Assembly (NCBI GenBank): GCA_015655375.1
Contig: JAATFD010000043.1
Span: 1-64,000 of the forward strand
DNA length: 64,000 bases
Source of the DNA: Actinomycetales bacterium
GTDB lineage: Bacteria; Actinomycetota; Actinomycetes; Actinomycetales; Actinomycetaceae
Reading direction: 5' to 3'
Shown: positions 1 to 64,000 of the stretch, piece after piece
Numbering within the stretch: the stretch's first letter is position 1
Layout: each line of letters begins with the position of its first letter
Notes under the pieces: model-generated
Told to the model about the DNA's origin: nothing
Database searches by the model: none
The model's input: the letters and a program-made list of their open reading frames with translations, nothing else
Translations under genes and position numbers: made by a program

Positions 1-574
<574 letters not shown>

Positions 575-796
575 AAAACAATCCGAAAAACCCACCAACC
601 AAGCCAAAACCCAGCCAGCAAGCAATCCCAACCAAAAAACCAAAACAACAAACAAAAAAACAGGCATAAACAAAAACCACACGCTATCGAGTTCACAAAC
701 AACACCCACACACCCGAATACACATGGGATCCACATGTATTGAAGGAGGCGTACCGACCTCGACGAACTCTCGGCTCGTTCCGGCGGCGAGTAGAT
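575..796 (-). promoter_or_regulatory. rRNA operon leader (transcribed spacer before 16S)
   Basis: On the transcribed minus strand this stretch lies between the rrn promoter and the 16S 5' end. Its inner part (about 575-715) is almost purely T and G in the RNA sense. It also contains a GTTTGTGAACTCGATAGCGTG block (about 685-705) that resembles the GAGAACTCAATAGTGTG element usual in actinobacterial rRNA leaders and spacers, where it takes part in processing stems or antitermination. Several short reading frames cross it on both strands, but they are low-complexity products of the skew and are not taken as genes. Confidence 0.75.
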
Positions 797-825
797 ACTC
801 TACGAGCCCCAACACCTCGTGTCAA
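797..825 (-). promoter_or_regulatory. Strong sigma-70-type rrn promoter
   Basis: On the minus strand, a perfect -35 TTGACA (complement of 820-825) is followed by a 17-base spacer and a -10 TAGAGT (complement of 797-802). Transcription would start near 790 and run into the 16S gene. This is the best consensus promoter seen in the window and its position is right for an rRNA operon. Additional upstream promoters between 826 and 960 are possible but were not resolved. Confidence 0.8.
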
Positions 826-964
826 ACCGATGGCCTCTTCGAGCGTGTAGTCGTGGTCACCCTTGCCAGTGACCGAGTCCTCGCCTCTGGAGGACCTTGT
901 GTCCCGATCCCCTCATGGGGCTGAAGGATGGTTGACACTTTCGAAGTCTCGCCGCCGAATGAGA

Positions 965-997
965 GGGTGCCCACTCATCTGAGATGAGTGGGCACCC
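965..997. terminator. Perfect 15-bp hairpin between tyrS and the rrn operon
   Basis: A perfect inverted repeat, GGGTGCCCACTCATC at 965-979 and its complement at 983-997, is separated by three bases. It lies 30 bases after the tyrS stop (minus strand). Its position fits a rho-independent-like terminator for tyrS that also shields the rrn promoter. Neither side carries a U-tract, which is common in high-G+C actinobacteria, so termination is inferred from stem strength and location. Confidence 0.65.
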
Positions 998-1027
998 GGC
1001 TCTAGGTGTTCTGGGAGTCCATCCTGA

Positions 1028-2308
1028 CTAGTGCGTACCGGTTTCAGGCTCCGTCTGGACGACAGCCAGCGTCTTGCGACCACGACGAATCAATGCCACT
1101 CCCCCGGCCAGCAGATCGACTGGCTCAATCGGTGCGTCTTCGTCGGTGACCTTGATGTTATTGAGTGAGGCGCCCCCAGCGGCAACGGTCCGGCGCGCGG
1201 CCGAACGCCCCTTCTCGAGTCCCGTCGAGACAAGCGCATCGACGATGGTCGATTGCCCCGGCACGATCACTCCGTGAGGCAGATCGGCGGTCGCTGCCGA
1301 CAGAGTCCTCCCATCGACTGCTCGAAGGTCGCCCCCGCCCCAGAGGGACGAGGTCGCCGCGAGTACTCGTTCGAGCTCCGCCGGGCCATGGACCATGGCC
1401 GTCACCTCGGCCGCCAGAACCTTCTGGGCCTCCCGCACGTGCGGCCGCTCGGCGACCTCGACGGCCAGCTCCTGGATCCGCTCTCGCGGGAGGAAGGTGA
1501 AGATCTTGAGAAGCTTCACCACATCCGCGTCCGCGGTCTGCAACCAGAACTGGTAGAACGCGTAAGGACTCATCAGATCGGGAGACAGCCAAATGGCTCC
1601 GCCCTCGGACTTGCCGAACTTCGTCCCGTCGGACTTCGTGATGATCGGCGTCGTCATCACGTGGGTCTCTTCGCCCTCCACCTTGCGGATCAGATCGACG
1701 CCCCCGACCATGTTGCCCCACTGGTCGTTCCCTCCGGTTTCCAGGGTGCATCCGTAGCGTCGGTGCAGTTCGAGGTAGTCGTTGGCCTGCAGAACTTGGT
1801 AGCTGAACTCCGTAAAGGAGATGCCTTCATCGGACGACAGCCTGCGGGCCACGATGTCCTTGTTGAGCATCGTGCCCACACGAAAGTACTGGCCGACTTC
1901 CCGCAACAAGTCGATCGCTGACATCTCCCGGGTCCAGTCCAGGTTGTTAACCATCACGGCTCCGTTGGGCCCCTCGAAGTCGAGGAAGTGTGAGATCTGC
2001 TCACGCAGCTTCTCCGTCCACTCAGCCACGACCTCGGTCGGTTGGAGCTGCCGTTCCCCGGACTGCCGGGGATCCCCGATCTGTCCTGTCGCGCCACCGA
2101 CCAAGGCAATCGGGTGATGCCCCGCCAACTGCAGATGCCGCATGAGCATCATCTGGACCAAGTGACCGTGGTGGAGCGACGGAGCCGTCGGATCGAACCC
2201 GCAATAATACGTGACAGGCCCCTCGGCCAGATGCGCGCGAAGCGCCTCAATGTCGGTGTGCTGAGCCACCAGGCCCCGCCACTGCAACTCGTCGAGGATG
2301 TCCGTCAC
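1028..2308 (-). CDS. tyrS: Tyrosyl-tRNA synthetase
   Basis: Class I aminoacyl-tRNA synthetase charging tRNA-Tyr, cytosolic, 426 residues, full length for the bacterial TyrRS family. Visible motifs are the HIGH-like HHGHL near residue 46, the tyrosine-binding GGNDQWGN block near residue 190, the KMSKS-like KFGKS near residue 230, and a C-terminal S4 RNA-binding domain (from about residue 360, EKGRSAARR onward). The chosen start is GTG at 2308, which gives the usual N-terminus just before the Rossmann fold. The gene lies 67 bases downstream of argH on the same strand and may share its transcript. A 15-bp hairpin follows the stop. Confidence 0.95.
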   Translation of the reverse strand: MTDILDELQWRGLVAQHTDIEALRAHLAEGPVTYYCGFDPTAPSLHHGHLVQMMLMRHLQLAGHHPIALVGGATGQIGDPRQSGERQLQPTEVVAEWTEKLREQISHFLDFEGPNGAVMVNNLDWTREMSAIDLLREVGQYFRVGTMLNKDIVARRLSSDEGISFTEFSYQVLQANDYLELHRRYGCTLETGGNDQWGNMVGGVDLIRKVEGEETHVMTTPIITKSDGTKFGKSEGGAIWLSPDLMSPYAFYQFWLQTADADVVKLLKIFTFLPRERIQELAVEVAERPHVREAQKVLAAEVTAMVHGPAELERVLAATSSLWGGGDLRAVDGRTLSAATADLPHGVIVPGQSTIVDALVSTGLEKGRSAARRTVAAGGASLNNIKVTDEDAPIEPVDLLAGGVALIRRGRKTLAVVQTEPETGTH

Positions 2309-2375
2309 AGATGCGCCCTTCGTCTTCGCCCCACGACCCGCTCTGGGCCGCTCACAGCTTAACGGCAGAACGGCG

Positions 2376-3941
<1,566 letters not shown>

Positions 3942-3942
3942 C

Positions 3943-3973
3943 TATACTCACACTCGACCCAGGACGAGGAGAA
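3943..3973 (+). promoter_or_regulatory. Promoter and ribosome binding site of arcA
   Basis: TATACT at 3943-3948 is a near-consensus -10 box. GGACGAGGAGA at about 3962-3972 is a purine-rich ribosome binding site about nine bases before the ATG at 3982. No good -35 is obvious, so an activator is possible. The site lies in the roughly 150-base divergent region between argH and arcA. Confidence 0.55.
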
Positions 3974-3981
3974 CGCAGCGC

Positions 3982-5199
3982 ATGGACGACCCGCACGTCG
4001 ATTCCGAGACCGGACGTCTCCGGCAAGTGATCGTCCACCGGCCCGGCCGGGAGATTGAACGTCTGACTCCGACCAACCACCAGGAGCTTCTCTTCGACGA
4101 CCTCGTCGATCCGGGGCGAGCGCGGGCCGAGCATGATGAGTTCGTCCAGGTCATGGAGGATCGCGGCGTCGAGGTCCTCCATCTCGGCAGGCTCCTCTCG
4201 GAAACGCTTTCCGTCGAAGACGCCCGTGCGACCGTCCTTGAGCGGACCCTCAATGAGCGCCGTCTAGGTCCCGTCCTCACCCCCGCTCTGCGGGAATGGA
4301 GCGCCGGACTCGAGGACTTGGCGCTCGCCCGCCTGTGCCTTGAGGGCCTGACCGTGCGGGAATGGAAGGAGCTCTCTCCCGTGCGCTCGCTCGTCACGCG
4401 CACCCTCGAGGACGACGACTTCCTGATCCGGCCGCTCCCGAACCATCTCTTCGCCCGCGACGCCTCCGCCTGGCTGTACCACGGGGTCGCTGTCAACTCG
4501 ATGAGCCGACTGGCCCGCGAGCGGGAGTCACTGCACTATTCGGCGATCTACCGCTGGCACCCCCGATTCGCAGCCGCATCTTTCGAGACCTGGTCCACGG
4601 GTACCTCCGGTGCGATTCGCAGCGCCGAGGGCGGGGATGCGCTTGTCCTAGACAATGGCGTCGTCGCCCTCGGAGTCTCCGAACGCACGACCCCACAGGG
4701 CGTCGAGCGACTGGCGGTCAAACTCTTCCGAGCTCACCAAGCACGTACGGTGTTAGCGGTCGTGCTGCCCCAGACCCGGACGTTCATGCATCTCGACACC
4801 GTCCTCACCCAGGTCGACGCGGATGCCTTCCTCCTCCACCCCCACCTCGGTCCCGTGCGGACGATGATCCTCACCGATGACGGTGGCACACTGAACGTCG
4901 AAGACTCCGGGAACGACCTCGTCGCGGCCCTCGAACGAGTGATGGGCCGCTCCCTGCGGATCATCTCGCCCGAGGGGTCCTTCTCCGACATCGATCGCGA
5001 GCAATGGAACGACGGATGCAACGCCCTTGCCATCGCCCCCGGCGTCGTCATCACCTACGACCGGTCTCCGTTGTCCAGCGCCGCATTGCGCCGGTCGGGC
5101 ATCGACGTCATCGAGATCCACGGCTCCGAATTGGGACGCGGCCGGGGTGGTCCTCGGTGCATGACATGTCCTGTGCTGCGGGATCCGATGCCACGCTGA
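3982..5199 (+). CDS. arcA: Arginine deiminase
   Basis: Hydrolyses L-arginine to citrulline and ammonia, the first step of the arginine deiminase (ADI) pathway. 405 residues, as expected. Family motifs seen are FARDASAW, the HLDTVLTQVD block with the catalytic His/Asp, the WNDGCN block, and the C-terminal RGGPRCM with the catalytic cysteine. The ATG at 3982 is chosen because it follows a good ribosome binding site and gives the normal N-terminus; upstream in-frame codons run into the promoter. No arcB, arcC or arcD is adjacent, so citrulline use must depend on genes elsewhere. The 3' end overlaps the convergent gene below by 92 bases. Confidence 0.95.
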   Translation: MDDPHVDSETGRLRQVIVHRPGREIERLTPTNHQELLFDDLVDPGRARAEHDEFVQVMEDRGVEVLHLGRLLSETLSVEDARATVLERTLNERRLGPVLTPALREWSAGLEDLALARLCLEGLTVREWKELSPVRSLVTRTLEDDDFLIRPLPNHLFARDASAWLYHGVAVNSMSRLARERESLHYSAIYRWHPRFAAASFETWSTGTSGAIRSAEGGDALVLDNGVVALGVSERTTPQGVERLAVKLFRAHQARTVLAVVLPQTRTFMHLDTVLTQVDADAFLLHPHLGPVRTMILTDDGGTLNVEDSGNDLVAALERVMGRSLRIISPEGSFSDIDREQWNDGCNALAIAPGVVITYDRSPLSSAALRRSGIDVIEIHGSELGRGRGGPRCMTCPVLRDPMPR

Positions 5200-6607
5200 C
5201 CCGCCGGCGGATCCTGCCCAGCGGCAGTGCCGTGACCTCCACCGTGTGGGCACGCACCGTGATCCATGTGGCGATCGCGGTGAAGAGCAGCCAGTTGCCC
5301 TCCGAGAGCAGCCGGGACTCGCTGAATGACTGAACCACCATCGCGGTCATGAACAGGGTGGGAGCCAGGCAGAGTATGTCCGTGTCCAGTCTCTTCACGG
5401 CGATCCGGAACGCCGAGATAGTCACCCACAGCACAGCCGCCACCAGCACGATGCATCCGATGATCCCAGTCTGGAACAGCGCCTCGATATAGGCATTGTG
5501 GGATTGCACCGTGGGAGTGCCATCGGGGCGGATCACCAGGTATCGGAACATGGGAATCCATGGCACCCAATACATGATCCAGCCCCAGCCCGTGATCGGA
5601 TGCATCCGCCAGAGGAACAGGACCCGGTGCCAGATCTCGGAACGTCCTGTCATGTCGGGATCTCGTCCGAGCAGGCCTGTCAGCGAATCGTGGAGGAGGA
5701 CCCCGGCGATGACGGCCATCACGGCGAGGATGACGGCCACCCGCAGAATACGGGGGCGCCGAGCAGGACTCGCTGCGCGCAGGACAAGCGCGACGGCCAC
5801 AACCGCGATGCAGGCGAACAGGGCGACGAAGACTGTGGCCGAACGCGTCAGCGCGAGGACGAGGACGGAAAGCGCGATCCAGACGAGTGCCTCAATCGCT
5901 CCGATGCGATGCGCGAGCCACAGAGTGACAAGACAGAGAATCATCAACAGAGCGATGAACGCCAAAGGATTGCGATTTCCGACGAATCCCTGGATCGGCC
6001 CGCCACGGAACAAGGCACCGTTGACCCAGTAGGAGAGTTCGGGCACGTGTGCCCATTTCAGCATGTACAGCGGAGGGATCCGATGACCGATGACCACCGC
6101 GACGAACAGCTCCAACGCCAGACTCAACCCCAGAGTCCACTGCAGCGCCCTCGTGAGGGCGAACAGCATACGATCCAGCGGGAAGGCGATCGCGAGCAGG
6201 ATTCCTCCCGCCGTGGTGATCAACGACAGCCCCGCTGCACCGACGGTCTCGACCTTGTAGGCCGACCACAGCACGCTCAGACAACACACGACGACGAAGG
6301 CGCACGGTGCCAGAGGAAGCCGTCGAAGTGTCACCCGCCGTCCTGCCCCCATGAACACGGCAGCCAGAGCCAGACCCGTCAGCGTCACGACCACGCCATA
6401 ACCCCAGAAGCCGAGAAGATCCCGGATCCCCTGCCCAGCAAAGGACACGAAGAAGACCCAGGCCCCGACAGGGCCAATCAACGAATCCGCAGACGCGGAT
6501 ACCCACCGGGCGCCACGTTCGACGGCTTCGGTGATTCCCGACATCCGCTCCCGGGAACGCGGGTGCGAAGAATCCACCGGCCTGCGGGCCGGATCGGATT
6601 GCGTCAC
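5108..6607 (-). CDS. O-antigen ligase/polymerase-like membrane protein
   Basis: About 499 residues with many hydrophobic segments (roughly ten or more membrane helices) between residues 35 and 430. A periplasmic-loop motif near residue 335, GRSEIWHRVL then HPITGWGW and QSHNAYIEALFQTGIIG, is characteristic of the Wzy_C (O-antigen ligase, polymerase or teichuronic acid) superfamily. A Gram-positive member would be expected to polymerise or attach a cell-wall polysaccharide or glycoprotein glycan. No glycosyltransferase genes lie nearby, so the substrate cannot be inferred. The C-terminal coding end overlaps arcA in antisense. Confidence 0.8.
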   Translation of the reverse strand: MTQSDPARRPVDSSHPRSRERMSGITEAVERGARWVSASADSLIGPVGAWVFFVSFAGQGIRDLLGFWGYGVVVTLTGLALAAVFMGAGRRVTLRRLPLAPCAFVVVCCLSVLWSAYKVETVGAAGLSLITTAGGILLAIAFPLDRMLFALTRALQWTLGLSLALELFVAVVIGHRIPPLYMLKWAHVPELSYWVNGALFRGGPIQGFVGNRNPLAFIALLMILCLVTLWLAHRIGAIEALVWIALSVLVLALTRSATVFVALFACIAVVAVALVLRAASPARRPRILRVAVILAVMAVIAGVLLHDSLTGLLGRDPDMTGRSEIWHRVLFLWRMHPITGWGWIMYWVPWIPMFRYLVIRPDGTPTVQSHNAYIEALFQTGIIGCIVLVAAVLWVTISAFRIAVKRLDTDILCLAPTLFMTAMVVQSFSESRLLSEGNWLLFTAIATWITVRAHTVEVTALPLGRIRRRVSVASDPAAQDMSCTEDHPGRVPIRSRGSR

Positions 6608-6964
6608 CTCGTCCCCTTCCTGTTCCTGTTGCGACGTCGGACGGGCCCTGACATAGAGCGCGAATCACCGAGATCCCGGATCGAAGACGACCGAGAGAAC
6701 CTGGAGCGTCATCATCGCGCCATCCATGAGGGTACGTCGACAGGACCAGAGACGGCTCCACCGGCTCATCGCAGCGTCACGCGACCGCCGTCAACGGCCC
6801 AACTGCGCGATCTTGCGACAAACGGTCGCACACCAACCCGAACTCGCGACCGGACCGACCGTCGTCATGAACGACTCGTTATGGAACTGCGGCTGCACCT
6901 ACACGATCGCGTGACGTTGTCTTCACCCGGTGATGCCACTCCCTGTCACGCAGATGGCGCACAC
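6608..6964. other. Gene-free stretch between the O-antigen-ligase-like gene and argG
   Basis: About 360 bases. Short frames on both strands, including a 62-codon one on the plus strand from 6726, have no recognisable domain and no convincing start signal. It probably holds the promoter for the leftward O-antigen-ligase-like gene. I see no RNA gene or repeat in it. Confidence 0.5.
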
Positions 6965-7001
6965 GGGCCCCGGGACCCACTGTCGGCAGGCCCCGGGGCC
7001 G
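6965..7001 (-). terminator. Hairpin after argG
   Basis: GGCCCCGGG at 6966-6974 pairs with CCCGGGGCC at 6992-7000 around a 17-base loop. The hairpin starts 14 bases beyond the argG stop on the minus strand. The position and very G+C-rich stem fit the end of the argC-J-B-D-R-G transcript. There is no U-tract. Confidence 0.55.
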
Positions 7002-7014
7002 GTCGGATGCAGTC

Positions 7015-8253
7015 TCAAAGACTTCCCTCGCCGACCTGGAGACCCTTGCCGAAGCGCACGTCGCGCGCCGCCGCCAGACGGGCCGACATCCCGTAGATTT
7101 CGATGAATCCACGCGAATTGGACTGGTCGAAGGAATCCCCGGTCTCATAGGTCGCGAGATTGAAATCGTAGAGGGAGGAGTCGGAACGACGTCCCGTCAC
7201 CGTCGCGCGACCGCCGTGCAGCGTCATGCGGATGTCGCCCGTCACGTACTGCTGGCTGTCCTCGATGAAAGCGTCCATGGCCTTCTTCAGAGGAGAGAAC
7301 CACTGGGCGTCGTAGACGAGTTCGGTCCAGCGTTCGTCGACACGACGCTTGAAGCGGGCAAGTTCCCGCTCAATCGTCACGTTCTCGAGTTCCTGGTGGG
7401 CAGCGATCAGGGCAATCGCCCCGGGAGCCTCGTAGATCTCACGGGACTTGATGCCGACCAGGCGGTCCTCGACGATGTCGATGCGTCCAATGCCCTGGGC
7501 GCCCGCGCGACGGTTCATCTCCTGGATGATCTGCAGCGGCGTCATCGAACGACCGTCAATGGCGACGGGCACGCCCTTTTCGAAGCTGATGACGACCTCG
7601 TCGGGCAGGGGCGGATACGTCGGATCGTCCGTGTAGTTGTAGACGTCCTTAGTCGGCGCGTTCCAGATATCCTCGAGAAAGCCCGTCTCGATGGCACGAC
7701 CCCACACGTTCTGATCAATCGAGAACGGGTTGTTCCGAGTCGTTTCGATCGGCAGGTGGTGCTTGTTCGCATAGTCGATGGCGACGTCGCGGGTCAGTGC
7801 GAGATCACGCACCGGCGCGATCGTGTGAAGATCGGGAGCCATCGAGGTGATCGACACCTCGAAGCGGACTTGATCGTTGCCCTTGCCCGTACAGCCGTGC
7901 GCGACCGTCGAGGCACCGAACTGACGCGCCGCGCGAACCAGATGCTTCGAGATCAGCGGGCGCGAGATCGCCGAGACCAGCGGGTAGGCGCCCTCGTACA
8001 GTGCGTTGGCCTTGAGCGCGGGCACGCAAAAGTCCGCCGCGAACTCCTCCTTGGCGTCGGCCACGTAGGCCTCGACCGCACCACAGTCGAGCGCGCGCTG
8101 ACGGATGACCTCGAGGTCCTCCCCGCCCTGGCCCACATCGACGGCAACGGCCACGACGTCCATGCCCGTCTGCTCGCCGATCCAACCGATGGCGACCGAG
8201 GTGTCGAGTCCGCCCGAGTACGCCAGGACCACGCGGTCCTTGCTCTGTGCCAT
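7015..8253 (-). CDS. argG: Argininosuccinate synthase
   Basis: ATP-dependent condensation of citrulline and aspartate to argininosuccinate. 412 residues, normal size. The N-terminal PP-loop AYSGGLDTS (residues about 10-18) and the citrulline/aspartate-binding blocks around [13 protein letters not shown] are visible. The ATG at 8253 follows a GGAGAG ribosome binding site and is preferred over upstream codons, which lie in the argR intergenic space. It is the last gene of the arg operon, 38 bases after argR; a hairpin follows. Confidence 0.96.
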
Positions 8254-8291
8254 GTTCTCTCCTAGTCCGATGTCCGGTGATGTCTCGATGG

Positions 8292-8834
8292 TCAATGGGT
8301 CTGGTGTGGGGCGTCCGCCCCGTCGGCGGTGCCCGATTGCGTCGGGTCCGCCAGTCTCAGGAGGGTGTTCTGAACGGCCTCCCCGTCCTGTCGGGTTCGG
8401 CACACGAGGAGGATCGTGTCGTCCCCCGCGATGGTCCCGACGATTCCCTCCATGCGGACCGCGTCGATGGCGGACCCCAGGAGGTTCGCCGCACCGACCG
8501 GGGTGCGCAGGACCAACAGATTGTCCGCGAGATCGGTCGCCACGAGCAGGTCCTGGCACCAACGCACGAGCCTGGACTGCGAGGCCTCCGCCTCATGGGT
8601 GTGCCCGCCGTCCGCGTCGGGAACCGAGTAAACCTGAATCCCCTCGGTGTTGCGGACCTTCGTCGCCCGCATCTCCAGCAGGTCACGCGACAGCGTCGCC
8701 TGGGTCGTCTCGATGCCGCGGCCGGCCAGCTCTCGGCGCAGCTGCTCCTGTGAGGTCACTGCCTGGCCCGCAAGAACGTCGAGAATAGCTCCTCGACGCG
8801 CGGTCTTCGTCGCGGGGATCGTCGGATTCGTCAT
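8292..8834 (-). CDS. argR: Arginine repressor ArgR
   Basis: Arginine-responsive transcription factor, 180 residues. The N-terminal winged helix (about residues 10-75, with [12 protein letters not shown] as the recognition part) and the C-terminal hexamerisation/arginine-binding domain with [11 protein letters not shown] near residue 145 are both clear. It starts inside the end of argD (four-base ATGA overlap) and precedes argG by 38 bases. It is therefore autoregulated if the operon promoter is its target. Two possible operators lie in front of argC (13306-13334). Confidence 0.93.
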
Positions 8835-10123
8835 CGTCGGTCCTCCGGCGCTCCGAGGGCGGCGTTCGCCTGCTCGACCAACATCGGAAGCGCCTCAGTG
8901 AAGGAGTGGGCCTCCTCGCAGGTGAGAATCAGCGGCGGAATCAGACGGACGGTCTTCTCCGAGGTTGCGTTGAGAATGAAGCCCGCCCGACGTCCCGCCT
9001 CGACGATGGCCGTGGCCACGGGTGCCGAGAATTCGAGGCCGATGATCAGACCTCTGCCACGGACCTCGACCAGTCCAGCGGCACCGCACGAGCGCAGGTC
9101 GGCGATCCACTGGGCGCCGAGCTCGCGCGCGTGACTGATCAGATCCTCACTCTCGATCGTCTCCAGCACAGCATTGGCCGCGGCCGCGCACACAGGATTT
9201 CCGCCGAAGGTCGTCCCGTGGAGGCCGGGCGTCAGGACATCCGCAGCAGTCCCGAGACCGATGCAGGCGCCGATCGGAAGTCCGCCGCCGAGACCCTTCG
9301 CCAGAGTCACGACGTCGGGAACGACACCGGAGGGATGATGTGCCATCCACTCGCCCGTCCGACCGAGCCCGGACTGGACTTCGTCGAAGACCAGGAGCGC
9401 GCCGTGGGCCCGCGTCAGGTCTCGGGCCGCCCGCAGGTAGTCGACGGGCACTTCGTGGACGCCCGCCTCACCCTGGATCGGTTCGATGAACATCCCCGCC
9501 ACATCGTCGTCCATCGCCGCCGCGAGGGCCTCGAGGTCGCCACTGGGGATGAACTCGACACCCGGGATCAACGGTTCGAAGGGCGCCCGATAGCGTTCCT
9601 TCCACGTCAGGGCCAACGCACCGGTCGTGCGACCGTGGAACGCGTGATCGAGGACGAGGATTCGCGGACGGGGATGATCCGAAGCGTTGGCGTGTGCCCT
9701 GACGATCTTGAGAGCACACTCATTGGCCTCGGTCCCCGAGTTCGCGAGAAAGACCTTCGATCCCTCAGGTGCTCCCCCCGGTTCGATGATCGTCAGCAGA
9801 TGCTCGGCGAGCGTGATCTGCGGGATCGTCGCGAAGAAGTTCGAGACGTGCCCGAGCCGGCCGATCTGGTCCGTCACCGCTCCAACGACGTTCGGATGCG
9901 CCTGTCCCAGAAGGTTGACGGCGATTCCACCGAGCAGATCGAGGTACTCCGTGCCGTCGATATCGACGAGGTGGCTGCCGTGACCGGCCGCGAGGACCAG
10001 CTGCGGAGCGCCGAACGTATTCATCAGCGAGGTGGCGTAACGGGACCCCCAGACCTGTTCAGAGAACGCTGCACCGGGTGTCGTCGAGGTCGCAACGACC
10101 GGGTCCGAATTGACTGAGTTCAT
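8831..10123 (-). CDS. argD: Acetylornithine aminotransferase
   Basis: PLP-dependent class III aminotransferase converting N-acetylglutamate semialdehyde to N-acetylornithine. 430 residues. The PLP-binding [11 protein letters not shown] block and the Schiff-base lysine in [13 protein letters not shown] are present. Four-base overlaps with argB upstream and argR downstream indicate translational coupling. In many actinobacteria argF follows argD directly; here argR does. Confidence 0.95.
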
Positions 10124-11022
10124 TGGAAAACCTCCGAATGCTCGGCGGTGATCATCGTTCCCACGCCGTCGTCAGTGAATATCTCCAGCAACATCGAATG
10201 GGGACTCCGACCATCGATGACGTGGACCATCGGAACGCCTCCGTCGAGAGCGTCCAGGGCTGCCTGCATCTTCGGCACCATGCCCGCATGCATGGTCGGG
10301 AGCATCTCTCGCAGTTCGGAGGCCGTCAACCTCTGGATGAGAGACGAACGGTCGGGCCACTGCGCGTAGAGCCCCTCGACGTCGGTGAGCATGATCAGCT
10401 TCTCCGCCCCGATCGCGCTGGCCAGCGCCGCCGCAGCGAAGTCCGCATTGACGTTGAGGACCCGGACAGGATCGTCCTCATCAGGCGCGACCGACGAGAC
10501 GACGGGGATACGCCCCTCCTCGACCATCGACACGAGTGGTGCCGCATTGACATGCGAGATCTCTCCGACCAGGCCGATGTCGACTGGCTTTCCGTCAACC
10601 ATCGCGGGGGTCCGTCGAGCACGGAAGAGGTTCGCGTCCTCGCCCGCCAGACCGACCGCCTTGAAGTCGTGCTCATTGAGCAGTGAGACCAACTCGCGCT
10701 GGACTTTGCCGAGCAGGACCATCCGGACGATCTCCATGACCGCGGGAGTGGTCACCCGCAGCCCGTGCTCGAAGGGAGCCTCGAGGCCGAGGCGGGCCAG
10801 CATCGCGTTGATCTGCGGACCGCCGCCGTGGACGACGACCGGGCGGACGCCCCATTGATGGAGAAAGAGAATGTCCTCGGCGAAGGCCCTCTTGAGATTC
10901 TCGTCAACCATCGCGTTACCGCCGTACTTGATGACGACCATCTGGCCTGAGTACCGCTTGAGCCACGGCATCGTCTCGAGGAGGATGCCGGCCTTGTCCT
11001 GAGCGCTGACCGAGCTGTTCAT
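10120..11022 (-). CDS. argB: Acetylglutamate kinase
   Basis: Phosphorylates N-acetylglutamate, usually the arginine-feedback-inhibited step. 300 residues, amino acid kinase fold. The N-terminal VIKYGGNAM phosphate-binding lysine motif, VHGGGPQI and the C-terminal HVIDGR...[12 protein letters not shown] segment are typical. Coupled by four-base overlaps to argJ (upstream) and argD (downstream). Confidence 0.96.
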
Positions 11023-12245
11023 GAGGAGTACGCGCTGTTCTCGTGGACGTAGTCATGCGTGAGATCCGTGGTCCACAATGTCACCTCGTGAGAGCCCGCA
11101 TGCAGATCGACGAGGATGTGGACCTCTCGCGCGGTCATGTCGACGAGGTCCCGAGAATCGCCGAGTCCGCCGGAACGGCAGACCATCACGCCGTTGATCG
11201 AGACATCGACCTCATGGGGGTCATATGGCGCGACCGACTCCGGCACCGTGCCGACCTCGGAGATGATGCGGCCCCAGTTGGGATCATTGCCGAAGATCGC
11301 GGTCTTGACGAGGTTCGACCGGGCGATCGCCCGCGCGACGGTCTCGCCCGCGACCTCGTCGGAGGCGCCGACGATGGTGATGTCGACGTCGTGGCTGGAG
11401 CCTTCCGCATCCGCGATCAGCTGACGGGCGAGGGAACCGCATGCCTCGCGCACCGTCTCCGTGAACTCCGTGAGTCCCGGGCACACTCCCGAGTCGCCCG
11501 AGGAGAGCAGGATGACCGAGTCGTTCGTCGACATGCATCCGTCGGAGTCCGTGCGGTTGAACGTCGTGCGCACGGCTTCGGTCAGGGCGTTGTAGGCGTC
11601 CTCGTCGGAGATGAGCGCGTCGGTCGTCAGCACGCACAGCATCGTCGCCAGACCCGGTGCCAGCATGCCCGCGCCCTTTGCCATGCCGCCGACGCACCAA
11701 ACCGGTTCACCGGGAGCAACCGGACCGTCGACGACGATCGTCTTGCAGACCGTGTCCGTCGTCCGGATCGCGTCGGCCGCAGCAAGCGCCGCCTCCGGCC
11801 CTGCGTCAAGAGTCGCCGCCGCACCGTCGACGCCGGCCAGCAGAATGTCCATCGGGAGTCGCTCGCCGATCATCCCGGTCGAGCAGACTCCCACGTGGTT
11901 CGAGTCCACGTCGAGGATCTCAGCGACTCGACCCGCAGTCGCGCTCGCGTCCGCTGCTCCCTCGATCCCGGTGCACGCGTTCGCGCCGCCGGAATTGAGG
12001 ACGACAGCCGTCAACGTCGCGGTCTCCAGGTGCGCACGCGTGAGGATCACGGGTGCCGCCGCCACGCGATTCGACGTGAAGACCCCTGCCGAGGCCGGAC
12101 GCGTCCCCCGGTTGACGACGAGAGCGACATCGCGGCCTCCGTGTTCCTTGAGCCCGGCCTCTACACCCGAGGCAACAAAACCTCGGGCAGCCGTGACCCC
12201 GACTCGCGTGGAATCAGTGGGGTGGACATCGGTCGGGACACTCAC
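11019..12245 (-). CDS. argJ: Ornithine acetyltransferase / glutamate N-acetyltransferase
   Basis: Transfers the acetyl group from acetylornithine to glutamate, giving the economical cyclic pathway. 408 residues. The self-cleavage region [18 protein letters not shown] near residue 195 contains the nucleophilic threonine after which the precursor is split into two chains. The C-terminal [10 protein letters not shown] block is also family-typical. Translationally coupled to argC and argB by four-base overlaps. Confidence 0.96.
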
Positions 12246-13303
12246 GGGGCAACTCCAATCAGGGGAACGGCGGTGTACTCGGGAAGACCGAGCGCCAGGT
12301 TCGCGCTCTGAACGGCCGCGGCGGCCGTCCCCTTACCGAGGTTGTCGAGGGCGCACAGGGCGACGAGGGTCCCGGCGCGATGGTCGATCGTCGCGCTGAT
12401 CGTCACGCGACCTGTGCCTGTCAGCGGGCCGGTCGTCGGCCAGGTTCCGGCGGGCAGGACGTCAATGAGCGTCTCATCCGCGTAGACCTCGTAGGCGCGC
12501 GCGACGTCCTCGTCGTCGATCCCCGGTGCGAGCGGTGCGACGACTGTCGCGAGGATCCCCCGCGAGGTCGGCACGAGCACCGGGGTGAACGTGACGCGGA
12601 CATCGGAGCCGCCAGCTGCTTCCAGGTTCTGAATGATCTCCGGAATGTGGCGATGTGTCCCACCGACACCGTAGGGGGCGATGTTGCCCAGGGCCTCTGA
12701 TGCGAGGAGATGTGGCTTCACGCCGCGCCCCGCACCCGAGTACCCGACGGCGAGCGTGGCACAGATCGACTCTGCGGCGACCAACCCCGCCGCCACGGCC
12801 GGCTGGATCGCGAAGGTGACGGCCGTGACATTGCACCCGGGAACAGCGATGCGTGTCGCGTCCGCCAGCAACTGACGCTGGATTCGAGCGGAGGTCTCAC
12901 CGGCGTGGAGCAGCTCGGGCATCCCATAGGTCCATGCGGGGACGAAGTCTCCCCCGTAATAGCGTTCCCACTCCGCGGCATCGGTCAGCCGGTGGTCGGC
13001 CGCGAGATCGAGAATCAGCCCGGTCTCCCCTGCTGCTTCCAGTTCTGCAGCGATCGACGCCGAACGCCCATGTGGAAGTGCGAGGACGACGAGATCGTAT
13101 CCGGCGAGCGTCCGCACCGATGTCTCCTGGACGACCAAGTCGGCCAACGGAGCGATCTGCGGGTGGATGTCCCCCAGGCGCGCACCGGCCGACGACGCCG
13201 CGGTCACGGTGGTGACCTGGATCTGCGGATGCGACGCGAGAAGTCGAAGCGTCTCCCCGCCGGCATAGCCGGTCGCTCCGGCGACGGCTGCTGTCACTGT
13301 CAT
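12242..13303 (-). CDS. argC: N-acetyl-gamma-glutamyl-phosphate reductase
   Basis: NADPH-dependent reduction of N-acetylglutamyl phosphate; first gene of the arg operon. 353 residues. The N-terminal GATGYAGGE nucleotide-binding loop and the catalytic cysteine in VPGCN are visible. ATG 13303 is chosen because a TATGGT -10 element (complement of 13311-13316) ends exactly seven bases before it and no ribosome binding site is seen, which suggests a leaderless mRNA. In-frame ATGs at 13309 and 13315 would sit inside that promoter. Confidence 0.94.
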   Translation of the reverse strand: MTVTAAVAGATGYAGGETLRLLASHPQIQVTTVTAASSAGARLGDIHPQIAPLADLVVQETSVRTLAGYDLVVLALPHGRSASIAAELEAAGETGLILDLAADHRLTDAAEWERYYGGDFVPAWTYGMPELLHAGETSARIQRQLLADATRIAVPGCNVTAVTFAIQPAVAAGLVAAESICATLAVGYSGAGRGVKPHLLASEALGNIAPYGVGGTHRHIPEIIQNLEAAGGSDVRVTFTPVLVPTSRGILATVVAPLAPGIDDEDVARAYEVYADETLIDVLPAGTWPTTGPLTGTGRVTISATIDHRAGTLVALCALDNLGKGTAAAAVQSANLALGLPEYTAVPLIGVAP

Positions 13304-13334
13304 GCGCATAACCATACAGCGACCTGCATAGCCA
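13304..13334 (-). promoter_or_regulatory. argC promoter with candidate ArgR boxes
   Basis: A direct repeat GCATAnCCA occurs at 13306-13314 and 13326-13334 on the plus strand, spaced exactly 20 bases, or about two helical turns. The first copy covers the -10 element (13311-13316) of the leaderless argC promoter. Tandem boxes overlapping the promoter are how ArgR usually works; the sequence resembles the TGCAT-type ARG boxes of actinobacteria only loosely. Assignment to ArgR is inferred from position. Confidence 0.45.
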
Positions 13335-13408
13335 ATCATCCGTGTCCCGGATGTGGACACACGAACGCCCGCGATCCGCTGCAGCCGCGGACGTCCGGAT
13401 CAGGAGTT

Positions 13409-13900
13409 CTAGCGAGCAGCGAGGTCGTCGATGATGGAGTCTGTCCACGCGTCCACGGCAGTCCAGTCGCGGAAATCGCCCTCGACGGCGCCCGCCAAGC
13501 GAGCAATCGACCGCTCGCGCAAGCCCAGCATCGCTGGATCGTATCGACCCGGGAACACCTGATGGTGGACAACACGCACCTTGAGGAGCACCGGTCCGAT
13601 CCGCGAAGGATCCTGCGGACTGTGCTTGGGCACACCCGACAGCCCGACGGAGAAGGCCCACACCGGGATCCTTGAGAGCGTGGTCTCGAATCGACGGAGG
13701 AAGGAGGTCGCGGGTTCCATCCACTGCGTCATGTACACCGCAGATCCGCAGATGACGGCGTCGATGCCGTCGAGCGAAGTGACGTCCTGAGGAGCTTCAC
13801 GCACGACCTCGTGTCCGGCTCCGCGCAGCCTCTGAGCGATCGCGTCGGCGATCGCGTCGGTGGCCCCGTGTTTCGATGATGCTGTGACGAGGATCTTCAT
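13409..13900 (-). CDS. Flavodoxin domain protein
   Basis: 163 residues resembling the flavodoxin_5 / protoporphyrinogen-oxidase-like (HemG-type) family. The N-terminus MKILVTASSKHGAT is the FMN phosphate-binding loop, and the VICGSAVYMTQWM region would line the flavin. A small cytosolic electron-transfer or oxidase role is likely; the substrate is unknown. The ATG at 13900 gives an N-terminus that begins directly with the first beta strand. It stands alone between argC and pheT. Confidence 0.8.
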   Translation of the reverse strand: MKILVTASSKHGATDAIADAIAQRLRGAGHEVVREAPQDVTSLDGIDAVICGSAVYMTQWMEPATSFLRRFETTLSRIPVWAFSVGLSGVPKHSPQDPSRIGPVLLKVRVVHHQVFPGRYDPAMLGLRERSIARLAGAVEGDFRDWTAVDAWTDSIIDDLAAR

Positions 13901-14030
13901 GGCACCCAGTGTGGCAGACCTCGTTGTCCGACGTGTTCTCCAAAGGTCCCTCATGAGTCGTGGGGCACACCGGTTGACCAGCCACGCGGGCGGTGTGCCG
14001 ACCGGAAGCAGACGAAGGGCCCACGCCCTC

Positions 14031-14072
14031 GGTGGGTCTGCGGCAGGCCGGTGCCCGTCCCAGACCCACCGC
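14031..14072 (-). terminator. Hairpin after pheT
   Basis: CGGTGGGTCTG at 14031-14041 pairs perfectly (11 bp) with CAGACCCACCG at 14062-14072 across a 20-base loop. It starts three bases beyond the pheT stop on the minus strand. Its placement makes it the likely terminator of pheST, with no U-tract. Confidence 0.6.
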
Positions 14073-14074
14073 CG

Positions 14075-16732
14075 TCAGGAACGCAGCTCGGCGCCGAGAA
14101 CCTTCCGGGTCTTCTTGACAACCGAATTGCGCACCTGTGCGGATTCTTCCGCCGTCAGCGTGTGATCGGCGGCGCGCAGACGCAGCGCGAAGGCGAGCGA
14201 GCGATGGCTCTCGGGCACCTGGTCGCCGGTGTAGACGTCGAACAATGTGATCTCCTCCGCCAGCGGTCCGGCCGCCTGGCGCACGACCTGGGCGACCCGC
14301 GCCACGGGGATGTCGTCCGACACGACCAGAGCGATGTCTTCCTTCGCAATCGGATAGGTCGACACCGATTTGATCTGGATCGGTGTCTCCGACATGGCCT
14401 CGATCAGAGCGTCAAGGTCGAGCTCGAACGCCACCGAACGCTTCGGCAGACCGAACGCCATCACGACGCCGGGGTGGAGTTCACCCGCTGTCGCCACCGT
14501 GATGAGCTCACGGCCGGAACGGACGAACACCGTGGCAACCCGACCGGGGTGCCAGGGAGCGACATCGGCTGGATCCGTGGCAGGAGCCGGCATCGGCGGG
14601 GCGCTGTGCTCCGCGCGCGGTTCGGGATCCCATGCCCTGGTCACCTCGACGCGCACGCCGAGGACCGAGGCTACCCGGCGCACCGCTTCCACTGCGTCCG
14701 CCCAATCGAAGGACCGCGGCGTTGTGAGGATTCCCGGTTCCACGGCAGATCCGCCGAGCACGCCGCCGACATGCCACGGCTGGGCCGGGACACCGTCCTG
14801 CAACCCGGCAAGAACCGCGTCGGAGGGACGCGACTCCGCCGAGGGAAGGCCAGCGGGAACAGTTCCCTGCGGATGGACGACGATCCCCGTCTCGAAGACT
14901 GCGATCGAGGACGCTCCACGGGAGACATTGCGACCGGCGACATCGAGCAATGTGTCGAGGATCGAGGTGCGGAGCCACGGCGCATCCTCGGCCAGTGGAT
15001 TGCGCAACCGGACCGCCAGGCGACGCGGATTCACGTCCGACAGACCTTGACGATCGAAGGAATCTGAGACAAAGGGATAGGACTCGACCTCGACGAGGCC
15101 CGCCTGTGCCAGCGTGTCGGACACGGCGCGACGGGCGTGCTGCGCAGTCGTCAAACCCGTGCCGGCCGGCGCAGCCGGGAGCACGGACGGGATGTTGTCA
15201 TAGCCGTCGAGGCGGGCGATCTCCTCGACGAGGTCAGCGGACCCCGTCAGGTCGGGACGCCAGGATGGAACCTGCACCTGCCACACTGCGTCCGTGGAGG
15301 TGCCCGTCACCGTGCAACCGATGCGCTCGAGCAGCTCACGGACGTGGTCCAACGAGTAGTCGACTCCCGTCAGGCGGCTAGGCTCGCTGGAGCGCATCCG
15401 GACCGGGGGCACCGCCGGGACATGATCGAGGTCGGAGACAGTGGAATCCGCTGTTCCGCCACCGTATTCGACGAGAAGATCAACGGCCCTCTGCGCCGCC
15501 ACCGGTGGCACCTGCGGATCGGTCCCCCGTTCGAAGCGCTTGGACGCCTCGGAGGGGAGCTTGTGCCGACGGGCGGCACGCGCTATCGACACCGCGTCGA
15601 AGTGCGCGGCCTCCAGCAGGATATCGGTCGTCGAGGGCTCGACCTCCGAGTATCGTCCGCCCATGACTCCGGCCAACCCGAGGATGCGGGACCCGGGAAC
15701 ATCGTCGGGCGAGTCTGTGATCAGCAGATCCTCAGGGTCCAGTTCACGCTCGACATCGTCGAGCGTCGTCAAGGTCTCTCCGGGGCGAGCCCGACGCACG
15801 ACGATCGGCGCCGCGAGGGCCCCCAAGTCGTAGGCGTGCATCGGTTGACCGAGGTCGAGCATCACGTAGTTCGTCACGTCGACCGGCAAGGAGATCGACC
15901 GCATCCCGGCCATCTCGAGGCGCTCGACCATCCAGCGCGGCGATAAAGCCGTCGGATCGACGCCGCGGACGATGCGCGTGACGAAGCGGTCGGCGCCCGC
16001 GTGGCCGCGGATCGGTGCGACGTCATCGACCTCGACCGGGAAGCCGTCGGAGGTGACGGCAGGAAGGGGCTCGGCAAGCGCCTCGGGCAGACCGGGATCG
16101 GTGAACCGTGCACCCGTGGAATGGGAGTACTCGCGAGCCACCCCGCGCATCGAAAAGCAGTACCCCCGATCCGGGGTCACGTTGATCTCGAGGACCTCTT
16201 CGCCCAGACCGAGGAAGGAGACCAGATCAGACCCACTCGCAGGAATCTCGCGACCGGGGAACGCCTTCTGGAGGACGATGATCCCCGAGTGGTCCTCGCC
16301 GAGCCCCAGCTCGCGGGCCGAGCACATCATCCCGTCGGAGATGTGACCGTAGGTCTTGCGGGCAGCGATCGGGAACGGACCGGGAAGGACAGCGCCCGGC
16401 AGCGAGACGACAACCAGGTCGTCGACCTCAAAATTGTGGGCGCCGCAGATGATGCCACGGCTGGCTAGGTCCGAGGGCTCCTTGCCGGTGCCAGGTTCGT
16501 CGTTGTACCGGCCGACATCGACCCGGCAGTAGTTGATGACCTTGCCGTTGTGCTGAGGCTCCTCGACGCGGGAGAGCACACGACCGACGACCAGCGGGCC
16601 GCTCACGCGAGCCGGGTGGATCGTCTCTTCCTCCAGACCGACGCGCACGAGGGCGGCGGCGAGATCGGCCGCAGTCGTTCCCTCCGGGACCTCGACGTGA
16701 TCACGGAGCCAGGACAGTGGAACCATCGGCAT
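14075..16732 (-). CDS. pheT: Phenylalanyl-tRNA synthetase beta subunit
   Basis: Beta chain of the alpha2-beta2 PheRS, 885 residues, full length. Order seen: MVPLSWLRDHVEV N-terminus, EMAP-like tRNA-binding domain (about residues 40-155), B3/B4 editing region, B5 domain (about 410-490), the synthetase-core-like domain, and the C-terminal ferredoxin-fold anticodon-binding domain ending in KVLGAELRS. ATG 16732 is preceded by GGAAGGGG and lies one base after the pheS stop, so it is translationally coupled. Downstream is an 11-bp hairpin. Confidence 0.96.
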   Translation of the reverse strand: MPMVPLSWLRDHVEVPEGTTAADLAAALVRVGLEEETIHPARVSGPLVVGRVLSRVEEPQHNGKVINYCRVDVGRYNDEPGTGKEPSDLASRGIICGAHNFEVDDLVVVSLPGAVLPGPFPIAARKTYGHISDGMMCSARELGLGEDHSGIIVLQKAFPGREIPASGSDLVSFLGLGEEVLEINVTPDRGYCFSMRGVAREYSHSTGARFTDPGLPEALAEPLPAVTSDGFPVEVDDVAPIRGHAGADRFVTRIVRGVDPTALSPRWMVERLEMAGMRSISLPVDVTNYVMLDLGQPMHAYDLGALAAPIVVRRARPGETLTTLDDVERELDPEDLLITDSPDDVPGSRILGLAGVMGGRYSEVEPSTTDILLEAAHFDAVSIARAARRHKLPSEASKRFERGTDPQVPPVAAQRAVDLLVEYGGGTADSTVSDLDHVPAVPPVRMRSSEPSRLTGVDYSLDHVRELLERIGCTVTGTSTDAVWQVQVPSWRPDLTGSADLVEEIARLDGYDNIPSVLPAAPAGTGLTTAQHARRAVSDTLAQAGLVEVESYPFVSDSFDRQGLSDVNPRRLAVRLRNPLAEDAPWLRTSILDTLLDVAGRNVSRGASSIAVFETGIVVHPQGTVPAGLPSAESRPSDAVLAGLQDGVPAQPWHVGGVLGGSAVEPGILTTPRSFDWADAVEAVRRVASVLGVRVEVTRAWDPEPRAEHSAPPMPAPATDPADVAPWHPGRVATVFVRSGRELITVATAGELHPGVVMAFGLPKRSVAFELDLDALIEAMSETPIQIKSVSTYPIAKEDIALVVSDDIPVARVAQVVRQAAGPLAEEITLFDVYTGDQVPESHRSLAFALRLRAADHTLTAEESAQVRNSVVKKTRKVLGAELRS

Positions 16733-16733
16733 G

Positions 16734-17819
16734 TCAGTGTCCCCTTCCGGTGAGGCCGAACTGCTGGGAGAAGCGGATGTCGCCCTCGACGATGTCGTGC
16801 ATGTCGGCGATGCCATGTCGCAGCATGAGCGCGCGTTCAATGCCCACGCCGAAGGCGAAACCGGAGAATTCCTCCGCATCGATGCCGTTGGCCTTCAGGA
16901 CATTCGGGTTGACCATTCCGCAGCCGCCCCATTCGATCCAGCCCGCGCCCCCCTTCTTCTGGGGGAACCAGAGGTCCATTTCGGCGCTCGGCTCAGTGAA
17001 GGGGAAGAAGGACGGACGCAAGCGCGTGCGGGCCCCGGGTCCGAACATCGCTCGGGCGAATGCGTCGAGGACGCCCGTCAGATTTGCCATTGTCAGGTGA
17101 CGGTCGACGGCCAGGCCCTCGCACTGGTGGAAGACGGGGGTGTGCGTCGAATCGAGTGCATCGGCGCGGAAGACCTTGCCGGGGCACGCGATGTAGAGCG
17201 GTACCCCGCGCTCAAGCATCGCCCGGGACTGAACCGGCGACGTATGCGTGCGCATGACGAGGTTGCCGTCCTCCTCGGTCCGGCCGCCCACCGAGCGTCC
17301 GTCGACGTAGAGCGTGTCCTGCATCTGACGCGCCGGATGGTCGATGTCGAAGTTCAGCGAGTCAAAGTTGAACCACTCGTGCTCGATCTCCGGTCCCTCG
17401 GCGATCTCCCACCCCATCGCCGTGAAAAAGTCGGCGACCTCTTCCATGATCGTCTCGATCGGATGACGAGCCCCCAGCGACCGGCGCCGGGTCGGGACCG
17501 TCACATCGACGGCCTCCTCGACGAGCACCTGCGCCTCATGATCGGATGCCAGGACCTGGTGACGCTGATCAAGAGCCGCACTCAGCCGCGAGCGTGCGCC
17601 ACCCAGCGTGCGACCGGCCAGGCCGCGGTCCTGGGGGGCCAAGGAGCCGATGGTCCGGTTCGCCGTGACGAGCGGGGCACTATCACCGAGGACCGCGCCG
17701 CGCACGGCCCTGAGGTCCTCCAACGTGGATGCCGCCTCGATGTCGCCGAGCGCTCGCTCGACGAGGGCGTCGACGGCATCTGCGTCGAGGGGGTTGAGGT
17801 CAGGGGCGGATTCAGCCAT
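16734..17819 (-). CDS. pheS: Phenylalanyl-tRNA synthetase alpha subunit
   Basis: Catalytic alpha chain, class II synthetase, 361 residues. It has an N-terminal coiled-coil arm (about residues 15-90) and the class II core with FRADALDSTHTPVFHQCEG (motif 2) and the GIERALMLRHG motif 3. ATG 17819 is preceded by GAGGAAGCAGG. A TATCAT -10 candidate lies at the complement of 17876-17881. No T-box-like leader is visible in the 160-base divergent space shared with panB. Confidence 0.96.
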   Translation of the reverse strand: MAESAPDLNPLDADAVDALVERALGDIEAASTLEDLRAVRGAVLGDSAPLVTANRTIGSLAPQDRGLAGRTLGGARSRLSAALDQRHQVLASDHEAQVLVEEAVDVTVPTRRRSLGARHPIETIMEEVADFFTAMGWEIAEGPEIEHEWFNFDSLNFDIDHPARQMQDTLYVDGRSVGGRTEEDGNLVMRTHTSPVQSRAMLERGVPLYIACPGKVFRADALDSTHTPVFHQCEGLAVDRHLTMANLTGVLDAFARAMFGPGARTRLRPSFFPFTEPSAEMDLWFPQKKGGAGWIEWGGCGMVNPNVLKANGIDAEEFSGFAFGVGIERALMLRHGIADMHDIVEGDIRFSQQFGLTGRGH

Positions 17820-17977
17820 GTCCTGCTTCCTCGGTCGGGGTCTGGGTGAGGGCGCGCCGAGCGCGCCGACCTCACATGATAGTGCTGCCCCGCGCCACCG
17901 CGTCGGCCCCACCGAAGCGTGGGCCCCCGGCCGCCAGTACGCTGGCACCACCACAATCCATGTGCCAGGAGCCATCG

Positions 17978-18793
17978 ATGACACCTCCGACCGACCGACC
18001 CACCCGCTTCCGCGTCCCCCGCCTGGCTCGTGCCAAGCAGGAGGGGCGTCGCCTGACCATGCTCACGGCCTACGACGCCCTCATCGCACCGATCCTCGAA
18101 TCAGCGGGTGTCGACATGCTGCTGGTCGGCGATTCCCTGGGCAATGTCGTCCTCGGCCATTCCTCGACCCTGCCCGTCACCCTCGAGGACATGGAGCGGT
18201 CGACCGCTGCCGTCGCGCGCGCGACCTCGCGCGTCCTCGTCGTCGCAGACCTTCCGTTCGGAACCTACGAGGCCTCCCCCGAGCTGGCCTTCGCCTCCGC
18301 CGCCCGCCTCGTGAAAGCCGGGGCCCATGCCGTCAAGCTCGAGGGAGGTCGACCTCGCTGTGCTGCGGTGCGTCTGCTGAGTGAGGGAGGAATCCCCGTC
18401 ATCGGTCATCTCGGTTACACGCCCCAGTCGGAGAACTCGATCGGCGGTCCCCGCCTGCGCGGACGCGGGGACCAGGCAGAACAGATTCTCGCCGACGCAC
18501 ATGGCCTCGAGGAGGCCGGAGCGGTTGCCCTGGTCCTCGAGATGGTGCCCGCCGATGTGGCCGGCGAGGTGACACGCGCCCTGACGATCCCGACGATCGG
18601 CATCGGGGCAGGTCCACAGACCGACGGTCAGGTCCTCGTGTGGTCAGACATGGCCGGAATGAGCGAGTGGACGCCCTCATTCGTCCATCGGTTCGGCGAG
18701 CTCGGCGAGGCGCTGCGCGTCGCCGCCGAGCGCTATGTCACCTCGGTCGCCGATGACTCGTTCCCCGGAACGGAGAACTATCACGCCACGTGA
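17978..18793 (+). CDS. panB: 3-methyl-2-oxobutanoate hydroxymethyltransferase
   Basis: First committed step of pantothenate synthesis: methylene-THF-dependent hydroxymethylation of ketoisovalerate. 271 residues, TIM barrel. The VGDSLGNVVLGH metal-binding block, KLEGG, and GIGAGPQTDGQVLV are present. ATG 17978 follows CCAGGAG. panC and panD are not adjacent. Divergent from pheS. Confidence 0.95.
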   Translation: MTPPTDRPTRFRVPRLARAKQEGRRLTMLTAYDALIAPILESAGVDMLLVGDSLGNVVLGHSSTLPVTLEDMERSTAAVARATSRVLVVADLPFGTYEASPELAFASAARLVKAGAHAVKLEGGRPRCAAVRLLSEGGIPVIGHLGYTPQSENSIGGPRLRGRGDQAEQILADAHGLEEAGAVALVLEMVPADVAGEVTRALTIPTIGIGAGPQTDGQVLVWSDMAGMSEWTPSFVHRFGELGEALRVAAERYVTSVADDSFPGTENYHAT

Positions 18794-18836
18794 GCAGATG
18801 TACCTGAACAACGCCTGATGGTTTCTGAGAAAACTC

Positions 18837-18842
18837 TAAGAT
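18837..18842 (+). promoter_or_regulatory. -10 element of a leaderless lipB promoter
   Basis: TAAGAT ends seven bases before the ATG at 18850, so the transcript should begin at or next to the A of that codon. This makes the in-frame ATG at 18841, which overlaps the -10 hexamer, unlikely as a start. Confidence 0.55.
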
Positions 18843-18849
18843 GTCTCAC

Positions 18850-19512
18850 ATGCGAATCGTTGATCTCATCGCCCGAGGCCGGACGGACTATTTGGCCGCA
18901 GATGCCCGTCAGAGGGAACTCCATCGCGAGGTGAGAAACGGGGGCGAAGACGCACTCATCCTGGCCGAGTTCACCCCGACGTACACGGCGGGTCGCCACA
19001 CCGCCCCCCAGGATGTGCGCGATGCGAGATTGCCGATCCTCCATGTCGACCGGGCCGGCTCAGTCACCTGGCACGGACCCGGACAACTCGTCGTCTATCC
19101 CGTGGTCAGGCTGCGTGAACCCGTCGACCTCATCGCGTGGATCCGAGCCATCGAGGCCGGTGTTCTCTCCGCCGTCAGGACGGAATGGGGGCTCCCCGCA
19201 CGAACGATCGAGGGCCGAGCCGGAGTCTGGTTGACAGGACGAGGCCGTCCCGACCGCAAGATCTGTGCGATCGGCCTCAAGGTCGCCCAGGCGGCAACAC
19301 TCCACGGTCTGGCGCTCAATGTCTCCATCGATCCGAACACCGCTTTCGCCGGGATCGTCCCCTGTGGACTCACGGATGCCGACGTCACCTCGCTGGAACG
19401 CGAAGGAGTGTCCACGACCGTCCGCACGGCCGCCGATCTGCTGGTCCCACATCTGCTCGAGGCGATCACCCCGCGACTGGCAGTCGCCCCGACCATCCTC
19501 CACGCCGTCTGA
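18850..19512 (+). CDS. lipB: Octanoyl-[acyl carrier protein]:protein N-octanoyltransferase
   Basis: Moves octanoate from ACP to lipoyl domains of 2-oxoacid dehydrogenases and the glycine cleavage H protein. 220 residues. Family motifs: TAGRHT, the [11 protein letters not shown] block, KICAIGLKV (lysine) and GIVPCGL with the catalytic cysteine. The start at 18850 is preferred over 18841 because of the leaderless promoter geometry. lipA follows 11 bases later on the same strand, and together they complete de novo lipoylation. Confidence 0.94.
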
Positions 19513-19523
19513 GAGAACTCCTG

Positions 19524-20546
19524 ATGAGTACAGTCCCCCGCCCCGAAGAACGCCGGCTCCTGCGCATCGAGATCCGCAATTCCCGCACGCCCATTGAGGA
19601 CAAGCCCGAATGGATCCGGACCCGCGCCACGACCTCGCAGAACTACGAGGACATGCGTCGCCTTTCACGCGAACATGGCCTGCACACGGTGTGCGCCGAG
19701 GCCGGGTGCCCCAACATCTTCGAATGCTGGCAAGATCGGGAGGCATCCTTCCTTCTGGGTGGGGCGCTGTGCACCCGCCGATGCGACTTCTGCGACATCG
19801 CGACCGGGCGACCGGAGGGGTACGACCGCGATGAGCCTCGACGAGTGGCCGAGTCGGTGCGTGAACTCGGGCTGCGCTACGTCACCATCACCGGCGTGGC
19901 CCGCGACGATCTGAGCGACGGCGCCTCCTGGCTCTATGCCCAGACCTGCCGCGAGATCCATGACCTGTGCCCGACGACCGGGGTCGAGTTGCTCACCGAT
20001 GACTTCAGGGGCGCCACCGACGCGATCGACGTCGTCATCGAATCGCGTCCGGAAGTCCTGGCCCACAACATCGAGACCGTTCCCCGTCTGCTGGCCCGTA
20101 TCCGCCCGGCCTTTCGCTATGACCGGTCACTGGGCTTCCTCCGCCGGGCCCACGACGCTGGAACGATCACCAAGTCGAACATCATCCTCGGGCTCGGTGA
20201 GACCCACGACGAGGTCATCGAGACACTGACTGACCTCCACGATGCGGGATGCGACCTGCTGACACTCACCCAGTACCTTCGTCCCTCCCCGCTGCACCAC
20301 CCGGTCGAGCGCTGGATCCATCCCGAGGAGTTCGTCGAGCTGTCGGCCCAGGCGGAGAAGATCGGATTCGCCGGGGTCATGGCCGGTCCCCTGGTTCGTT
20401 CCTCCTATCGTTCAGGTTCACTGTGGGCCACCGGCATGCGAGCGAGAGGTTTCGGGATTCCCAACCACCTGGCCCACCTCGAGATCTCGGGGACCACCCG
20501 TCAGGAGGCCACCGCCGTCCTCGAGAGACTCCGTGCACGGCACTAG
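19524..20546 (+). CDS. lipA: Lipoyl synthase
   Basis: Radical-SAM enzyme inserting two sulfurs into protein-bound octanoate. 340 residues. The auxiliary cluster cysteines ([12 protein letters not shown]) and the radical-SAM motif CTRRCDFC are both intact, and the C-terminal RSSYRS motif contributes the serine ligand. ATG 19524 lies 11 bases after lipB, with GAGAGAACTC upstream as a weak ribosome binding site. Forms an operon with lipB. Confidence 0.97.
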
Positions 20547-20556
20547 AGTGAGCGCC

Positions 20557-21444
20557 ATGATCACTGCCTCTGACCTCGCCCACCGTGCTCCCTTGGGAAC
20601 GACCGTTGCGGGGCGCATCTCCCCCCGCCGTGCCGTTCCCGAGCACATCGATCGCCCGGAATACATGTTCCATGACGGGCCCGAGGTCGTCACCGCCTCC
20701 GACGTCAAGGACGCCGAGACCATCCGACGGATTCGAGAGGCCGGTCGCATCGCCGCTGGTGCCATGGCCGCCGCTGCTGCGGCGATCCGGCCCGGGGTGA
20801 CGACCGATGAGCTGGATCGCATCGGTCACGAGTACATGATCGGCCACGACGCCTACCCCTCGACCCTGGGCTACATGGGATACCCGAAGTCCCTGTGCAG
20901 CTCGGTCAACGAAGTGATCTGCCACGGAATCCCCGACGACCGCAAGCTCGAGGATGGCGACATCATCAACCTGGACGTCACCGCCTACAAGGACGGCGTC
21001 CACGGTGACACGAACGCAACCTACGAGGTCGGGACCGTCGACCTCGAGTCCCACTTGCTCATCGAGCGAACCTACGAGGCGATGATGCGCGGCATCAGGG
21101 CGGTCAAGCCCGGTCGCCGGATCAACGTCATCGGACGTGTCATTGCCTCCTACGCGAAGCGCTTCGACTACGGGGTCATCCGTGACTACACGGGTCACGG
21201 CGTCGGAGAGGCCTTCCACTCCGGCCTGATCGTCCCCCACTACGACTCGGCGCCCCTCTACGACACGGTGATGGAGCCCGGTATGGTCTTCACCATCGAG
21301 CCGATGCTGACGCTGGGCACCTACGAGTGGGAGCAGTGGGACGACGACTGGACCGTCGTCACGGCTGATCGCTCGCGCACGGCTCAGTTCGAGCACACCC
21401 TGGTCGTCACCGAGGACGGGGCGGAGATCCTCACCCTGCCGTGA
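20557..21444 (+). CDS. map: Methionine aminopeptidase, type I
   Basis: Removes the initiator methionine; dinuclear metal enzyme. 295 residues including an N-terminal extension of about 45 residues with a [10 protein letters not shown] segment, as in actinobacterial MAPs of the MapB type. Metal ligands lie in [27 protein letters not shown] and FTIEPML. A TAGAGT -10 box at 20544-20549 ends seven bases before ATG 20557, so this gene is probably leaderless and has its own promoter inside the end of lipA. Confidence 0.95.
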
Positions 21445-21564
21445 TTCCCAGCGCGTTTCGCCCGTGTCGAGCCACTGATGCCACGGCACGGCCGAGGTCA
21501 TGACGGAAGCCCTCCCGGCTGAGTTACGCTGGGGCCACCATCGGCTGGGATTCAGGGAGGAACC

Positions 21565-22317
21565 ATGGCAACGCTCGCCTGCGGCATCGACATCGGCGGC
21601 TCCGGCGTCAAGGGGGCTCGAGTCGATCTCGACACGGGTGAAGTCATCGGTGAGCGAGTGCGTATCGAGACGCCGAAGCCGGCCACACCCGATGCCGTGG
21701 CGGACGCCTGCCGCCAAGTCCTCGAGGCCCTGGAGGTCGGCCCCGATGTCCCCGTCGGCAGTGCGTTTCCCGCGCCGATCGTCCATGGCGTCGTGCCCTT
21801 CATGGCGAATCTCGACCAGTCCTGGGTCGGGGTCGATGTCACCGAGCTGATGCTGCGTCACCTGGGGCGTCCGGTCACCCCGCTCAACGACGCGGATGCG
21901 GCCGGGCTGGCCGAGGTCGCGTTCGGCGCGGCGAAGGGTGTAGAGGGCACGGTCATCGTGACGACGCTTGGCACGGGCATCGGCACGGCCGTCATCGTCG
22001 ACGGCGCATTGGTCCCGAACACGGAGCTCGGTCACATCGAGATCGATGGGCACGACGCGGAGACCCAGACCTCCGCCGGACAGAAGACTCTGCAGAACCT
22101 GTCCTGGAAGACGTGGGCAGGACGTCTTCAGAAGTACTACTCGCACCTCGAGAGACTGATGTGGCCGGACTTGTTCGTCGTGGGTGGCGGCGTCTCGAAG
22201 AACCACGCAGAGTTCCTCCCACTGCTGGAGCTGCGAACTCCCATCGTCCCGGCGCAGTTGCTCAACACCGCAGGCATCGTCGGCGCTGCATACCAGGCGG
22301 CCCGCGTCGCCGCCTGA
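21565..22317 (+). CDS. ppgK: Polyphosphate/ATP-dependent glucokinase
   Basis: ROK-family sugar kinase that phosphorylates glucose, in this actinobacterial clade typically with inorganic polyphosphate as well as ATP. 250 residues. The N-terminal CGIDIGGSGVKGA phosphate loop, LNDADAAGLAE (catalytic Asp), LGTGIGTA, and the clade-typical LSWKTWAGRLQKYYSHLE segment are present. ATG 21565 follows a clear GGGAGGAACC. The stop lies six bases from the 3' end of the convergent RNase P RNA gene. Confidence 0.95.
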   Translation: MATLACGIDIGGSGVKGARVDLDTGEVIGERVRIETPKPATPDAVADACRQVLEALEVGPDVPVGSAFPAPIVHGVVPFMANLDQSWVGVDVTELMLRHLGRPVTPLNDADAAGLAEVAFGAAKGVEGTVIVTTLGTGIGTAVIVDGALVPNTELGHIEIDGHDAETQTSAGQKTLQNLSWKTWAGRLQKYYSHLERLMWPDLFVVGGGVSKNHAEFLPLLELRTPIVPAQLLNTAGIVGAAYQAARVAA

Positions 22318-22323
22318 ATGGTG

Positions 22324-22707
<384 letters not shown>

Positions 22708-22819
22708 CGGGTCAGTGTACTCCGGGGCGCCCCCCGCGCCGGACCACCTCCCGCCGGATCCACGTCCGTGGCGGGTCGACCTCGGCAGTCGGTCCATCCG
22801 AATGGCCTAGCCTGTCCGG

Positions 22820-23632
22820 GTGATGATCTGGCTCCCGCCCTCGGAAGGAAAGACGGCTCCCACCTCCGGGCCCCTCCTCGACCTCAATCGACTGGTGCAT
22901 CCCGAGCTTCTCGGGACCCGGCGTCGGATCGTCCGCGAGCTGTCCGCGTTCTCTGCCGACCCGGATGCCGCCCGGGTGCTCGGCCTGGGACCGGAGAACC
23001 GCGCGAACCTGACCACGAACCTTGCACTCGACACCTCACCGTGTGCTGCGTCTCGGCGGGTCTTCACCGGAGTCCTCTTCGAGGCCGCCGATCTTGAGGG
23101 GCTGACTGCCAGGGAATCGATGCTCGCCCGGGAACACGTGAGGATCTTCTCAGGCCTGTTCGGCGTCCTCGGAATCGAGGACCCGATCCCCGATCATCGT
23201 CTGCCCATGGGGGCAAGACTTCCCGGGATCGGCTCACTCGCCCCGTTCTGGCGCTCTCAGCTGTCCCCCGCCCTCGAGAACGACACCGGCGACGATGTCG
23301 TCATCGATCTCCGTTCCGGCAGCTACCGGTCGGCCTGCCCGGCGCCCTGGGCCTCACTGCTTCGCGTCAGAGTCGTGCGCGAAGCAGCAGGCCGACGCAT
23401 GACGATCTCCCACGACGCGAAGCACTGGCGCGGCCTCGTCTGCGCTCGTCTACTGCGCCGCGGTTCGCTCGCCGGCGACACCGAGGATGCGCTCAGTACT
23501 CTCGAGCAGATGGTCGGCGCCCTTGAGGTCCATGACGCCCGAGGCGTCGCTCACCATCTTCGCGCTCTGGAGGTGACAGATGCGGGCACAAGGAGTCCTC
23601 GTGCCCACGATGTTGTCCTTGTGACGGACTGA
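22820..23632 (+). CDS. yaaA: YaaA (DUF328) family peroxide-stress protein
   Basis: 270 residues. The N-terminal LPPSEGKT, central LPMGARLPG and later IDLRSGSY blocks define the YaaA/DUF328 family, members of which bind DNA and limit free iron during peroxide stress in E. coli. GTG 22820 (or the next codon, ATG 22823) is used because a TAGCCT -10 box at 22808-22813 ends six bases upstream, indicating a leaderless mRNA. Divergent from rnpB. Confidence 0.88.
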   Translation: MMIWLPPSEGKTAPTSGPLLDLNRLVHPELLGTRRRIVRELSAFSADPDAARVLGLGPENRANLTTNLALDTSPCAASRRVFTGVLFEAADLEGLTARESMLAREHVRIFSGLFGVLGIEDPIPDHRLPMGARLPGIGSLAPFWRSQLSPALENDTGDDVVIDLRSGSYRSACPAPWASLLRVRVVREAAGRRMTISHDAKHWRGLVCARLLRRGSLAGDTEDALSTLEQMVGALEVHDARGVAHHLRALEVTDAGTRSPRAHDVVLVTD

Positions 23633-23688
23633 CCGGGGCCCTGCGGATCCTTCGCCGGGATTGCCGGGGTCGCTAGGACTCCGTGACC

Positions 23689-24426
23689 TCAGGACTTCGC
23701 CGAGGTCCTCACGACGATCTGGCCCATGTCCTCGGTCCAGTAGAGCTGGTCAGCCGGCGTGCGCCGGATCGCGTCAAGCTCCATCGGCGACAGATCGGTC
23801 CCGGCACCGATGGGGACGCCATCCCTGACCTCGACGACCGCGAGGGCGCCATTGGACCGCCGCGACCGCTCGTACTCGGCAAGCACCTCACCGGGAATGC
23901 GAGCAGCAAGTGCCTCCCGCTCAGAGAGGACGTCCCGCAGTTCCTCATCGACCCCGGAGATCTCCTGAGCGAAGGCGGCCTTGGTCGACTCGGCATCGCG
24001 GATGATCGCCGCTTCTTCCTCGCGCATCGCGCGGGCCGCGCCCTCGGCAGCCTCCAGACGTTCCTCGGTCTCCAGCTCCGCGTCCTCGAGATCGGAGAGA
24101 CGCTGATCCATGCGCGCGATCTCATGCTCCATCGAGCTCATGTCCCGCAGCGGGACCTCATTGCGCTCCAGACGTCCCTGCTGCAGGCTCCGACGGGTTC
24201 GGACCTTCTCAGCGTCGTCGTCGAAACGTGTGACCTCACGTCGAATGTCGGAAATCACCGCGTCCTGGGTGATCGCGGCACGATGCAGGTCCTGAGCACG
24301 AGCGGTGAGTTCAGACAGCGTGGCGTGAGCGGGGTGTGAATCCCGGACGTGACGGAGCTTCGACTCACGCTGGTCGAGTGTGAGCAGCTCAATGAGCAGA
24401 AGCTGGTCCTCGTGCGGGGCTTTCAC
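23689..24426 (-). CDS. Coiled-coil protein of the C4 zinc-ribbon (DUF164-like) family, cysteine-free
   Basis: 245 residues. Residues about 10-180 form a long charged coiled coil. The C-terminal part (about 190-245) aligns by eye with the zinc-ribbon domain of the actinobacterial zinc-ribbon (C4-type) coiled-coil family: a YERSRRSNGALAVVEV opening and a final QIVVRT strand. All the CxxC cysteines are absent; the protein has no cysteine at all. Function of the family is unresolved. The start is GTG 24426, which overlaps a SatD-type half operator (24425-24432), so its expression may be tied to that regulator. Confidence 0.75.
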   Translation of the reverse strand: MKAPHEDQLLLIELLTLDQRESKLRHVRDSHPAHATLSELTARAQDLHRAAITQDAVISDIRREVTRFDDDAEKVRTRRSLQQGRLERNEVPLRDMSSMEHEIARMDQRLSDLEDAELETEERLEAAEGAARAMREEEAAIIRDAESTKAAFAQEISGVDEELRDVLSEREALAARIPGEVLAEYERSRRSNGALAVVEVRDGVPIGAGTDLSPMELDAIRRTPADQLYWTEDMGQIVVRTSAKS

Positions 24427-24447
24427 CGATATCCTCCAAAGGTCGGC
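24425..24447. promoter_or_regulatory. Degenerate third copy of the ACCGATAT operator
   Basis: ACCGATAT at 24425-24432 is identical to one arm of the strong operator at 24633-24655. After the same seven-base gap, the second arm (24440-24447, AGGTCGGC) matches the expected ATATCGGT at only five of eight positions. It overlaps the start codon of the leftward coiled-coil gene. Confidence 0.35.
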
Positions 24448-24555
24448 CGATGGCGGGTCCTCGGCGTCCTCACCATCGTAGAGACTTCCGCGTCCCGCAT
24501 GGTCACCACCCGAGCGTCATCGAGACCGGAATGGGGATCCGGATTCCTCATCTTC

Positions 24556-24578
24556 GCCGATATCTGGTCGCTATCGGT
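24556..24578. promoter_or_regulatory. SatD-region operator 2
   Basis: GCCGATAT, seven bases, CTATCGGT: an inverted repeat with the same arm sequence and the same spacing as the perfect copy 77 bases downstream. Two copies with equal geometry in one intergenic region indicate a protein-binding site rather than chance. Confidence 0.6.
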
Positions 24579-24632
24579 CTTTCCCTGGGATCAACGATCC
24601 AGTATTCCCGTTCTTCAGGTATCCATGTTTTT

Positions 24633-24663
24633 ACCGATATTTGAGAGATATCGGTGTTATCCT
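24633..24663 (+). promoter_or_regulatory. SatD-region operator 1 and leaderless promoter
   Basis: Perfect inverted repeat ACCGATAT (24633-24640), seven bases, ATATCGGT (24648-24655). It is followed at once by a TATCCT -10 hexamer at 24658-24663 that ends six bases before the GTG start at 24670. The operator covers the -35/spacer region, so its ligand would block or redirect RNA polymerase. The adjacent HTH-bearing SatD-like protein is the natural candidate for autoregulation. Confidence 0.65.
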
Positions 24664-24669
24664 GGAGTC

Positions 24670-25326
24670 GTGCCGATCCGTTACGCCCTCATCGCCGACA
24701 TCGTCGGCTCGCGCACTCTCACAGGTCGCGACCAGGCCCAAACGCGCCTGAACGAGGTCTTCACACAGGCCGAACGCGACCTCGACCTCGTCCATCCCGT
24801 CTGGGCCACCGTCGGCGACGAGTTCCAGGCCGTCGCCCGCTCGCTCGGCAATCTGATCGTCCTCACCACGCGCATCCATCTACTGGTGGCCTCTCCGCTC
24901 GATCTGCGTTTCGGCTTGGGGGCCGGGACCGTCGTCGACGTCTCCGAGGCAAACGGCACGACACCCGGAATCCAAGACGGCTCCGCCTGGTGGGCGGCCC
25001 GCGAGGCCATCGAACAGGTACACGCTCTCGAAGATTCTGGGCACCAGTATGCACGCTCCCGTTACTCCGTCTCCGAGGACGCCTCGCGCAGTTCACCCGA
25101 ACCCCCCGCAGTGAATTCGTTCCTCCTGCTCCGCGATCACATCACCCGACGGATGAAGGATCGCGAGCGACGCATCACGGCCTCTGTCCTGCTCGGAGAC
25201 ACCCAGACAGAGATCGCCCGGGCCGAGCGCATGAGCCAGTCCTCCGTCTCCGAGGCGCTTCATCGCTCCGGCGGCGCGGCTCTGACCGAGGCGTTGTCAC
25301 AGTGGACGCAGGAGGCTCCTCGATGA
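24670..25326 (+). CDS. SatD-family putative DNA-binding regulator
   Basis: 218 residues, SatD-like. The N-terminal part has ALIADIVGSR (Asp10) and VGDEFQ (Asp50), reminiscent of the metal-binding core of class III nucleotide cyclase/GGDEF folds. The C-terminal part (about residues 165-205, RRITASVLLGDTQTEIA then MSQSSVSEAL) is a sigma-region-4-like helix-turn-helix. The true ligand and any catalysis are unknown. GTG 24670 is chosen from the leaderless promoter geometry. The gene is coupled by a four-base overlap to a membrane protein and is preceded by ACCGATAT-N7-ATATCGGT repeats. Confidence 0.7.
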   Translation: MPIRYALIADIVGSRTLTGRDQAQTRLNEVFTQAERDLDLVHPVWATVGDEFQAVARSLGNLIVLTTRIHLLVASPLDLRFGLGAGTVVDVSEANGTTPGIQDGSAWWAAREAIEQVHALEDSGHQYARSRYSVSEDASRSSPEPPAVNSFLLLRDHITRRMKDRERRITASVLLGDTQTEIARAERMSQSSVSEALHRSGGAALTEALSQWTQEAPR

Positions 25327-26024
25327 CTGCCGCACTCTTCCTCCTGATCTGCGGCCTCGACACGTCACTAGTCCGCCGGCTCACTCCGGCAACGACCCCG
25401 AAGCGGCGGATCCCGGCGATCCTCAGCGCCATCGCACTCAGCGTCAGCCTCGGCGTGCTGGCGGTCCTCGGTCTCGGGACAACCCCGGTCGGAACCACGA
25501 TCGTCGCGGCATGTGCTCTCATCTGGTGCTGCGTCCCCGGTCGGCCCACCGCATCTGCCGCGATCCTGATCGCTCTGACGACCTTGTTCCTCCTGGTCGA
25601 CATTGCCGCCGCATCACCGCAAGCGCCGCTGGTCCGGTGGTACGCCACCACGCATTCCCCGCTCACCGATTCCTCCAGCGTGAGTGCCCTGATCGCCGGC
25701 CTCGGTCTCCTCCCGCTCATCGGTCCCGCATCGAACGACGTCGTCACGGACGCCCTCATGTGGGCGGGGCGTCGTCCACACCGACCGGGTGGTCTGCGTG
25801 GAGGCCGCGTGATCGGGCCCTTGGAGCGGCTGCTCATCATCGCGTTGTGCTTGACGGGCGCCTACGGGGCTCTCGCTGCACTCGTCGCAGCCAAGGGCGT
25901 CGTCCGGTTCCCCGAGATCTCCCGGGACCACGAGGGTGTGAAGGCCGAAGAATTCCTCATCGGAAGCCTTGCGAGTTGGTCACTGGCCGGCGCCGCGGCA
26001 CTCGCCGTCACGCTGTGCCGCTGA
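25323..26024 (+). CDS. Membrane protein coupled to the SatD-like gene
   Basis: 233 residues with about six hydrophobic segments (residues about 5-20, 30-50, 60-75, 80-95, 120-140, 165-190, and one near the C-terminus). I do not recognise a named family with certainty. The conserved-looking C-terminal block GPLERLLIIALCLTGAY ... ALVAAKGVVRFPEIS suggests the membrane partners that often accompany SatD in actinobacteria. The ATG lies within the stop region of the SatD-like gene (four-base overlap), so the two are translationally coupled and probably act together at the membrane. Confidence 0.65.
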   Translation: MTAALFLLICGLDTSLVRRLTPATTPKRRIPAILSAIALSVSLGVLAVLGLGTTPVGTTIVAACALIWCCVPGRPTASAAILIALTTLFLLVDIAAASPQAPLVRWYATTHSPLTDSSSVSALIAGLGLLPLIGPASNDVVTDALMWAGRRPHRPGGLRGGRVIGPLERLLIIALCLTGAYGALAALVAAKGVVRFPEISRDHEGVKAEEFLIGSLASWSLAGAAALAVTLCR

Positions 26025-26100
26025 AACTCCGACGGCTCCGATTCCGCGGTACCCCTGGGGCGTCGAGGTCGTATGATCCTCCTCCCGGTAGCGTTGGTCC

Positions 26101-27186
26101 ATGAGCAATTCGTCAAATCCCGTCCGCCCCTTATGGATCGGCACTTTTCCCGTGGCAGGCATCGGTACCCCGTCCGGCAGGGGGGAGGGCATCTGGCGCA
26201 CAGACCTTGACCTCGTCACCGGCGAGCTCTCCCCCGCCGAGCAGGTCTGCGAGGCGCCCGCTCCCTCCTTCCTCGTCCTCGATCGCGCCCACGGGCTCCT
26301 CCACGCGACGGCCGAGGCCGATCCCGAGGGTTCGGTGACCTCCTGGCAGATTCACGATCGAGCCCTCGAGCCGCGCGGCGCCATCAGCTCCGGCGGATCC
26401 TCACCGACGCACCTCAGCGCCCTCCCCGGGCTTCTCCTCGTCAGCAATTACGGAGATGGAACCGTCGGCGCCCTCGTCCTCGACGAGGCGGGTCTTCCCC
26501 GCGAGCTGATTCGACTCCCTCACAGCGGATCCGGCCCCGTCGCCGATCGGCAGGAGGGATCCCACGCCCACTCGACCCTGCCCACACCGGCCGGTCGCGT
26601 CGCGCTTGCCTGTGATCTGGGGACCGACGAACTGCGACGGCTCCCCCTCGGAGGGCGGGATGCCTCACAGGTCCGCGAGGACGGCGTCGCCTTCCGCTTC
26701 ACTCCCGGTTCCGGACCACGCCACGCCGTCTTTAGACGAGGAAGCGCCCTCGTCGACGTCGTCACCGAGCTCAGCGCCGAACTCGTCACCCTCGCGTGGG
26801 ACGGTCGTGACGCCGAACAGGTGTCCGTGGTCCCAGCCGGTCCCCCACACGACACGGACGACCAGCCTTCGCACCTGGCTCCCTCCGCGGATGGACGCCT
26901 GCTCTATGTGGCCCACCGGGGAGCCGGCACCCTCGCGGTTGCCGAGCTTCCGACAGCGGACGCTTCCGACCCCACTCCTGTCCTGCTGGGAGAAACACCC
27001 GTCGGGTCGACCTGGCCCCGCCATTTCGCCGTCGTCCGCGGAGCGAACGCCCGCGAATTCATCGTCGTCGCAGGAGAGCGGGCGGGCCGGATCCACGTCC
27101 TTGTCCGCGACCCGGGCGAGCGGCTTCCCCGGCCCTGTGGAACCGGTGGCGTCGTCCCCTCACCCGCCTTCATCCTGGCCGGATGA
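26101..27186 (+). CDS. Lactonase family protein (6-phosphogluconolactonase type)
   Basis: 361 residues, seven-bladed beta-propeller of the lactonase/Pgl (YbhE) family, which hydrolyses 6-phosphogluconolactone in some members. Seen: LWIGTFP start, SYGDGTV-like NYGDGTVGAL, HAHSTLPTP, GSGPRHAVF and YVAHRG blade motifs. TAGCGT at 26089-26094 ends six bases before ATG 26101, so the mRNA is probably leaderless. It could supply gluconate-6-phosphate alongside the gluconate genes at 38.8-41.8 kb, but no linkage is shown. Confidence 0.85.
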   Translation: MSNSSNPVRPLWIGTFPVAGIGTPSGRGEGIWRTDLDLVTGELSPAEQVCEAPAPSFLVLDRAHGLLHATAEADPEGSVTSWQIHDRALEPRGAISSGGSSPTHLSALPGLLLVSNYGDGTVGALVLDEAGLPRELIRLPHSGSGPVADRQEGSHAHSTLPTPAGRVALACDLGTDELRRLPLGGRDASQVREDGVAFRFTPGSGPRHAVFRRGSALVDVVTELSAELVTLAWDGRDAEQVSVVPAGPPHDTDDQPSHLAPSADGRLLYVAHRGAGTLAVAELPTADASDPTPVLLGETPVGSTWPRHFAVVRGANAREFIVVAGERAGRIHVLVRDPGERLPRPCGTGGVVPSPAFILAG

Positions 27187-27340
27187 GAATCATCACACCG
27201 ACCCCCGATGAGGCGCACGGTCACGCCCCTCGTCCCACGGTCTCATCTAGGACGTTCGGCCCATTTCTAGATTTCACGCGTAGCCTGTTCTTGGAATTTG
27301 AAAACATCGGCATGTCCAAAATCTGAGGGATTGAAGAACA

Positions 27341-28684
27341 ATGGCCCCACACCGCGTCGTCATCATCGGATCCGGCTTCGGAGGGCTGTTCGCCGCACAA
27401 TCGCTGGCACGCAGCGATGTCGAGATCACCCTGATTGCACGGACGAGCCACCACCTCTTCCAGCCGCTGCTCTACCAGGTCGCGACGGGCATCCTCTCCG
27501 AGGGCGAGATCGCCCCGACGACACGCGAGATCCTGCGCGGGCAAAGCAACATCCACGTCCTGCAGGGACTGGTCGAGGACATCGACACGGACCAACGCCT
27601 CGTCAAGTGGCGCAATCACAACGATGCCCATGAGACTCCCTACGACACCGTCATCGTCGCCGCAGGAGCCGGACAGTCCTATTTCGGCAACGACCAGTTC
27701 TCCACCTTCGCGCCCGGCATGAAGACCGTCGACGATGCCCTGGAACTGAGGGCCCGTATCTTCGGTGCCTTCGAGCAGGCCGAGATCGAGACCGATCCCC
27801 AGCGCACTGCCGAGCTGTTGACCTTCGTCGTGGTCGGCGGGGGGCCGACCGGAGTCGAGATGGCCGGTCAGATCCGGGAACTCGCCTCGCACACACTGCG
27901 CGGCGAGTTCCGGACCTTCGATCCTTCCTCTGCCAGAGTGATTCTGGTCGACGGCGCCGAACACCCACTGACAGCCTTCGGTCAGAAGCTCGGTGAGACC
28001 ACCCGCGCGGCACTGACAAAGCTCGGCGTCGAGGTCCGCTCGACGTCCGTCGTCACCGACGTCGACGAGTGCTCCGTCACCGTGAGTACCCCCGAGGGCA
28101 ACACCGAGCGAATCCCCTGCGTCTGCAAGGTCTGGGCAGCCGGGGTCTCCGGTTCACCGCTCGGCAAGGTCATCACCGACCACACGGGAACCGAACTCGA
28201 CCGCTCCGGCCGCGTCGTCGTGGATCTCGACCTGACGGTGCCGGGCCATCCGGAGATCTTCGTCATCGGCGACCTCATGTCAGTTCCCGATGTCCCGGGA
28301 GTCGCCCAGGGCGCCATCCAATCGGCACGCTTCGTGTCCGCGATCATTGATGCCCGGGTCAAGGGCACCACTCCCAAGCGCACAGAGTTCACTTACCACG
28401 ACAAGGGCTCCATGGCGACCATCGCCCGTTTCAAGGCCGTCGTCAGCATCGGCGAGAAATTCAAGCTGACCGGTTTTCCGGCCTGGATCGCCTGGTGTTT
28501 CCTGCATTTGATCTACATCGTGGGGTTCAAGGCCCGGATAGGCACGCTCGTCCATTGGTTCATCAGCTTCTTGTCCAACGCTCGTTCCGAGCAGACGAAC
28601 ACGAACCAGCAGATGGTCGGGCGCCTGGCTCTCGAGAAACTCGGTGCCGGCTCCTCCGGCCGTCTGGTCGCCGGCGAGGAGTGA
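27341..28684 (+). CDS. ndh: Type II NADH dehydrogenase (NAD(P)/FAD-dependent oxidoreductase)
   Basis: 447 residues. Non-proton-pumping NADH:quinone reductase on the inner membrane face. The N-terminal VIIGSGFGGLFAAQSL (FAD) and VVVGGGPTGVEMAGQI (NADH, about residue 165) dinucleotide folds, FVIGDL for the FAD, and the C-terminal amphipathic region with AWCFLHLIYIVGFKARI, which anchors NDH-2 to the membrane, are all visible. GAAGA precedes ATG 27341. No complex I genes occur in the window. Confidence 0.92.
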   Translation: MAPHRVVIIGSGFGGLFAAQSLARSDVEITLIARTSHHLFQPLLYQVATGILSEGEIAPTTREILRGQSNIHVLQGLVEDIDTDQRLVKWRNHNDAHETPYDTVIVAAGAGQSYFGNDQFSTFAPGMKTVDDALELRARIFGAFEQAEIETDPQRTAELLTFVVVGGGPTGVEMAGQIRELASHTLRGEFRTFDPSSARVILVDGAEHPLTAFGQKLGETTRAALTKLGVEVRSTSVVTDVDECSVTVSTPEGNTERIPCVCKVWAAGVSGSPLGKVITDHTGTELDRSGRVVVDLDLTVPGHPEIFVIGDLMSVPDVPGVAQGAIQSARFVSAIIDARVKGTTPKRTEFTYHDKGSMATIARFKAVVSIGEKFKLTGFPAWIAWCFLHLIYIVGFKARIGTLVHWFISFLSNARSEQTNTNQQMVGRLALEKLGAGSSGRLVAGEE

Positions 28685-28742
28685 GCGGATCCGCGTCGCA
28701 CACCCGACAGCCCCGAAGTGGCATCCCCTGCTGCCGGGCTGT

Positions 28743-28748
28743 TACAGT
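28743..28748 (+). promoter_or_regulatory. -10 box driving the ABC-F transcript
   Basis: TACAGT ends exactly seven bases before an ATG at 28756. This is the same geometry as the other leaderless promoters here, so the predicted transcript begins at that ATG, 83 bases before the ABC-F start codon. It follows a possible hairpin (28707-28713 with 28736-28742) after ndh. Confidence 0.5.
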
Positions 28749-28755
28749 CTCAAAC

Positions 28756-28767
28756 ATGCGTCTCTGA
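28756..28767 (+). CDS. Three-codon leader ORF (Met-Arg-Leu-stop) before the ABC-F gene
   Basis: ATG CGT CTC TGA begins at the predicted transcription start. It is far too short to encode a functional protein and would act through ribosome position or stalling. Met-Arg-Leu is the start of the MRLR segment known from macrolide-arrested Erm leader peptides. Here a stop codon occupies the position after Leu. Its role in control of the downstream gene is inferred. Confidence 0.4.
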   Translation: MRL

Positions 28768-28776
28768 GTCGATTCC

Positions 28777-28814
28777 CTCCCAATCCGCGCGGCAGCGCTC
28801 TGCCCCGGTGGGAG
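28777..28814 (+). promoter_or_regulatory. Nested stem-loop between the leader ORF and the ABC-F gene
   Basis: CTCCCA (28777-28782) pairs with TGGGAG (28809-28814), enclosing GGCAG (28791-28795) pairing with CTGCC (28800-28804) around a four-base loop. It begins ten bases after the leader stop and ends 24 bases before the ABC-F start. A ribosome halted on the leader could change its folding. Attenuator function is inferred. Confidence 0.4.
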
Positions 28815-28838
28815 CCACCTCGATGTCGAAGGCCACTC

Positions 28839-30599
28839 ATGGACCATGTTCCCCTTTCCTCTTCGGCCGACTCCCCGCTGACCCATGTCCGCGTCGATGG
28901 CCTCTCCGTCTCCTTCGGTACCCGGCGTGTGCTCACCGATGTCTCCCTGATCGCTCCCGCTCGGCAACGCATCGGTCTGATCGGCGAGAACGGCTCCGGA
29001 AAATCGACCTTGCTCGCCGTCATCGCCGGGATGATCTCGCCTGACTCCGGCACCGTCGTGGTCTCCGGTCCCGATGGATGGGCCCCCCGGGTCGGTCTGC
29101 TCAGTCAGGAGATCGATCTTCCCGCCAAGCTCAGCGTCGCCCGCATTCTCGACGAGGCCGAGGCACCTGCACGCATCGCCCGCGAGGCAGTCACTGCGAC
29201 GGCCGATGCCGTCGCAGTGGACCCGGATGATCCACGGGCTGCGTCAGCCTACGATCAGGCACTCGAGAATGCGGAGAGACTGTCGGCATGGGACGGTGAC
29301 ACACGACGAGAGCGGCTGATGGGCGGCCTGGGGCTGGCGGGGCTCCCCCGCGATCGTCCATGTGGTCAGCTGTCGGGTGGGCAACGCTCACGCCTCGCCC
29401 TGGCCTGCCTCCTCCTGACGGCACCCGACGTCCTCCTCCTCGACGAGCCGACCAACCATCTCGACGACCGGGCCACCGCCTATCTGCGCAGCCTGCTCGG
29501 TAGGTGGCCGGGTCCGGTCCTCTTCGCCAGCCACGACCGGGCCTTCCTCGACGAGGTCGCGACGTCCTTGATCGACCTCGACCCATCTCCTCTGCCCCAA
29601 TCGGTGGCCGGACCGCTCACCGGAGAGGGTCCGGGTTCCGGCATCGGCGTCACGAAGTTCTCCGGGGCCTACACCGACTATCTGGCGGATCATCTCGACG
29701 CCCAGGAGCGCTGGGAACATCGGTATCACGATGAGCAGCAGGAGCTCAAGCGTCTGCGTGCCTCGGTCCGCGATTCACACACCGTCGGGCACGTTGACCG
29801 GGGGCCGCGCACCGAGAGTCGGGCGTCGATCAAGTTCTACGCCGACCGCAACGCGCGCGTCGTCTCCCGTCGCGTTGACGACGCCCGGACCCGTCTGCAG
29901 AACCTGCAGGGCGCACAGATCCGCAAGCCTCCGGCCGATCTGTGGTTCCGCGGACTGGACGCTGCGACCGAGGATCACCACGACAGAGCCGGGTCGAACC
30001 CCGGGAGCGCTGCCACGACTCTGATCCAGGCCACGGAGGTCGCGCTCACGGGCAGGTTGGCTCCGACCTCTCTGACGATCTGCTCGGGAGAGCGGTGGCT
30101 GATCACCGGGCCCAACGGTTCGGGCAAGTCGACACTGCTGGCCGTCCTGGACGAAATCCTGTCTCCCACTGACGGAACCATCGAGCGCGCTCCCCGGACC
30201 CGAATCGGTCTGCTGGCTCAGGAGACCACCATCCCGGATCCCGCAGATCGAGGTCCTTCCCGCAGCGCAGAACAGGTATGGGACGACGTCCTGGGTGCTG
30301 AGCGTGGCCATGCCGTCCCGCTGGCGTCCTTCGGCCTGCTCCATCCACGCGATCTCAACCGACCGTTGGAGGTCCTCAGCGTCGGTCAACAGCGCCGATT
30401 CTCCCTGGCCCTTGTCCTGGCGGATCCACCGGATGTCCTGATGCTCGACGAGCCGACGAACCATTTCTCGCTCCTGTTGGTCACCCAGATCGAGGCCTCG
30501 ATCCCCGACTACCCGGGTGCCGTCATCGTCGCCTCCCACGACCGGTGGCTCAGACGGACCTGGAGCGGCGATCGGCTCGAACTGTCGGAGCGACCATGA
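28839..30599 (+). CDS. ABC-F subfamily ATPase, probable ribosome-protection type
   Basis: 586 residues, two ABC domains in one chain and no membrane segments. Domain 1: GENGSGKST, LSGGQRSRLAL, LLDEPTNHLD. Domain 2: GPNGSGKST, LSVGQQRRFSL and LDEPTNHF (about residues 420-560). The long interdomain arm (about residues 270-370) includes the KFYADRNARVVSRR...QIRKPP segment seen in actinobacterial antibiotic-resistance-type ABC-F proteins, which dislodge drugs from the ribosome. The ATG at 28839, with GAAGG seven bases upstream, starts just before the first ABC fold. A leader ORF and stem-loop precede it. Confidence 0.85.
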   Translation: MDHVPLSSSADSPLTHVRVDGLSVSFGTRRVLTDVSLIAPARQRIGLIGENGSGKSTLLAVIAGMISPDSGTVVVSGPDGWAPRVGLLSQEIDLPAKLSVARILDEAEAPARIAREAVTATADAVAVDPDDPRAASAYDQALENAERLSAWDGDTRRERLMGGLGLAGLPRDRPCGQLSGGQRSRLALACLLLTAPDVLLLDEPTNHLDDRATAYLRSLLGRWPGPVLFASHDRAFLDEVATSLIDLDPSPLPQSVAGPLTGEGPGSGIGVTKFSGAYTDYLADHLDAQERWEHRYHDEQQELKRLRASVRDSHTVGHVDRGPRTESRASIKFYADRNARVVSRRVDDARTRLQNLQGAQIRKPPADLWFRGLDAATEDHHDRAGSNPGSAATTLIQATEVALTGRLAPTSLTICSGERWLITGPNGSGKSTLLAVLDEILSPTDGTIERAPRTRIGLLAQETTIPDPADRGPSRSAEQVWDDVLGAERGHAVPLASFGLLHPRDLNRPLEVLSVGQQRRFSLALVLADPPDVLMLDEPTNHFSLLLVTQIEASIPDYPGAVIVASHDRWLRRTWSGDRLELSERP

Positions 30600-30626
30600 C
30601 GGGACGAACTCCGCAGCGGTCCTCGC

Positions 30627-31559
30627 TCACGCCACACGAACCAGGACGACCCCCGCGAACACCAAGAGCGTGCCGACCACCCGCAAGACGGTGACGGGCC
30701 GTTTCGTCGCACCGAGGATGCCGAATTGGTCGACGCCGATGCCCGCCAGGATCTGGCCGAGCAGCACCACGGAGACCGTCAGTCCGGTGCCGAGGATTGG
30801 GACGATCGCGGCATTGACGAGGACGAAGACCGCACCCATGAAGCCGCCGATCCAGATCCACCTCGGCTCGGTCCGGGAGATCCCACGGATCGGCAACGGG
30901 GCGCGGGTCGCGACGACAATGACCGCGAGCACCACCAACCCGATCGCGAAGGAGACGAATGCCGCGACGAGAGCGGATCCTGCCGCGACCCCCAGCTTCC
31001 CGTTGACCGTGGACTGAACCGAGGAGAGCGCCCCGGTTCCCAGAGCGAGCAGAGCCAGTAGAAGCCTGGCCCGCGCCGAGGGGCCCGCCGCGGTCTCCGG
31101 CGTGGCATGTCCCCTGGCGTGGGGCGTCACGTTGACGAGCACCGCTCCGACGATGACCGCGGCTGTCCCGAGCAGACGTACCGGGCTCATCCCCACCGCC
31201 GCCGTCGCGAACAGTCCGAACCCGTCGATGAGAACGCCTCCGACGACTTGGCCAACGATCGGCAAGACCACAGAGGCCGAAGCGCCCAGCGCCCGCATGA
31301 GGACCATGTTGAAGCTGAGGAAGATCACTCCACAGGCGCCGCCGATCCACACCCACCACGACTGAGCGCCCAACGTTGCATAGTCGATCCTCGGCCGGGT
31401 GATCACGAGCGCAAGCGCCAGTGCGAAGGTGCCCACCGTGAAGGAGATGAAGGACCCCGAGAAGACCGATCCCGCGCGACGTCCGAGCCGCGTGTTGATG
31501 GTCGTCTGGATCGGCAGAAGAACACCTGCAGCGATCCCGACGGCAAGGGCAACAATCAT
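30627..31559 (-). CDS. DMT-family transporter with two DUF606 (YdcZ) repeats
   Basis: 310 residues, about ten membrane helices. The two halves are visibly related: LLPIQTTINTRLGRRAGSVF...WVWIGG...GQVVGGVLIDGFGLF in residues about 10-120, and ALSSVQSTVNGKLGVAAGSAL...WIWIGG...GQILAGIGVDQFGIL in residues about 165-280. This is the fused DUF606 architecture of small-molecule exporters. Substrate unknown. Convergent with the ABC-F gene. Confidence 0.85.
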   Translation of the reverse strand: MIVALAVGIAAGVLLPIQTTINTRLGRRAGSVFSGSFISFTVGTFALALALVITRPRIDYATLGAQSWWVWIGGACGVIFLSFNMVLMRALGASASVVLPIVGQVVGGVLIDGFGLFATAAVGMSPVRLLGTAAVIVGAVLVNVTPHARGHATPETAAGPSARARLLLALLALGTGALSSVQSTVNGKLGVAAGSALVAAFVSFAIGLVVLAVIVVATRAPLPIRGISRTEPRWIWIGGFMGAVFVLVNAAIVPILGTGLTVSVVLLGQILAGIGVDQFGILGATKRPVTVLRVVGTLLVFAGVVLVRVA

Positions 31560-31622
31560 CGGGACCCCGCCACCGTGCGACTCGGTGACGACTGGTGTGC
31601 ACTCCGGAAGCCGAGGCGTGAG

Positions 31623-32948
31623 TCACGCTGGTGATGAGGAGGATTCCGTGTCATGCGGGGATGGTAGGCCCTTCGTCTCAGAGCGTCCATCGACGCCCCG
31701 ATCGTGGACCCTCCTCATGGGCAGGACCCCCGACAGGACGAGGACCACGACCCCCGCCACCGGAATCGAGAGGAGACCGACCCGGAGGCCCCAGGCGTCC
31801 GCAACGGCGCCCACGACTGGCGGTGAGAGCAAGAAACCGAGTCTCATCAGCCACGAAACGATCGTCAGACCCGAGCCATGGCGCAGACCGGGAAGCTCAT
31901 CGGCCTCGTGCATGGCCGTCGGAACGAGCGTCGCCACCCCGAATCCGGCGACCGCAAATCCGACGACGCTTCCCGCAACGGTCGGGAACGCGAGAGCCAG
32001 GCCCATCCCGACCGTCGTGACGAGGCCACCGCCACGCACGACCGCTCGTTCTCCGAAGCGATCGATCAACCGATCCCCCATCAGACGCCCGACGAATTGC
32101 GCACCGACCAAGGCAATGTAGCCACTGGCCGCAATCGCCGAGGAGGCGTGCAATGAATCGGACAGGTAGAGAGTGGCCCAGGAGCTTCCGGCGTCTTCCA
32201 CCATGGCCCCCGCAATCGCGATCAGGACGAGGGCGACGATGGTCGCAACGATTGCGGGACGCAGACCGAGATGAGTGGGCTCCCGGACCTCCACCGCATC
32301 CGCCACGGCTTCCTCGTCGCTGTCCTGATCGAGCCCTGGCAGACAGAACCGCAGGGCGACCAGGGAAACCAGAGCAAAAAGTGCTCCTGACAGACCGAGG
32401 TGGAGACTCCGGGGAAGTGACAGGGCGATGGCCCCCGCCGACATGGCACCGCCGAGCACCGCACCGATGGACCAGAGCGCATGGAAGGAGTTGATGATCG
32501 ACCGTCCGTAGCCGCGCTGGACGCGCAGGCCGTGAGCATTCTGGGCGACATCGGTGACAGCATCCGCCGCCCCGCCAATGAACAGCCCAAGGACGAAGAC
32601 GGGAACGGTGGGCGCACACCCCGCCAGAAAGACTCCACATGCCGTGACGATCGTTCCGGCGACTGCCATTCGCGCGGAACCCCACCGGCGGATCAGCATC
32701 GCGGCCGCAAATCCCGCGATGATCGCTCCCATCGGGAACGCCGCCACCGCCAACCCATAGGTCGAATTGGTCATCCCCAGCGCGGCCTTGATCTCGGGAT
32801 AGCGCGGCACGATGTTGGCGAACAACGCACCGTTGGTCAGAAAGAGGACGGCGACGGCTCCTCTGGCGCGACGAAGCGCCCGGTCGGGCTGGGCCCGGGA
32901 GTCAGATCGCTCGCTGGAATCGGACCGAGGGCGGGGATCGGCGGACAT
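31623..32948 (-). CDS. Major facilitator superfamily transporter
   Basis: 441 residues, about twelve helices with the central soluble loop near residues 215-240. The N-terminus (residues 1-30) is charged and Ser/Arg-rich before the first helix AVAVLFLTNGALFANIVPRYPEIKAALGM, typical of YbjJ-like MFS carriers. ATG 32948 is selected because TACGAT (complement of 32956-32961) ends seven bases upstream, so the gene is probably leaderless; longer in-frame starts run through the promoter. Substrate unknown. Confidence 0.85.
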   Translation of the reverse strand: MSADPRPRSDSSERSDSRAQPDRALRRARGAVAVLFLTNGALFANIVPRYPEIKAALGMTNSTYGLAVAAFPMGAIIAGFAAAMLIRRWGSARMAVAGTIVTACGVFLAGCAPTVPVFVLGLFIGGAADAVTDVAQNAHGLRVQRGYGRSIINSFHALWSIGAVLGGAMSAGAIALSLPRSLHLGLSGALFALVSLVALRFCLPGLDQDSDEEAVADAVEVREPTHLGLRPAIVATIVALVLIAIAGAMVEDAGSSWATLYLSDSLHASSAIAASGYIALVGAQFVGRLMGDRLIDRFGERAVVRGGGLVTTVGMGLALAFPTVAGSVVGFAVAGFGVATLVPTAMHEADELPGLRHGSGLTIVSWLMRLGFLLSPPVVGAVADAWGLRVGLLSIPVAGVVVLVLSGVLPMRRVHDRGVDGRSETKGLPSPHDTESSSSPA

Positions 32949-32979
32949 CGGAGCGATCGTACACTTCTCGCCCCTCATT

Positions 32980-32994
32980 GAGAGACGTCCTCTC
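32980..32994. promoter_or_regulatory. Small palindrome at the MFS promoter
   Basis: GAGAG-ACGTC-CTCTC lies just upstream of the predicted -10 of the leftward MFS gene, about where a -35 would be. It could be an operator in the divergent region with the hydrolase gene; no regulator gene is adjacent. Confidence 0.3.
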
Positions 32995-33121
32995 TCGATG
33001 GCGATGCACATCCGCATCTCCGCCTCCGGGCCGCACCAGGCATTTCGCCGCGACGGTGCCCGCTTACACCGTGACGTCGTCCTCGCTACGCTGGCCCACG
33101 TCATCGCGGAAGGAGCAGAGC

Positions 33122-34003
33122 GTGCCAAAATCCCGTTCCCACACCCAGGGTGAGCCTCGCTGGGTGACCACTCGCGACGGTCGGCGCCTGTTCGCTCAGG
33201 TCCTCGAGGGCCCGTCCCGGTCACATGTCACTCCGACCGTCGTCTTCGAGTCCGGCTCCGCCGGTGACCGCTCGACATGGGGACTCGTTCAGCCTCCGGT
33301 CGCGTCCTTCGCCCGTTCTGTCGTCTTCGATCGATCGGGCATGGGGCGCTCCCCCGCCGATCCTGTGGGACGCACCTTCGATCGGATGGCCGACGACCTC
33401 ATCGACGTTTGCGAGACGATCGCACCGGGACCGGTCGTCCTCGTCGGCCATTCAGCAGGCGGACCGACGATCCGGCTTGCTGCCGCCCGCAGACCCAACC
33501 AGATGAGGGGCCTCGTCCTCGTCGATCCCAGCGACGAGGCAGATGACGTCACTTTCTCTCCCGCGTTGCGTGCCGTGGAGCGCGTCCTGCTCGAAGCAGA
33601 GATGGCTCTCGCACGGATGAAGCTCCTCCACTTGTTCTTCGGTTCGACGCTGCGAGCGATGCCCCCCGATGTCCACGACGACTTGTTGCGGGACGGGTTC
33701 ACACCCGGGATGGTGCGCACCCAGGTCATCCAGGCCCAGACCTTCACTGACGAGCTTTCCTCTTGGCGAACCGATCCTCCGGCTGTCACGGACGCTCCCA
33801 TGACGATCATCTCGGGCGCCGTGGCTGGTGACGGCATGACTTCCGGGATGAGGCGGGCCGCGACTGCCGCCCACGAGATCCGTGCGGCGTCCAGTCTCCG
33901 GGGACGTCATGTCATCGCCACGCGATCCGCCCACGACGTGCCCATCACCGAGCCGGGGCTCGTCATCGGGGAAATCCATCGCCTCGTCGACGCCCTCGAC
34001 TGA
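33122..34003 (+). CDS. Alpha/beta hydrolase
   Basis: 293 residues. The nucleophile elbow VGHSAGG (Ser about residue 110), preceded by the FDRSGMGRS strand-turn region, and a late catalytic His in SAHDVPITEP identify the alpha/beta hydrolase fold. Cytosolic; substrate unknown. GTG 33122 is preceded by GGAAGGAGCAGAG, a strong ribosome binding site, and is preferred to an upstream ATG. Ends four bases from the convergent esterase gene. Confidence 0.85.
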   Translation: MPKSRSHTQGEPRWVTTRDGRRLFAQVLEGPSRSHVTPTVVFESGSAGDRSTWGLVQPPVASFARSVVFDRSGMGRSPADPVGRTFDRMADDLIDVCETIAPGPVVLVGHSAGGPTIRLAAARRPNQMRGLVLVDPSDEADDVTFSPALRAVERVLLEAEMALARMKLLHLFFGSTLRAMPPDVHDDLLRDGFTPGMVRTQVIQAQTFTDELSSWRTDPPAVTDAPMTIISGAVAGDGMTSGMRRAATAAHEIRAASSLRGRHVIATRSAHDVPITEPGLVIGEIHRLVDALD

Positions 34004-34007
34004 CGAC

Positions 34008-35531
34008 TTACACCAGCGTGCTCCAGTTCGCGGCAAAATCCGCCCACGAGGAGAAGAAGCCCTGGTCCACGTTGATCATCATGAGCCCGGTCAGGTCCAT
34101 CGCCACGGCCGCGAGCGCAACCAGGACCAAGCGCAGCGAATACCCCCGACGCAGGGGGTGCCCACCATTGGTTCCGTCGTTGCCACGCGTTGTCAACGGC
34201 CCCACGATCAGGCATCCCACGATCAGAACCATGGACAGCAGAACCGACGACACGAGAGTCGCCCATCCCGTCAGGGCGAAAGGCGAGGACGCGGCCGACG
34301 TGGCGAGGGTCGACCCATCGTCCGCCGCCGCGGTGCTGCCGCCGCTTTGGGCGTCGGACGCTTCACGTGCCGAGGTCGTGGACCACCACTGCATCGCAGC
34401 AGGGAACTGGCCTGCCCATGTTCCCCACGAGTGACCCCCGCTTTGGTCCAATTCGGTGGTGATGTCATCGCCTGAACGGGCAGCAGCCGAGACGTCCTCG
34501 ACCAATGCGACGGACGCAGAATCGCCCGTCGTTCCCGCGAAGTACATGTGAAGGGGTGATCCTGTCGCGTCCGAAATCATCTGGGAGATCGTGAACTGCC
34601 GCTTGGTCTCGTTATCTGCCCGCGACAGGGCACCCAGGCTCGGCGCATCGTATCCGCCTAGGGACATCACGGCGGAGAAGATGTCCCGATGACGCATGTA
34701 GAGCACCGGCGCGCAATAGCCTCCGGCCGAAATCCCGGCCAATGACCACCCGCTGCGCACACTCGAGACATTCGGGAAGTTCGTGCGGATCGAGGAGATC
34801 AGGTCGCGCGTCACATAGGTCTCGACGGCCGAATGCCCGTCAATGTCGACACAGTCCGGTTCCTGCCCACTCATCGAGAGGTCTGCAACGACGAAGATCG
34901 TCGGACCAAGCTGGCCCGCGGCCTGAAGCTGCTGGACGGCAGTCGCGACGCCCAGTGACGAGGCTGCGCCCTCGTCGCTGCCGGGGTACCCATGAATGAA
35001 GACGACGACGTTGTAGGTCGTCGACGAGGTCGGCGAGTAGTCGGAGGGCGTCCAGACCCTGACGGAGCGATCGAGACCAGAGGCCGGACCGGCAACTGAT
35101 GCGTGCCATTCGCTCGTGGACGCGTCGTAGGTGAACCCTGCTTGCCATACAGAATCCCCCGGATGGGCAGCGACGCTGTCGGGCAACGCACCATCCTCGC
35201 TGGCGGGCGCCTCCGAGACCGAGGAGTCGTCCACGGTGATGGCCGCCCCGGAATCGGGCGTCCCACCGGTCGCCAACGCCCAGAGGTCATTGCTCGACTT
35301 CACCCAACCCATCTGCCGATTGGATGCAAGCCCCAGGGCACTCGTTGTCAGCACGCAGGTCACACCCAACGCCAGGACATTCGTCAGGAGGACCCAGGCG
35401 GAACGCCGCCGACCCACCAGCCACGCCGTCACAAGAATGGCACTCAAGGCGAGAATGGCCCCGCCCAGGACCACACGGCCCGACATCAGATTCACACTCA
35501 TCCTCCAGGGGAACGAGCGGTCACTCGACAT
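34008..35531 (-). CDS. Membrane-anchored esterase-fold protein, probable partner of the lipid aminoacylase
   Basis: 507 residues. Two or three N-terminal membrane helices (about residues 17-72), an extracytoplasmic esterase-D/mycolyltransferase-like alpha/beta domain (about 110-400) with nucleophile motif LAGISAGGY (Ser about 267) and GGHSWGTW (catalytic His), then a low-complexity Ala/Ser linker and two more helices. In Corynebacterium glutamicum a putative esterase beside the aminoacyl-PG synthase is needed for alanyl-PG formation. The divergent neighbour here is that kind of synthase, which suggests the same job. ATG 35501 is an alternative start. Confidence 0.75.
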   Translation of the reverse strand: MSSDRSFPWRMSVNLMSGRVVLGGAILALSAILVTAWLVGRRRSAWVLLTNVLALGVTCVLTTSALGLASNRQMGWVKSSNDLWALATGGTPDSGAAITVDDSSVSEAPASEDGALPDSVAAHPGDSVWQAGFTYDASTSEWHASVAGPASGLDRSVRVWTPSDYSPTSSTTYNVVVFIHGYPGSDEGAASSLGVATAVQQLQAAGQLGPTIFVVADLSMSGQEPDCVDIDGHSAVETYVTRDLISSIRTNFPNVSSVRSGWSLAGISAGGYCAPVLYMRHRDIFSAVMSLGGYDAPSLGALSRADNETKRQFTISQMISDATGSPLHMYFAGTTGDSASVALVEDVSAAARSGDDITTELDQSGGHSWGTWAGQFPAAMQWWSTTSAREASDAQSGGSTAAADDGSTLATSAASSPFALTGWATLVSSVLLSMVLIVGCLIVGPLTTRGNDGTNGGHPLRRGYSLRLVLVALAAVAMDLTGLMMINVDQGFFSSWADFAANWSTLV

Positions 35532-35741
35532 GACCGGAGGCCCTCCAAGATACTCATGAAAGCTGGGAGAGACCCAAGGAAGACCGTCCGGGCCGTGCCC
35601 GTCAGGTTTTCCCCCAGTCGGCTGTGCTATCCATGTACGCGTGAACTGGTTCTGGAGTCTGCCGCTCCGCTCCGAATGTGCTGTCGTCGGTTGCCCCGGA
35701 GTGCGTCTGATCGCTCCGCTCAGTCGAGCGCGGTCATACGA

Positions 35742-38273
35742 ATGAGGGATCCCACTCGTCTCATGCTTCCTTGGCGCCGATTGTTCGTCACACCCCGACA
35801 GGCACCGGTCACCACGGTGCTCCTGGCAATCTCGATCGTGCTGGCCGTCGCTGCCCGCCTTCCGGCGACGGCGGCCCGAACCCATCAGATCCTGGCCCTG
35901 AGCCCCGGACAATTGGCCGCCGGGCGCATGTGGACCCCGCTGACCGCGCTCCTCGTTCCCGGCGCACTGGATGGGTTCCTCCTCGCGCTGCTCACCTTGA
36001 TGTTCGTCCTGCCACATGTCGAGCACGCGGTCGGTTCCAGGCGCGTCCTCGTCGGGTACTTCGCACTGGGTGGCGTCGCGGCGCTTCTCGGGGTGGGTCT
36101 CCTCGCGGTGCTCGCGCACTTTGGTGAGCCGTGGGCAACCCTGTCGCTCCCCCTTCTCACCGGAGATCCGACGATCGGAGTCACGGCGGCCCTCATGGTC
36201 GGGGCGGGTGCGATGACACCCGTGTGGCGTACCCGCACGGTCGTCGCCACGGGCTTCGCGACCGGAGTTCTGTTCCTCTACGCGGGTCAGCCTGCCGACC
36301 TGTATCGCCTCATCTCCTTCGGTCTTGGACTGGGGGTTCTGTGGTGGGCTTCGTGGCGTCGAGGAGAGACGGCTGGGCGTGTGTGGCGCCCCTCCAGCGC
36401 CCACGAGATCCGACTCGTCGCAGCCGGACTCGTCCTCGCGCTGGGAATCGGGCCGATGATTTCGGTGGTCTCGCAGGTCCGCCTTGGGCTCTTGTCGCCC
36501 TCGGTGATCCTGATCGACGACACCGAGGATCCGGGCCTGTTGACCTGCTCGATGTTCAAGGTCGGCGAACAGTGCTGGAACTGGCAGGTCATCGGACATA
36601 TCCCGCATGAGGGCTGGACGTGGACCGAAATGCTCGCGCTCGTGCTGTTCCTGCTCGCTGCCCGGGGGCTGATGCGTGGGAGACGATCCGCGGTCGTCAT
36701 CTCGGTGGTGTTGATCCTGCGCACACTCGTCAGCGTCGTTGTCTGTTTCACGCGCCTGCCCCCGAACCATCTGACCGCTCTGACCGCCGCGACCACGGCC
36801 GAGCGGGTCGAACTCGTCATCGAGGTGTCGGCCGTCATCCTGGTCCATGTGGGCGCACTGATCTGGTTGATCGCGGTGCTCCATCGTTTTCCGCTCGTCC
36901 CAAGTCCGAGAGAGACCGCACGCCACCTGTGTTGGTTCCTCGCGATCCTCGGGGTCGCCGGTCTCGTCCTGACAGGTGCGGTCCTCGCGATGCGGTCGTC
37001 CTTCGCCGGGCCGCCAAGTCCGATGCGGGCAGCGCTGGCCGGTCTCGAGCTCTTCCTACCCCCGGCAGCACGATCACGCCTGGGCGGTCTGATCCATCCC
37101 GAGACGTTTGCCACGCGGATGCTCACCGGAGGAGTGGAGACAGCCCTGTGGATCGCTCTGGCGGTCCTGACTTGGCAGATCCTCACCGCACATCCACTGA
37201 TCAAGGGCGGACCCTCCGCGAGTGAAATCCGCGAACGATTGCGGATCGGGGGTGGCTCGACCTTCTCATTCATGGCGACATGGCCGGGCAACCGCCACTG
37301 GCAGGATCCGGTGACCGGTGCCATCATCGCCTACCGAGCGACCGCCGGTGTCGCGCTGACCTTGTCGGAACCCTTCGGCGCACCGGGGGCAGACTTGGTC
37401 GCCCTCGTCCGGCGATTCAATGCCTTCGCCGATTCCCAGGGCCTGATTCCCGCGTGGTACGCCGTGACGGCTGCGGCATTCGACCCGGTGGCCCACGAAC
37501 TGCAGTGGGATCAGCTCGAGGTCGCTCAGGAGAGCGTCGTCGCCGTCCAGAACTGGCAAACGAAGGGCCGCAAGTGGCAGGACGTCCGCACTGCCCTATC
37601 CCGGGCGGAGCGTGAAGGGATCCACGCGGAATGGACGTCGTGGGCGGACCTTCCGATGGAGGCCTACGCGCAGATCGTCGAACTGTCCCAGGACTGGGTC
37701 TCCGACCACCCTCTGCCCGAGATGGGGTTCACGCTCGGCGGGTTGGACGAACTTCGCGATCCCGATGTGCGTTTGATGATCGCCTACGGTCGCAACCACG
37801 CGGTCCAGGGTGTCCTGAGCTGGCTTCCCAGTTGGCGCGACCAACGTTTGGTCGGGTGGACACTCGACTTCATGCGCAAACGCCATGACGCCATGCCCGG
37901 AATCATGGAGTTCCTCATTGCGCAGTCGGCCATGAGGATGAAGGAGAACGGCATTGAGTTCATGTCGTTGAGCGGTGCACCTTTGGCCCATGACGCACCG
38001 GCGGCGTCGGTGGCCTCCGACTCGGCCCCGCCGTCCGATCTGCGGCATCTGCTCGACGACCTCTCCGCGGCCTTGGAGCCCGTCTATGGATTCTCGTCCC
38101 TGCATCACTTCAAACAGAAGTTCCAGCCCGAGGTCCGCCCGACGCTGATGGTCTTCGCCTCCGGAATCAATCTGCCGTCGATCGGGCTGGCAGTGGTCCG
38201 CTCCTACCTTCCCCAGTTGTCGCTCAAACAGGCGTTGAGCGCCGTTCGCGAGATGAGCGACCACTCGACGTGA
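35742..38273 (+). CDS. DUF2156 (MprF-type) aminoacyl-lipid synthase with rhomboid-like N-terminal region
   Basis: 843 residues. Residues about 15-220 form six or so helices resembling a rhomboid-family bundle but without a clear Gly-x-Ser-x protease motif; more helices follow to about 480. Residues about 490-843 are the DUF2156 transferase: FSFMATWPGNRHW, KGRKWQDVRTALSRAEREG, LDFMRK, GIMEFLIA, MSLSGAPLA and the final HFKQKFQP. Such enzymes take an amino acid (Lys or Ala) from aminoacyl-tRNA to phosphatidylglycerol or diacylglycerol, altering envelope charge. ATG 35742 is the first good start; 35763 is possible. Divergent from the esterase gene. Confidence 0.85.
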   Translation: MRDPTRLMLPWRRLFVTPRQAPVTTVLLAISIVLAVAARLPATAARTHQILALSPGQLAAGRMWTPLTALLVPGALDGFLLALLTLMFVLPHVEHAVGSRRVLVGYFALGGVAALLGVGLLAVLAHFGEPWATLSLPLLTGDPTIGVTAALMVGAGAMTPVWRTRTVVATGFATGVLFLYAGQPADLYRLISFGLGLGVLWWASWRRGETAGRVWRPSSAHEIRLVAAGLVLALGIGPMISVVSQVRLGLLSPSVILIDDTEDPGLLTCSMFKVGEQCWNWQVIGHIPHEGWTWTEMLALVLFLLAARGLMRGRRSAVVISVVLILRTLVSVVVCFTRLPPNHLTALTAATTAERVELVIEVSAVILVHVGALIWLIAVLHRFPLVPSPRETARHLCWFLAILGVAGLVLTGAVLAMRSSFAGPPSPMRAALAGLELFLPPAARSRLGGLIHPETFATRMLTGGVETALWIALAVLTWQILTAHPLIKGGPSASEIRERLRIGGGSTFSFMATWPGNRHWQDPVTGAIIAYRATAGVALTLSEPFGAPGADLVALVRRFNAFADSQGLIPAWYAVTAAAFDPVAHELQWDQLEVAQESVVAVQNWQTKGRKWQDVRTALSRAEREGIHAEWTSWADLPMEAYAQIVELSQDWVSDHPLPEMGFTLGGLDELRDPDVRLMIAYGRNHAVQGVLSWLPSWRDQRLVGWTLDFMRKRHDAMPGIMEFLIAQSAMRMKENGIEFMSLSGAPLAHDAPAASVASDSAPPSDLRHLLDDLSAALEPVYGFSSLHHFKQKFQPEVRPTLMVFASGINLPSIGLAVVRSYLPQLSLKQALSAVREMSDHST

Positions 38274-38681
38274 AGCCACGTCCAAGACCCACAGGTGAAC
38301 GGCATTCAACTGCAGCCGGAGGCCAACACGACGACGCGCCTCGCCTTCCTGTCCTTGGCCACGAAATCGTGGTTGTTGCGCGAGTTCTCATCCAGGCGAC
38401 AACAGCTGTGCCAGCAACCACGGATGCGACGATCGGACGAGCGATCGATGGATGTGGATCTGGAGTCGAACCTCCGAATCGCACTCCCACGAATACGCGT
38501 CACACGTCGTACTGGAGTGGGACCTGAGCGACCATCCGTTGATTGCAGATGCGCATAGGCGGCCGAACGCTGGAGTCACGAGTTCGACGGCGAGCACGCG
38601 ACGCCGAAGAGACCGGCAGCAGCATCGACGCAATCCGCATCCTGACGGCGGGAGAAATCAACCACCGGTGCCGCCCCAGTC
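38274..38681. other. Intergenic stretch with no recognised gene
   Basis: About 410 bases following the lipid aminoacylase gene. Short frames on both strands have no recognisable domains. A piece at about 38460-38475 imitates a tRNA T-arm (GGAGTCGAACCTCC) but the five-base stem does not pair and no other tRNA parts surround it. Possibly decayed sequence. Confidence 0.5.
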
Positions 38682-38810
38682 TCAGAGCCGACCCGTCAGA
38701 TTCGGGTACAGAGCCGGGGTCCCGATCAGGGCACCACTGCGATAGAGATCGTCTCTGGTCCACGGGCGGGCGTCCACGAGGATCTCTGCTCCGCTCGGAT
38801 TGAGCGTCAT
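38682..38810 (-). CDS. Possible small protein or gene remnant, 42 residues
   Basis: The frame reads MTLNPSGAEILVDARPW and continues ...LYPNLTGRL with protein-like composition. It lies 35 bases beyond the gntR stop on the same strand. An AAGGGG touches the ATG, which is too close for a normal ribosome binding site, and the frame stays open upstream toward gntR, so it may be the tail of a lost gene. Family not recognised. Confidence 0.3.
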   Translation of the reverse strand: MTLNPSGAEILVDARPWTRDDLYRSGALIGTPALYPNLTGRL

Positions 38811-38844
38811 CCCCTTAAGCGGTTGATACCTCGGACATCGATGC

Positions 38845-39597
38845 TCAGGTTGTGCTCGTCTGCCGACGCCTCGCGGGACGCCCTTCCTCCCGCATGAGCG
38901 CGTCGATCGCCTCGTCGGCCTCCGAGACGATCCGTGTCATCGCGCGCGCGGCGGCCTCACCCTCACTTCGGCTGATCAGAGCGGCGATCTCCTGGTGAAG
39001 ACCAACGGCTTCCTTGTTCGCCCGGCGTGGCATGAGCCCTTGATGCGTACGGCCGGTGAGAACCTCTGCGACGACGTCCCCCAAGGCCGCAAGCATCGGA
39101 TTCCCGGAGGCCTCGAGGACCGTGCGATGGAACCTGACGTCATGGCCGAGATACTCGTCCTCGGTCGCATGGTCGCTGGTCTGGGACATTCCGAAGGCCG
39201 AGGCCGAGATGACCCGGCGTTGCTCCCGGGCGGCATGCTCCGACGCCAATCGCGCTGCCAGCGGCTCGACGACCAGCCGCAACTCACTGATCTCATGAAG
39301 CGTGCGCCACCGGTTCGGCCCCGCGAGCTTCCATCGGATGACCTGAGGCGCATAAGGATTCCACCGCGCCGACGGCAAGATGACGACACCCGCGCGCCGA
39401 CGGACTTCCACCAGTCCCAGCGACTCGAGGACGCGGACGACCTCGCGCACCGTTCCCCGCGAGGCAGTCATCCGCTCGGCCACGTCCGCCGTGTTCAAAC
39501 GACTGCCCTCGGTCAAATCGCCAGCAACGATACATCCACCGAGGGAGTCGAGCACGCGGTCGTGGAGTGCGCCCGCTCGGCGCGCAGGAGGAGCCAT
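38845..39597 (-). CDS. GntR-family (FCD type) transcriptional regulator of gluconate uptake
   Basis: 250 residues. Winged helix at residues about 10-75 (LNTADVAERMTASRGTVREVVRVLESLGLVEVRRRAGVVI) and an all-helical FCD ligand domain from about 100 to 230, with the metal-binding Asp/His positions (DVRFHRTVLEASGN, LHQEI) visible. It is divergent from gntP and so probably represses gntPK until gluconate or a related acid binds. TAAGCT (complement of 39604-39609) ends six bases before ATG 39597, another leaderless-type start. Confidence 0.85.
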   Translation of the reverse strand: MAPPARRAGALHDRVLDSLGGCIVAGDLTEGSRLNTADVAERMTASRGTVREVVRVLESLGLVEVRRRAGVVILPSARWNPYAPQVIRWKLAGPNRWRTLHEISELRLVVEPLAARLASEHAAREQRRVISASAFGMSQTSDHATEDEYLGHDVRFHRTVLEASGNPMLAALGDVVAEVLTGRTHQGLMPRRANKEAVGLHQEIAALISRSEGEAAARAMTRIVSEADEAIDALMREEGRPARRRQTSTT

Positions 39598-39668
39598 GGT
39601 CCGAGCTTATCGACCCGACGGCGCCGCCGATCTGCTCCACGCGCGACACGCGCTCGAGAGGCTCTTTC

Positions 39669-39706
39669 ATCGGACTATTACTCAGCTGCTGGACAATATG
39701 TCCGAT
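39669..39706. promoter_or_regulatory. Candidate GntR operator in front of gntP
   Basis: The palindrome GGACAATATGTCC (39691-39703) lies in the divergent gntR/gntP region. An outer pair ATCGGAC (39669-39675) and GTCCGAT (39700-39706) shares its right arm. The region is noticeably A+T-richer than its surroundings. Regulator assignment is by position. Confidence 0.45.
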
Positions 39707-39762
39707 TCCAACTTAGAGTGGTCCGAACCACCCTCCACTTGTTGACCAGATCGAGGAAGCTC

Positions 39763-41199
39763 ATGTCAACGCTCACTGCAGCTGCTGCACACGTGGCGCC
39801 GTTTCTCACCTCGCCGACGACCACCGCGCCCGAATGGCAGCTGGTCGTGGCCGCCCTAATCGGCATCGTCGTGATCGTCGTCCTCATCACCGCACTCAAG
39901 GCCCATCCCTTCCTGGCTCTGATGATCGGGGCCCTGGCCAGTGGCGTGGTCGCGGGAATGGGCGTCGGCCAGACCCTGTCAAGTTTCACGACCGGCTTTG
40001 GCTCGACGATGGGAAGCGTTGGCGTCCTCATCGCGCTGGGGTCCATCTATGGCAAGTTGCTTGCTGACTCGGGCGGTGCGGACCGGATCGTCGACACCCT
40101 GGTGGGTCGGGCCTCTCCCGCTGCCCTCCCCTGGGTCATGGGTGCCGTCGGTGCCCTCATTGGTCTTCCGATGTTCTTCGAGGTCGGCTTGGTTCTCTTG
40201 GTGCCCGTGATCATCCTCGTCGCTCGCCGCTCGGGTCAGCCCTTGATGCGCATCGCGGTGCCGACGCTGGCCGGGCTCTCCGCCATGCACGCCTTCGTCC
40301 CGCCCCACCCCGGGCCACTCGCTGCGATCTCCGCGATCGGAGCGAACCTCGGGGTCACGCTCGGGATCGGTGTCCTCGTCGCCATTCCCGCCGTCATCGT
40401 CGCGGGTCCGCTGTTCTCCAAGCTGGCGGCCCGTTGGGTGCAGGTCCCGGTGCCTGCTCTCTTCATCACCGATGAGGACCAGACCGCCGCCGGACCTTCC
40501 ACGGCGCGTCCTCGCCCCTCCTTCGTCGCTGCTCTGATCTCGATCCTTCTCCCGGTCGTCCTCATGCTCGTCGCTGCGGTCGTCGACATCGTCGCTCCCG
40601 GCAGCACCGCGATCTGGAGCCACGCGCTGACCTTCCTCGGGACCCCGGCCATCGCACTTCTCGTCGCCGTCCTTGTTGGGATGATCCTCCTGGGGCGCGG
40701 TGCCCACATGGGACTCAGCGAGCTCTCCACCTCCGTCGGTTCTTCCCTCCCGCCGGTGGCGGGAATCCTCTTGATCGTCGGAGCCGGCGGCGGATTCAAG
40801 CAGGTTCTTGTCGACTCGACGATCGGCGAAGTCATTGTCCGCGCCATCACGGACATCGGCGGATCTCTCGCCGTCGTGCTCGCACTCGCGTGGCTCGTCG
40901 CTGTCCTCATTCGGGTCTCTACGGGGTCCGCAACAGTCGCGACGGTCACGGCCGCCGGGATTCTTCAACCCTTGGTCGTCGACCTCGGGCTGTCGGCGAC
41001 CGGCTCAGCCCTTCTGGTGTTGGCCATCGGCGCCGGATCCGTCTTCCTGTCGCATGTCAACGACGCCGGGTTCTGGCTGATCAAGGAATACTTCGGGCTG
41101 AGCGTCGGGCAGACTCTCAAGTCGTGGTCCGTCCTCGAGTGCGTGATCTCCGTGGTTGGCCTCATGGTCGTCGTCCTCGCCTCGTTCGTCGTCGTCTGA
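39763..41199 (+). CDS. gntP: Gluconate:H+ symporter, GntP family
   Basis: 478 residues, about twelve to fourteen membrane helices. The family-typical LIGLPMFFEVGLVLLVPVI and MHAFVPPHPGPLAA blocks and the late FLSHVNDAGFWLIKEYFGLS motif are intact. Imports gluconate. ATG 39763 follows GAGGAAGC. gntK lies 30 bases downstream in the same direction; gntR is divergent. Confidence 0.92.
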   Translation: MSTLTAAAAHVAPFLTSPTTTAPEWQLVVAALIGIVVIVVLITALKAHPFLALMIGALASGVVAGMGVGQTLSSFTTGFGSTMGSVGVLIALGSIYGKLLADSGGADRIVDTLVGRASPAALPWVMGAVGALIGLPMFFEVGLVLLVPVIILVARRSGQPLMRIAVPTLAGLSAMHAFVPPHPGPLAAISAIGANLGVTLGIGVLVAIPAVIVAGPLFSKLAARWVQVPVPALFITDEDQTAAGPSTARPRPSFVAALISILLPVVLMLVAAVVDIVAPGSTAIWSHALTFLGTPAIALLVAVLVGMILLGRGAHMGLSELSTSVGSSLPPVAGILLIVGAGGGFKQVLVDSTIGEVIVRAITDIGGSLAVVLALAWLVAVLIRVSTGSATVATVTAAGILQPLVVDLGLSATGSALLVLAIGAGSVFLSHVNDAGFWLIKEYFGLSVGQTLKSWSVLECVISVVGLMVVVLASFVVV

Positions 41200-41229
41200 A
41201 TCACCCCGAAGGGAATCGTCGAAACCTCC

Positions 41230-41781
41230 ATGTCAGCCTCCATACCCGCCACCGCACCCCTTGCTGTGCCCGTCACCGTTCCCATCCTCGTCATCATGGG
41301 TGTCGCGGGCAGCGGCAAGACGACCGTCGCCGAGATCCTCTCCGACCGCCTCCGATGGCGCCTCCAGGAGGGCGACGCGCTCCATCCGCGCGCCAACGTC
41401 GAGAAAATGGCCTCTGGCACCGCGCTCACCGACGAGGACCGCTGGCCCTGGCTCGACCGGGTCGCAGCATGGATCGACGCCTGTGAGGAGAGCCACGCCC
41501 CCGGCATCATCACCTGCTCGGCGCTCAAACGCTCCTATCGGGACGTCTTGCGCCGTCCCGGCGTGACCTTCGTCCACCTGACCGGGTCCCGGGACACGAT
41601 TGCCGAACGGTTGCGCCGACGCCAGGGTCACTACATGCCGCCTTCGTTGCTCGCGTCCCAGCTGGACACCCTTGAGCCCCTGGGCGAGGATGAGGCCCGG
41701 CTGTTGGTCGACGTCGGGGCCTCCCCAAAGGACGAGGCCACAGAGATCATCGAGCGGCTGGAACTTCAACCTGCTCGATGA
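41230..41781 (+). CDS. gntK: Gluconokinase
   Basis: Phosphorylates gluconate to 6-phosphogluconate for the pentose phosphate pathway. 183 residues. P-loop VMGVAGSGKTTVA-type sequence at about residues 22-33, EGDALHP with the substrate-binding Asp/His, and TCSALKRSYRD are diagnostic of the GntK family. The ATG at 41230 adds a roughly 15-residue Ala/Pro extension; a later start is possible. Its 3' end overlaps the convergent tetR gene by 35 bases. Confidence 0.93.
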   Translation: MSASIPATAPLAVPVTVPILVIMGVAGSGKTTVAEILSDRLRWRLQEGDALHPRANVEKMASGTALTDEDRWPWLDRVAAWIDACEESHAPGIITCSALKRSYRDVLRRPGVTFVHLTGSRDTIAERLRRRQGHYMPPSLLASQLDTLEPLGEDEARLLVDVGASPKDEATEIIERLELQPAR

Positions 41782-42346
41782 GCCCGCGGGCAGAATCGAG
41801 GCATCGCACTGCCTCGTCCGGGACGACCCGGACCAGGGCGAACGCGGCGACGACCAATCCGGTCACCGCATCGTCAAGCCGGACCCGCTGCGCGCCGTGA
41901 TCGGATCCGAGCCGGGCAGCGATCCCTCGCCCGATCGCCGTCTCCAACTCGGACCGGTAGTCGGCGATGACGCGGGCAACCTCGGTGTCGTGGCTGATCG
42001 GCGATCCCGCGCAGTTCACCAGCAGGCAGCCGTTACTTGCCGACGTGGAATCGGCATGAACGAACGCGGCGCGCAGCCCGTCGAGATAATCGAGGATTGC
42101 GCCGGGCGCCACGTCCTCAGCCATGAGCGGCGCCAGCCGGGTGCGCACGACCTCGTCGAGATAGCTCTGCACGGCCGCGTCGAAGAGTCCCCGTTTAGAG
42201 CGGAATGCGTTGTAGAGGCTCGAACGTGCCAGCCCGGTCGCCGCTTCGAGTTCGGGGATTGAGGCAGCCTCAAAGCCCCGTTCCCAGAAGACCTCTCTCG
42301 CAGCCCGCACGACGGCCTCGGAGTCGAAATTCCTCATCCTCGACAC
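41747..42346 (-). CDS. TetR/AcrR-family regulator
   Basis: 199 residues. N-terminal helix-turn-helix (about residues 8-50: AVVRAAREVFWERGFEAASIPELEAATGLARSSLYNAFRSK). The C-terminal part resembles the TetR_C_16/YcdC-like ligand domain, with the GCLLVN motif common in the AcuR/NemR-like branch that senses electrophiles. GTG 42346 is preferred because GGAGGAGG stands seven bases upstream; ATG 42337 is an alternative. Divergent from the oxidoreductase it probably controls. Confidence 0.85.
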   Translation of the reverse strand: MSRMRNFDSEAVVRAAREVFWERGFEAASIPELEAATGLARSSLYNAFRSKRGLFDAAVQSYLDEVVRTRLAPLMAEDVAPGAILDYLDGLRAAFVHADSTSASNGCLLVNCAGSPISHDTEVARVIADYRSELETAIGRGIAARLGSDHGAQRVRLDDAVTGLVVAAFALVRVVPDEAVRCLDSARGLIEQVEVPAAR

Positions 42347-42379
42347 GTGTGGCCCTCCTCCGCTTTCTGTCACGACCAG

Positions 42380-42395
42380 TCCAGTATATATTGGA
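42380..42395. promoter_or_regulatory. TetR-type operator between the regulator and the oxidoreductase
   Basis: TCCAGTATATATTGGA matches its own reverse complement at 14 of 16 positions. It is centred in the short divergent space and surrounded by A+T-rich promoter sequence, so one site could control both genes. Confidence 0.55.
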
Positions 42396-42426
42396 TCAAT
42401 CTTTACAGAAAGGGGCACCACCGCCC

Positions 42427-43437
42427 ATGTCCACCTTCACCAGCACTCAGATCCACCTGGCTGCACGCCCACATGGCTGGCCGACCCCGGCAGACTTCCA
42501 CGTTGTCGAAGTCGCCCATGACACGCTCGAACCCGGCCAGGTCCGAGTCCGCAACGAGTTCGTTTCCGTCGATCCCTACATGCGGGGACGGATGGACGAC
42601 AGGCGCAGCTATGCCGCGCCCTACGCGATCGGTGACACCATCACCGGAGGCGCCGTCGGACGGATCATCGAGTCCGCTGCCGACGCTCTTCCCGTCGGGA
42701 CTCTCGTCCTTCACCAGCACGGCTGGACGGACACCGTCCAGGACGATGCAACGGCCTTCCGCGTTCTTCCCGAGCTCGAGGACGTTCCCGACTCGTACTA
42801 CCTGCACGTCCTCGGGATGACCGGTCTGACCGCTTATGTGGGCCTGACCGCGATCGCAGGGCTCCGTGCGGGCGACACCGTCTTCGTGTCCGGCGCGGCA
42901 GGAGCGGTCGGAACAGCCGTCGGCCAGATCGCCCGCCTCCTCGGTGCCTCTCGGGTGATCGGCTCGGCCGGATCCGCGCACAAGGTCGATCTGTTGACCA
43001 GCAAGTACGGCTACGACGTGGCCTTCGACTACAAGCAGGCTGACGTCCGCGGCCAGCTTGCCGCTGCAGCGCCCGATGGCATCGACGTCTTCTTCGACAA
43101 TGTCGGCGGAGACCACCTGGAGGCCGCTCTCGACGTGTTCTCCGACGGCGGACGAGCGGCCTTGTGCGGAGCGATCACGGGCTACAACACGACCGAGCCC
43201 ACTCCGGGCCCCGACAACATGGCAAACATCATCACGCGCGGCTTGACGCTGCGTGGCTTCACCGTCGGACACCACCTTGGCGTCACGCCGGAGTTTCGCG
43301 AGCACATGTCCCGGTGGCTCGCCGAGGGACGCATCGCCGTCGACGAGACGATCGTCGACGGGCTCGACCACACGATTGACGCCTTCCTCGACATGATGCG
43401 CGGGACGAACATCGGAAAGATGCTCGTCCGGATCTGA
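42427..43437 (+). CDS. NADP-dependent oxidoreductase (MDR family, CurA/leukotriene-hydroxydehydrogenase type)
   Basis: 336 residues, zinc-free medium-chain reductase. Seen: SVDPYMRGRM (substrate region), GMTGLTAYVGL, the nucleotide fold VFVSGAAGAVGTAVGQIA near residue 155, and DVFFDNVGGDHLEAAL. These enzymes reduce activated double bonds in enals, enones or prostaglandin-like substrates with NADPH. With a divergent TetR regulator of a type that senses reactive species, a detoxification role is likely. ATG 42427 follows AAAGGGG. Confidence 0.88.
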   Translation: MSTFTSTQIHLAARPHGWPTPADFHVVEVAHDTLEPGQVRVRNEFVSVDPYMRGRMDDRRSYAAPYAIGDTITGGAVGRIIESAADALPVGTLVLHQHGWTDTVQDDATAFRVLPELEDVPDSYYLHVLGMTGLTAYVGLTAIAGLRAGDTVFVSGAAGAVGTAVGQIARLLGASRVIGSAGSAHKVDLLTSKYGYDVAFDYKQADVRGQLAAAAPDGIDVFFDNVGGDHLEAALDVFSDGGRAALCGAITGYNTTEPTPGPDNMANIITRGLTLRGFTVGHHLGVTPEFREHMSRWLAEGRIAVDETIVDGLDHTIDAFLDMMRGTNIGKMLVRI

Positions 43438-43441
43438 GCCG

Positions 43442-44497
43442 CTAGTCGCGTCCCCTTCCGCGGATCCGTCGCACCACGCCGCGGGCCGCGTTCATGGCGG
43501 CATAGGCCGTCGGTCTGAGCGGAATGTCGCGGGAGGGGGCGACCTCGGTCACCTCGGAGGAGAACTTCGTCTTGAACTCATTGAGCCCCATCAACTCCGG
43601 CGCAACCTCCGACCCGATTCCCATGAGGTCGTAGCGCGCCACTCCGCGGCTGGCCAGATCCACGCACTCGAAGAGAACCAGGCGGTCGGAGACCCGGCGA
43701 CGCATCGTCGTCGAGGACGAGGCCGCGTAGTAACGGGCCGCGAGTCGCCCGGAGATCGTGACGATGGACCAACACACCAGTTCACCCTCGAGGCGTCCGG
43801 CGAAGACCCGGCAGTGATCCGGTCCAAGTCCGGTGATCATTGTCCGGTAGAACTCCGCATTCCAGGGCACGAACCCATCGCGACCGGCTGTCTCGGCCAT
43901 CAGTGCGTGATACTGCGTGAAGTCCGTCGAGGCTCGCTCCGTCTCGTCCGCGCACTCCAGTCCCGACTCCCGCACGGACTTGCGCACGTCGCGGCGCCCG
44001 CGTGACTTGAAACGGGCGAGGATCTGATCGGCGCGTTCCTGGTCGTCGACCTGCGGATCGTCGACCGAGGTATCGATGACGACGGTGTGGTCATAGGTGA
44101 TCAGACCCGCCGGGGAGCGGGATCCCTCGGTCTCGCTCCACAGATCCATACGGACGAAGACGGCCCGCGGCTCGCGGGTGTGCAGTTCGGAGGAGATCAG
44201 ATGCGCGACGGTGGCTTCGTCGACAGGGTCCGGACGGGAGAACCACACCGGTCCGTGGCGCACCCAGAGGAAGAGCGCACCATGAGATGTCAGGCGTGTC
44301 ACCGTGGCGACGCCGACGACGCCGGCTCCGCGACGGATGAGGAACCGGCCCCACGTCGATCGGTCGGGATCGGCCTCGTCGACGGCCTGCCAGACGGGAA
44401 GCTGCTCGACAGGCGGATCGAAGTCTGCCTCTGCAAGCGCACGCGCCACCGCCGCAGCGTCGACCAGCTCGGTGCTCCAGCCTTCGGCGGATGCCAT
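43442..44497 (-). CDS. FemAB-like peptidyltransferase (lipid II aminoacyltransferase family)
   Basis: 351 residues, double GNAT-type fold. The mid-part has the GRRDVRKSVRESGLE segment, and the C-terminal part has YYAASSSTTMRRRVSDRLVLFECVDLASRGVARYDLMGIGSE and GLNEFKTKFSSEV, which match the FemX/FemAB pattern of aminoacyl-tRNA-dependent interpeptide bridge formation. ATG 44497 has CAGGGGAGCC upstream. Convergent with the oxidoreductase (four bases between ends). Confidence 0.85.
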   Translation of the reverse strand: MASAEGWSTELVDAAAVARALAEADFDPPVEQLPVWQAVDEADPDRSTWGRFLIRRGAGVVGVATVTRLTSHGALFLWVRHGPVWFSRPDPVDEATVAHLISSELHTREPRAVFVRMDLWSETEGSRSPAGLITYDHTVVIDTSVDDPQVDDQERADQILARFKSRGRRDVRKSVRESGLECADETERASTDFTQYHALMAETAGRDGFVPWNAEFYRTMITGLGPDHCRVFAGRLEGELVCWSIVTISGRLAARYYAASSSTTMRRRVSDRLVLFECVDLASRGVARYDLMGIGSEVAPELMGLNEFKTKFSSEVTEVAPSRDIPLRPTAYAAMNAARGVVRRIRGRGRD

Positions 44498-44687
44498 GGC
44501 TCCCCTGTTCCTGCGGCTCCGGGACCATTTCAGGCCCTCCGTGGATGATCAGACGCTAGGCCGAGAGTCTGGTTCGATCAAGTCGGCGGGCCCCTATTTC
44601 CGGGACAACTCTGCTCATCTCACAGAACATTCACAGCCTCGGCGTGCCCTCACGTCAGCCCGGGAAACCGCTTCTAGTCTGGATCGC

Positions 44688-45239
44688 GTGACCGATCAAA
44701 CGGTGCCTGAGGAGTTCGTGACGGCGCTCCTCAGCCTGCGCGAGACTCCCCGGAATCCGGAGATCGAGCTCGCCGAGGTGCCCTCGCCGCGCAGGATGGC
44801 GCCATGGACAGCTGCCCTTGCGCTACGGACCAGCCGCGAGGACCACGACCAACCGTTGGCCACCGGCCGGTTGGTCGTCCTCCACGACCCCGACGAACAG
44901 ATCGGATGGAACGGCACCTTTCGCCTTGTCGCGCAGCTGCGGGCACAGATCGACACGGAGATGGGCGGCGACCCGCTGCTGGGCGAAGCCGTGTGGAGCT
45001 GGGCGCATGACTGTCTCAACCGGGCTGGCGCGGGCTACCATGACATGACCGGGACGATCACGCGCGAGCTGTCCGAATCGTTCGGAGGTCTGCAGTTGCG
45101 GGGAGCCACACTCCACGTTGAGCTGCGCGCCTCCTGGACGCCCGCGACCCCGTATCTGGGTGAGCATCTGCGCGCGTGGTCCGACCTCCTGTGCCGGACC
45201 TCCGGCATCGCGCCGCAGCACTACCTCGAAGAGGCTTGA
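44688..45239 (+). CDS. DUF3000 family protein
   Basis: 183 residues, actinobacteria-specific family of unknown function; the PRRMAPWTAALA, GRLVVLHDPDEQIGWNGTFRLVA and GAGYHDMTGTITRELSESFGG blocks are typical. TAGTCT at 44675-44680 ends seven bases before GTG 44688, so the mRNA is leaderless and this start is preferred. It lies three bases before the RNase D gene, the usual pairing in the phylum, which suggests an RNA-related role. Confidence 0.88.
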   Translation: MTDQTVPEEFVTALLSLRETPRNPEIELAEVPSPRRMAPWTAALALRTSREDHDQPLATGRLVVLHDPDEQIGWNGTFRLVAQLRAQIDTEMGGDPLLGEAVWSWAHDCLNRAGAGYHDMTGTITRELSESFGGLQLRGATLHVELRASWTPATPYLGEHLRAWSDLLCRTSGIAPQHYLEEA

Positions 45240-45242
45240 TAC

Positions 45243-46547
45243 ATGCTCATCGTCAATCGCGACGGGATTCCCCGTGGCGACACGGATTCCCCGGTGCTCA
45301 TCACTGATTCTCGCGACGGCGTCCCGCCCGTCATCGAGACGGTTGAGGACCTCGGTCAGGCAGCACATCGGTTGGAGTCCGGCCGCACGCCGATCGCAGT
45401 CGATGTCGAGCGCGCACAGGGATTCCGCTACGGTGCAGACCCGTGGCTCGTCCAGATCCGTCGGGAGGACGTCGGGACGTTCCTCATCGATAGCCACGCC
45501 CTGCCCGATCTCTCGATCCTCGCTCCCGGCGTGGATGCCGTGTGGTTGCTCCACGACGCCGAGCAGGACCTGCCGAACCTGTCCCAGGTCGGCCTGACTC
45601 CCCCGAGCCTGTTCGACACCGAGGTCGCCGCGCGCCTGCTCGGGTTCACGCACTTCGGGCTGGCCGCCGTGTGCGAGCAGGTCCTCGGATTGTCCCTGGC
45701 GAAGGAACACCAGGCCTCCGACTGGTCGGTGCGCCCCCTGCCCCAGGACTGGCTGCGCTACGCCGCCCTCGACGTCGAGTTGTTGACCGAGCTCTATCGA
45801 CGGATGTCGACGGGTCTGCATGAACTCGGCAGGTGGCAGTGGGCACAGGAGGAGTTCTCCCACGTCGTCTCGCTCCCCCACGTCCATGACAAACCGGACC
45901 GTTGGCGCTCGGTGCCCGGGGCCGGCAAGATCCGGTCACGCCGGGGACTGGCCGTTCTGCACGAATTGTGGGAGGCCCGCGATGGGGTCGCGCGCGAGAT
46001 TGATCTCGCACCGGGCCGACTCGTGCGCAATTCGGCGCTCGTGCGCGCCGCGCTCCAACCTCCGCGCAACCGGAGATCCTTGCTGTCCATCGGCGAATTC
46101 CGCTCTCCTGTTGCTCGTCAGTACACCGATACGTGGCTGCGGGCGATCAACCGGGCGTTGACCCTCGACGAGGCCGAGCTGCCGCCGCGCAGGGCCGCCC
46201 ACGCGCCGGGGTCCATCCCCGAGGTCCGGCATTGGGCCCGGCTGGATCCTGAGGCCCACGAACGGCTGCTGCGGGTCCGTGAAGCTGTCGGAAGGATCGC
46301 CGAGTCGCTGAAAGTGGCACCCGAGGTCGTCCTCGAGCCGCGCGACCAGCGCTTCCTCGCGTGGGCGCCGCTTGACGAGGCGTTACCGGTCGACGAGGCC
46401 GTCGCCGAACGCCTCGGGGAGTCCGCAGCACGAGGCTGGCAACGCGATCTGGTGGAAGGGCCGATCGCGAAGGCGCTAGGTGCCGACGAGGCCGAGCTAC
46501 GTGGGGCGATGGCTGAGGCTGTGGGGAACCAAACCCTCAGCGCCTGA
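45243..46547 (+). CDS. rnd: Ribonuclease D-like 3'-5' exonuclease
   Basis: 434 residues. DEDDy exonuclease domain in the first 210 residues: Exo I DVERAQGFRYG, Exo II LLHDAEQDLPNL and Exo III YAALDVELLTELY. One HRDC domain follows (about 225-310), plus a C-terminal helical HRDC-like extension. Trims the 3' ends of tRNA and other stable RNAs. Starts three bases after DUF3000 and is translationally linked to it. Confidence 0.93.
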   Translation: MLIVNRDGIPRGDTDSPVLITDSRDGVPPVIETVEDLGQAAHRLESGRTPIAVDVERAQGFRYGADPWLVQIRREDVGTFLIDSHALPDLSILAPGVDAVWLLHDAEQDLPNLSQVGLTPPSLFDTEVAARLLGFTHFGLAAVCEQVLGLSLAKEHQASDWSVRPLPQDWLRYAALDVELLTELYRRMSTGLHELGRWQWAQEEFSHVVSLPHVHDKPDRWRSVPGAGKIRSRRGLAVLHELWEARDGVAREIDLAPGRLVRNSALVRAALQPPRNRRSLLSIGEFRSPVARQYTDTWLRAINRALTLDEAELPPRRAAHAPGSIPEVRHWARLDPEAHERLLRVREAVGRIAESLKVAPEVVLEPRDQRFLAWAPLDEALPVDEAVAERLGESAARGWQRDLVEGPIAKALGADEAELRGAMAEAVGNQTLSA

Positions 46548-46733
46548 ACCACGCACGGATGACACGCAGTCCGGTGACAAAAATGCCACCAGGTGCACAA
46601 GAATTCCCCTCTTGTGAGGCTTGACGCGTCGTTCCTACGGTGGAAATCACTCACGTGAGACCGAGTGCCGTGCCGATCCCGGAGATGGGGTCCCGCTCGA
46701 CGCATCACGTCTACTCCAGGAGCGACCTCGCCA

Positions 46734-47670
46734 TGTCCACCAGCACGCCCATTCCTCCGTCTTCCTCCGTCCGCTTCCCCGCACGAACCGCCTTGACCGC
46801 AAGCGGCTGCTCGGAGCCGGCATGGTGGTCTTCCTGTTCGGAACATTCGGATGCGCACTGGCGCCCAGTTTCGGGGCGTTCGTCCTCGCACGTGGCATCG
46901 CCGGCCTCGGAGCCGCACTGATTCTGCCCAATGTCTGAGCCTTCATCGGCGCGTTCTTCTCCGGGCCTCGGATGAGTACGGTCATGGGCATCGTCATGTC
47001 CGCGCTCTCGTTGTCGATCGCCTTCGGCGTCCCGTTGGGAAGCGGCCTCGCCCAGCTGTCCGACTGGAGGATCGCCTTCTGGGCCTCCGCCACTCTGGGC
47101 GCCCTCGCCGGCGTTGTCCTCAGTGTGACGATGCCGAGCGCGGCCACCAGACTCCCGGCCCGCATCGGGGGCGGATCACCCACTCACACCGAGGGCGATC
47201 GCGCATCGTATTTCTCGGGCTTCCACACGATCGCGACGAACCGCGTCTCCTGTGCTGTGCTGGCGACGAATCTGTTGTGGATGACCGGTTTCTATGCGAT
47301 CTACACCTTCCTCGGGACTCACCTGAGCGGGGCTTTCGGGCTCGACATTGCGCAGACCGGGCTGGTTTTCGTGGCCTACGGACTTGGCAACTTCCTCGCG
47401 AGCTTCTTCTCCGGGCGGGTCATCGCGAGGCTCACCCCCGTTCGGGCGATGATCGTGCTTCTGGTTGTGCTGGCCCTCGTCCAGGGGCTGGGCGCGACCT
47501 CGATCTCCTCTCACGTCGTGACGACGGCACCGAACGATCGGTCGACGATCATGTCACTCAACAGCTGCGGGCTCTTCCTCGGGCTGACGATCGCCTCGGC
47601 ATTGGGTTCCCGGGTGTTTTCCTGCGCCGCTACCGCCGTCATCGCTTCGCCCGGTGCCCGTCGAGGGTGA
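46734..47670 (+). pseudogene. Broken MFS transporter gene
   Basis: The start (ATG 46734, after AGGAGCGACC) reads about 25 codons in one frame. The transporter then continues in another frame from RLDRKRLLGAGMVVFLFG (the loop 2-3 motif), so the first two helices have been deleted with a frameshift. At 46936-46938 an in-frame TGA interrupts ALILPNV-stop-AFIGAFF. After it, helices 5 to 11 run on in the same frame to 47670, and the final helix is missing. A related intact gene would be a DHA1-type efflux carrier. An HxlR regulator, the usual partner, is next door. Confidence 0.85.
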
Positions 47671-47777
47671 AGCCACCGCGAGGGATCTCTTGCGACCTCG
47701 AAACTCGATCCGTCTGTTGCGTCGAGAGAGGCAAACACACACCGTGCCTCGACCGTCAAAACAGACGTGCTTCGAGG

Positions 47778-48164
47778 TCAGATCGCGGCGAGGGCATGCT
47801 CGGGCTCAGACACGGCAGCCGTCGGACGCATCCGCTCGAGATGCCTGCGGCCCCAGTCATCCATCTCACGGGCCAGCCCACCCAGGCTCTCTCCCAGTTC
47901 GGTCAAGTGATACTGGGTCCGCACCGGAAGAGTCTCCGCCTCGATCGCCGTCACGACGATCCCGTCGGCCTCGAGATCGGACAGCTGCAGGGCCAACGTC
48001 CGCTTGGAGCATGACGGGATCGCCCGGAGCAACTCACCGAAATGGAGATCGCCGGCCATCAACCGGCAGAGGACGATCGACCTCCACTTCCCCGAGAGGA
48101 TCCCCAGCGTGGGGTCCAACGGGCCGAACTCCTCGTGGCGTTCGCTCAGCTCGACGGCACTCAT
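47778..48164 (-). CDS. HxlR-family transcriptional regulator
   Basis: 128 residues, winged helix of the HxlR type: LGILSGKWRSIVLCRLMAGDLHFGELLRAIPSCSKRTLALQLSDLEADGIV. The two closely placed cysteines (LCRLM and SCSKR) could be redox-sensing. It overlaps the dxs stop by four bases and so is the second gene of a dxs-hxlR unit. Its natural target is probably the neighbouring MFS gene, which is now broken. Confidence 0.85.
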   Translation of the reverse strand: MSAVELSERHEEFGPLDPTLGILSGKWRSIVLCRLMAGDLHFGELLRAIPSCSKRTLALQLSDLEADGIVVTAIEAETLPVRTQYHLTELGESLGGLAREMDDWGRRHLERMRPTAAVSEPEHALAAI

Positions 48165-50158
48165 CGCTGATCCGTTCTCACATCATTGGAGGCGCCTTCG
48201 GGCACATCGAGGGAACCAAGCGGACCGCTCAACCCCATTCGCTCCAGTCGCTCGCCGACCGAGGTCGCGATCCCCACCGCGTCCAGCCGGAGCTCCACCT
48301 GGATGGCCGAGCGCTTGGCCTGCTGAAGGAACATGCGCGGAATACCGAGGGTCAGCACCGGAACATTCCATTCGGACACCGCGTCACGCAGTGCCCACCC
48401 GAATCCGCCCTCGACCAACCCATCCTCGACCGTCACGACCAGGTCATAGCCGTCGCGTGCCACTGCGACCAGATCCTCAGAGATCGGAACCAGCCATCGA
48501 GGATCGATGACATCGATCGCCATGCCCTCGACCATCAGGGCCTCCGCCGCCTCAACAGTCTCGGGAACGAGCGCGCCCGCCGCCACCATCAGCACTCGCG
48601 GAGCCCGGCCCGAGGCATCCGTTCCGTCGGGCTTCGACAGGTCCGATTCCAAGAGCACATCTATGCTCCCCCGTCTCCACACCGCCGGAATTGGGGCAGG
48701 CAACGCGCCCTTCGGATAGCGCAGAACGGTCGGAGCGTCGGCGATGGCGACGGCCTCGCGCAGCTCCTCACGCAGACTTGCCTCGTCGCGTGGAGCCGCC
48801 AGTCGCAGACCCGGCACCGACTGGAGCATCGAGATGTCCCACATCCCATTGTGCGATGGCCCGTCGTCGCCCGTGACACCCGCTCGGTCCAGGGCAAAGG
48901 TCACGCCCGCGTGGTGCATCCCAACGTCCATCAGCACCTGGTCGAAGGCACGATTGAGGAACGTCGCATAGACCGCGAACACCGGGTGAGCGCCCGCGAA
49001 GGCCATGCCTGCAGCCGAGGTGACGGCATGCTGTTCGGCAATCCCCACGTCAACGACACGATCCGGGAACTCCTTCGCCATCGGCCCCAGACCCACAGGA
49101 CGCATCATCGCCGCGGACACGCCCACCAGATCGTCGCGTTGCCTGGCCAAGCTGACAATTTCGTCGGCGAAGACGCTGGTCCATCCGAAACGCGCGGGAG
49201 TCACCGGAAGCCCCGTCTCTGGATGAATCCTCCCGACCGCGTGGAAGCGGTCCGCCGTGTCCTTTTCCGCCGGGGTGTAGCCGCGGCCCTTCTGGGTGAT
49301 GACATGGACGATGACCGGCTGGTGCAGGGCGCATGCCCGACGGAGCACGGTCTCCAGGGCGACCTCGTCGTGCCCGTCGACGGGGCCCAGGTACTTGAGA
49401 CCCAAGTCTTCGAACATCACCTGCGGAGCGAGGAGATCCTTGACTCCGGTCTTCAACCCGTGAAGTGCGTCATAGGCGGCGCGCCCCGGATCCCCCATCG
49501 ACAGCAACGTGCGCTTGCCCCACGCGAGCGTGCGCTCGTATTGCTGGGAAGTTCTCAAGGCGTCAAGGTGATGGGCGAGGCCGCCAATCGTCGGCGCGTA
49601 GGATCGACCGTTGTCGTTGACGACGATGATGAGATTCCGGTCCGTGTCATCTGCGATGTTGTTGAGGGCCTCCCAGGCCATTCCTCCCGTCAGCGCACCA
49701 TCTCCGATGACCGCGACGGTCCAGGCCGCCTCGCCACGTCGGGCCCGTTCCCGCGAGATCCCGTCCGCCCATGACAACGAGGTCGACGCATGGGAGTTCT
49801 CGACGATGTCGTGCGGGGACTCGGCGCGCGAGGGATACCCCGACAGACCGCCTTCCTGACGCAGGCGGGAGAAGTCACGACGCCCCGTCAGCAGCTTGTG
49901 GACATAGGCCTGGTGACCGGTGTCGAAGACAATCGCGTCGCGCGGGGACTCGAAGACGCGGTGCAGAGCGATCGTCAGCTCGACGACTCCCAGATTCGGA
50001 CCGAGGTGCCCCCCGGTCCGTGAGACCGATGCGATGAGGTATTCCCTGATCTCTCGAGCCAAGTCGACGAGCTCCGCGGGAGTGAAACGCTGAAGATCGC
50101 TGGGCCCGCTCACGCGGGAGAGCAGGGGGAGCTCGTCAGCGCTCTCGGGAAAGACCAT
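48161..50158 (-). CDS. dxs: 1-deoxy-D-xylulose-5-phosphate synthase
   Basis: First enzyme of the MEP isoprenoid pathway; thiamine-diphosphate transketolase fold, 665 residues. Seen: GHLGPNLGVVELTIALH, FDTGHQAYVHKLLTGR, the TPP motif GDGALTGGMAWEALNN, and FDRAGVTGDDGPSHNG-type ALDRAGVTGDDGPSHNGMWD. TAGAAT (complement of 50166-50171) ends seven bases before ATG 50158, hence a leaderless start; longer in-frame starts are not credible. Followed by a coupled HxlR gene. Confidence 0.95.
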   Translation of the reverse strand: MVFPESADELPLLSRVSGPSDLQRFTPAELVDLAREIREYLIASVSRTGGHLGPNLGVVELTIALHRVFESPRDAIVFDTGHQAYVHKLLTGRRDFSRLRQEGGLSGYPSRAESPHDIVENSHASTSLSWADGISRERARRGEAAWTVAVIGDGALTGGMAWEALNNIADDTDRNLIIVVNDNGRSYAPTIGGLAHHLDALRTSQQYERTLAWGKRTLLSMGDPGRAAYDALHGLKTGVKDLLAPQVMFEDLGLKYLGPVDGHDEVALETVLRRACALHQPVIVHVITQKGRGYTPAEKDTADRFHAVGRIHPETGLPVTPARFGWTSVFADEIVSLARQRDDLVGVSAAMMRPVGLGPMAKEFPDRVVDVGIAEQHAVTSAAGMAFAGAHPVFAVYATFLNRAFDQVLMDVGMHHAGVTFALDRAGVTGDDGPSHNGMWDISMLQSVPGLRLAAPRDEASLREELREAVAIADAPTVLRYPKGALPAPIPAVWRRGSIDVLLESDLSKPDGTDASGRAPRVLMVAAGALVPETVEAAEALMVEGMAIDVIDPRWLVPISEDLVAVARDGYDLVVTVEDGLVEGGFGWALRDAVSEWNVPVLTLGIPRMFLQQAKRSAIQVELRLDAVGIATSVGERLERMGLSGPLGSLDVPEGASNDVRTDQR

Positions 50159-50329
50159 AGCGCCGATTCTAGGCGCGAGCGCAGCACCCTCGCCCGAGCG
50201 TGGCGACCCCGTCAACGCGCATAGGCGCGACCCGCGCCCACCGTCCTCCGTTGGATCCCGACCGAAGAGGCCTCCGGCGTGGGAAAATCCATTCACTGCG
50301 GGCCGAGCGCTTCGCTCTCCGGTCATGGC

Positions 50330-50335
50330 TATGAT
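50330..50335 (+). promoter_or_regulatory. -10 element of the S9 peptidase gene
   Basis: TATGAT lies about 45 bases before the start codon of the S9 peptidase; a GAAGAGGTG ribosome binding site stands just before the ATG at 50388. A small palindrome GAGCG-CTT-CGCTC (50305-50317) overlaps the expected -35 region. Confidence 0.4.
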
Positions 50336-50387
50336 CGAAAGGGCGACGCTCCTTGCGCCGTGACCACCGGATCCGAAGAGGTGCTCG

Positions 50388-52388
50388 ATGTCCCCATCAG
50401 TCGCTCCCCATGGTGAATGGGAATCCCCCATCACCGGTGAGTCCTTCACCGCTCGCAGCGTCTCCCTGTCCCAGGTCAGGGTGGACGGCCCCGAGACCTA
50501 CTGGGTGGAGGGACACCCCCAGGAGAGCGGTCGCAACGTCTTGTTGCGTCGCAACGCCCTCGGCCAAACCTCCGAGGTCCTGCCGATGATCGATGGCTCG
50601 CGCCTGCCCGATGTCCGCACGCGGGTCCACGAATACGGTGGCCGCGCCTACGCGGTGCTCGGAGGCCTAGTCGTCTTCTCCGATGGTTTCGACGGTCGCG
50701 TCTACCGGTTCGACACGTTGGCCCCTTCGCGTGGCCTGGTCCCGTTGACCCCGCTGTCGAAGATCCGTTACGGAGACTTCGAGATCGACGAGGTCCGCGG
50801 AATCGTTTACGCCGTCGCCGAGGACCACTCCGGGGAAGGTGAGGCCACGAACAGCCTCGTGGCGATTCCCCTCGATGGGCTGGCAGGACGCGAAGCCTCC
50901 GCGATCGTCGCTGTTTTTTCCGGGACTGACTTCGTCGAAGCGCCCTCGGTCTCCCCCGATGGGACGAAGATCGCGTGGTTGACCTGGAATCATCCGGAGA
51001 TGCCCTGGACACAGTCGACCCTCCATGTCGCGGCACTCGGATTCGGCGGCGAACTGCGCACGCAGATCACACTGATCGATACCCCCGACGTCTGCGTCTA
51101 CGAACCCCGATGGACGATCGACGGTGATCTCATCCACGTCGATGACTCAACGGGATGGGCCAATCTCTACCGCACCGAGGGCTTCACCTGGCGCGATGGG
51201 GAAGAGGCCGACGCCTGGACAACCAGGCTGCGGACCCGCCCCCTCCACCCCGGTCATCAGGCCTTCTCCCACCCGCACTGGCAGCTCGGTCTGCACAGCT
51301 TCGACACCTTCGACTCCGACCAATTGATCTGTTCCTGGGCCGAGGACTTCACGTGGCACATCGGCACCGTCCGGCTCGACAACGGCCTCGAGGAGGAGTG
51401 GGCGACCGGGTGGTGGCCGATCGGCAACGTCGCCTCCGAGGACGGCCGGGTCGTCTTCCTCGCGGACTCCGCGACCCACACCCCCGCGATCGTCGAGGTC
51501 AAGGATGGCCGCACCACGATCCTCCGCCCGTCCACCGAGGCCGAGATCGACCCCGACATGGTCTCCGTCGGGCAGGTCCTCACCTGGCCGACCCGCGACG
51601 GCGAGCAGGCCCACGGGTTCTACTACCCGCCGGTCAATCCGCAGTGGAGCGCCCCCGAGAACGACCTGCCTCCGTTGATCGTCAACGTGCATGGCGGGCC
51701 GACCTCGTCATCACGTCCCGGTCTGCGCATCCCCTTCCAGTACTGGACGACACGAGGCTTCGCCGTCCTCGACGTCAACTACCGGGGGTCCACCGGCTAC
51801 GGACGCGCGTATCGCGAGCGTCTCAACGGCAATTGGGGGCTCATCGACGTCACCGACTGCGCCGACGGCGCGCAGTACCTCATCGACCAGGGACTCGTCG
51901 ATCCGACGCATGTCGCCATCCGCGGTGGATCTGCCGGCGGCTTCACGACGCTCGCTGCCCTGACGACGACCTCGGTGTTCACCGCAGGGACCTCCTTCTA
52001 CGGGGTCGCCGACCTGCGCGCCCTGGCCCGCGACACCCACAAGTTCGAGTCCCGCTATGCCTTCCGTTTGGTCGGATCTTCAGACCTGGAGGATCCGGTG
52101 TGGGACGAGCGTTCCCCGTTGCACCATATCGAGGCGACCTCGGCCCCGCTCCTGCTGCTCCAGGGCGCCGAGGACCACGTCGTCCCGCCGGCCCAGGCGC
52201 ACGTCATGTATGACGCACTCGACTCCGCCGGAAAACCCGTCAGCCTCATCATCTTCGACGGCGAGGGCCACGGATTCCGCAAGGCGGAGACGATCAAGCA
52301 GGCATGGGCCGCTGAACTCGGCTTCTACGGCAAGGTCTGGGGGCTGGACACCGACGGTGGCACGGACGTCGAGGTTGCGAACCTGTAG
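50388..52388 (+). CDS. S9 family prolyl oligopeptidase-like serine peptidase
   Basis: 666 residues. N-terminal beta-propeller (about residues 20-380) and C-terminal alpha/beta hydrolase domain. Catalytic triad: Ser in RGGSAGGFTTL (about residue 508), Asp in LLQGAEDHVVPP and His in GEGHGFRKAE. The NYRGSTGYGRAYRERL block before the nucleophile is typical of acylaminoacyl-peptidase/DPP-like S9C proteins. No signal peptide, so it degrades oligopeptides in the cytosol. Divergent from dxs. Confidence 0.92.
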   Translation: MSPSVAPHGEWESPITGESFTARSVSLSQVRVDGPETYWVEGHPQESGRNVLLRRNALGQTSEVLPMIDGSRLPDVRTRVHEYGGRAYAVLGGLVVFSDGFDGRVYRFDTLAPSRGLVPLTPLSKIRYGDFEIDEVRGIVYAVAEDHSGEGEATNSLVAIPLDGLAGREASAIVAVFSGTDFVEAPSVSPDGTKIAWLTWNHPEMPWTQSTLHVAALGFGGELRTQITLIDTPDVCVYEPRWTIDGDLIHVDDSTGWANLYRTEGFTWRDGEEADAWTTRLRTRPLHPGHQAFSHPHWQLGLHSFDTFDSDQLICSWAEDFTWHIGTVRLDNGLEEEWATGWWPIGNVASEDGRVVFLADSATHTPAIVEVKDGRTTILRPSTEAEIDPDMVSVGQVLTWPTRDGEQAHGFYYPPVNPQWSAPENDLPPLIVNVHGGPTSSSRPGLRIPFQYWTTRGFAVLDVNYRGSTGYGRAYRERLNGNWGLIDVTDCADGAQYLIDQGLVDPTHVAIRGGSAGGFTTLAALTTTSVFTAGTSFYGVADLRALARDTHKFESRYAFRLVGSSDLEDPVWDERSPLHHIEATSAPLLLLQGAEDHVVPPAQAHVMYDALDSAGKPVSLIIFDGEGHGFRKAETIKQAWAAELGFYGKVWGLDTDGGTDVEVANL

Positions 52389-52648
52389 GTGACGTGGACT
52401 CGTCCCGCAGACCGCGGTACTCCCAGGACGTCGCGCGTGCCCGACTCCGGCGGCGGTGATCCCTATCCCAGCGTGCTGGAAATGTGGTTCGGGCACCCCC
52501 CGATGCCGACAAATTCATCGCTCAGGCCCTGGCAACTGCGTTTCTGCTTCAGCTCGTCATCATGGTGAAGGTCCTGTCGGAGAGCCTCGGCATCCGATGT
52601 GACATCGACACGATTGCGAAATCCCGGGCGGCCTAGACTGGACCCACC

Positions 52649-53446
52649 ATGAGTATGAATCCGGGGGGCCTGCTCGGCCTCGATCCCGGCCAACTCTCGC
52701 GGTGGGGTCAGACACTCCTGGCGTTGCTTCTCCTCGTCGCCGCAACTGCCGTGCTCTTCCGCCTGCTCGGGATCCATCGGATCTGGGCCCCGGCACTGGC
52801 GATCACGCGGGCATTCGTCCAATTGGCTGTTCTCAGTCTGATCCTCCGAGGCATCCTCACCGACCTGCGCTGGACCTTCTTCTGGCTGCTCGTGATGGCC
52901 GGCGTGGCCGTGTGGACCTCTGGACGCCGCATCGGTCTGCAGCGTCCCGATTGGCCGACGCTCGCAGTGGCGATCGTCGTAGGTGTCGCAGTCACACTCC
53001 TGGTGGTCTTCGGTCTCGGCGGTCTGCAGCCCACATCGCAGAACGTTCTGGCCTTCGGGGGCATCATCACCGGCAACACCATGACCATCTCAACATTGAC
53101 GGGACGCGGGTTCCACTCCCGCACGATCCAGGGTCACGATGAGATCGAGGCGTGGTTCGCCCTCGGGGCTCTCCCCCGTCAGGCCACTCGTCGCTTCGCC
53201 TACGAGTCCGCGGCAGGCGCTTTGCTGCCATCCGTTGATCAGACGAAGACGACCGGACTGGTGACCTTGCCCGGGGCCTTCGTTGGTGCTCTGTTCGGCG
53301 GGGCCTCACCCGTGGAGGCCGGACGCTTCCAACTCATCGTCCTCGCCGGGATCCTTTTCGCCGGGTCGATCGCAGCTCTGATCCTGTTGCATGGGATCTC
53401 TGACATGAAGCAGTTGCCCGTGGTCCCGAACACCTCTGGGACGTGA
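52649..53446 (+). CDS. FetB-like (UPF0014) ABC transporter permease
   Basis: 265 residues, about seven helices. The ITRAFVQLAVLSLILRGIL opening, GNTMTISTLTGRGF, and GALPRQATRRFAYESAAGALLPSVDQTKTTGLVTLPGAFVGALFGGASPVEAGRFQ region are those of the UPF0014/FetB permease family, implicated in iron export. The ATPase partner FetA is absent on both sides. A TAGACT -10 box at 52634-52639 lies nine bases before ATG 52649, so the leader is at most a few bases. Confidence 0.85.
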   Translation: MSMNPGGLLGLDPGQLSRWGQTLLALLLLVAATAVLFRLLGIHRIWAPALAITRAFVQLAVLSLILRGILTDLRWTFFWLLVMAGVAVWTSGRRIGLQRPDWPTLAVAIVVGVAVTLLVVFGLGGLQPTSQNVLAFGGIITGNTMTISTLTGRGFHSRTIQGHDEIEAWFALGALPRQATRRFAYESAAGALLPSVDQTKTTGLVTLPGAFVGALFGGASPVEAGRFQLIVLAGILFAGSIAALILLHGISDMKQLPVVPNTSGT

Positions 53447-53517
53447 CGCCGGATCGTCGTCCTGACAGACACAGGCGTCGAGACCGACCGCCCTTTCGTG
53501 CACGACGTGGGCCGGAC

Positions 53518-54825
53518 TCACTCAGCGTCCCGTGACGGATCGCCGATCCAGGCCATGAACAAGGGTACCTGCGTCTCGCGCTCGGCAAGGACCACCAGGT
53601 AGGGGTGGTTGAATGTGATCGTCCGCCCGAGAACCACTGCCTCCCCCGAGATTGCTTCAATGCCGAACTCGTTGACGGCGGCGGCCAGCGTCCCGTCCTC
53701 GTCCATGCGCAGGACCGTCTGGGAGACCGCTTGGGCCAGGACAATGGGGCCGTCGTCGGCCGTTCCGATCCCGGACAGATCAGCGCTCCCATCAACGAGG
53801 TCCTCGAGCCCCAGATCGGTGAGGGTGCCGATGAGGTCTTGTGTGCCCTGCGCCCTGACCTTCGGCACCTCAACGGATGTCATCTCCGCGCTTGCCGAGC
53901 CTGCGAGCGCGAGCGCCTCCGCGACGGAACCGACGTCGAGGGGAGCCGCTGGATCATCGGGCATGAGGAGATATGCGATCAAGTCACCATCGGCATATGG
54001 GAGCGTGGCGGTTGTCCATTCGCCATCCACGGATGCGGCGAGGTCGGAGGTCTGGCTCATCATGTCCACGCTCACCAGCGTGCCGTCCGAGCGCGTGAAG
54101 GGCCGAGACGTCGTGTCTTCCGGATCGAAGGGCGTCAACCATGGAGCACCGAAGACCACGGCGTTCTGCCCGACCAGCCGCGTGTCTCCGTCGAGCTTGA
54201 TTCCGGACCGCGGGATCAGTCCCCCGCTCGCGCTCGACGCCCACTCATCGAGACTTCCCTCTGCCCCCGAGGCCTGAAGGTCAAAGGAATCGACGGGCGT
54301 CCCCCACGTCTGACCAATTTCATCGACCCACGGTTGTTCAACGTTCATCTGGTCATCGACAGTGATCCGACTGTTCAGGCCCACCACCGGTTCGTCCGGG
54401 ACCTTCTCGCCCGCGACTCGCCCGGGATCGCCGGCCCACGGGGTCCACAGTGCCCACACCTGCCCGTACTGGTCGGAGATCGAATCCGGATCTGTCCCGA
54501 GCGTCCTCTCCAGCTCGGTGAGCGCGTCGCCCCTGGTCCCCAGTGCGATCTGGGCGAGCATCGCCGACGTCCCCACCGGGCTGACCACGAAGTCTCCGGA
54601 CTCACCCGCCGATCGCCGGGCGGTGAGAGCCGCAAGACCGATCGAATACAACGCCGCCGTCGTCCCGGAATCGATCTGCGCGGGACCACTCAAGCTGGGC
54701 CTCGGCAGGGGCTCGACGAACAACGTTCCCACACCCATCACGTCACAGGCATTCAGGGCAAGCGCCGCGCCCGCCACCACGGAACACCGCGCCACCCATC
54801 GACTTCGTCCGCCGTCGAATCCCAT
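53518..54825 (-). CDS. Serpin-family protein, predicted lipoprotein
   Basis: 435 residues. The N-terminus has a basic/hydrophobic signal with lipobox LNAC (Cys27), so the protein is predicted to be lipid-anchored outside the cell. The rest follows the serpin fold: NSR-type GLNSRITVDD, NAVVFGAPWLTPFD, LPYADGDLIAYLLMP, the EVPKVRAQGTQDL region, hinge MDEDGTLAAAVNEFG (about 374-388) and the C-terminal HPYLVVLAERETQVPLFMAWIGDP. Serpins trap serine or cysteine proteases through a reactive loop; the hinge is small-residue rich but not a perfect inhibitory consensus. Target protease unknown. Confidence 0.85.
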   Translation of the reverse strand: MGFDGGRSRWVARCSVVAGAALALNACDVMGVGTLFVEPLPRPSLSGPAQIDSGTTAALYSIGLAALTARRSAGESGDFVVSPVGTSAMLAQIALGTRGDALTELERTLGTDPDSISDQYGQVWALWTPWAGDPGRVAGEKVPDEPVVGLNSRITVDDQMNVEQPWVDEIGQTWGTPVDSFDLQASGAEGSLDEWASSASGGLIPRSGIKLDGDTRLVGQNAVVFGAPWLTPFDPEDTTSRPFTRSDGTLVSVDMMSQTSDLAASVDGEWTTATLPYADGDLIAYLLMPDDPAAPLDVGSVAEALALAGSASAEMTSVEVPKVRAQGTQDLIGTLTDLGLEDLVDGSADLSGIGTADDGPIVLAQAVSQTVLRMDEDGTLAAAVNEFGIEAISGEAVVLGRTITFNHPYLVVLAERETQVPLFMAWIGDPSRDAE

Positions 54826-54847
54826 GACGCCAGTCTCTCATCACGGG

Positions 54848-55240
54848 TCACGGTTGTGAACGTTGACGAAACGATGGCACGAGCGCCCCGACCAGCGCCA
54901 TGCACCCGACACACACTCCCGCCGCGATGAGAATGACCGCGGAACTGTATCCCGGCACGCGCGACGGCAATGCGACGCCCGTGGTCGTCCCGGTCTGCAT
55001 GATCGCCTGATAGACCGAGGTGCCCCTGCCGACGTCACTGTCCTCGACGCGCACCAGCAGGATCATCCCGATGCTCTGGAATCCGGATGCGAAGACCGAG
55101 TAGACGAACTGTGAAATCAGCAGGATCGCGATCTTCGTGAGCGAGGTCGCGAGGAACAGCGGCGAGAGCGTGGACGGAAGCCCACATCGCGTCAACGTCG
55201 TCAAAGGTTCGCACGCCCACCACGAGGCCGGCGCGACCGC
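54848..55240 (-). pseudogene. C-terminal remnant of an MFS sugar-efflux-like transporter
   Basis: Three hydrophobic segments in one minus-strand frame (LSPLFLATSLTKIAILLISQFVYSVFASG, GMILLVRV, AVILIAAGVCVGCMALVGAL) resemble the last helices of a twelve-helix carrier of the SET/MFS type, ending in a charged tail. The frame continues upstream into unrelated sequence without a transporter N-terminus. Only about a third of a gene remains. Confidence 0.6.
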
Positions 55241-55440
55241 ATCGGGAGTGAACACTGCTGCACGGCGCGATCCCCGGAAGGAATTCCCGATCAAGGACTG
55301 CCCGGCCTCATGATCGACGAGGTTCGGCACATTGGTCAAATGCGCCAACTCCGCGTGATGGGCGAAGTCATGGATCACCCGGTCATCGGCGACGTTCGGC
55401 GCCGTTGTCTCCAACTCCTCGACGAATCCGGCGGCCGCGA
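55241..55440 (-). other. Unidentified coding remnant
   Basis: The same minus-strand frame carries a protein-like stretch FVEELETTAPNVADDRVIHD then FAHHAELAHLTNVPNLVDHE. It matches no family I can name and is not part of a transporter. It may be the end of another lost gene. Confidence 0.3.
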
Positions 55441-55446
55441 TAATCG

Positions 55447-55600
55447 CCGGACCCGAGCTGCTCGCCCTCGATGAGCCGACGACCGGCCTCGACCCCGCGG
55501 TACGCCGAGCGGTCCGCGACCTCGGCACCGACCAGAGCGGCACCAGCACCACTCTTCTGTCGACCACCCACGACCTCGCCCATCAAGCGGACTATGGCAC
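55447..55600 (+). pseudogene. Fragment of an ABC-transporter ATPase
   Basis: The plus-strand frame reads PELLALDEPTTGLDPAVRRAV then STTLLSTTHDLAHQADY. This is the Walker B/D-loop and H-loop region of an ABC-2-type ATPase. The Walker A and signature motifs upstream are missing and the C-terminal part is replaced. Confidence 0.65.
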
Positions 55601-55912
55601 CGAGCTCGTCGCCGGATCGGCCTACGCTCTGGGCAGGATCCTCGTCGTCATCGTTTTGTCGTTCCTCGTGTTCCTCCCGATGAGGGTGATCCTTGGTTCC
55701 TTCATTCGATCAACGTGGGCGCTGCCTGCCTACGCGGTCGCGCCGCGGGTCCTGCGTCGCTCCATCGGCCGGGATCCACTACCAGACGATGGGCCACCTC
55801 GAGCGCGGAAATGCTCTCCCTCGCTGGGCCTCGCCCTGCGGATCGCGCGCTCCTTCGACGTGCCCGTCGAGTCGGTGTTCAGCCTGGAAGAGTTCCCTCC
55901 GCTGGGATAGCA
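55601..55912 (+). pseudogene. Remnants of a small membrane protein and an XRE-family regulator
   Basis: One frame encodes a hydrophobic segment (YALGRILVVIVLSFLVFLPMRVIL, about 55625-55700). Beyond it, an XRE helix-turn-helix is split: IHYQTMGHLERGN lies in one frame (about 55773-55812), and SPSLGLALRIARSFDVPVESVFSLEEFPPLG lies in another, ending in a stop at 55910. The joined text would be the second half of a YozG/SinR-like regulator (usual wording TIGHLERGEYSPSLGLALRIA). The N-terminal half is lost. Confidence 0.6.
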
Positions 55913-55928
55913 CGCCCGGCGGCAGCTC

Positions 55929-58703
55929 TCAGTGCTGGGCGACCAGCTGGCGCAGAACGTACTGCAGAATCCCGCCGTTGCGGTAGTAGTCGGCCTCTCC
56001 GGGGGTATCAATACGAACGACGGCCTCGAACTCGATGACGGTGCCGTCCTCCCGGGTCGCCTGCACGTGGACCGTGTGGGGGATCTCGCCCTCGTTGAGA
56101 ACCGTGACACCAGTGATGTCGAAGGTCTCCGTGCCGTCCAGGCCCAGCGTGTCACGGGTCTGTCCGGCCGGGAACTGCAGTGGCAGGACGCCCATCCCGA
56201 TGAGGTTCGAGCGGTGGATCCGCTCGAAGCTCTCTGTGATGACCGCGCGCACGCCCAGCAGCGATGTGCCCTTCGCCGCCCAGTCACGCGAGGACCCTGA
56301 GCCGTATTCCTTGCCGCCGAGCACGACGAGGGGGATTCCCGCCGCCCGGTAGTTCTGTGAGGCCTCGTAGACCGTCTCGACCGGTGCGTCCGGATGCGTG
56401 AAGTCACGGGTGAAGCCGCCCTCGACGCCGGGGACGATCTCGTTGCGGATCCGGATGTTCGCGAAAGTGCCTCGGATCATCACCTCGTGGTTGCCACGAC
56501 GCGACCCGTAGGAGTTGAAATCTCGGCGCTCGACGCCGTGGGCCAGCAGATACTGACCCGCGGGCGTGTCCAGCTTGAAGGAACCCGCTGGTGAGATATG
56601 GTCCGTCGTCACCGAGTCGCCGAGCTTGAGCAGGACTCGTGCCCCATGGATATCGGTGACTGGCTGCGGCTCACGCGGCATGTCCTCGAAGAAGGGGGCC
56701 CGCCGCACGTAGGTCGAGTCCGGATCCCACGCGAAGGTGTCGCCCTCCGGGGTCTCCAGGCTCTGCCAATGCTCGTCCCCGGCGAACACGTCGGAGTAGT
56801 CCGTAGCGAACATCGAGCGATCGATCGTCGAGTCGATCGTCGCCTGGACCTCGGCCGGATCGGGCCAGATGTCACGGAGGAAGACGTCGGCCCCGGCCTC
56901 ATCGTGTCCGAGCGGTTCGTTCTCGAAGTCGAAGTCCATCGTCCCCGCCAGCGCGTAGGCGATGACCAGCGGCGGCGATGCCAGGTAATTCATCTTGACG
57001 TCGGGGTTGATCCGGCCCTCGAAGTTTCGATTGCCCGACAGGACCGAGACGACCGCCAAGTCGTTCTCGTTGACCGCTGCGGAGACCGGGGCGGGCAGCG
57101 GGCCCGAGTTGCCGATGCAGGTCGTGCATCCATAGCCGACCAGGTTGAAGCCCAGGGCATCAAGGTCGTCCCACAAGCCCGCCCGCTCGTAGTAGTCGGT
57201 GACGACCTTCGATCCGGGCGCCAGCGATGTCTTGACCCACGGCTTGGACTGCAAGCCTTTGCGCACCGCATTGCGGGCGAGCAGCCCGGCCGCCAGCATC
57301 ACGGACGGGTTCGAGGTGTTCGTGCACGAGGTGATCGAGGCGATGGCGACGTGGCCGTGGTCCAACGTCGCGAGTGTGCCGTCCTCGAGGGCGACGGAGA
57401 CCTCGTGGTGGGGACGACTGTCGTCCGTGCCGGGCCCGGCGTCGTAGGGGTCGGAGGCGGGGAAGGTTCCCTCCAATGCGTCGTCGAGCTCCGTGTCGTG
57501 GACGTCGTGGGCATAATTCCCGATGACGTCGCGGAAGGCGGACTTCGCGTGCAACAGCTCGATGCGGTCCTGGGGGCGCTTGGGCCCGGCGATGGAGGGA
57601 ACGACCGTGGACAGGTCAAGTTCGAGGTACTCCGAGTACGCCGCCTCGTGGGCTGGATCGTGCCACAACCCCTGGGTCTTCGCGTAGGCCCCGACGAGAG
57701 CGATCGACTCCTCGCTGCGCCCCGTCAGACGCAAATAGTCGAGCGTGACCTCGTCGATCGGGAAGATCGCCGAGGTCGAGCCGAACTCCGGTGACATGTT
57801 CCCGATCGTCGCGCGGTTGGCCAGGGGCACTCGCGCGACGCCCTCGCCGTAGAACTCGACGAACTTGCCAACCACCCCGTGGGCGCGCAGCATCTGCGTG
57901 ATCGTCAGCACCACGTCGGTGGCCGTGGCTCCCGGCGGAATGGACCCGGAGAGCTTGAATCCGACGACGCGCGGGATCAGCATCGACACGGGCTGACCGA
58001 GCATCGCGGCCTCGGCTTCGATGCCGCCGACGCCCCAGCCGAGCACGCCCAAACCGTTGACCATCGTTGTGTGGGAGTCGGTGCCGACGCAGGTGTCAGG
58101 GTAGGCCGTCACGATCCCATCGGATTCCTCGTGCGTGAAGACGGTCCGGGCGAGATACTCGATGTTGACCTGGTGGACGATGCCCGTCCCCGGCGGGACA
58201 ACCCGGAAGTTCTCGAAGGCACCCTGGCCCCAGCGCAGAAACTGATAGCGCTCTCCGTTGCGCTCATATTCGCGCTCGACATTGCGGGCGAAGGCGTCGG
58301 GTGTCCCGAAGACATCGATCTGGACCGAGTGGTCGATGACCATTTCGGCGGGGGCGAGCGGGTTGATCCGGGAAGGATCCCCGCCGAGCGCTCCCACCGC
58401 CTCGCGCATCGTGGCAAGGTCGACGATGCAGGGAACTCCGGTGAAGTCCTGCATGACAACGCGCGCCGGACTGAACTGGATCTCCGTGTCCGGCTGAGCA
58501 TCGGGATCCCACGAGGCCAGCGCGCGAATCTGGTCGGCCGTGACGTTCGCGCCGTCCTCGGTGCGCAGCAGGTTCTCGGCCAGAATCTTCAACGAGTACG
58601 GCAAGCGAGTCAACCCGTCGACTGCATCGAGCCGGTAGATCGTATACGTCCGATCTCCGACCGTCAGCGTCGAGCGGGCTCCGAAGGTGTCGAGAGCGGC
58701 CAT
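55929..58703 (-). CDS. acnA: Aconitate hydratase
   Basis: Citrate to isocitrate in the TCA cycle; 4Fe-4S enzyme, 924 residues, AcnA/IRP type. The cluster cysteines are in SCTNTSNPS and [32 protein letters not shown] and [20 protein letters not shown] form the swivel and active-site loops. ATG 58703 is chosen because CAGGAGGACCC precedes it and it yields the normal MAALDTFGA-type N-terminus. Confidence 0.96.
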
Positions 58704-58859
58704 GGGTCCTCCTGTCGCAGGGGGCGCGGTCGACTTCGTCGACGGTCCACCCAGATATCTCGACGTCAAGCTATCTGTTGACGATGCCCGCCGCAACCCG
58801 GGCCACTCCCCGACCCTTCGCGCGGAGCGCTGACTACGGGGTAGCCAGAGCGAGTGGAG

Positions 58860-60194
58860 TCAGCGGCTCAGAGTCGCCACAAACTCCACGTGATGAGTAT
58901 GGGGGAACAGGTCCCACGCACGCAGAGACGCAAGAGTATAGCCCGCCCCCGTCAGTTCGCGCAGATCGCGAGCTCCTGCCGCCGGGTCACACGCGACGAG
59001 GACAACCCGAGGAACGTTCAGCGAACCCAGCGCTTGACACACCTCTCGGCCGGCTCCCGCCCTCGGCGGGTCGAGCACGACGAGGGCGGGATCGACCTCG
59101 AGTGCCCCCGCGAGTTCCGCCACACCGGAGGCATCCACGCTGCCGACGTAAGGCTCTGCCCACGACAAGTCCTCGAGAGCCAGATGGGCATCGCCCACTG
59201 CCTTTTCGTCGCCCTCGAGGCTGACGACCCGTCCGGAGGGACCGGCCGCCTCGGCGAGCAGACGGGTGAACAGGCCCGCTCCCGAATACAGCTCCATGAC
59301 CCCTGCACCGGCTTCGACCTGCGCGACGCGCTCGACCTCTTGGGCCAACACGTCGGCACCGTGGACGTGAGTCTGCCAGAAGCCGCTTGCGCGCACCGCG
59401 AAGTCGCGCGATCCGGAGCCCGTCACGACTTGACGTGTCAGCGCTGGGTCCTCCGACGCGAGTTTCTCGCGCTCAGGTCCGTAGGCTCCAGTCGGAGTGA
59501 GAACGACCGTGCCACCCGCAGCCGAGGACACCGCCCGGATGCGATCACCGGCCGACCAGAGCCCCCGCCAGGGCGAGTCCTTCCCGAACAGGCCCAGCTC
59601 CACGATTGCCGGAACAGCCAGGGGCATCGAGTCCAATGCCACAACCTCGCGTGAACGGTGCCGATGCATCCCGGCCAGACCAGCTCCGTCAATGACCAGC
59701 TCGATCCGGGTGCGCCGCCCGAGCAACGCGTCCCCGTCATCCCCATCTCCGGGAGCGGGACGAACCTCGACACCGCCGATCGCATCGACTGCCGCAGCCA
59801 GATCTTCGCCACCAACACGACGGATCTGGCCACGCAGGACATCGGCCTTCCACCGACGTTGGGCCTCGGGACGCACGTGGGCCAGTTCTCCCCCGCCCAC
59901 CCCACCGGGACCTGCCTGCGGCCACACCGACGGGACTCGGTCGGCAGAGGCCTCGAGGATTTCGACCGCATCGGCCCAGGCCAGCCTGTTGCGCCGAGAG
60001 GTCACCAGTGCGCGGACATGCTCGCCGGGCAGACCGTGGCGGACAAAGACCACACGCCCGGAGTCATCGCGAGCCACGCAGGCCCCTCCGTGAGCCGGTT
60101 CCCCCAGGACAAGGTCAAGGATCTCCTCACCCTCGGGTTCGGTTTGAGCCGCCGCGCGTCGGCGCCGGATCGAGCGGGGTGGGCGGCGTTTCAT
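58860..60194 (-). CDS. TRAM-domain class I SAM-dependent RNA methyltransferase (RlmD/TrmA-like)
   Basis: 444 residues. N-terminal TRAM domain (about residues 22-85, with AHGGACVARDDSGRVVFVRHGLPGE) and C-terminal methyltransferase domain: VMELYSGAGLFTRLLAE (SAM loop), LDPPRAGAGREV, and the catalytic cysteine in VACDPA. These enzymes make 5-methyluridine in 23S rRNA or tRNA. The iron-sulfur cysteines of E. coli RlmD are not seen. Overlaps the APC permease by four bases, as is common in actinobacteria. Confidence 0.9.
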   Translation of the reverse strand: MKRRPPRSIRRRRAAAQTEPEGEEILDLVLGEPAHGGACVARDDSGRVVFVRHGLPGEHVRALVTSRRNRLAWADAVEILEASADRVPSVWPQAGPGGVGGGELAHVRPEAQRRWKADVLRGQIRRVGGEDLAAAVDAIGGVEVRPAPGDGDDGDALLGRRTRIELVIDGAGLAGMHRHRSREVVALDSMPLAVPAIVELGLFGKDSPWRGLWSAGDRIRAVSSAAGGTVVLTPTGAYGPEREKLASEDPALTRQVVTGSGSRDFAVRASGFWQTHVHGADVLAQEVERVAQVEAGAGVMELYSGAGLFTRLLAEAAGPSGRVVSLEGDEKAVGDAHLALEDLSWAEPYVGSVDASGVAELAGALEVDPALVVLDPPRAGAGREVCQALGSLNVPRVVLVACDPAAGARDLRELTGAGYTLASLRAWDLFPHTHHVEFVATLSR

Positions 60195-62251
60195 CGGGTG
60201 TCCTCCTGGGAGCCTGGCTCCGTGGTCGGGATGGGCGTCTCTGTGCCGGGGATCCCCGGAGAGGACTTGAAGGGATCATTGACGAGCTGGTGCCCACGAG
60301 TGTCATCGTCCTCGCCGAGCTTCCACGGCACGGTCGTGATGACGACACCTGGGATGCCCAGCAGCGCTTGACGCACCCGGACGGCGGTCTGATTATGCAT
60401 GGCATTCTCCCACCAGTGGGAGACGATGAACTGTGGGACGTAGACGACGATCATTTCTCCGGGCGAACGCCGACGTTGGTGACGGATGTGGGCGACGAGG
60501 ACCTGCGTGATGTCCCGATAGGGCGAGGAGAGCAGCGTCAGCGGGACCGGCAGGCCCGATTCCTCCCATTCCTCGCGGATCTTGCGTTCCTCGCGGTCAT
60601 CGGTGACGACGCTGATCAGTTCCAACGAGGACGGTGCCGACGCCCGGGCGGTCGCGACGGCGCGCATGGCGGGTCGGGCCAGATTCGACACGAGGACGAG
60701 GGCGTGGACGCGGGAGGGCAGGGCCCGGCCCGCCGAATAGTCCTCGACACGCAGCTGTTCACGCACCGTGTCGTAGTGATGGCGGATCGACCGTTGGACG
60801 AAGAAGACGACCGCCATCATGATCAAGGTGATCCAGGCTCCGCGCGTGAACTTCGTGATCAACACGATGACGAGGACCGTCCCAGTCATGAGGAAACCGA
60901 AGACATTGACCGCGCGCGAGCGCTGGACGGACCGACGCTCCGGACCCGTCTGGGGCCGGCGAAGCGCGCGGTTCCAGTGCCGGATCATGCCGAACTGCGA
61001 GAGTGTAAAAGAGACGAAGACCCCGACGATGTAGAGCTGGATCAGCCGGGAGACCTGCGCATCGAAGGCGATGATCAGGATGATCGCGGCGGCCGACAAC
61101 ACGACGATGCCGTTGGAATAGGACAGGCGGTCGCCCCGCTTGTAGAGCTGGCGAGGCAGGAACGAGTCACGCGAGAGCACCGAGGCCAGGGTCGGGAACC
61201 CATTGAACGCCGTGTTCGCGGCCAGGACCAGGATCAGCCCGGTGACGATGGTGACGAGCAGGAACAACGGAGACCCGCTGCCGAAGACCGTCGCTGCGAT
61301 CTGGCCGATGACGGGGTCGATCGTCGTTCCTGCCGCCACCGGCTGGCCATTGAGGAGAAGCTGCTTCGTCGGATCGTCGACCATGATGACGCCGGTCTGC
61401 CGGGCGAGGAAGAGGATCGCCAACAGCATCGTGGCCGCAATCCCGCCGAGCATCGCCAAGGTCGCTGCGGCGTTCTTCGACTTGGGCCGGCGGAAGACCG
61501 GCACTCCGTTGGAGATCGCCTCGACGCCTGTCAGGGCCGCACACCCGGAGGAGAACGCCCGCATCAGGAGGAACGCCCCGCCGAAGCCGACGAGACCGTC
61601 GGAGAAGCCTGGCTCCGCAACGACTTCGTACTGTGCCGTCGGTGCTTGGCCGAGGGATCCAGACACCAGCTGGACCACTCCGACGACGACGAGCAGCGCG
61701 ATCGACGCGATATACAGATAGGTCGGGATCGCGAACGCACCCCCCGCATCCCTCAATCCACGCAGATTGAGCAGGGACAGGATGATGACGAGGGCCACCG
61801 AGATCGGTGCTTCTTTCCCGGACAGACCGGGCACGGCGGCCGTCAGGTAGTGAGCGCCCTGAGAAATCGACACGGCAACGGTGAGGATGTAGTCGACGAG
61901 CAGCGCCGAGGCCACGACCAGCCCCCACGTGGGCCCCAGGTTCTTCGAGACGACCTCATAGTCGCCACCTCCCGAGGGATAGGCGTGGACCGTCTGACGG
62001 TAGGACAGGACGACGACAATGAGAACGACGACGACGACCAGGCCGATCCACAGCGACTTTGTCACCGCCAGCGGTCCAGCGATCGCGAGGGTGAGCAGCA
62101 CCTCGTCGGGTGCGTAGGCGACGGAGGAGAGCGCGTCCGAGGCGAACACGGGCAACGCGATGCGTTTGGGCAGCAGCTGGTGGCCCATGGAGTCCGATCT
62201 CATGGGCCGCCCGATGAGCACGCGCTTGAAGCGGTCGATGACGTCCTGCAC
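60191..62251 (-). CDS. APC-family amino acid/potassium permease
   Basis: 686 residues: about twelve membrane helices in the first 470 residues (GPLAVTKSLWIGLVVVVVLIVVVLSY ... YPSGGGDYEVVSKNLG ... MRAFSSGCAALTGVEAISNGVPVFRRP) and a soluble C-terminal domain of about 200 residues. The family is usually annotated as an amino acid permease; its location next to TrkA-type proteins suggests a KUP/KimA-like potassium role as an alternative. The start is GTG 62251 with a TACGCT box eight bases upstream. Confidence 0.85.
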   Translation of the reverse strand: MQDVIDRFKRVLIGRPMRSDSMGHQLLPKRIALPVFASDALSSVAYAPDEVLLTLAIAGPLAVTKSLWIGLVVVVVLIVVVLSYRQTVHAYPSGGGDYEVVSKNLGPTWGLVVASALLVDYILTVAVSISQGAHYLTAAVPGLSGKEAPISVALVIILSLLNLRGLRDAGGAFAIPTYLYIASIALLVVVGVVQLVSGSLGQAPTAQYEVVAEPGFSDGLVGFGGAFLLMRAFSSGCAALTGVEAISNGVPVFRRPKSKNAAATLAMLGGIAATMLLAILFLARQTGVIMVDDPTKQLLLNGQPVAAGTTIDPVIGQIAATVFGSGSPLFLLVTIVTGLILVLAANTAFNGFPTLASVLSRDSFLPRQLYKRGDRLSYSNGIVVLSAAAIILIIAFDAQVSRLIQLYIVGVFVSFTLSQFGMIRHWNRALRRPQTGPERRSVQRSRAVNVFGFLMTGTVLVIVLITKFTRGAWITLIMMAVVFFVQRSIRHHYDTVREQLRVEDYSAGRALPSRVHALVLVSNLARPAMRAVATARASAPSSLELISVVTDDREERKIREEWEESGLPVPLTLLSSPYRDITQVLVAHIRHQRRRSPGEMIVVYVPQFIVSHWWENAMHNQTAVRVRQALLGIPGVVITTVPWKLGEDDDTRGHQLVNDPFKSSPGIPGTETPIPTTEPGSQEDTR

Positions 62252-62385
62252 GATGGCACAGCGTACTCGCCGCCCGTGTCCGCCCGGAATCGTGGGAGAA
62301 GCAGGTCCCGCTCAGAGGGATTCCGGCGAGTCGAGCACTCCGGCCGAGGGTGCGTCCCTGCGCGCGCGACGAGTAGATTTGTCAC

Positions 62386-63051
62386 GTGCATTTCGTGATC
62401 ATGGGTTGCGGCCGGGTGGGTTCGATGCTCGCCTCCACGCTGGACGGCGAGGGGCACTCTGTCGCCGTCATTGACGTCGATCCCCAGGCGTTTCGTCGGC
62501 TCCCTCCGGATTTCTCCGGGCGCCGTGTCACCGGGATGGGACTGGACCGCGATGCCCTCAAGCAGGCAGGCATCAAGGACGCATACGCATTCGCGGCCGT
62601 GTCCAACGGTGACAATTCCAACATCATTGCTGCGCGCGTGGCGCACGAGACCTTCCACGTCGAGCGGGTCGTCGCCCGGATCTACGACCCGGCCCGTGCC
62701 GTCGTCTACGAACGGCTCGGCATTCCGACCGTTGCGACCGTGCGACGCACGTCCGAAGCCGTTCTTCACTGGTTGATGCCACCGGATGCGGAGACCCTGT
62801 GGGTCCATCCCACCGGTCTGGTCTCCCTGGTGTCCGCGATGCCTGTCGACTCCTGGTACGGCGTGCCCCTCCCTGTCGTGGAGGAACTGACCGGTGAGCG
62901 GATTGCATTCGTCTCCCGGCTCGGCACGATCCAGCCTGCGCGCGAGGACCTCGTCGTCCAGGAGAATGACGAATTGATCTTCGCAGTCCAGGGTAAGGAC
63001 CCCGTTCCCGTTCGCGACATCGTCACCGCGCCGCCGCGGTTGGAGGACTGA
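62386..63051 (+). CDS. ceoB: TrkA-type potassium uptake regulator, first of a pair
   Basis: 221 residues. RCK_N Rossmann domain (MHFVIMGCGRVGSMLASTL, with the acidic VIDVD for NAD/ATP binding) and an RCK_C domain from about residue 135. It gates a K+ uptake channel. TAGATT at 62374-62379 ends six bases before GTG 62386: a leaderless start. Paired with the following gene, which is one base away, as in the CeoB/CeoC arrangement of actinobacteria. Confidence 0.88.
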   Translation: MHFVIMGCGRVGSMLASTLDGEGHSVAVIDVDPQAFRRLPPDFSGRRVTGMGLDRDALKQAGIKDAYAFAAVSNGDNSNIIAARVAHETFHVERVVARIYDPARAVVYERLGIPTVATVRRTSEAVLHWLMPPDAETLWVHPTGLVSLVSAMPVDSWYGVPLPVVEELTGERIAFVSRLGTIQPAREDLVVQENDELIFAVQGKDPVPVRDIVTAPPRLED

Positions 63052-63052
63052 G

Positions 63053-63739
63053 ATGAAGATCGTCATCGCCGGAGCCGGCTCCGTCGGGCGCTTCGTCGCC
63101 CTCGAGCTGCTCGACCACGGTCATGAGGTCACCCTCATCGACAACCAACCCGACCAGATGCGCGTCGCCTCCGTGGCCGACGCCGACTGGGTTCTCGCCG
63201 ACGCCTGTTCCCCGGAGGTCCTCTCTGACGCGGGCGTCCGCGAGGCCGACGTACTCGTGGCCGCGACCGGTGACGACAAGGCGAATCTCGTCATCTCTCT
63301 GCTTGGCAAAGCAGAGTTCGGGGTGCCCCGCGTGGTGGCGCGCCTGAACAACCCGAAGAACGAGTGGCTCTTCGATCCCTCATGGGGTGTCGACGTCGCG
63401 GTGTCGACACCGCGCATCATGACCGCACTCGTCGAGGAAGCCGTCTCAGTGGGGACCCCGGTCCGACTGTTCAGTTTCAATGAGGCCGAGGTCTCGATGT
63501 ACGCAATCGTCGTTCCCGAGGACTCCCCCGTCGTCGGACACCGTGTCGAGGACGTCGCTCTGCCGGGTCGCACGGTGCTCACAGCGCTGCTGCGCGACGG
63601 CCGTCCGGTCACCCCATCATTGGACGACGTCCTCGAAGCCGGTGATGAGCTGCTGCTCCTGTTGCCGGACACGGACTCCGAAGCACTCTCACGACTGGAG
63701 CGACTGATCAACGGGGCACCAGCCCCGGCAGTGGACTGA
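63053..63739 (+). CDS. ceoC: TrkA-type potassium uptake regulator, second of a pair
   Basis: 228 residues. RCK_N with KIVIAGAGSVGRFVALELLDHGHEVTLID and RCK_C domain from about 140. The ATG lies one base after the stop of the first trk gene, so the two are co-translated and likely form a mixed RCK assembly. The transporter they serve is either the adjacent APC permease or a Trk/Ktr channel elsewhere. Confidence 0.88.
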   Translation: MKIVIAGAGSVGRFVALELLDHGHEVTLIDNQPDQMRVASVADADWVLADACSPEVLSDAGVREADVLVAATGDDKANLVISLLGKAEFGVPRVVARLNNPKNEWLFDPSWGVDVAVSTPRIMTALVEEAVSVGTPVRLFSFNEAEVSMYAIVVPEDSPVVGHRVEDVALPGRTVLTALLRDGRPVTPSLDDVLEAGDELLLLLPDTDSEALSRLERLINGAPAPAVD

Positions 63740-64000
63740 AGAGTGAGGCTTCCCACGCGCATTGCGGTCTGGAGAGGCGGCCAGGAGCACCTGGATCTTC
63801 TTGCCCGGGACGTTGTGAACAGTGGAGAGTCTGGCACTCGCGTGTGACGAGCCACCAGGCGTTTCATCCTGTCGGACTCGGAGTCAATCCGGCTCCAGAT
63901 CGACGTCTTGGAACATGGCCGTGGCACCCCGGGGAGCCACTCTCTCGATCGAAGTAGTCGAGTCCCAAAAAGGTCGAGAGTGAGGCAGTGGTCCCCCACG
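63740..64000. other. End of window, no gene recognised
   Basis: About 260 bases. A long minus-strand frame that enters here is the antisense shadow of the trk gene. Short plus-strand frames have no recognisable content. A CGATCGAAGTAGTCGAG-type A+T-poorer section near 63940 shows no promoter that I can support. Confidence 0.4.

Follow-up and report, generated by a model that had tools for sequence, protein, structure and literature searches.

The leader of an ABC-F ATPase gene in an actinomycete genome probably functions as a minimal antibiotic-responsive attenuator, in which a leaderless upstream open reading frame (uORF) of three codons and a helix, P1, would control ABC-F translation; we give this reading a probability of about two in three. 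The gene lies in a window of 64,000 nucleotides, the whole stretch of DNA analyzed (G+C content ~66%), from a source genome of 2.77 Mb in 53 contigs. The evidence is comparative and concerns the length, position, and promoter spacing of the uORF, together with the cognate pairing and covariation of P1 and of a central hairpin, P2. The locus contains the following features.

27341-28684: dehydrogenase-like gene upstream of the ABC-F gene (NCBIfam matches all far under cut-off)
28707-28742, + strand: inverted repeat ACAGCCC...GGGCTGT, 3' of the dehydrogenase-like gene and adjoining the -10 hexamer (from the sequence)
28743-28748, + strand: TACAGT, putative -10 hexamer (from the sequence), 7 nt (28749-28755) before the uORF start
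28756-28767, + strand: uORF ATGCGTCTCTGA, ATG CGT CTC TGA, Met-Arg-Leu-stop (direct reading); predicted to be leaderless
28756-28769, + strand: 5' arm of candidate helix P1a (AUG, GUCU, UGAGU), from a fold of the leader with 12 nt of coding sequence
28835-28847, + strand: 3' arm of candidate helix P1a, with the ABC-F start codon inside; partner of 28756-28769 in the same fold
28768-28772 with 28820-28824, + strand: alternative helix P1b, its 3' arm (28820-28824) just 5' of the Shine-Dalgarno sequence, in the minimum-energy fold of 28756-28868
28777-28814, + strand: central hairpin P2 (several folds and a 31-row alignment)
28829-28832, + strand: AAGG, possible ABC-F Shine-Dalgarno sequence, 6 nt before ATG 28839 (from the sequence)
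28839-30599, + strand: ABC-F ATPase gene, 586 aa, probably of ribosome-protection type (NCBIfam profiles below cut-off)

The Leader and the ABC-F Gene

The interval between the dehydrogenase-like gene and the ABC-F gene is 154 bases long. A sequence-only reading had picked out in it TACAGT, a gap of seven bases, ATG CGT CTC TGA, a nested stem-loop, and an ABC-F start at 28839; these coordinates are correct, and the stem-loop (P2) folds as it was described, with two folds in agreement (28777-28782 with 28809-28814, 28785-28787 with 28806-28808, and 28791-28795 with 28800-28804). The transcript is predicted, solely from the -10 spacing, to start at the A of ATG 28756. A consensus scan found no sigma-70 consensus promoter in 28640-28900, and a search with 4227 Rfam models at E values up to 1 gave no matches in 28600-29000. 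The inverted repeat at 28707-28742 abuts the -10 hexamer, and a possible terminator there may overlap the promoter.

The open ABC-F frame extends farther upstream, where the sole other in-frame ATG, GTG, or TTG within 297 bases 5' of 28839 is GTG 28644, inside the upstream gene. The best NCBIfam profile of the protein is NF000171 (TlrC/CarA/OleB/SrmB), at 367.2 bits against a cut-off of 800 that is not reached, followed by NF000355 (ribosomal protection-like ABC-F), at 295.2 bits and below its cut-off of 380; these sub-threshold matches suggest that the protein is probably of the ribosome-protection/resistance type. Among its sequence relatives with solved structures are EttA and several resistance factors, whose deposited names are ExpZ, PoxtA, "lincosamide-streptogramin A resistance protein," and "macrolide efflux protein."

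Recurrence of the Three-Codon uORF

ABC-F loci were gathered from the genus (35 genomes; threshold 1e-60), the family (213 genomes; 1e-110), and the order (1e-90), with the source genome counted in both genus and family, and their upstream regions were oriented. This gave 127 loci, 123 of them usable; L004, L020, L021, and L038 were dropped because their matched part begins within the gene or at the end of a contig. A script assigned the ABC-F starts, and errors in some of them are possible. The strict form of the architecture is defined as TANNNT, 6-7 nt, a start codon, two codons, and a stop, at most 250 nt upstream of the ABC-F gene.

The strict form is present in 89 of the 123 loci, against 0.07 expected (first-order Markov model, 100 rounds, maximum 1); it is absent from the reverse complement of the 123 upstream regions and from the upstream regions of 30 genes for the housekeeping ABC-F EttA (30 fetched of 59 found). 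At the two strict gaps most start codons lead into a frame of exactly three codons: 49 of 58 at gap 6 from the hexamer and 40 of 45 at gap 7, among the 123 loci. Frames of two, four, and six codons are present there in one, five, and one loci, and frames of zero, one, or five codons in none. At gaps 9, 14, and 15, where start codons are also numerous, the ORFs are mostly long.

The 89 strict loci span nine of 11 families and 24 of 39 genera (24 of the loci come from a single genus, in family f11), and their uORFs comprise 46 distinct 12-mers and 28 distinct peptides (35 if a GTG start is written as Val). The distance from uORF to ABC-F start is 48-90 nt in 81 of the 89, and 39 leaders are 48-58 nt long. 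The strict form also precedes a second ABC-F group of the window's genus, 36-41% identical, with the peptides MDS, MIA, MAS, and MFT. Because length is kept while 28 peptides occur, we conclude that selection acts on the length of the uORF and much less on its sequence.

In the source genome, the pattern TANNNT-N6/7-RTG-N6-TGA occurs at seven places, against six for the reversed pattern, and a stop-free frame of more than 450 nt overlaps each of the seven, the one in the window among them, so that surroundings did not separate the window copy from the others. The window copy alone thus proves nothing, and it is recurrence in relatives that lifts it above chance; judged by that recurrence, the architecture is not a chance arrangement. 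The sequence-only reading had proposed a three-codon uORF at leaderless spacing before the ABC-F gene and had named loss of this leader ORF from relatives as grounds for abandoning the idea; both length and place are kept (89 of 123 ABC-F loci). One of the other six matches, L264 (C40:13162-13185), is followed 34 nt behind by the start of a 246-aa ORF and may be due to chance.

Pairing of the uORF with the ABC-F Start Region

In several lineages the uORF and the few bases that follow its stop codon hold sequence complementary to the start region of the ABC-F gene at the same locus, and the complementary letters differ between lineages: GAUCAGC with GCUGAUC in family f11, GACCUGCC with GGCAGGUC in family f13, GACAUAAUGC with GCAUUAUGUC in the second ABC-F group of the window's genus, UCCUUGAA with UUCAAGGA at L034, and AUGUUCCU with AGGAACAU at L031. 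This pairing, P1, was evaluated from the duplex that transcript nt 1-24 form with the start region (-24 to +12), comparing cognate with randomly dealt partners. Loci with a doubtful ABC-F start or a very short leader were omitted (L006 from the 88-locus duplex test; L005, L006, L124, and L125 from the 85-locus helix and masking tests).

Cognate duplexes average -17.96 kcal/mol, against -13.47 ± 0.32 for permuted partners (n = 88), the lowest of 20,000 permutations reaching -14.75; when letters are shuffled within each of the 88 loci, the mean is -12.90 kcal/mol. The difference persists with one locus per genus and peptide (n = 53; -17.54 versus -13.09 ± 0.40), with family f11 removed from that thinned set (n = 42; -17.02 versus -12.94 ± 0.45), and within the window-type orthologs of the family alone (n = 17; -15.36 versus -12.42 ± 0.66; fraction of permutations as low, 0.0001). 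The signal per locus is modest: the cognate partner is best in nine of 88 rows, its median rank is 11.5, and eight of 88 loci have energies below the 1% point of letter shuffles. The mean length of the longest Watson-Crick helix is 5.96 bp, compared with 4.58 ± 0.11 when permuted; helices of at least 7 bp occur in 35 of 85 loci, against 5.9. If G-U pairs are allowed, the helix begins most often within the stop codon, at its second base, nt 11 (28 of 85). In 47 loci with long loops, the loop bases pair less with the start region (mean 4.0 versus 5.4), a comparison in which the loop stretch is often shorter than the 24 nt it is set against.

With nt 1-16 masked, the ABC-F start region has a mean unpaired probability of 0.51 over the 85 loci, up from 0.35 without a mask and compared with 0.40 for a 16-nt mask in the loop. 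The gain exceeds 0.1 in 55 loci, against 20 with the control mask, and is 0.1 or less in the other 30.

Alignments offer a second view of P1. Two of these, A1 (31 window-like leaders) and A3 (21 short leaders of family f11), were chosen by length and shared register, so that the constancy of the uORF start and stop in both follows from how they were chosen; a third, A2, combines 34 short leaders in mixed registers. The pair counts come from A1 and A3. RNAalifold proposes P1 unprompted in the 21 f11 leaders, where 97.4% of P1 cells pair. The named f11 structure, with both helices, is paired in 85.7% of cells, against 23-38% when slid, and holds 11 both-side changes, against 4.9 in shuffles. In this f11 comparison, six of the nine P1 pairs are invariant, the outer helix is paired in only 64.8% of cells, and two of five measures lie within the shuffles. 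The number of both-side-changed pairs (four against 2.7, a value reached by 100 of 500 shuffles) and that of pair types (142 of 500) are unremarkable. Run on the whole of A1, RNAalifold returns part of P2 and no P1, which we attribute to differences in P1 register among these leaders; the partner-permutation test was used for this reason.

The window's own P1 is among the weaker ones, with two competing pairings, and the claim for the window rests on the family and not on its own fold. Folded with 12 coding bases, the window leader forms P1a, in which UGAGU (28765-28769) pairs with ACUCA (28835-28839), flanked by GUCU/GGAC and AUG/CAU; with 30 coding bases, P1b is preferred, and the Shine-Dalgarno sequence pairs with 28860-28863 in the coding region. 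The cognate duplex of the window (-14.2 kcal/mol) is seventh best of 53 possible partners, the fold z-score (-0.61) is no outlier, and masking nt 1-16 raises accessibility from 0.41 to 0.46.

Hairpin P2 and Possible Transcription Attenuation

The structure of P2 was named by eye from rows of the alignment that was then counted, which favors it over slid versions. Within that limit, the 31 window-like leaders keep the order outer stem, bulge, CCG-N-GGC...GCC-CGG, outer stem; P2 cells are paired in 87.7% of cases, against 33-50% when slid, both-side changes number 29, against 8.8 in shuffles, and covariation is 0.252, against 0.124. The sequence-only reading had made this hairpin the element that a stalled ribosome alters. 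Its conservation in window-like leaders is borne out, with covariation, but a role as the switch is not supported: it lies inside the longer P1 helix, and RNAalifold finds no hairpin in the loop of the 21 short f11 leaders. Since it is lacking there, P2 looks like an accessory of the longer leader form, and on these comparisons P1 is the better candidate for the switch.

The main rival explanation, which we consider unlikely, gives P2 a different part: P2 would terminate or pause transcription, and ribosome stalling at the uORF would favor read-through, as in vmlR, msrD, and lmrC. Transcription attenuation is known for several ABC-F leaders, in cplR alongside translation attenuation according to the account in PMC10201436, and the conservation and covariation of P2 would suit it. 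Against it, a scan of 28640-28900 found no intrinsic terminators, 39 of the 89 leaders are only 48-58 nt long, and the 21 f11 leaders have P1 and no loop hairpin. A U-less or Rho-dependent stop in the leader is possible. P2 as an intrinsic terminator was itself rejected, there being none in the window by the scan and five or more T in the 8 nt after P2 in only two of the 31 rows.

Peptide Variation and Drug Specificity

Erm-type macrolide arrest peptides such as ErmDL (MRLR) carry an Arg-Leu-Arg motif, and the sequence-only reading had carried this logic over to the window, so that nascent Met-Arg-Leu would stall a macrolide-bound ribosome. In favor of such a peptide-specific sensor, residues that are bulky or basic predominate at codon 2 (W 20, L 19, R 15, K 9, D 8, I 6, S 5, F 4, T 2, and A 1 among the 89 uORFs, with Gly, Pro, Val, and Glu absent), and the nearest profile of the ABC-F protein, TlrC/CarA/OleB/SrmB, is of macrolide-producer type. 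That profile scores 367 against a cut-off of 800, however; the stop follows Leu directly, so that the second Arg of the motif is absent; and MRL occurs in only nine of the 89 loci, the window and eight in one genus of family f11, with 27 other peptides elsewhere. The Erm analogy is thus not supported, a macrolide-specific MRL peptide was rejected as a general rule in view of the 28 peptides in 89 loci, and a sensor of this kind is improbable.

Trp occupies codon 2 in 20 of the 89 uORFs, from 11 genera and five families, compared with 1.4% Trp in the ABC-F and dehydrogenase proteins of the window together. In view of this bias the peptide should not be dismissed as meaningless; possible causes of the bias are drug context, RNA pairing, or a combination of the two.

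Two further explanations dispense with drug sensing. A 5'-terminal AUG with a quick stop could be a constitutive device, that is, a ribosome landing site or an RNA-stabilizing site, and leaderless mRNAs are reported to be common in mycobacteria (PMC4633059). This is improbable to a similar degree, as the strict form precedes none of the 30 EttA genes, and the exact length of the uORF and its pairing with the start of the downstream gene point to a switch. Chance, or shared ancestry without function, could appeal to the seven genome matches against six reversed, to the relatedness of loci within a genus, and to the 24 of 89 loci from one f11 genus, but is already disfavored and very remote, given that length is kept over 46 12-mers, 28 peptides, and 24 genera and that the cognate-pairing excess survives thinning to one locus per genus and peptide.

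Comparison with Known ABC-F Leaders

Short uORFs of three or four codons before ABC-F genes are already described. One of the closest comparisons is vmlR of Bacillus subtilis, whose uORF MIN is supported by toeprint and mutation, with variants in other Bacilli of which MDN, MDK, and MRK were tested (PMC9226507). As here, a three-codon uORF precedes an ABC-F gene, stalling on it is proposed to alter the leader RNA, and the ABC-F Shine-Dalgarno sequence is partly hidden by a hairpin (PMC9226507). In contrast to the present leaders, vmlR is described with a Shine-Dalgarno sequence before the uORF, a 219-nt leader, and an intrinsic terminator with an antiterminator (PMC9226507), whereas here the spacing is leaderless, the leaders are mostly short, no U-run terminator was found, and the uORF/stop bases are themselves partners of the ABC-F start region.

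The uORFs MR[I/M] of cplR (by prediction and start-codon mutation), MK[L/Q] of vmlR2 (by prediction), and MAGN of lsaA are similarly of three or four codons (PMC10201436). For cplR, the same source describes translation attenuation with a sequestered Shine-Dalgarno sequence together with transcription attenuation, and a reporter that is inactive without the uORF start codon; cplR differs in belonging to Bacillota and in having a 212-nt upstream region with a terminator (PMC10201436).

Among actinobacteria, the are5sc and tiaA leaders of Streptomyces coelicolor have been described, and the three-codon are5sc uORF, MLV, is shown by toeprint, with a stall at or just after the start codon (PMC12421871). 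It differs from the uORF described here in having a ribosome-binding site, a TTG start, a 232-nt leader, and a predicted terminator with an antiterminator, and in being conserved enough for detection by uORF4u (PMC12421871). Leaderless uORFs that act as sensors in an actinobacterium are represented by leuL, trpL, ilvL, and others in Streptomyces lividans; unlike the present uORF, these amino-acid leaders have 12-29 residues in the examples quoted, contain regulatory amino-acid codons, and are not drug sensors (PMC8079986).

The mark of the vmlR/cplR/are5sc kind of leader, a short conserved uORF before a resistance-type ABC-F gene, is present in 89 of the 123 loci, the resistance type of the protein being judged from profile matches below cut-off. 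The intrinsic terminator found in vmlR, lmrC, and cplR and predicted in are5sc, a usual and not strictly defining part, was not found here. Three codons as such are thus already known, from longer leaders (vmlR, cplR, are5sc); it is the leaderless form of an ABC-F uORF of which we found no description in the open-licence literature.

Proposed Mechanism

The preferred reading, translational control by the leaderless uORF and P1, would operate as follows; the transcription start, uORF translation, stalling, induction, and the inducing drugs are predictions of the model. Transcription from the A of ATG 28756 would give a leaderless mRNA, and a ribosome would load directly on its 5' end. P1, which joins the uORF/post-stop bases to the ABC-F ribosome-binding and start region, would close over P2 in window-like leaders. 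Without drug, the ribosome would read two more codons, meet the stop at the edge of P1, and leave; P1 would re-form and ABC-F translation would stay low. A drug holding the ribosome at or just after the start codon would keep about nt 1-16 covered, blocking P1 and allowing the ABC-F gene to be translated.

For vmlR, toeprinting of a 30S subunit placed on the start codon of the uORF gave a signal 16 nt 3' of the A (PMC9226507), and a ribosome at the start codon of the present uORF would by that measure cover most of the 5' arm of P1. A stop placed at the helix edge would explain the three-codon length and why the peptide may vary. The conservation of length over sequence would also fit drugs that arrest the ribosome on the start codon or immediately beyond it, in line with the are5sc toeprint and the vmlR proposal.

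A stronger form of this reading is tentative and slightly more apt to fail than to hold. In it, leaderless initiation would itself be the sensor in a widespread actinobacterial class: the message would be peptide-free, a ribosome parked on the first 16 bases of a leader of ~50 nt; the length of three codons would be set by the distance from the 5' end to the helix, whose first base is often in the stop codon of the uORF; and any start-codon-trapping drug would open the gene, whatever the peptide. For vmlR, however, uORF identity is described as crucial for efficient lincomycin induction (PMC10201436), an effect that a purely positional model does not predict and that therefore argues against one; together with the Trp bias it speaks against the "whatever the peptide" part.

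If the preferred mechanism holds, a drug sensor can consist of 12 coding bases and one helix and needs no uORF Shine-Dalgarno sequence, no terminator, and no long arrest peptide. Resistance-type ABC-F genes that are probably inducible could then be recognized from sequence in many actinobacterial genera, and the role of leaderless initiation under drug would be testable with one short RNA.

Variants and Limits of the Architecture

The 34 loci without the exact form comprise nine with three codons at gap 5 or 8-11, 15 with two or four codons, and 10 with none. Four of the last ten (L183, L192, L194, and L200) have, by eye, a three-codon frame behind an imperfect hexamer, so that 89 is a low count. 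The exceptions include much of two families. Eight of the 10 loci of family f19 (L161, L166, L168, L169, L171, L172, L174, and L179) carry the two-codon frame ATG AAG stop at a gap of 9-10; in some of them, by eye, a GGUGUGC farther along is a potential partner of the post-stop bases GUGAGUACACACC, which may represent a more elaborate form. Family f17 (14 loci) has the strict form once and three codons at gap 9-10 in six loci, a spacing that would put a few bases ahead of the start codon. Two of its loci, L144 and L145 (genus g66), have an A-rich box upstream of the ABC-F gene and no uORF visible by eye, and are possible secondary losses.

Outside the order, the strict form is absent from the 21 loci examined of 61 class-level matches. 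Seven of these 21 have, by eye, a three-codon frame (MKL, MEL, MLI, and MDS); in six the gap is 9-10, and in one the hexamer lacks the final T. In large-genome family f35, another layout recurs by eye, GGTCTCGATGTC... with GCATCGAGGCCCACCC...GAAGGGTGG or close variants (L213, L214, L219, L221, L222, L223, and L225), and no three-codon uORF was seen in these loci by eye.

A scan of named genomes gave 80 distant loci, with best identities of 41-45%, and a loose form (gap 5-11, two to four codons) in 10 of them. Nine of the 10 are non-actinobacterial, the exception being L041 (Catellatospora, MKL, gap 9); the loose form is weak evidence because its matches lie mostly outside actinobacteria. At L045 (Arthrobacter), ATG AAG TCC TAA is seen by eye behind CAGGCT.

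Promoter and WhiB7

Promoters activated by WhiB7 (PMC3905903) provide a comparison class for an AT triplet upstream of the -10 hexamer. The window promoter has no AT triplet at the WhiB7-like position, and the source genome has four WhiB-type genes, in whose products no AT-hook was seen by eye. Of the 89 strict loci, 54 have an AT triplet 27-35 bases before the -10 hexamer, against four to eight at five control offsets, which suggests a WhiB7-like box, and with it WhiB7-like input, at many of the relatives rather than at the window.
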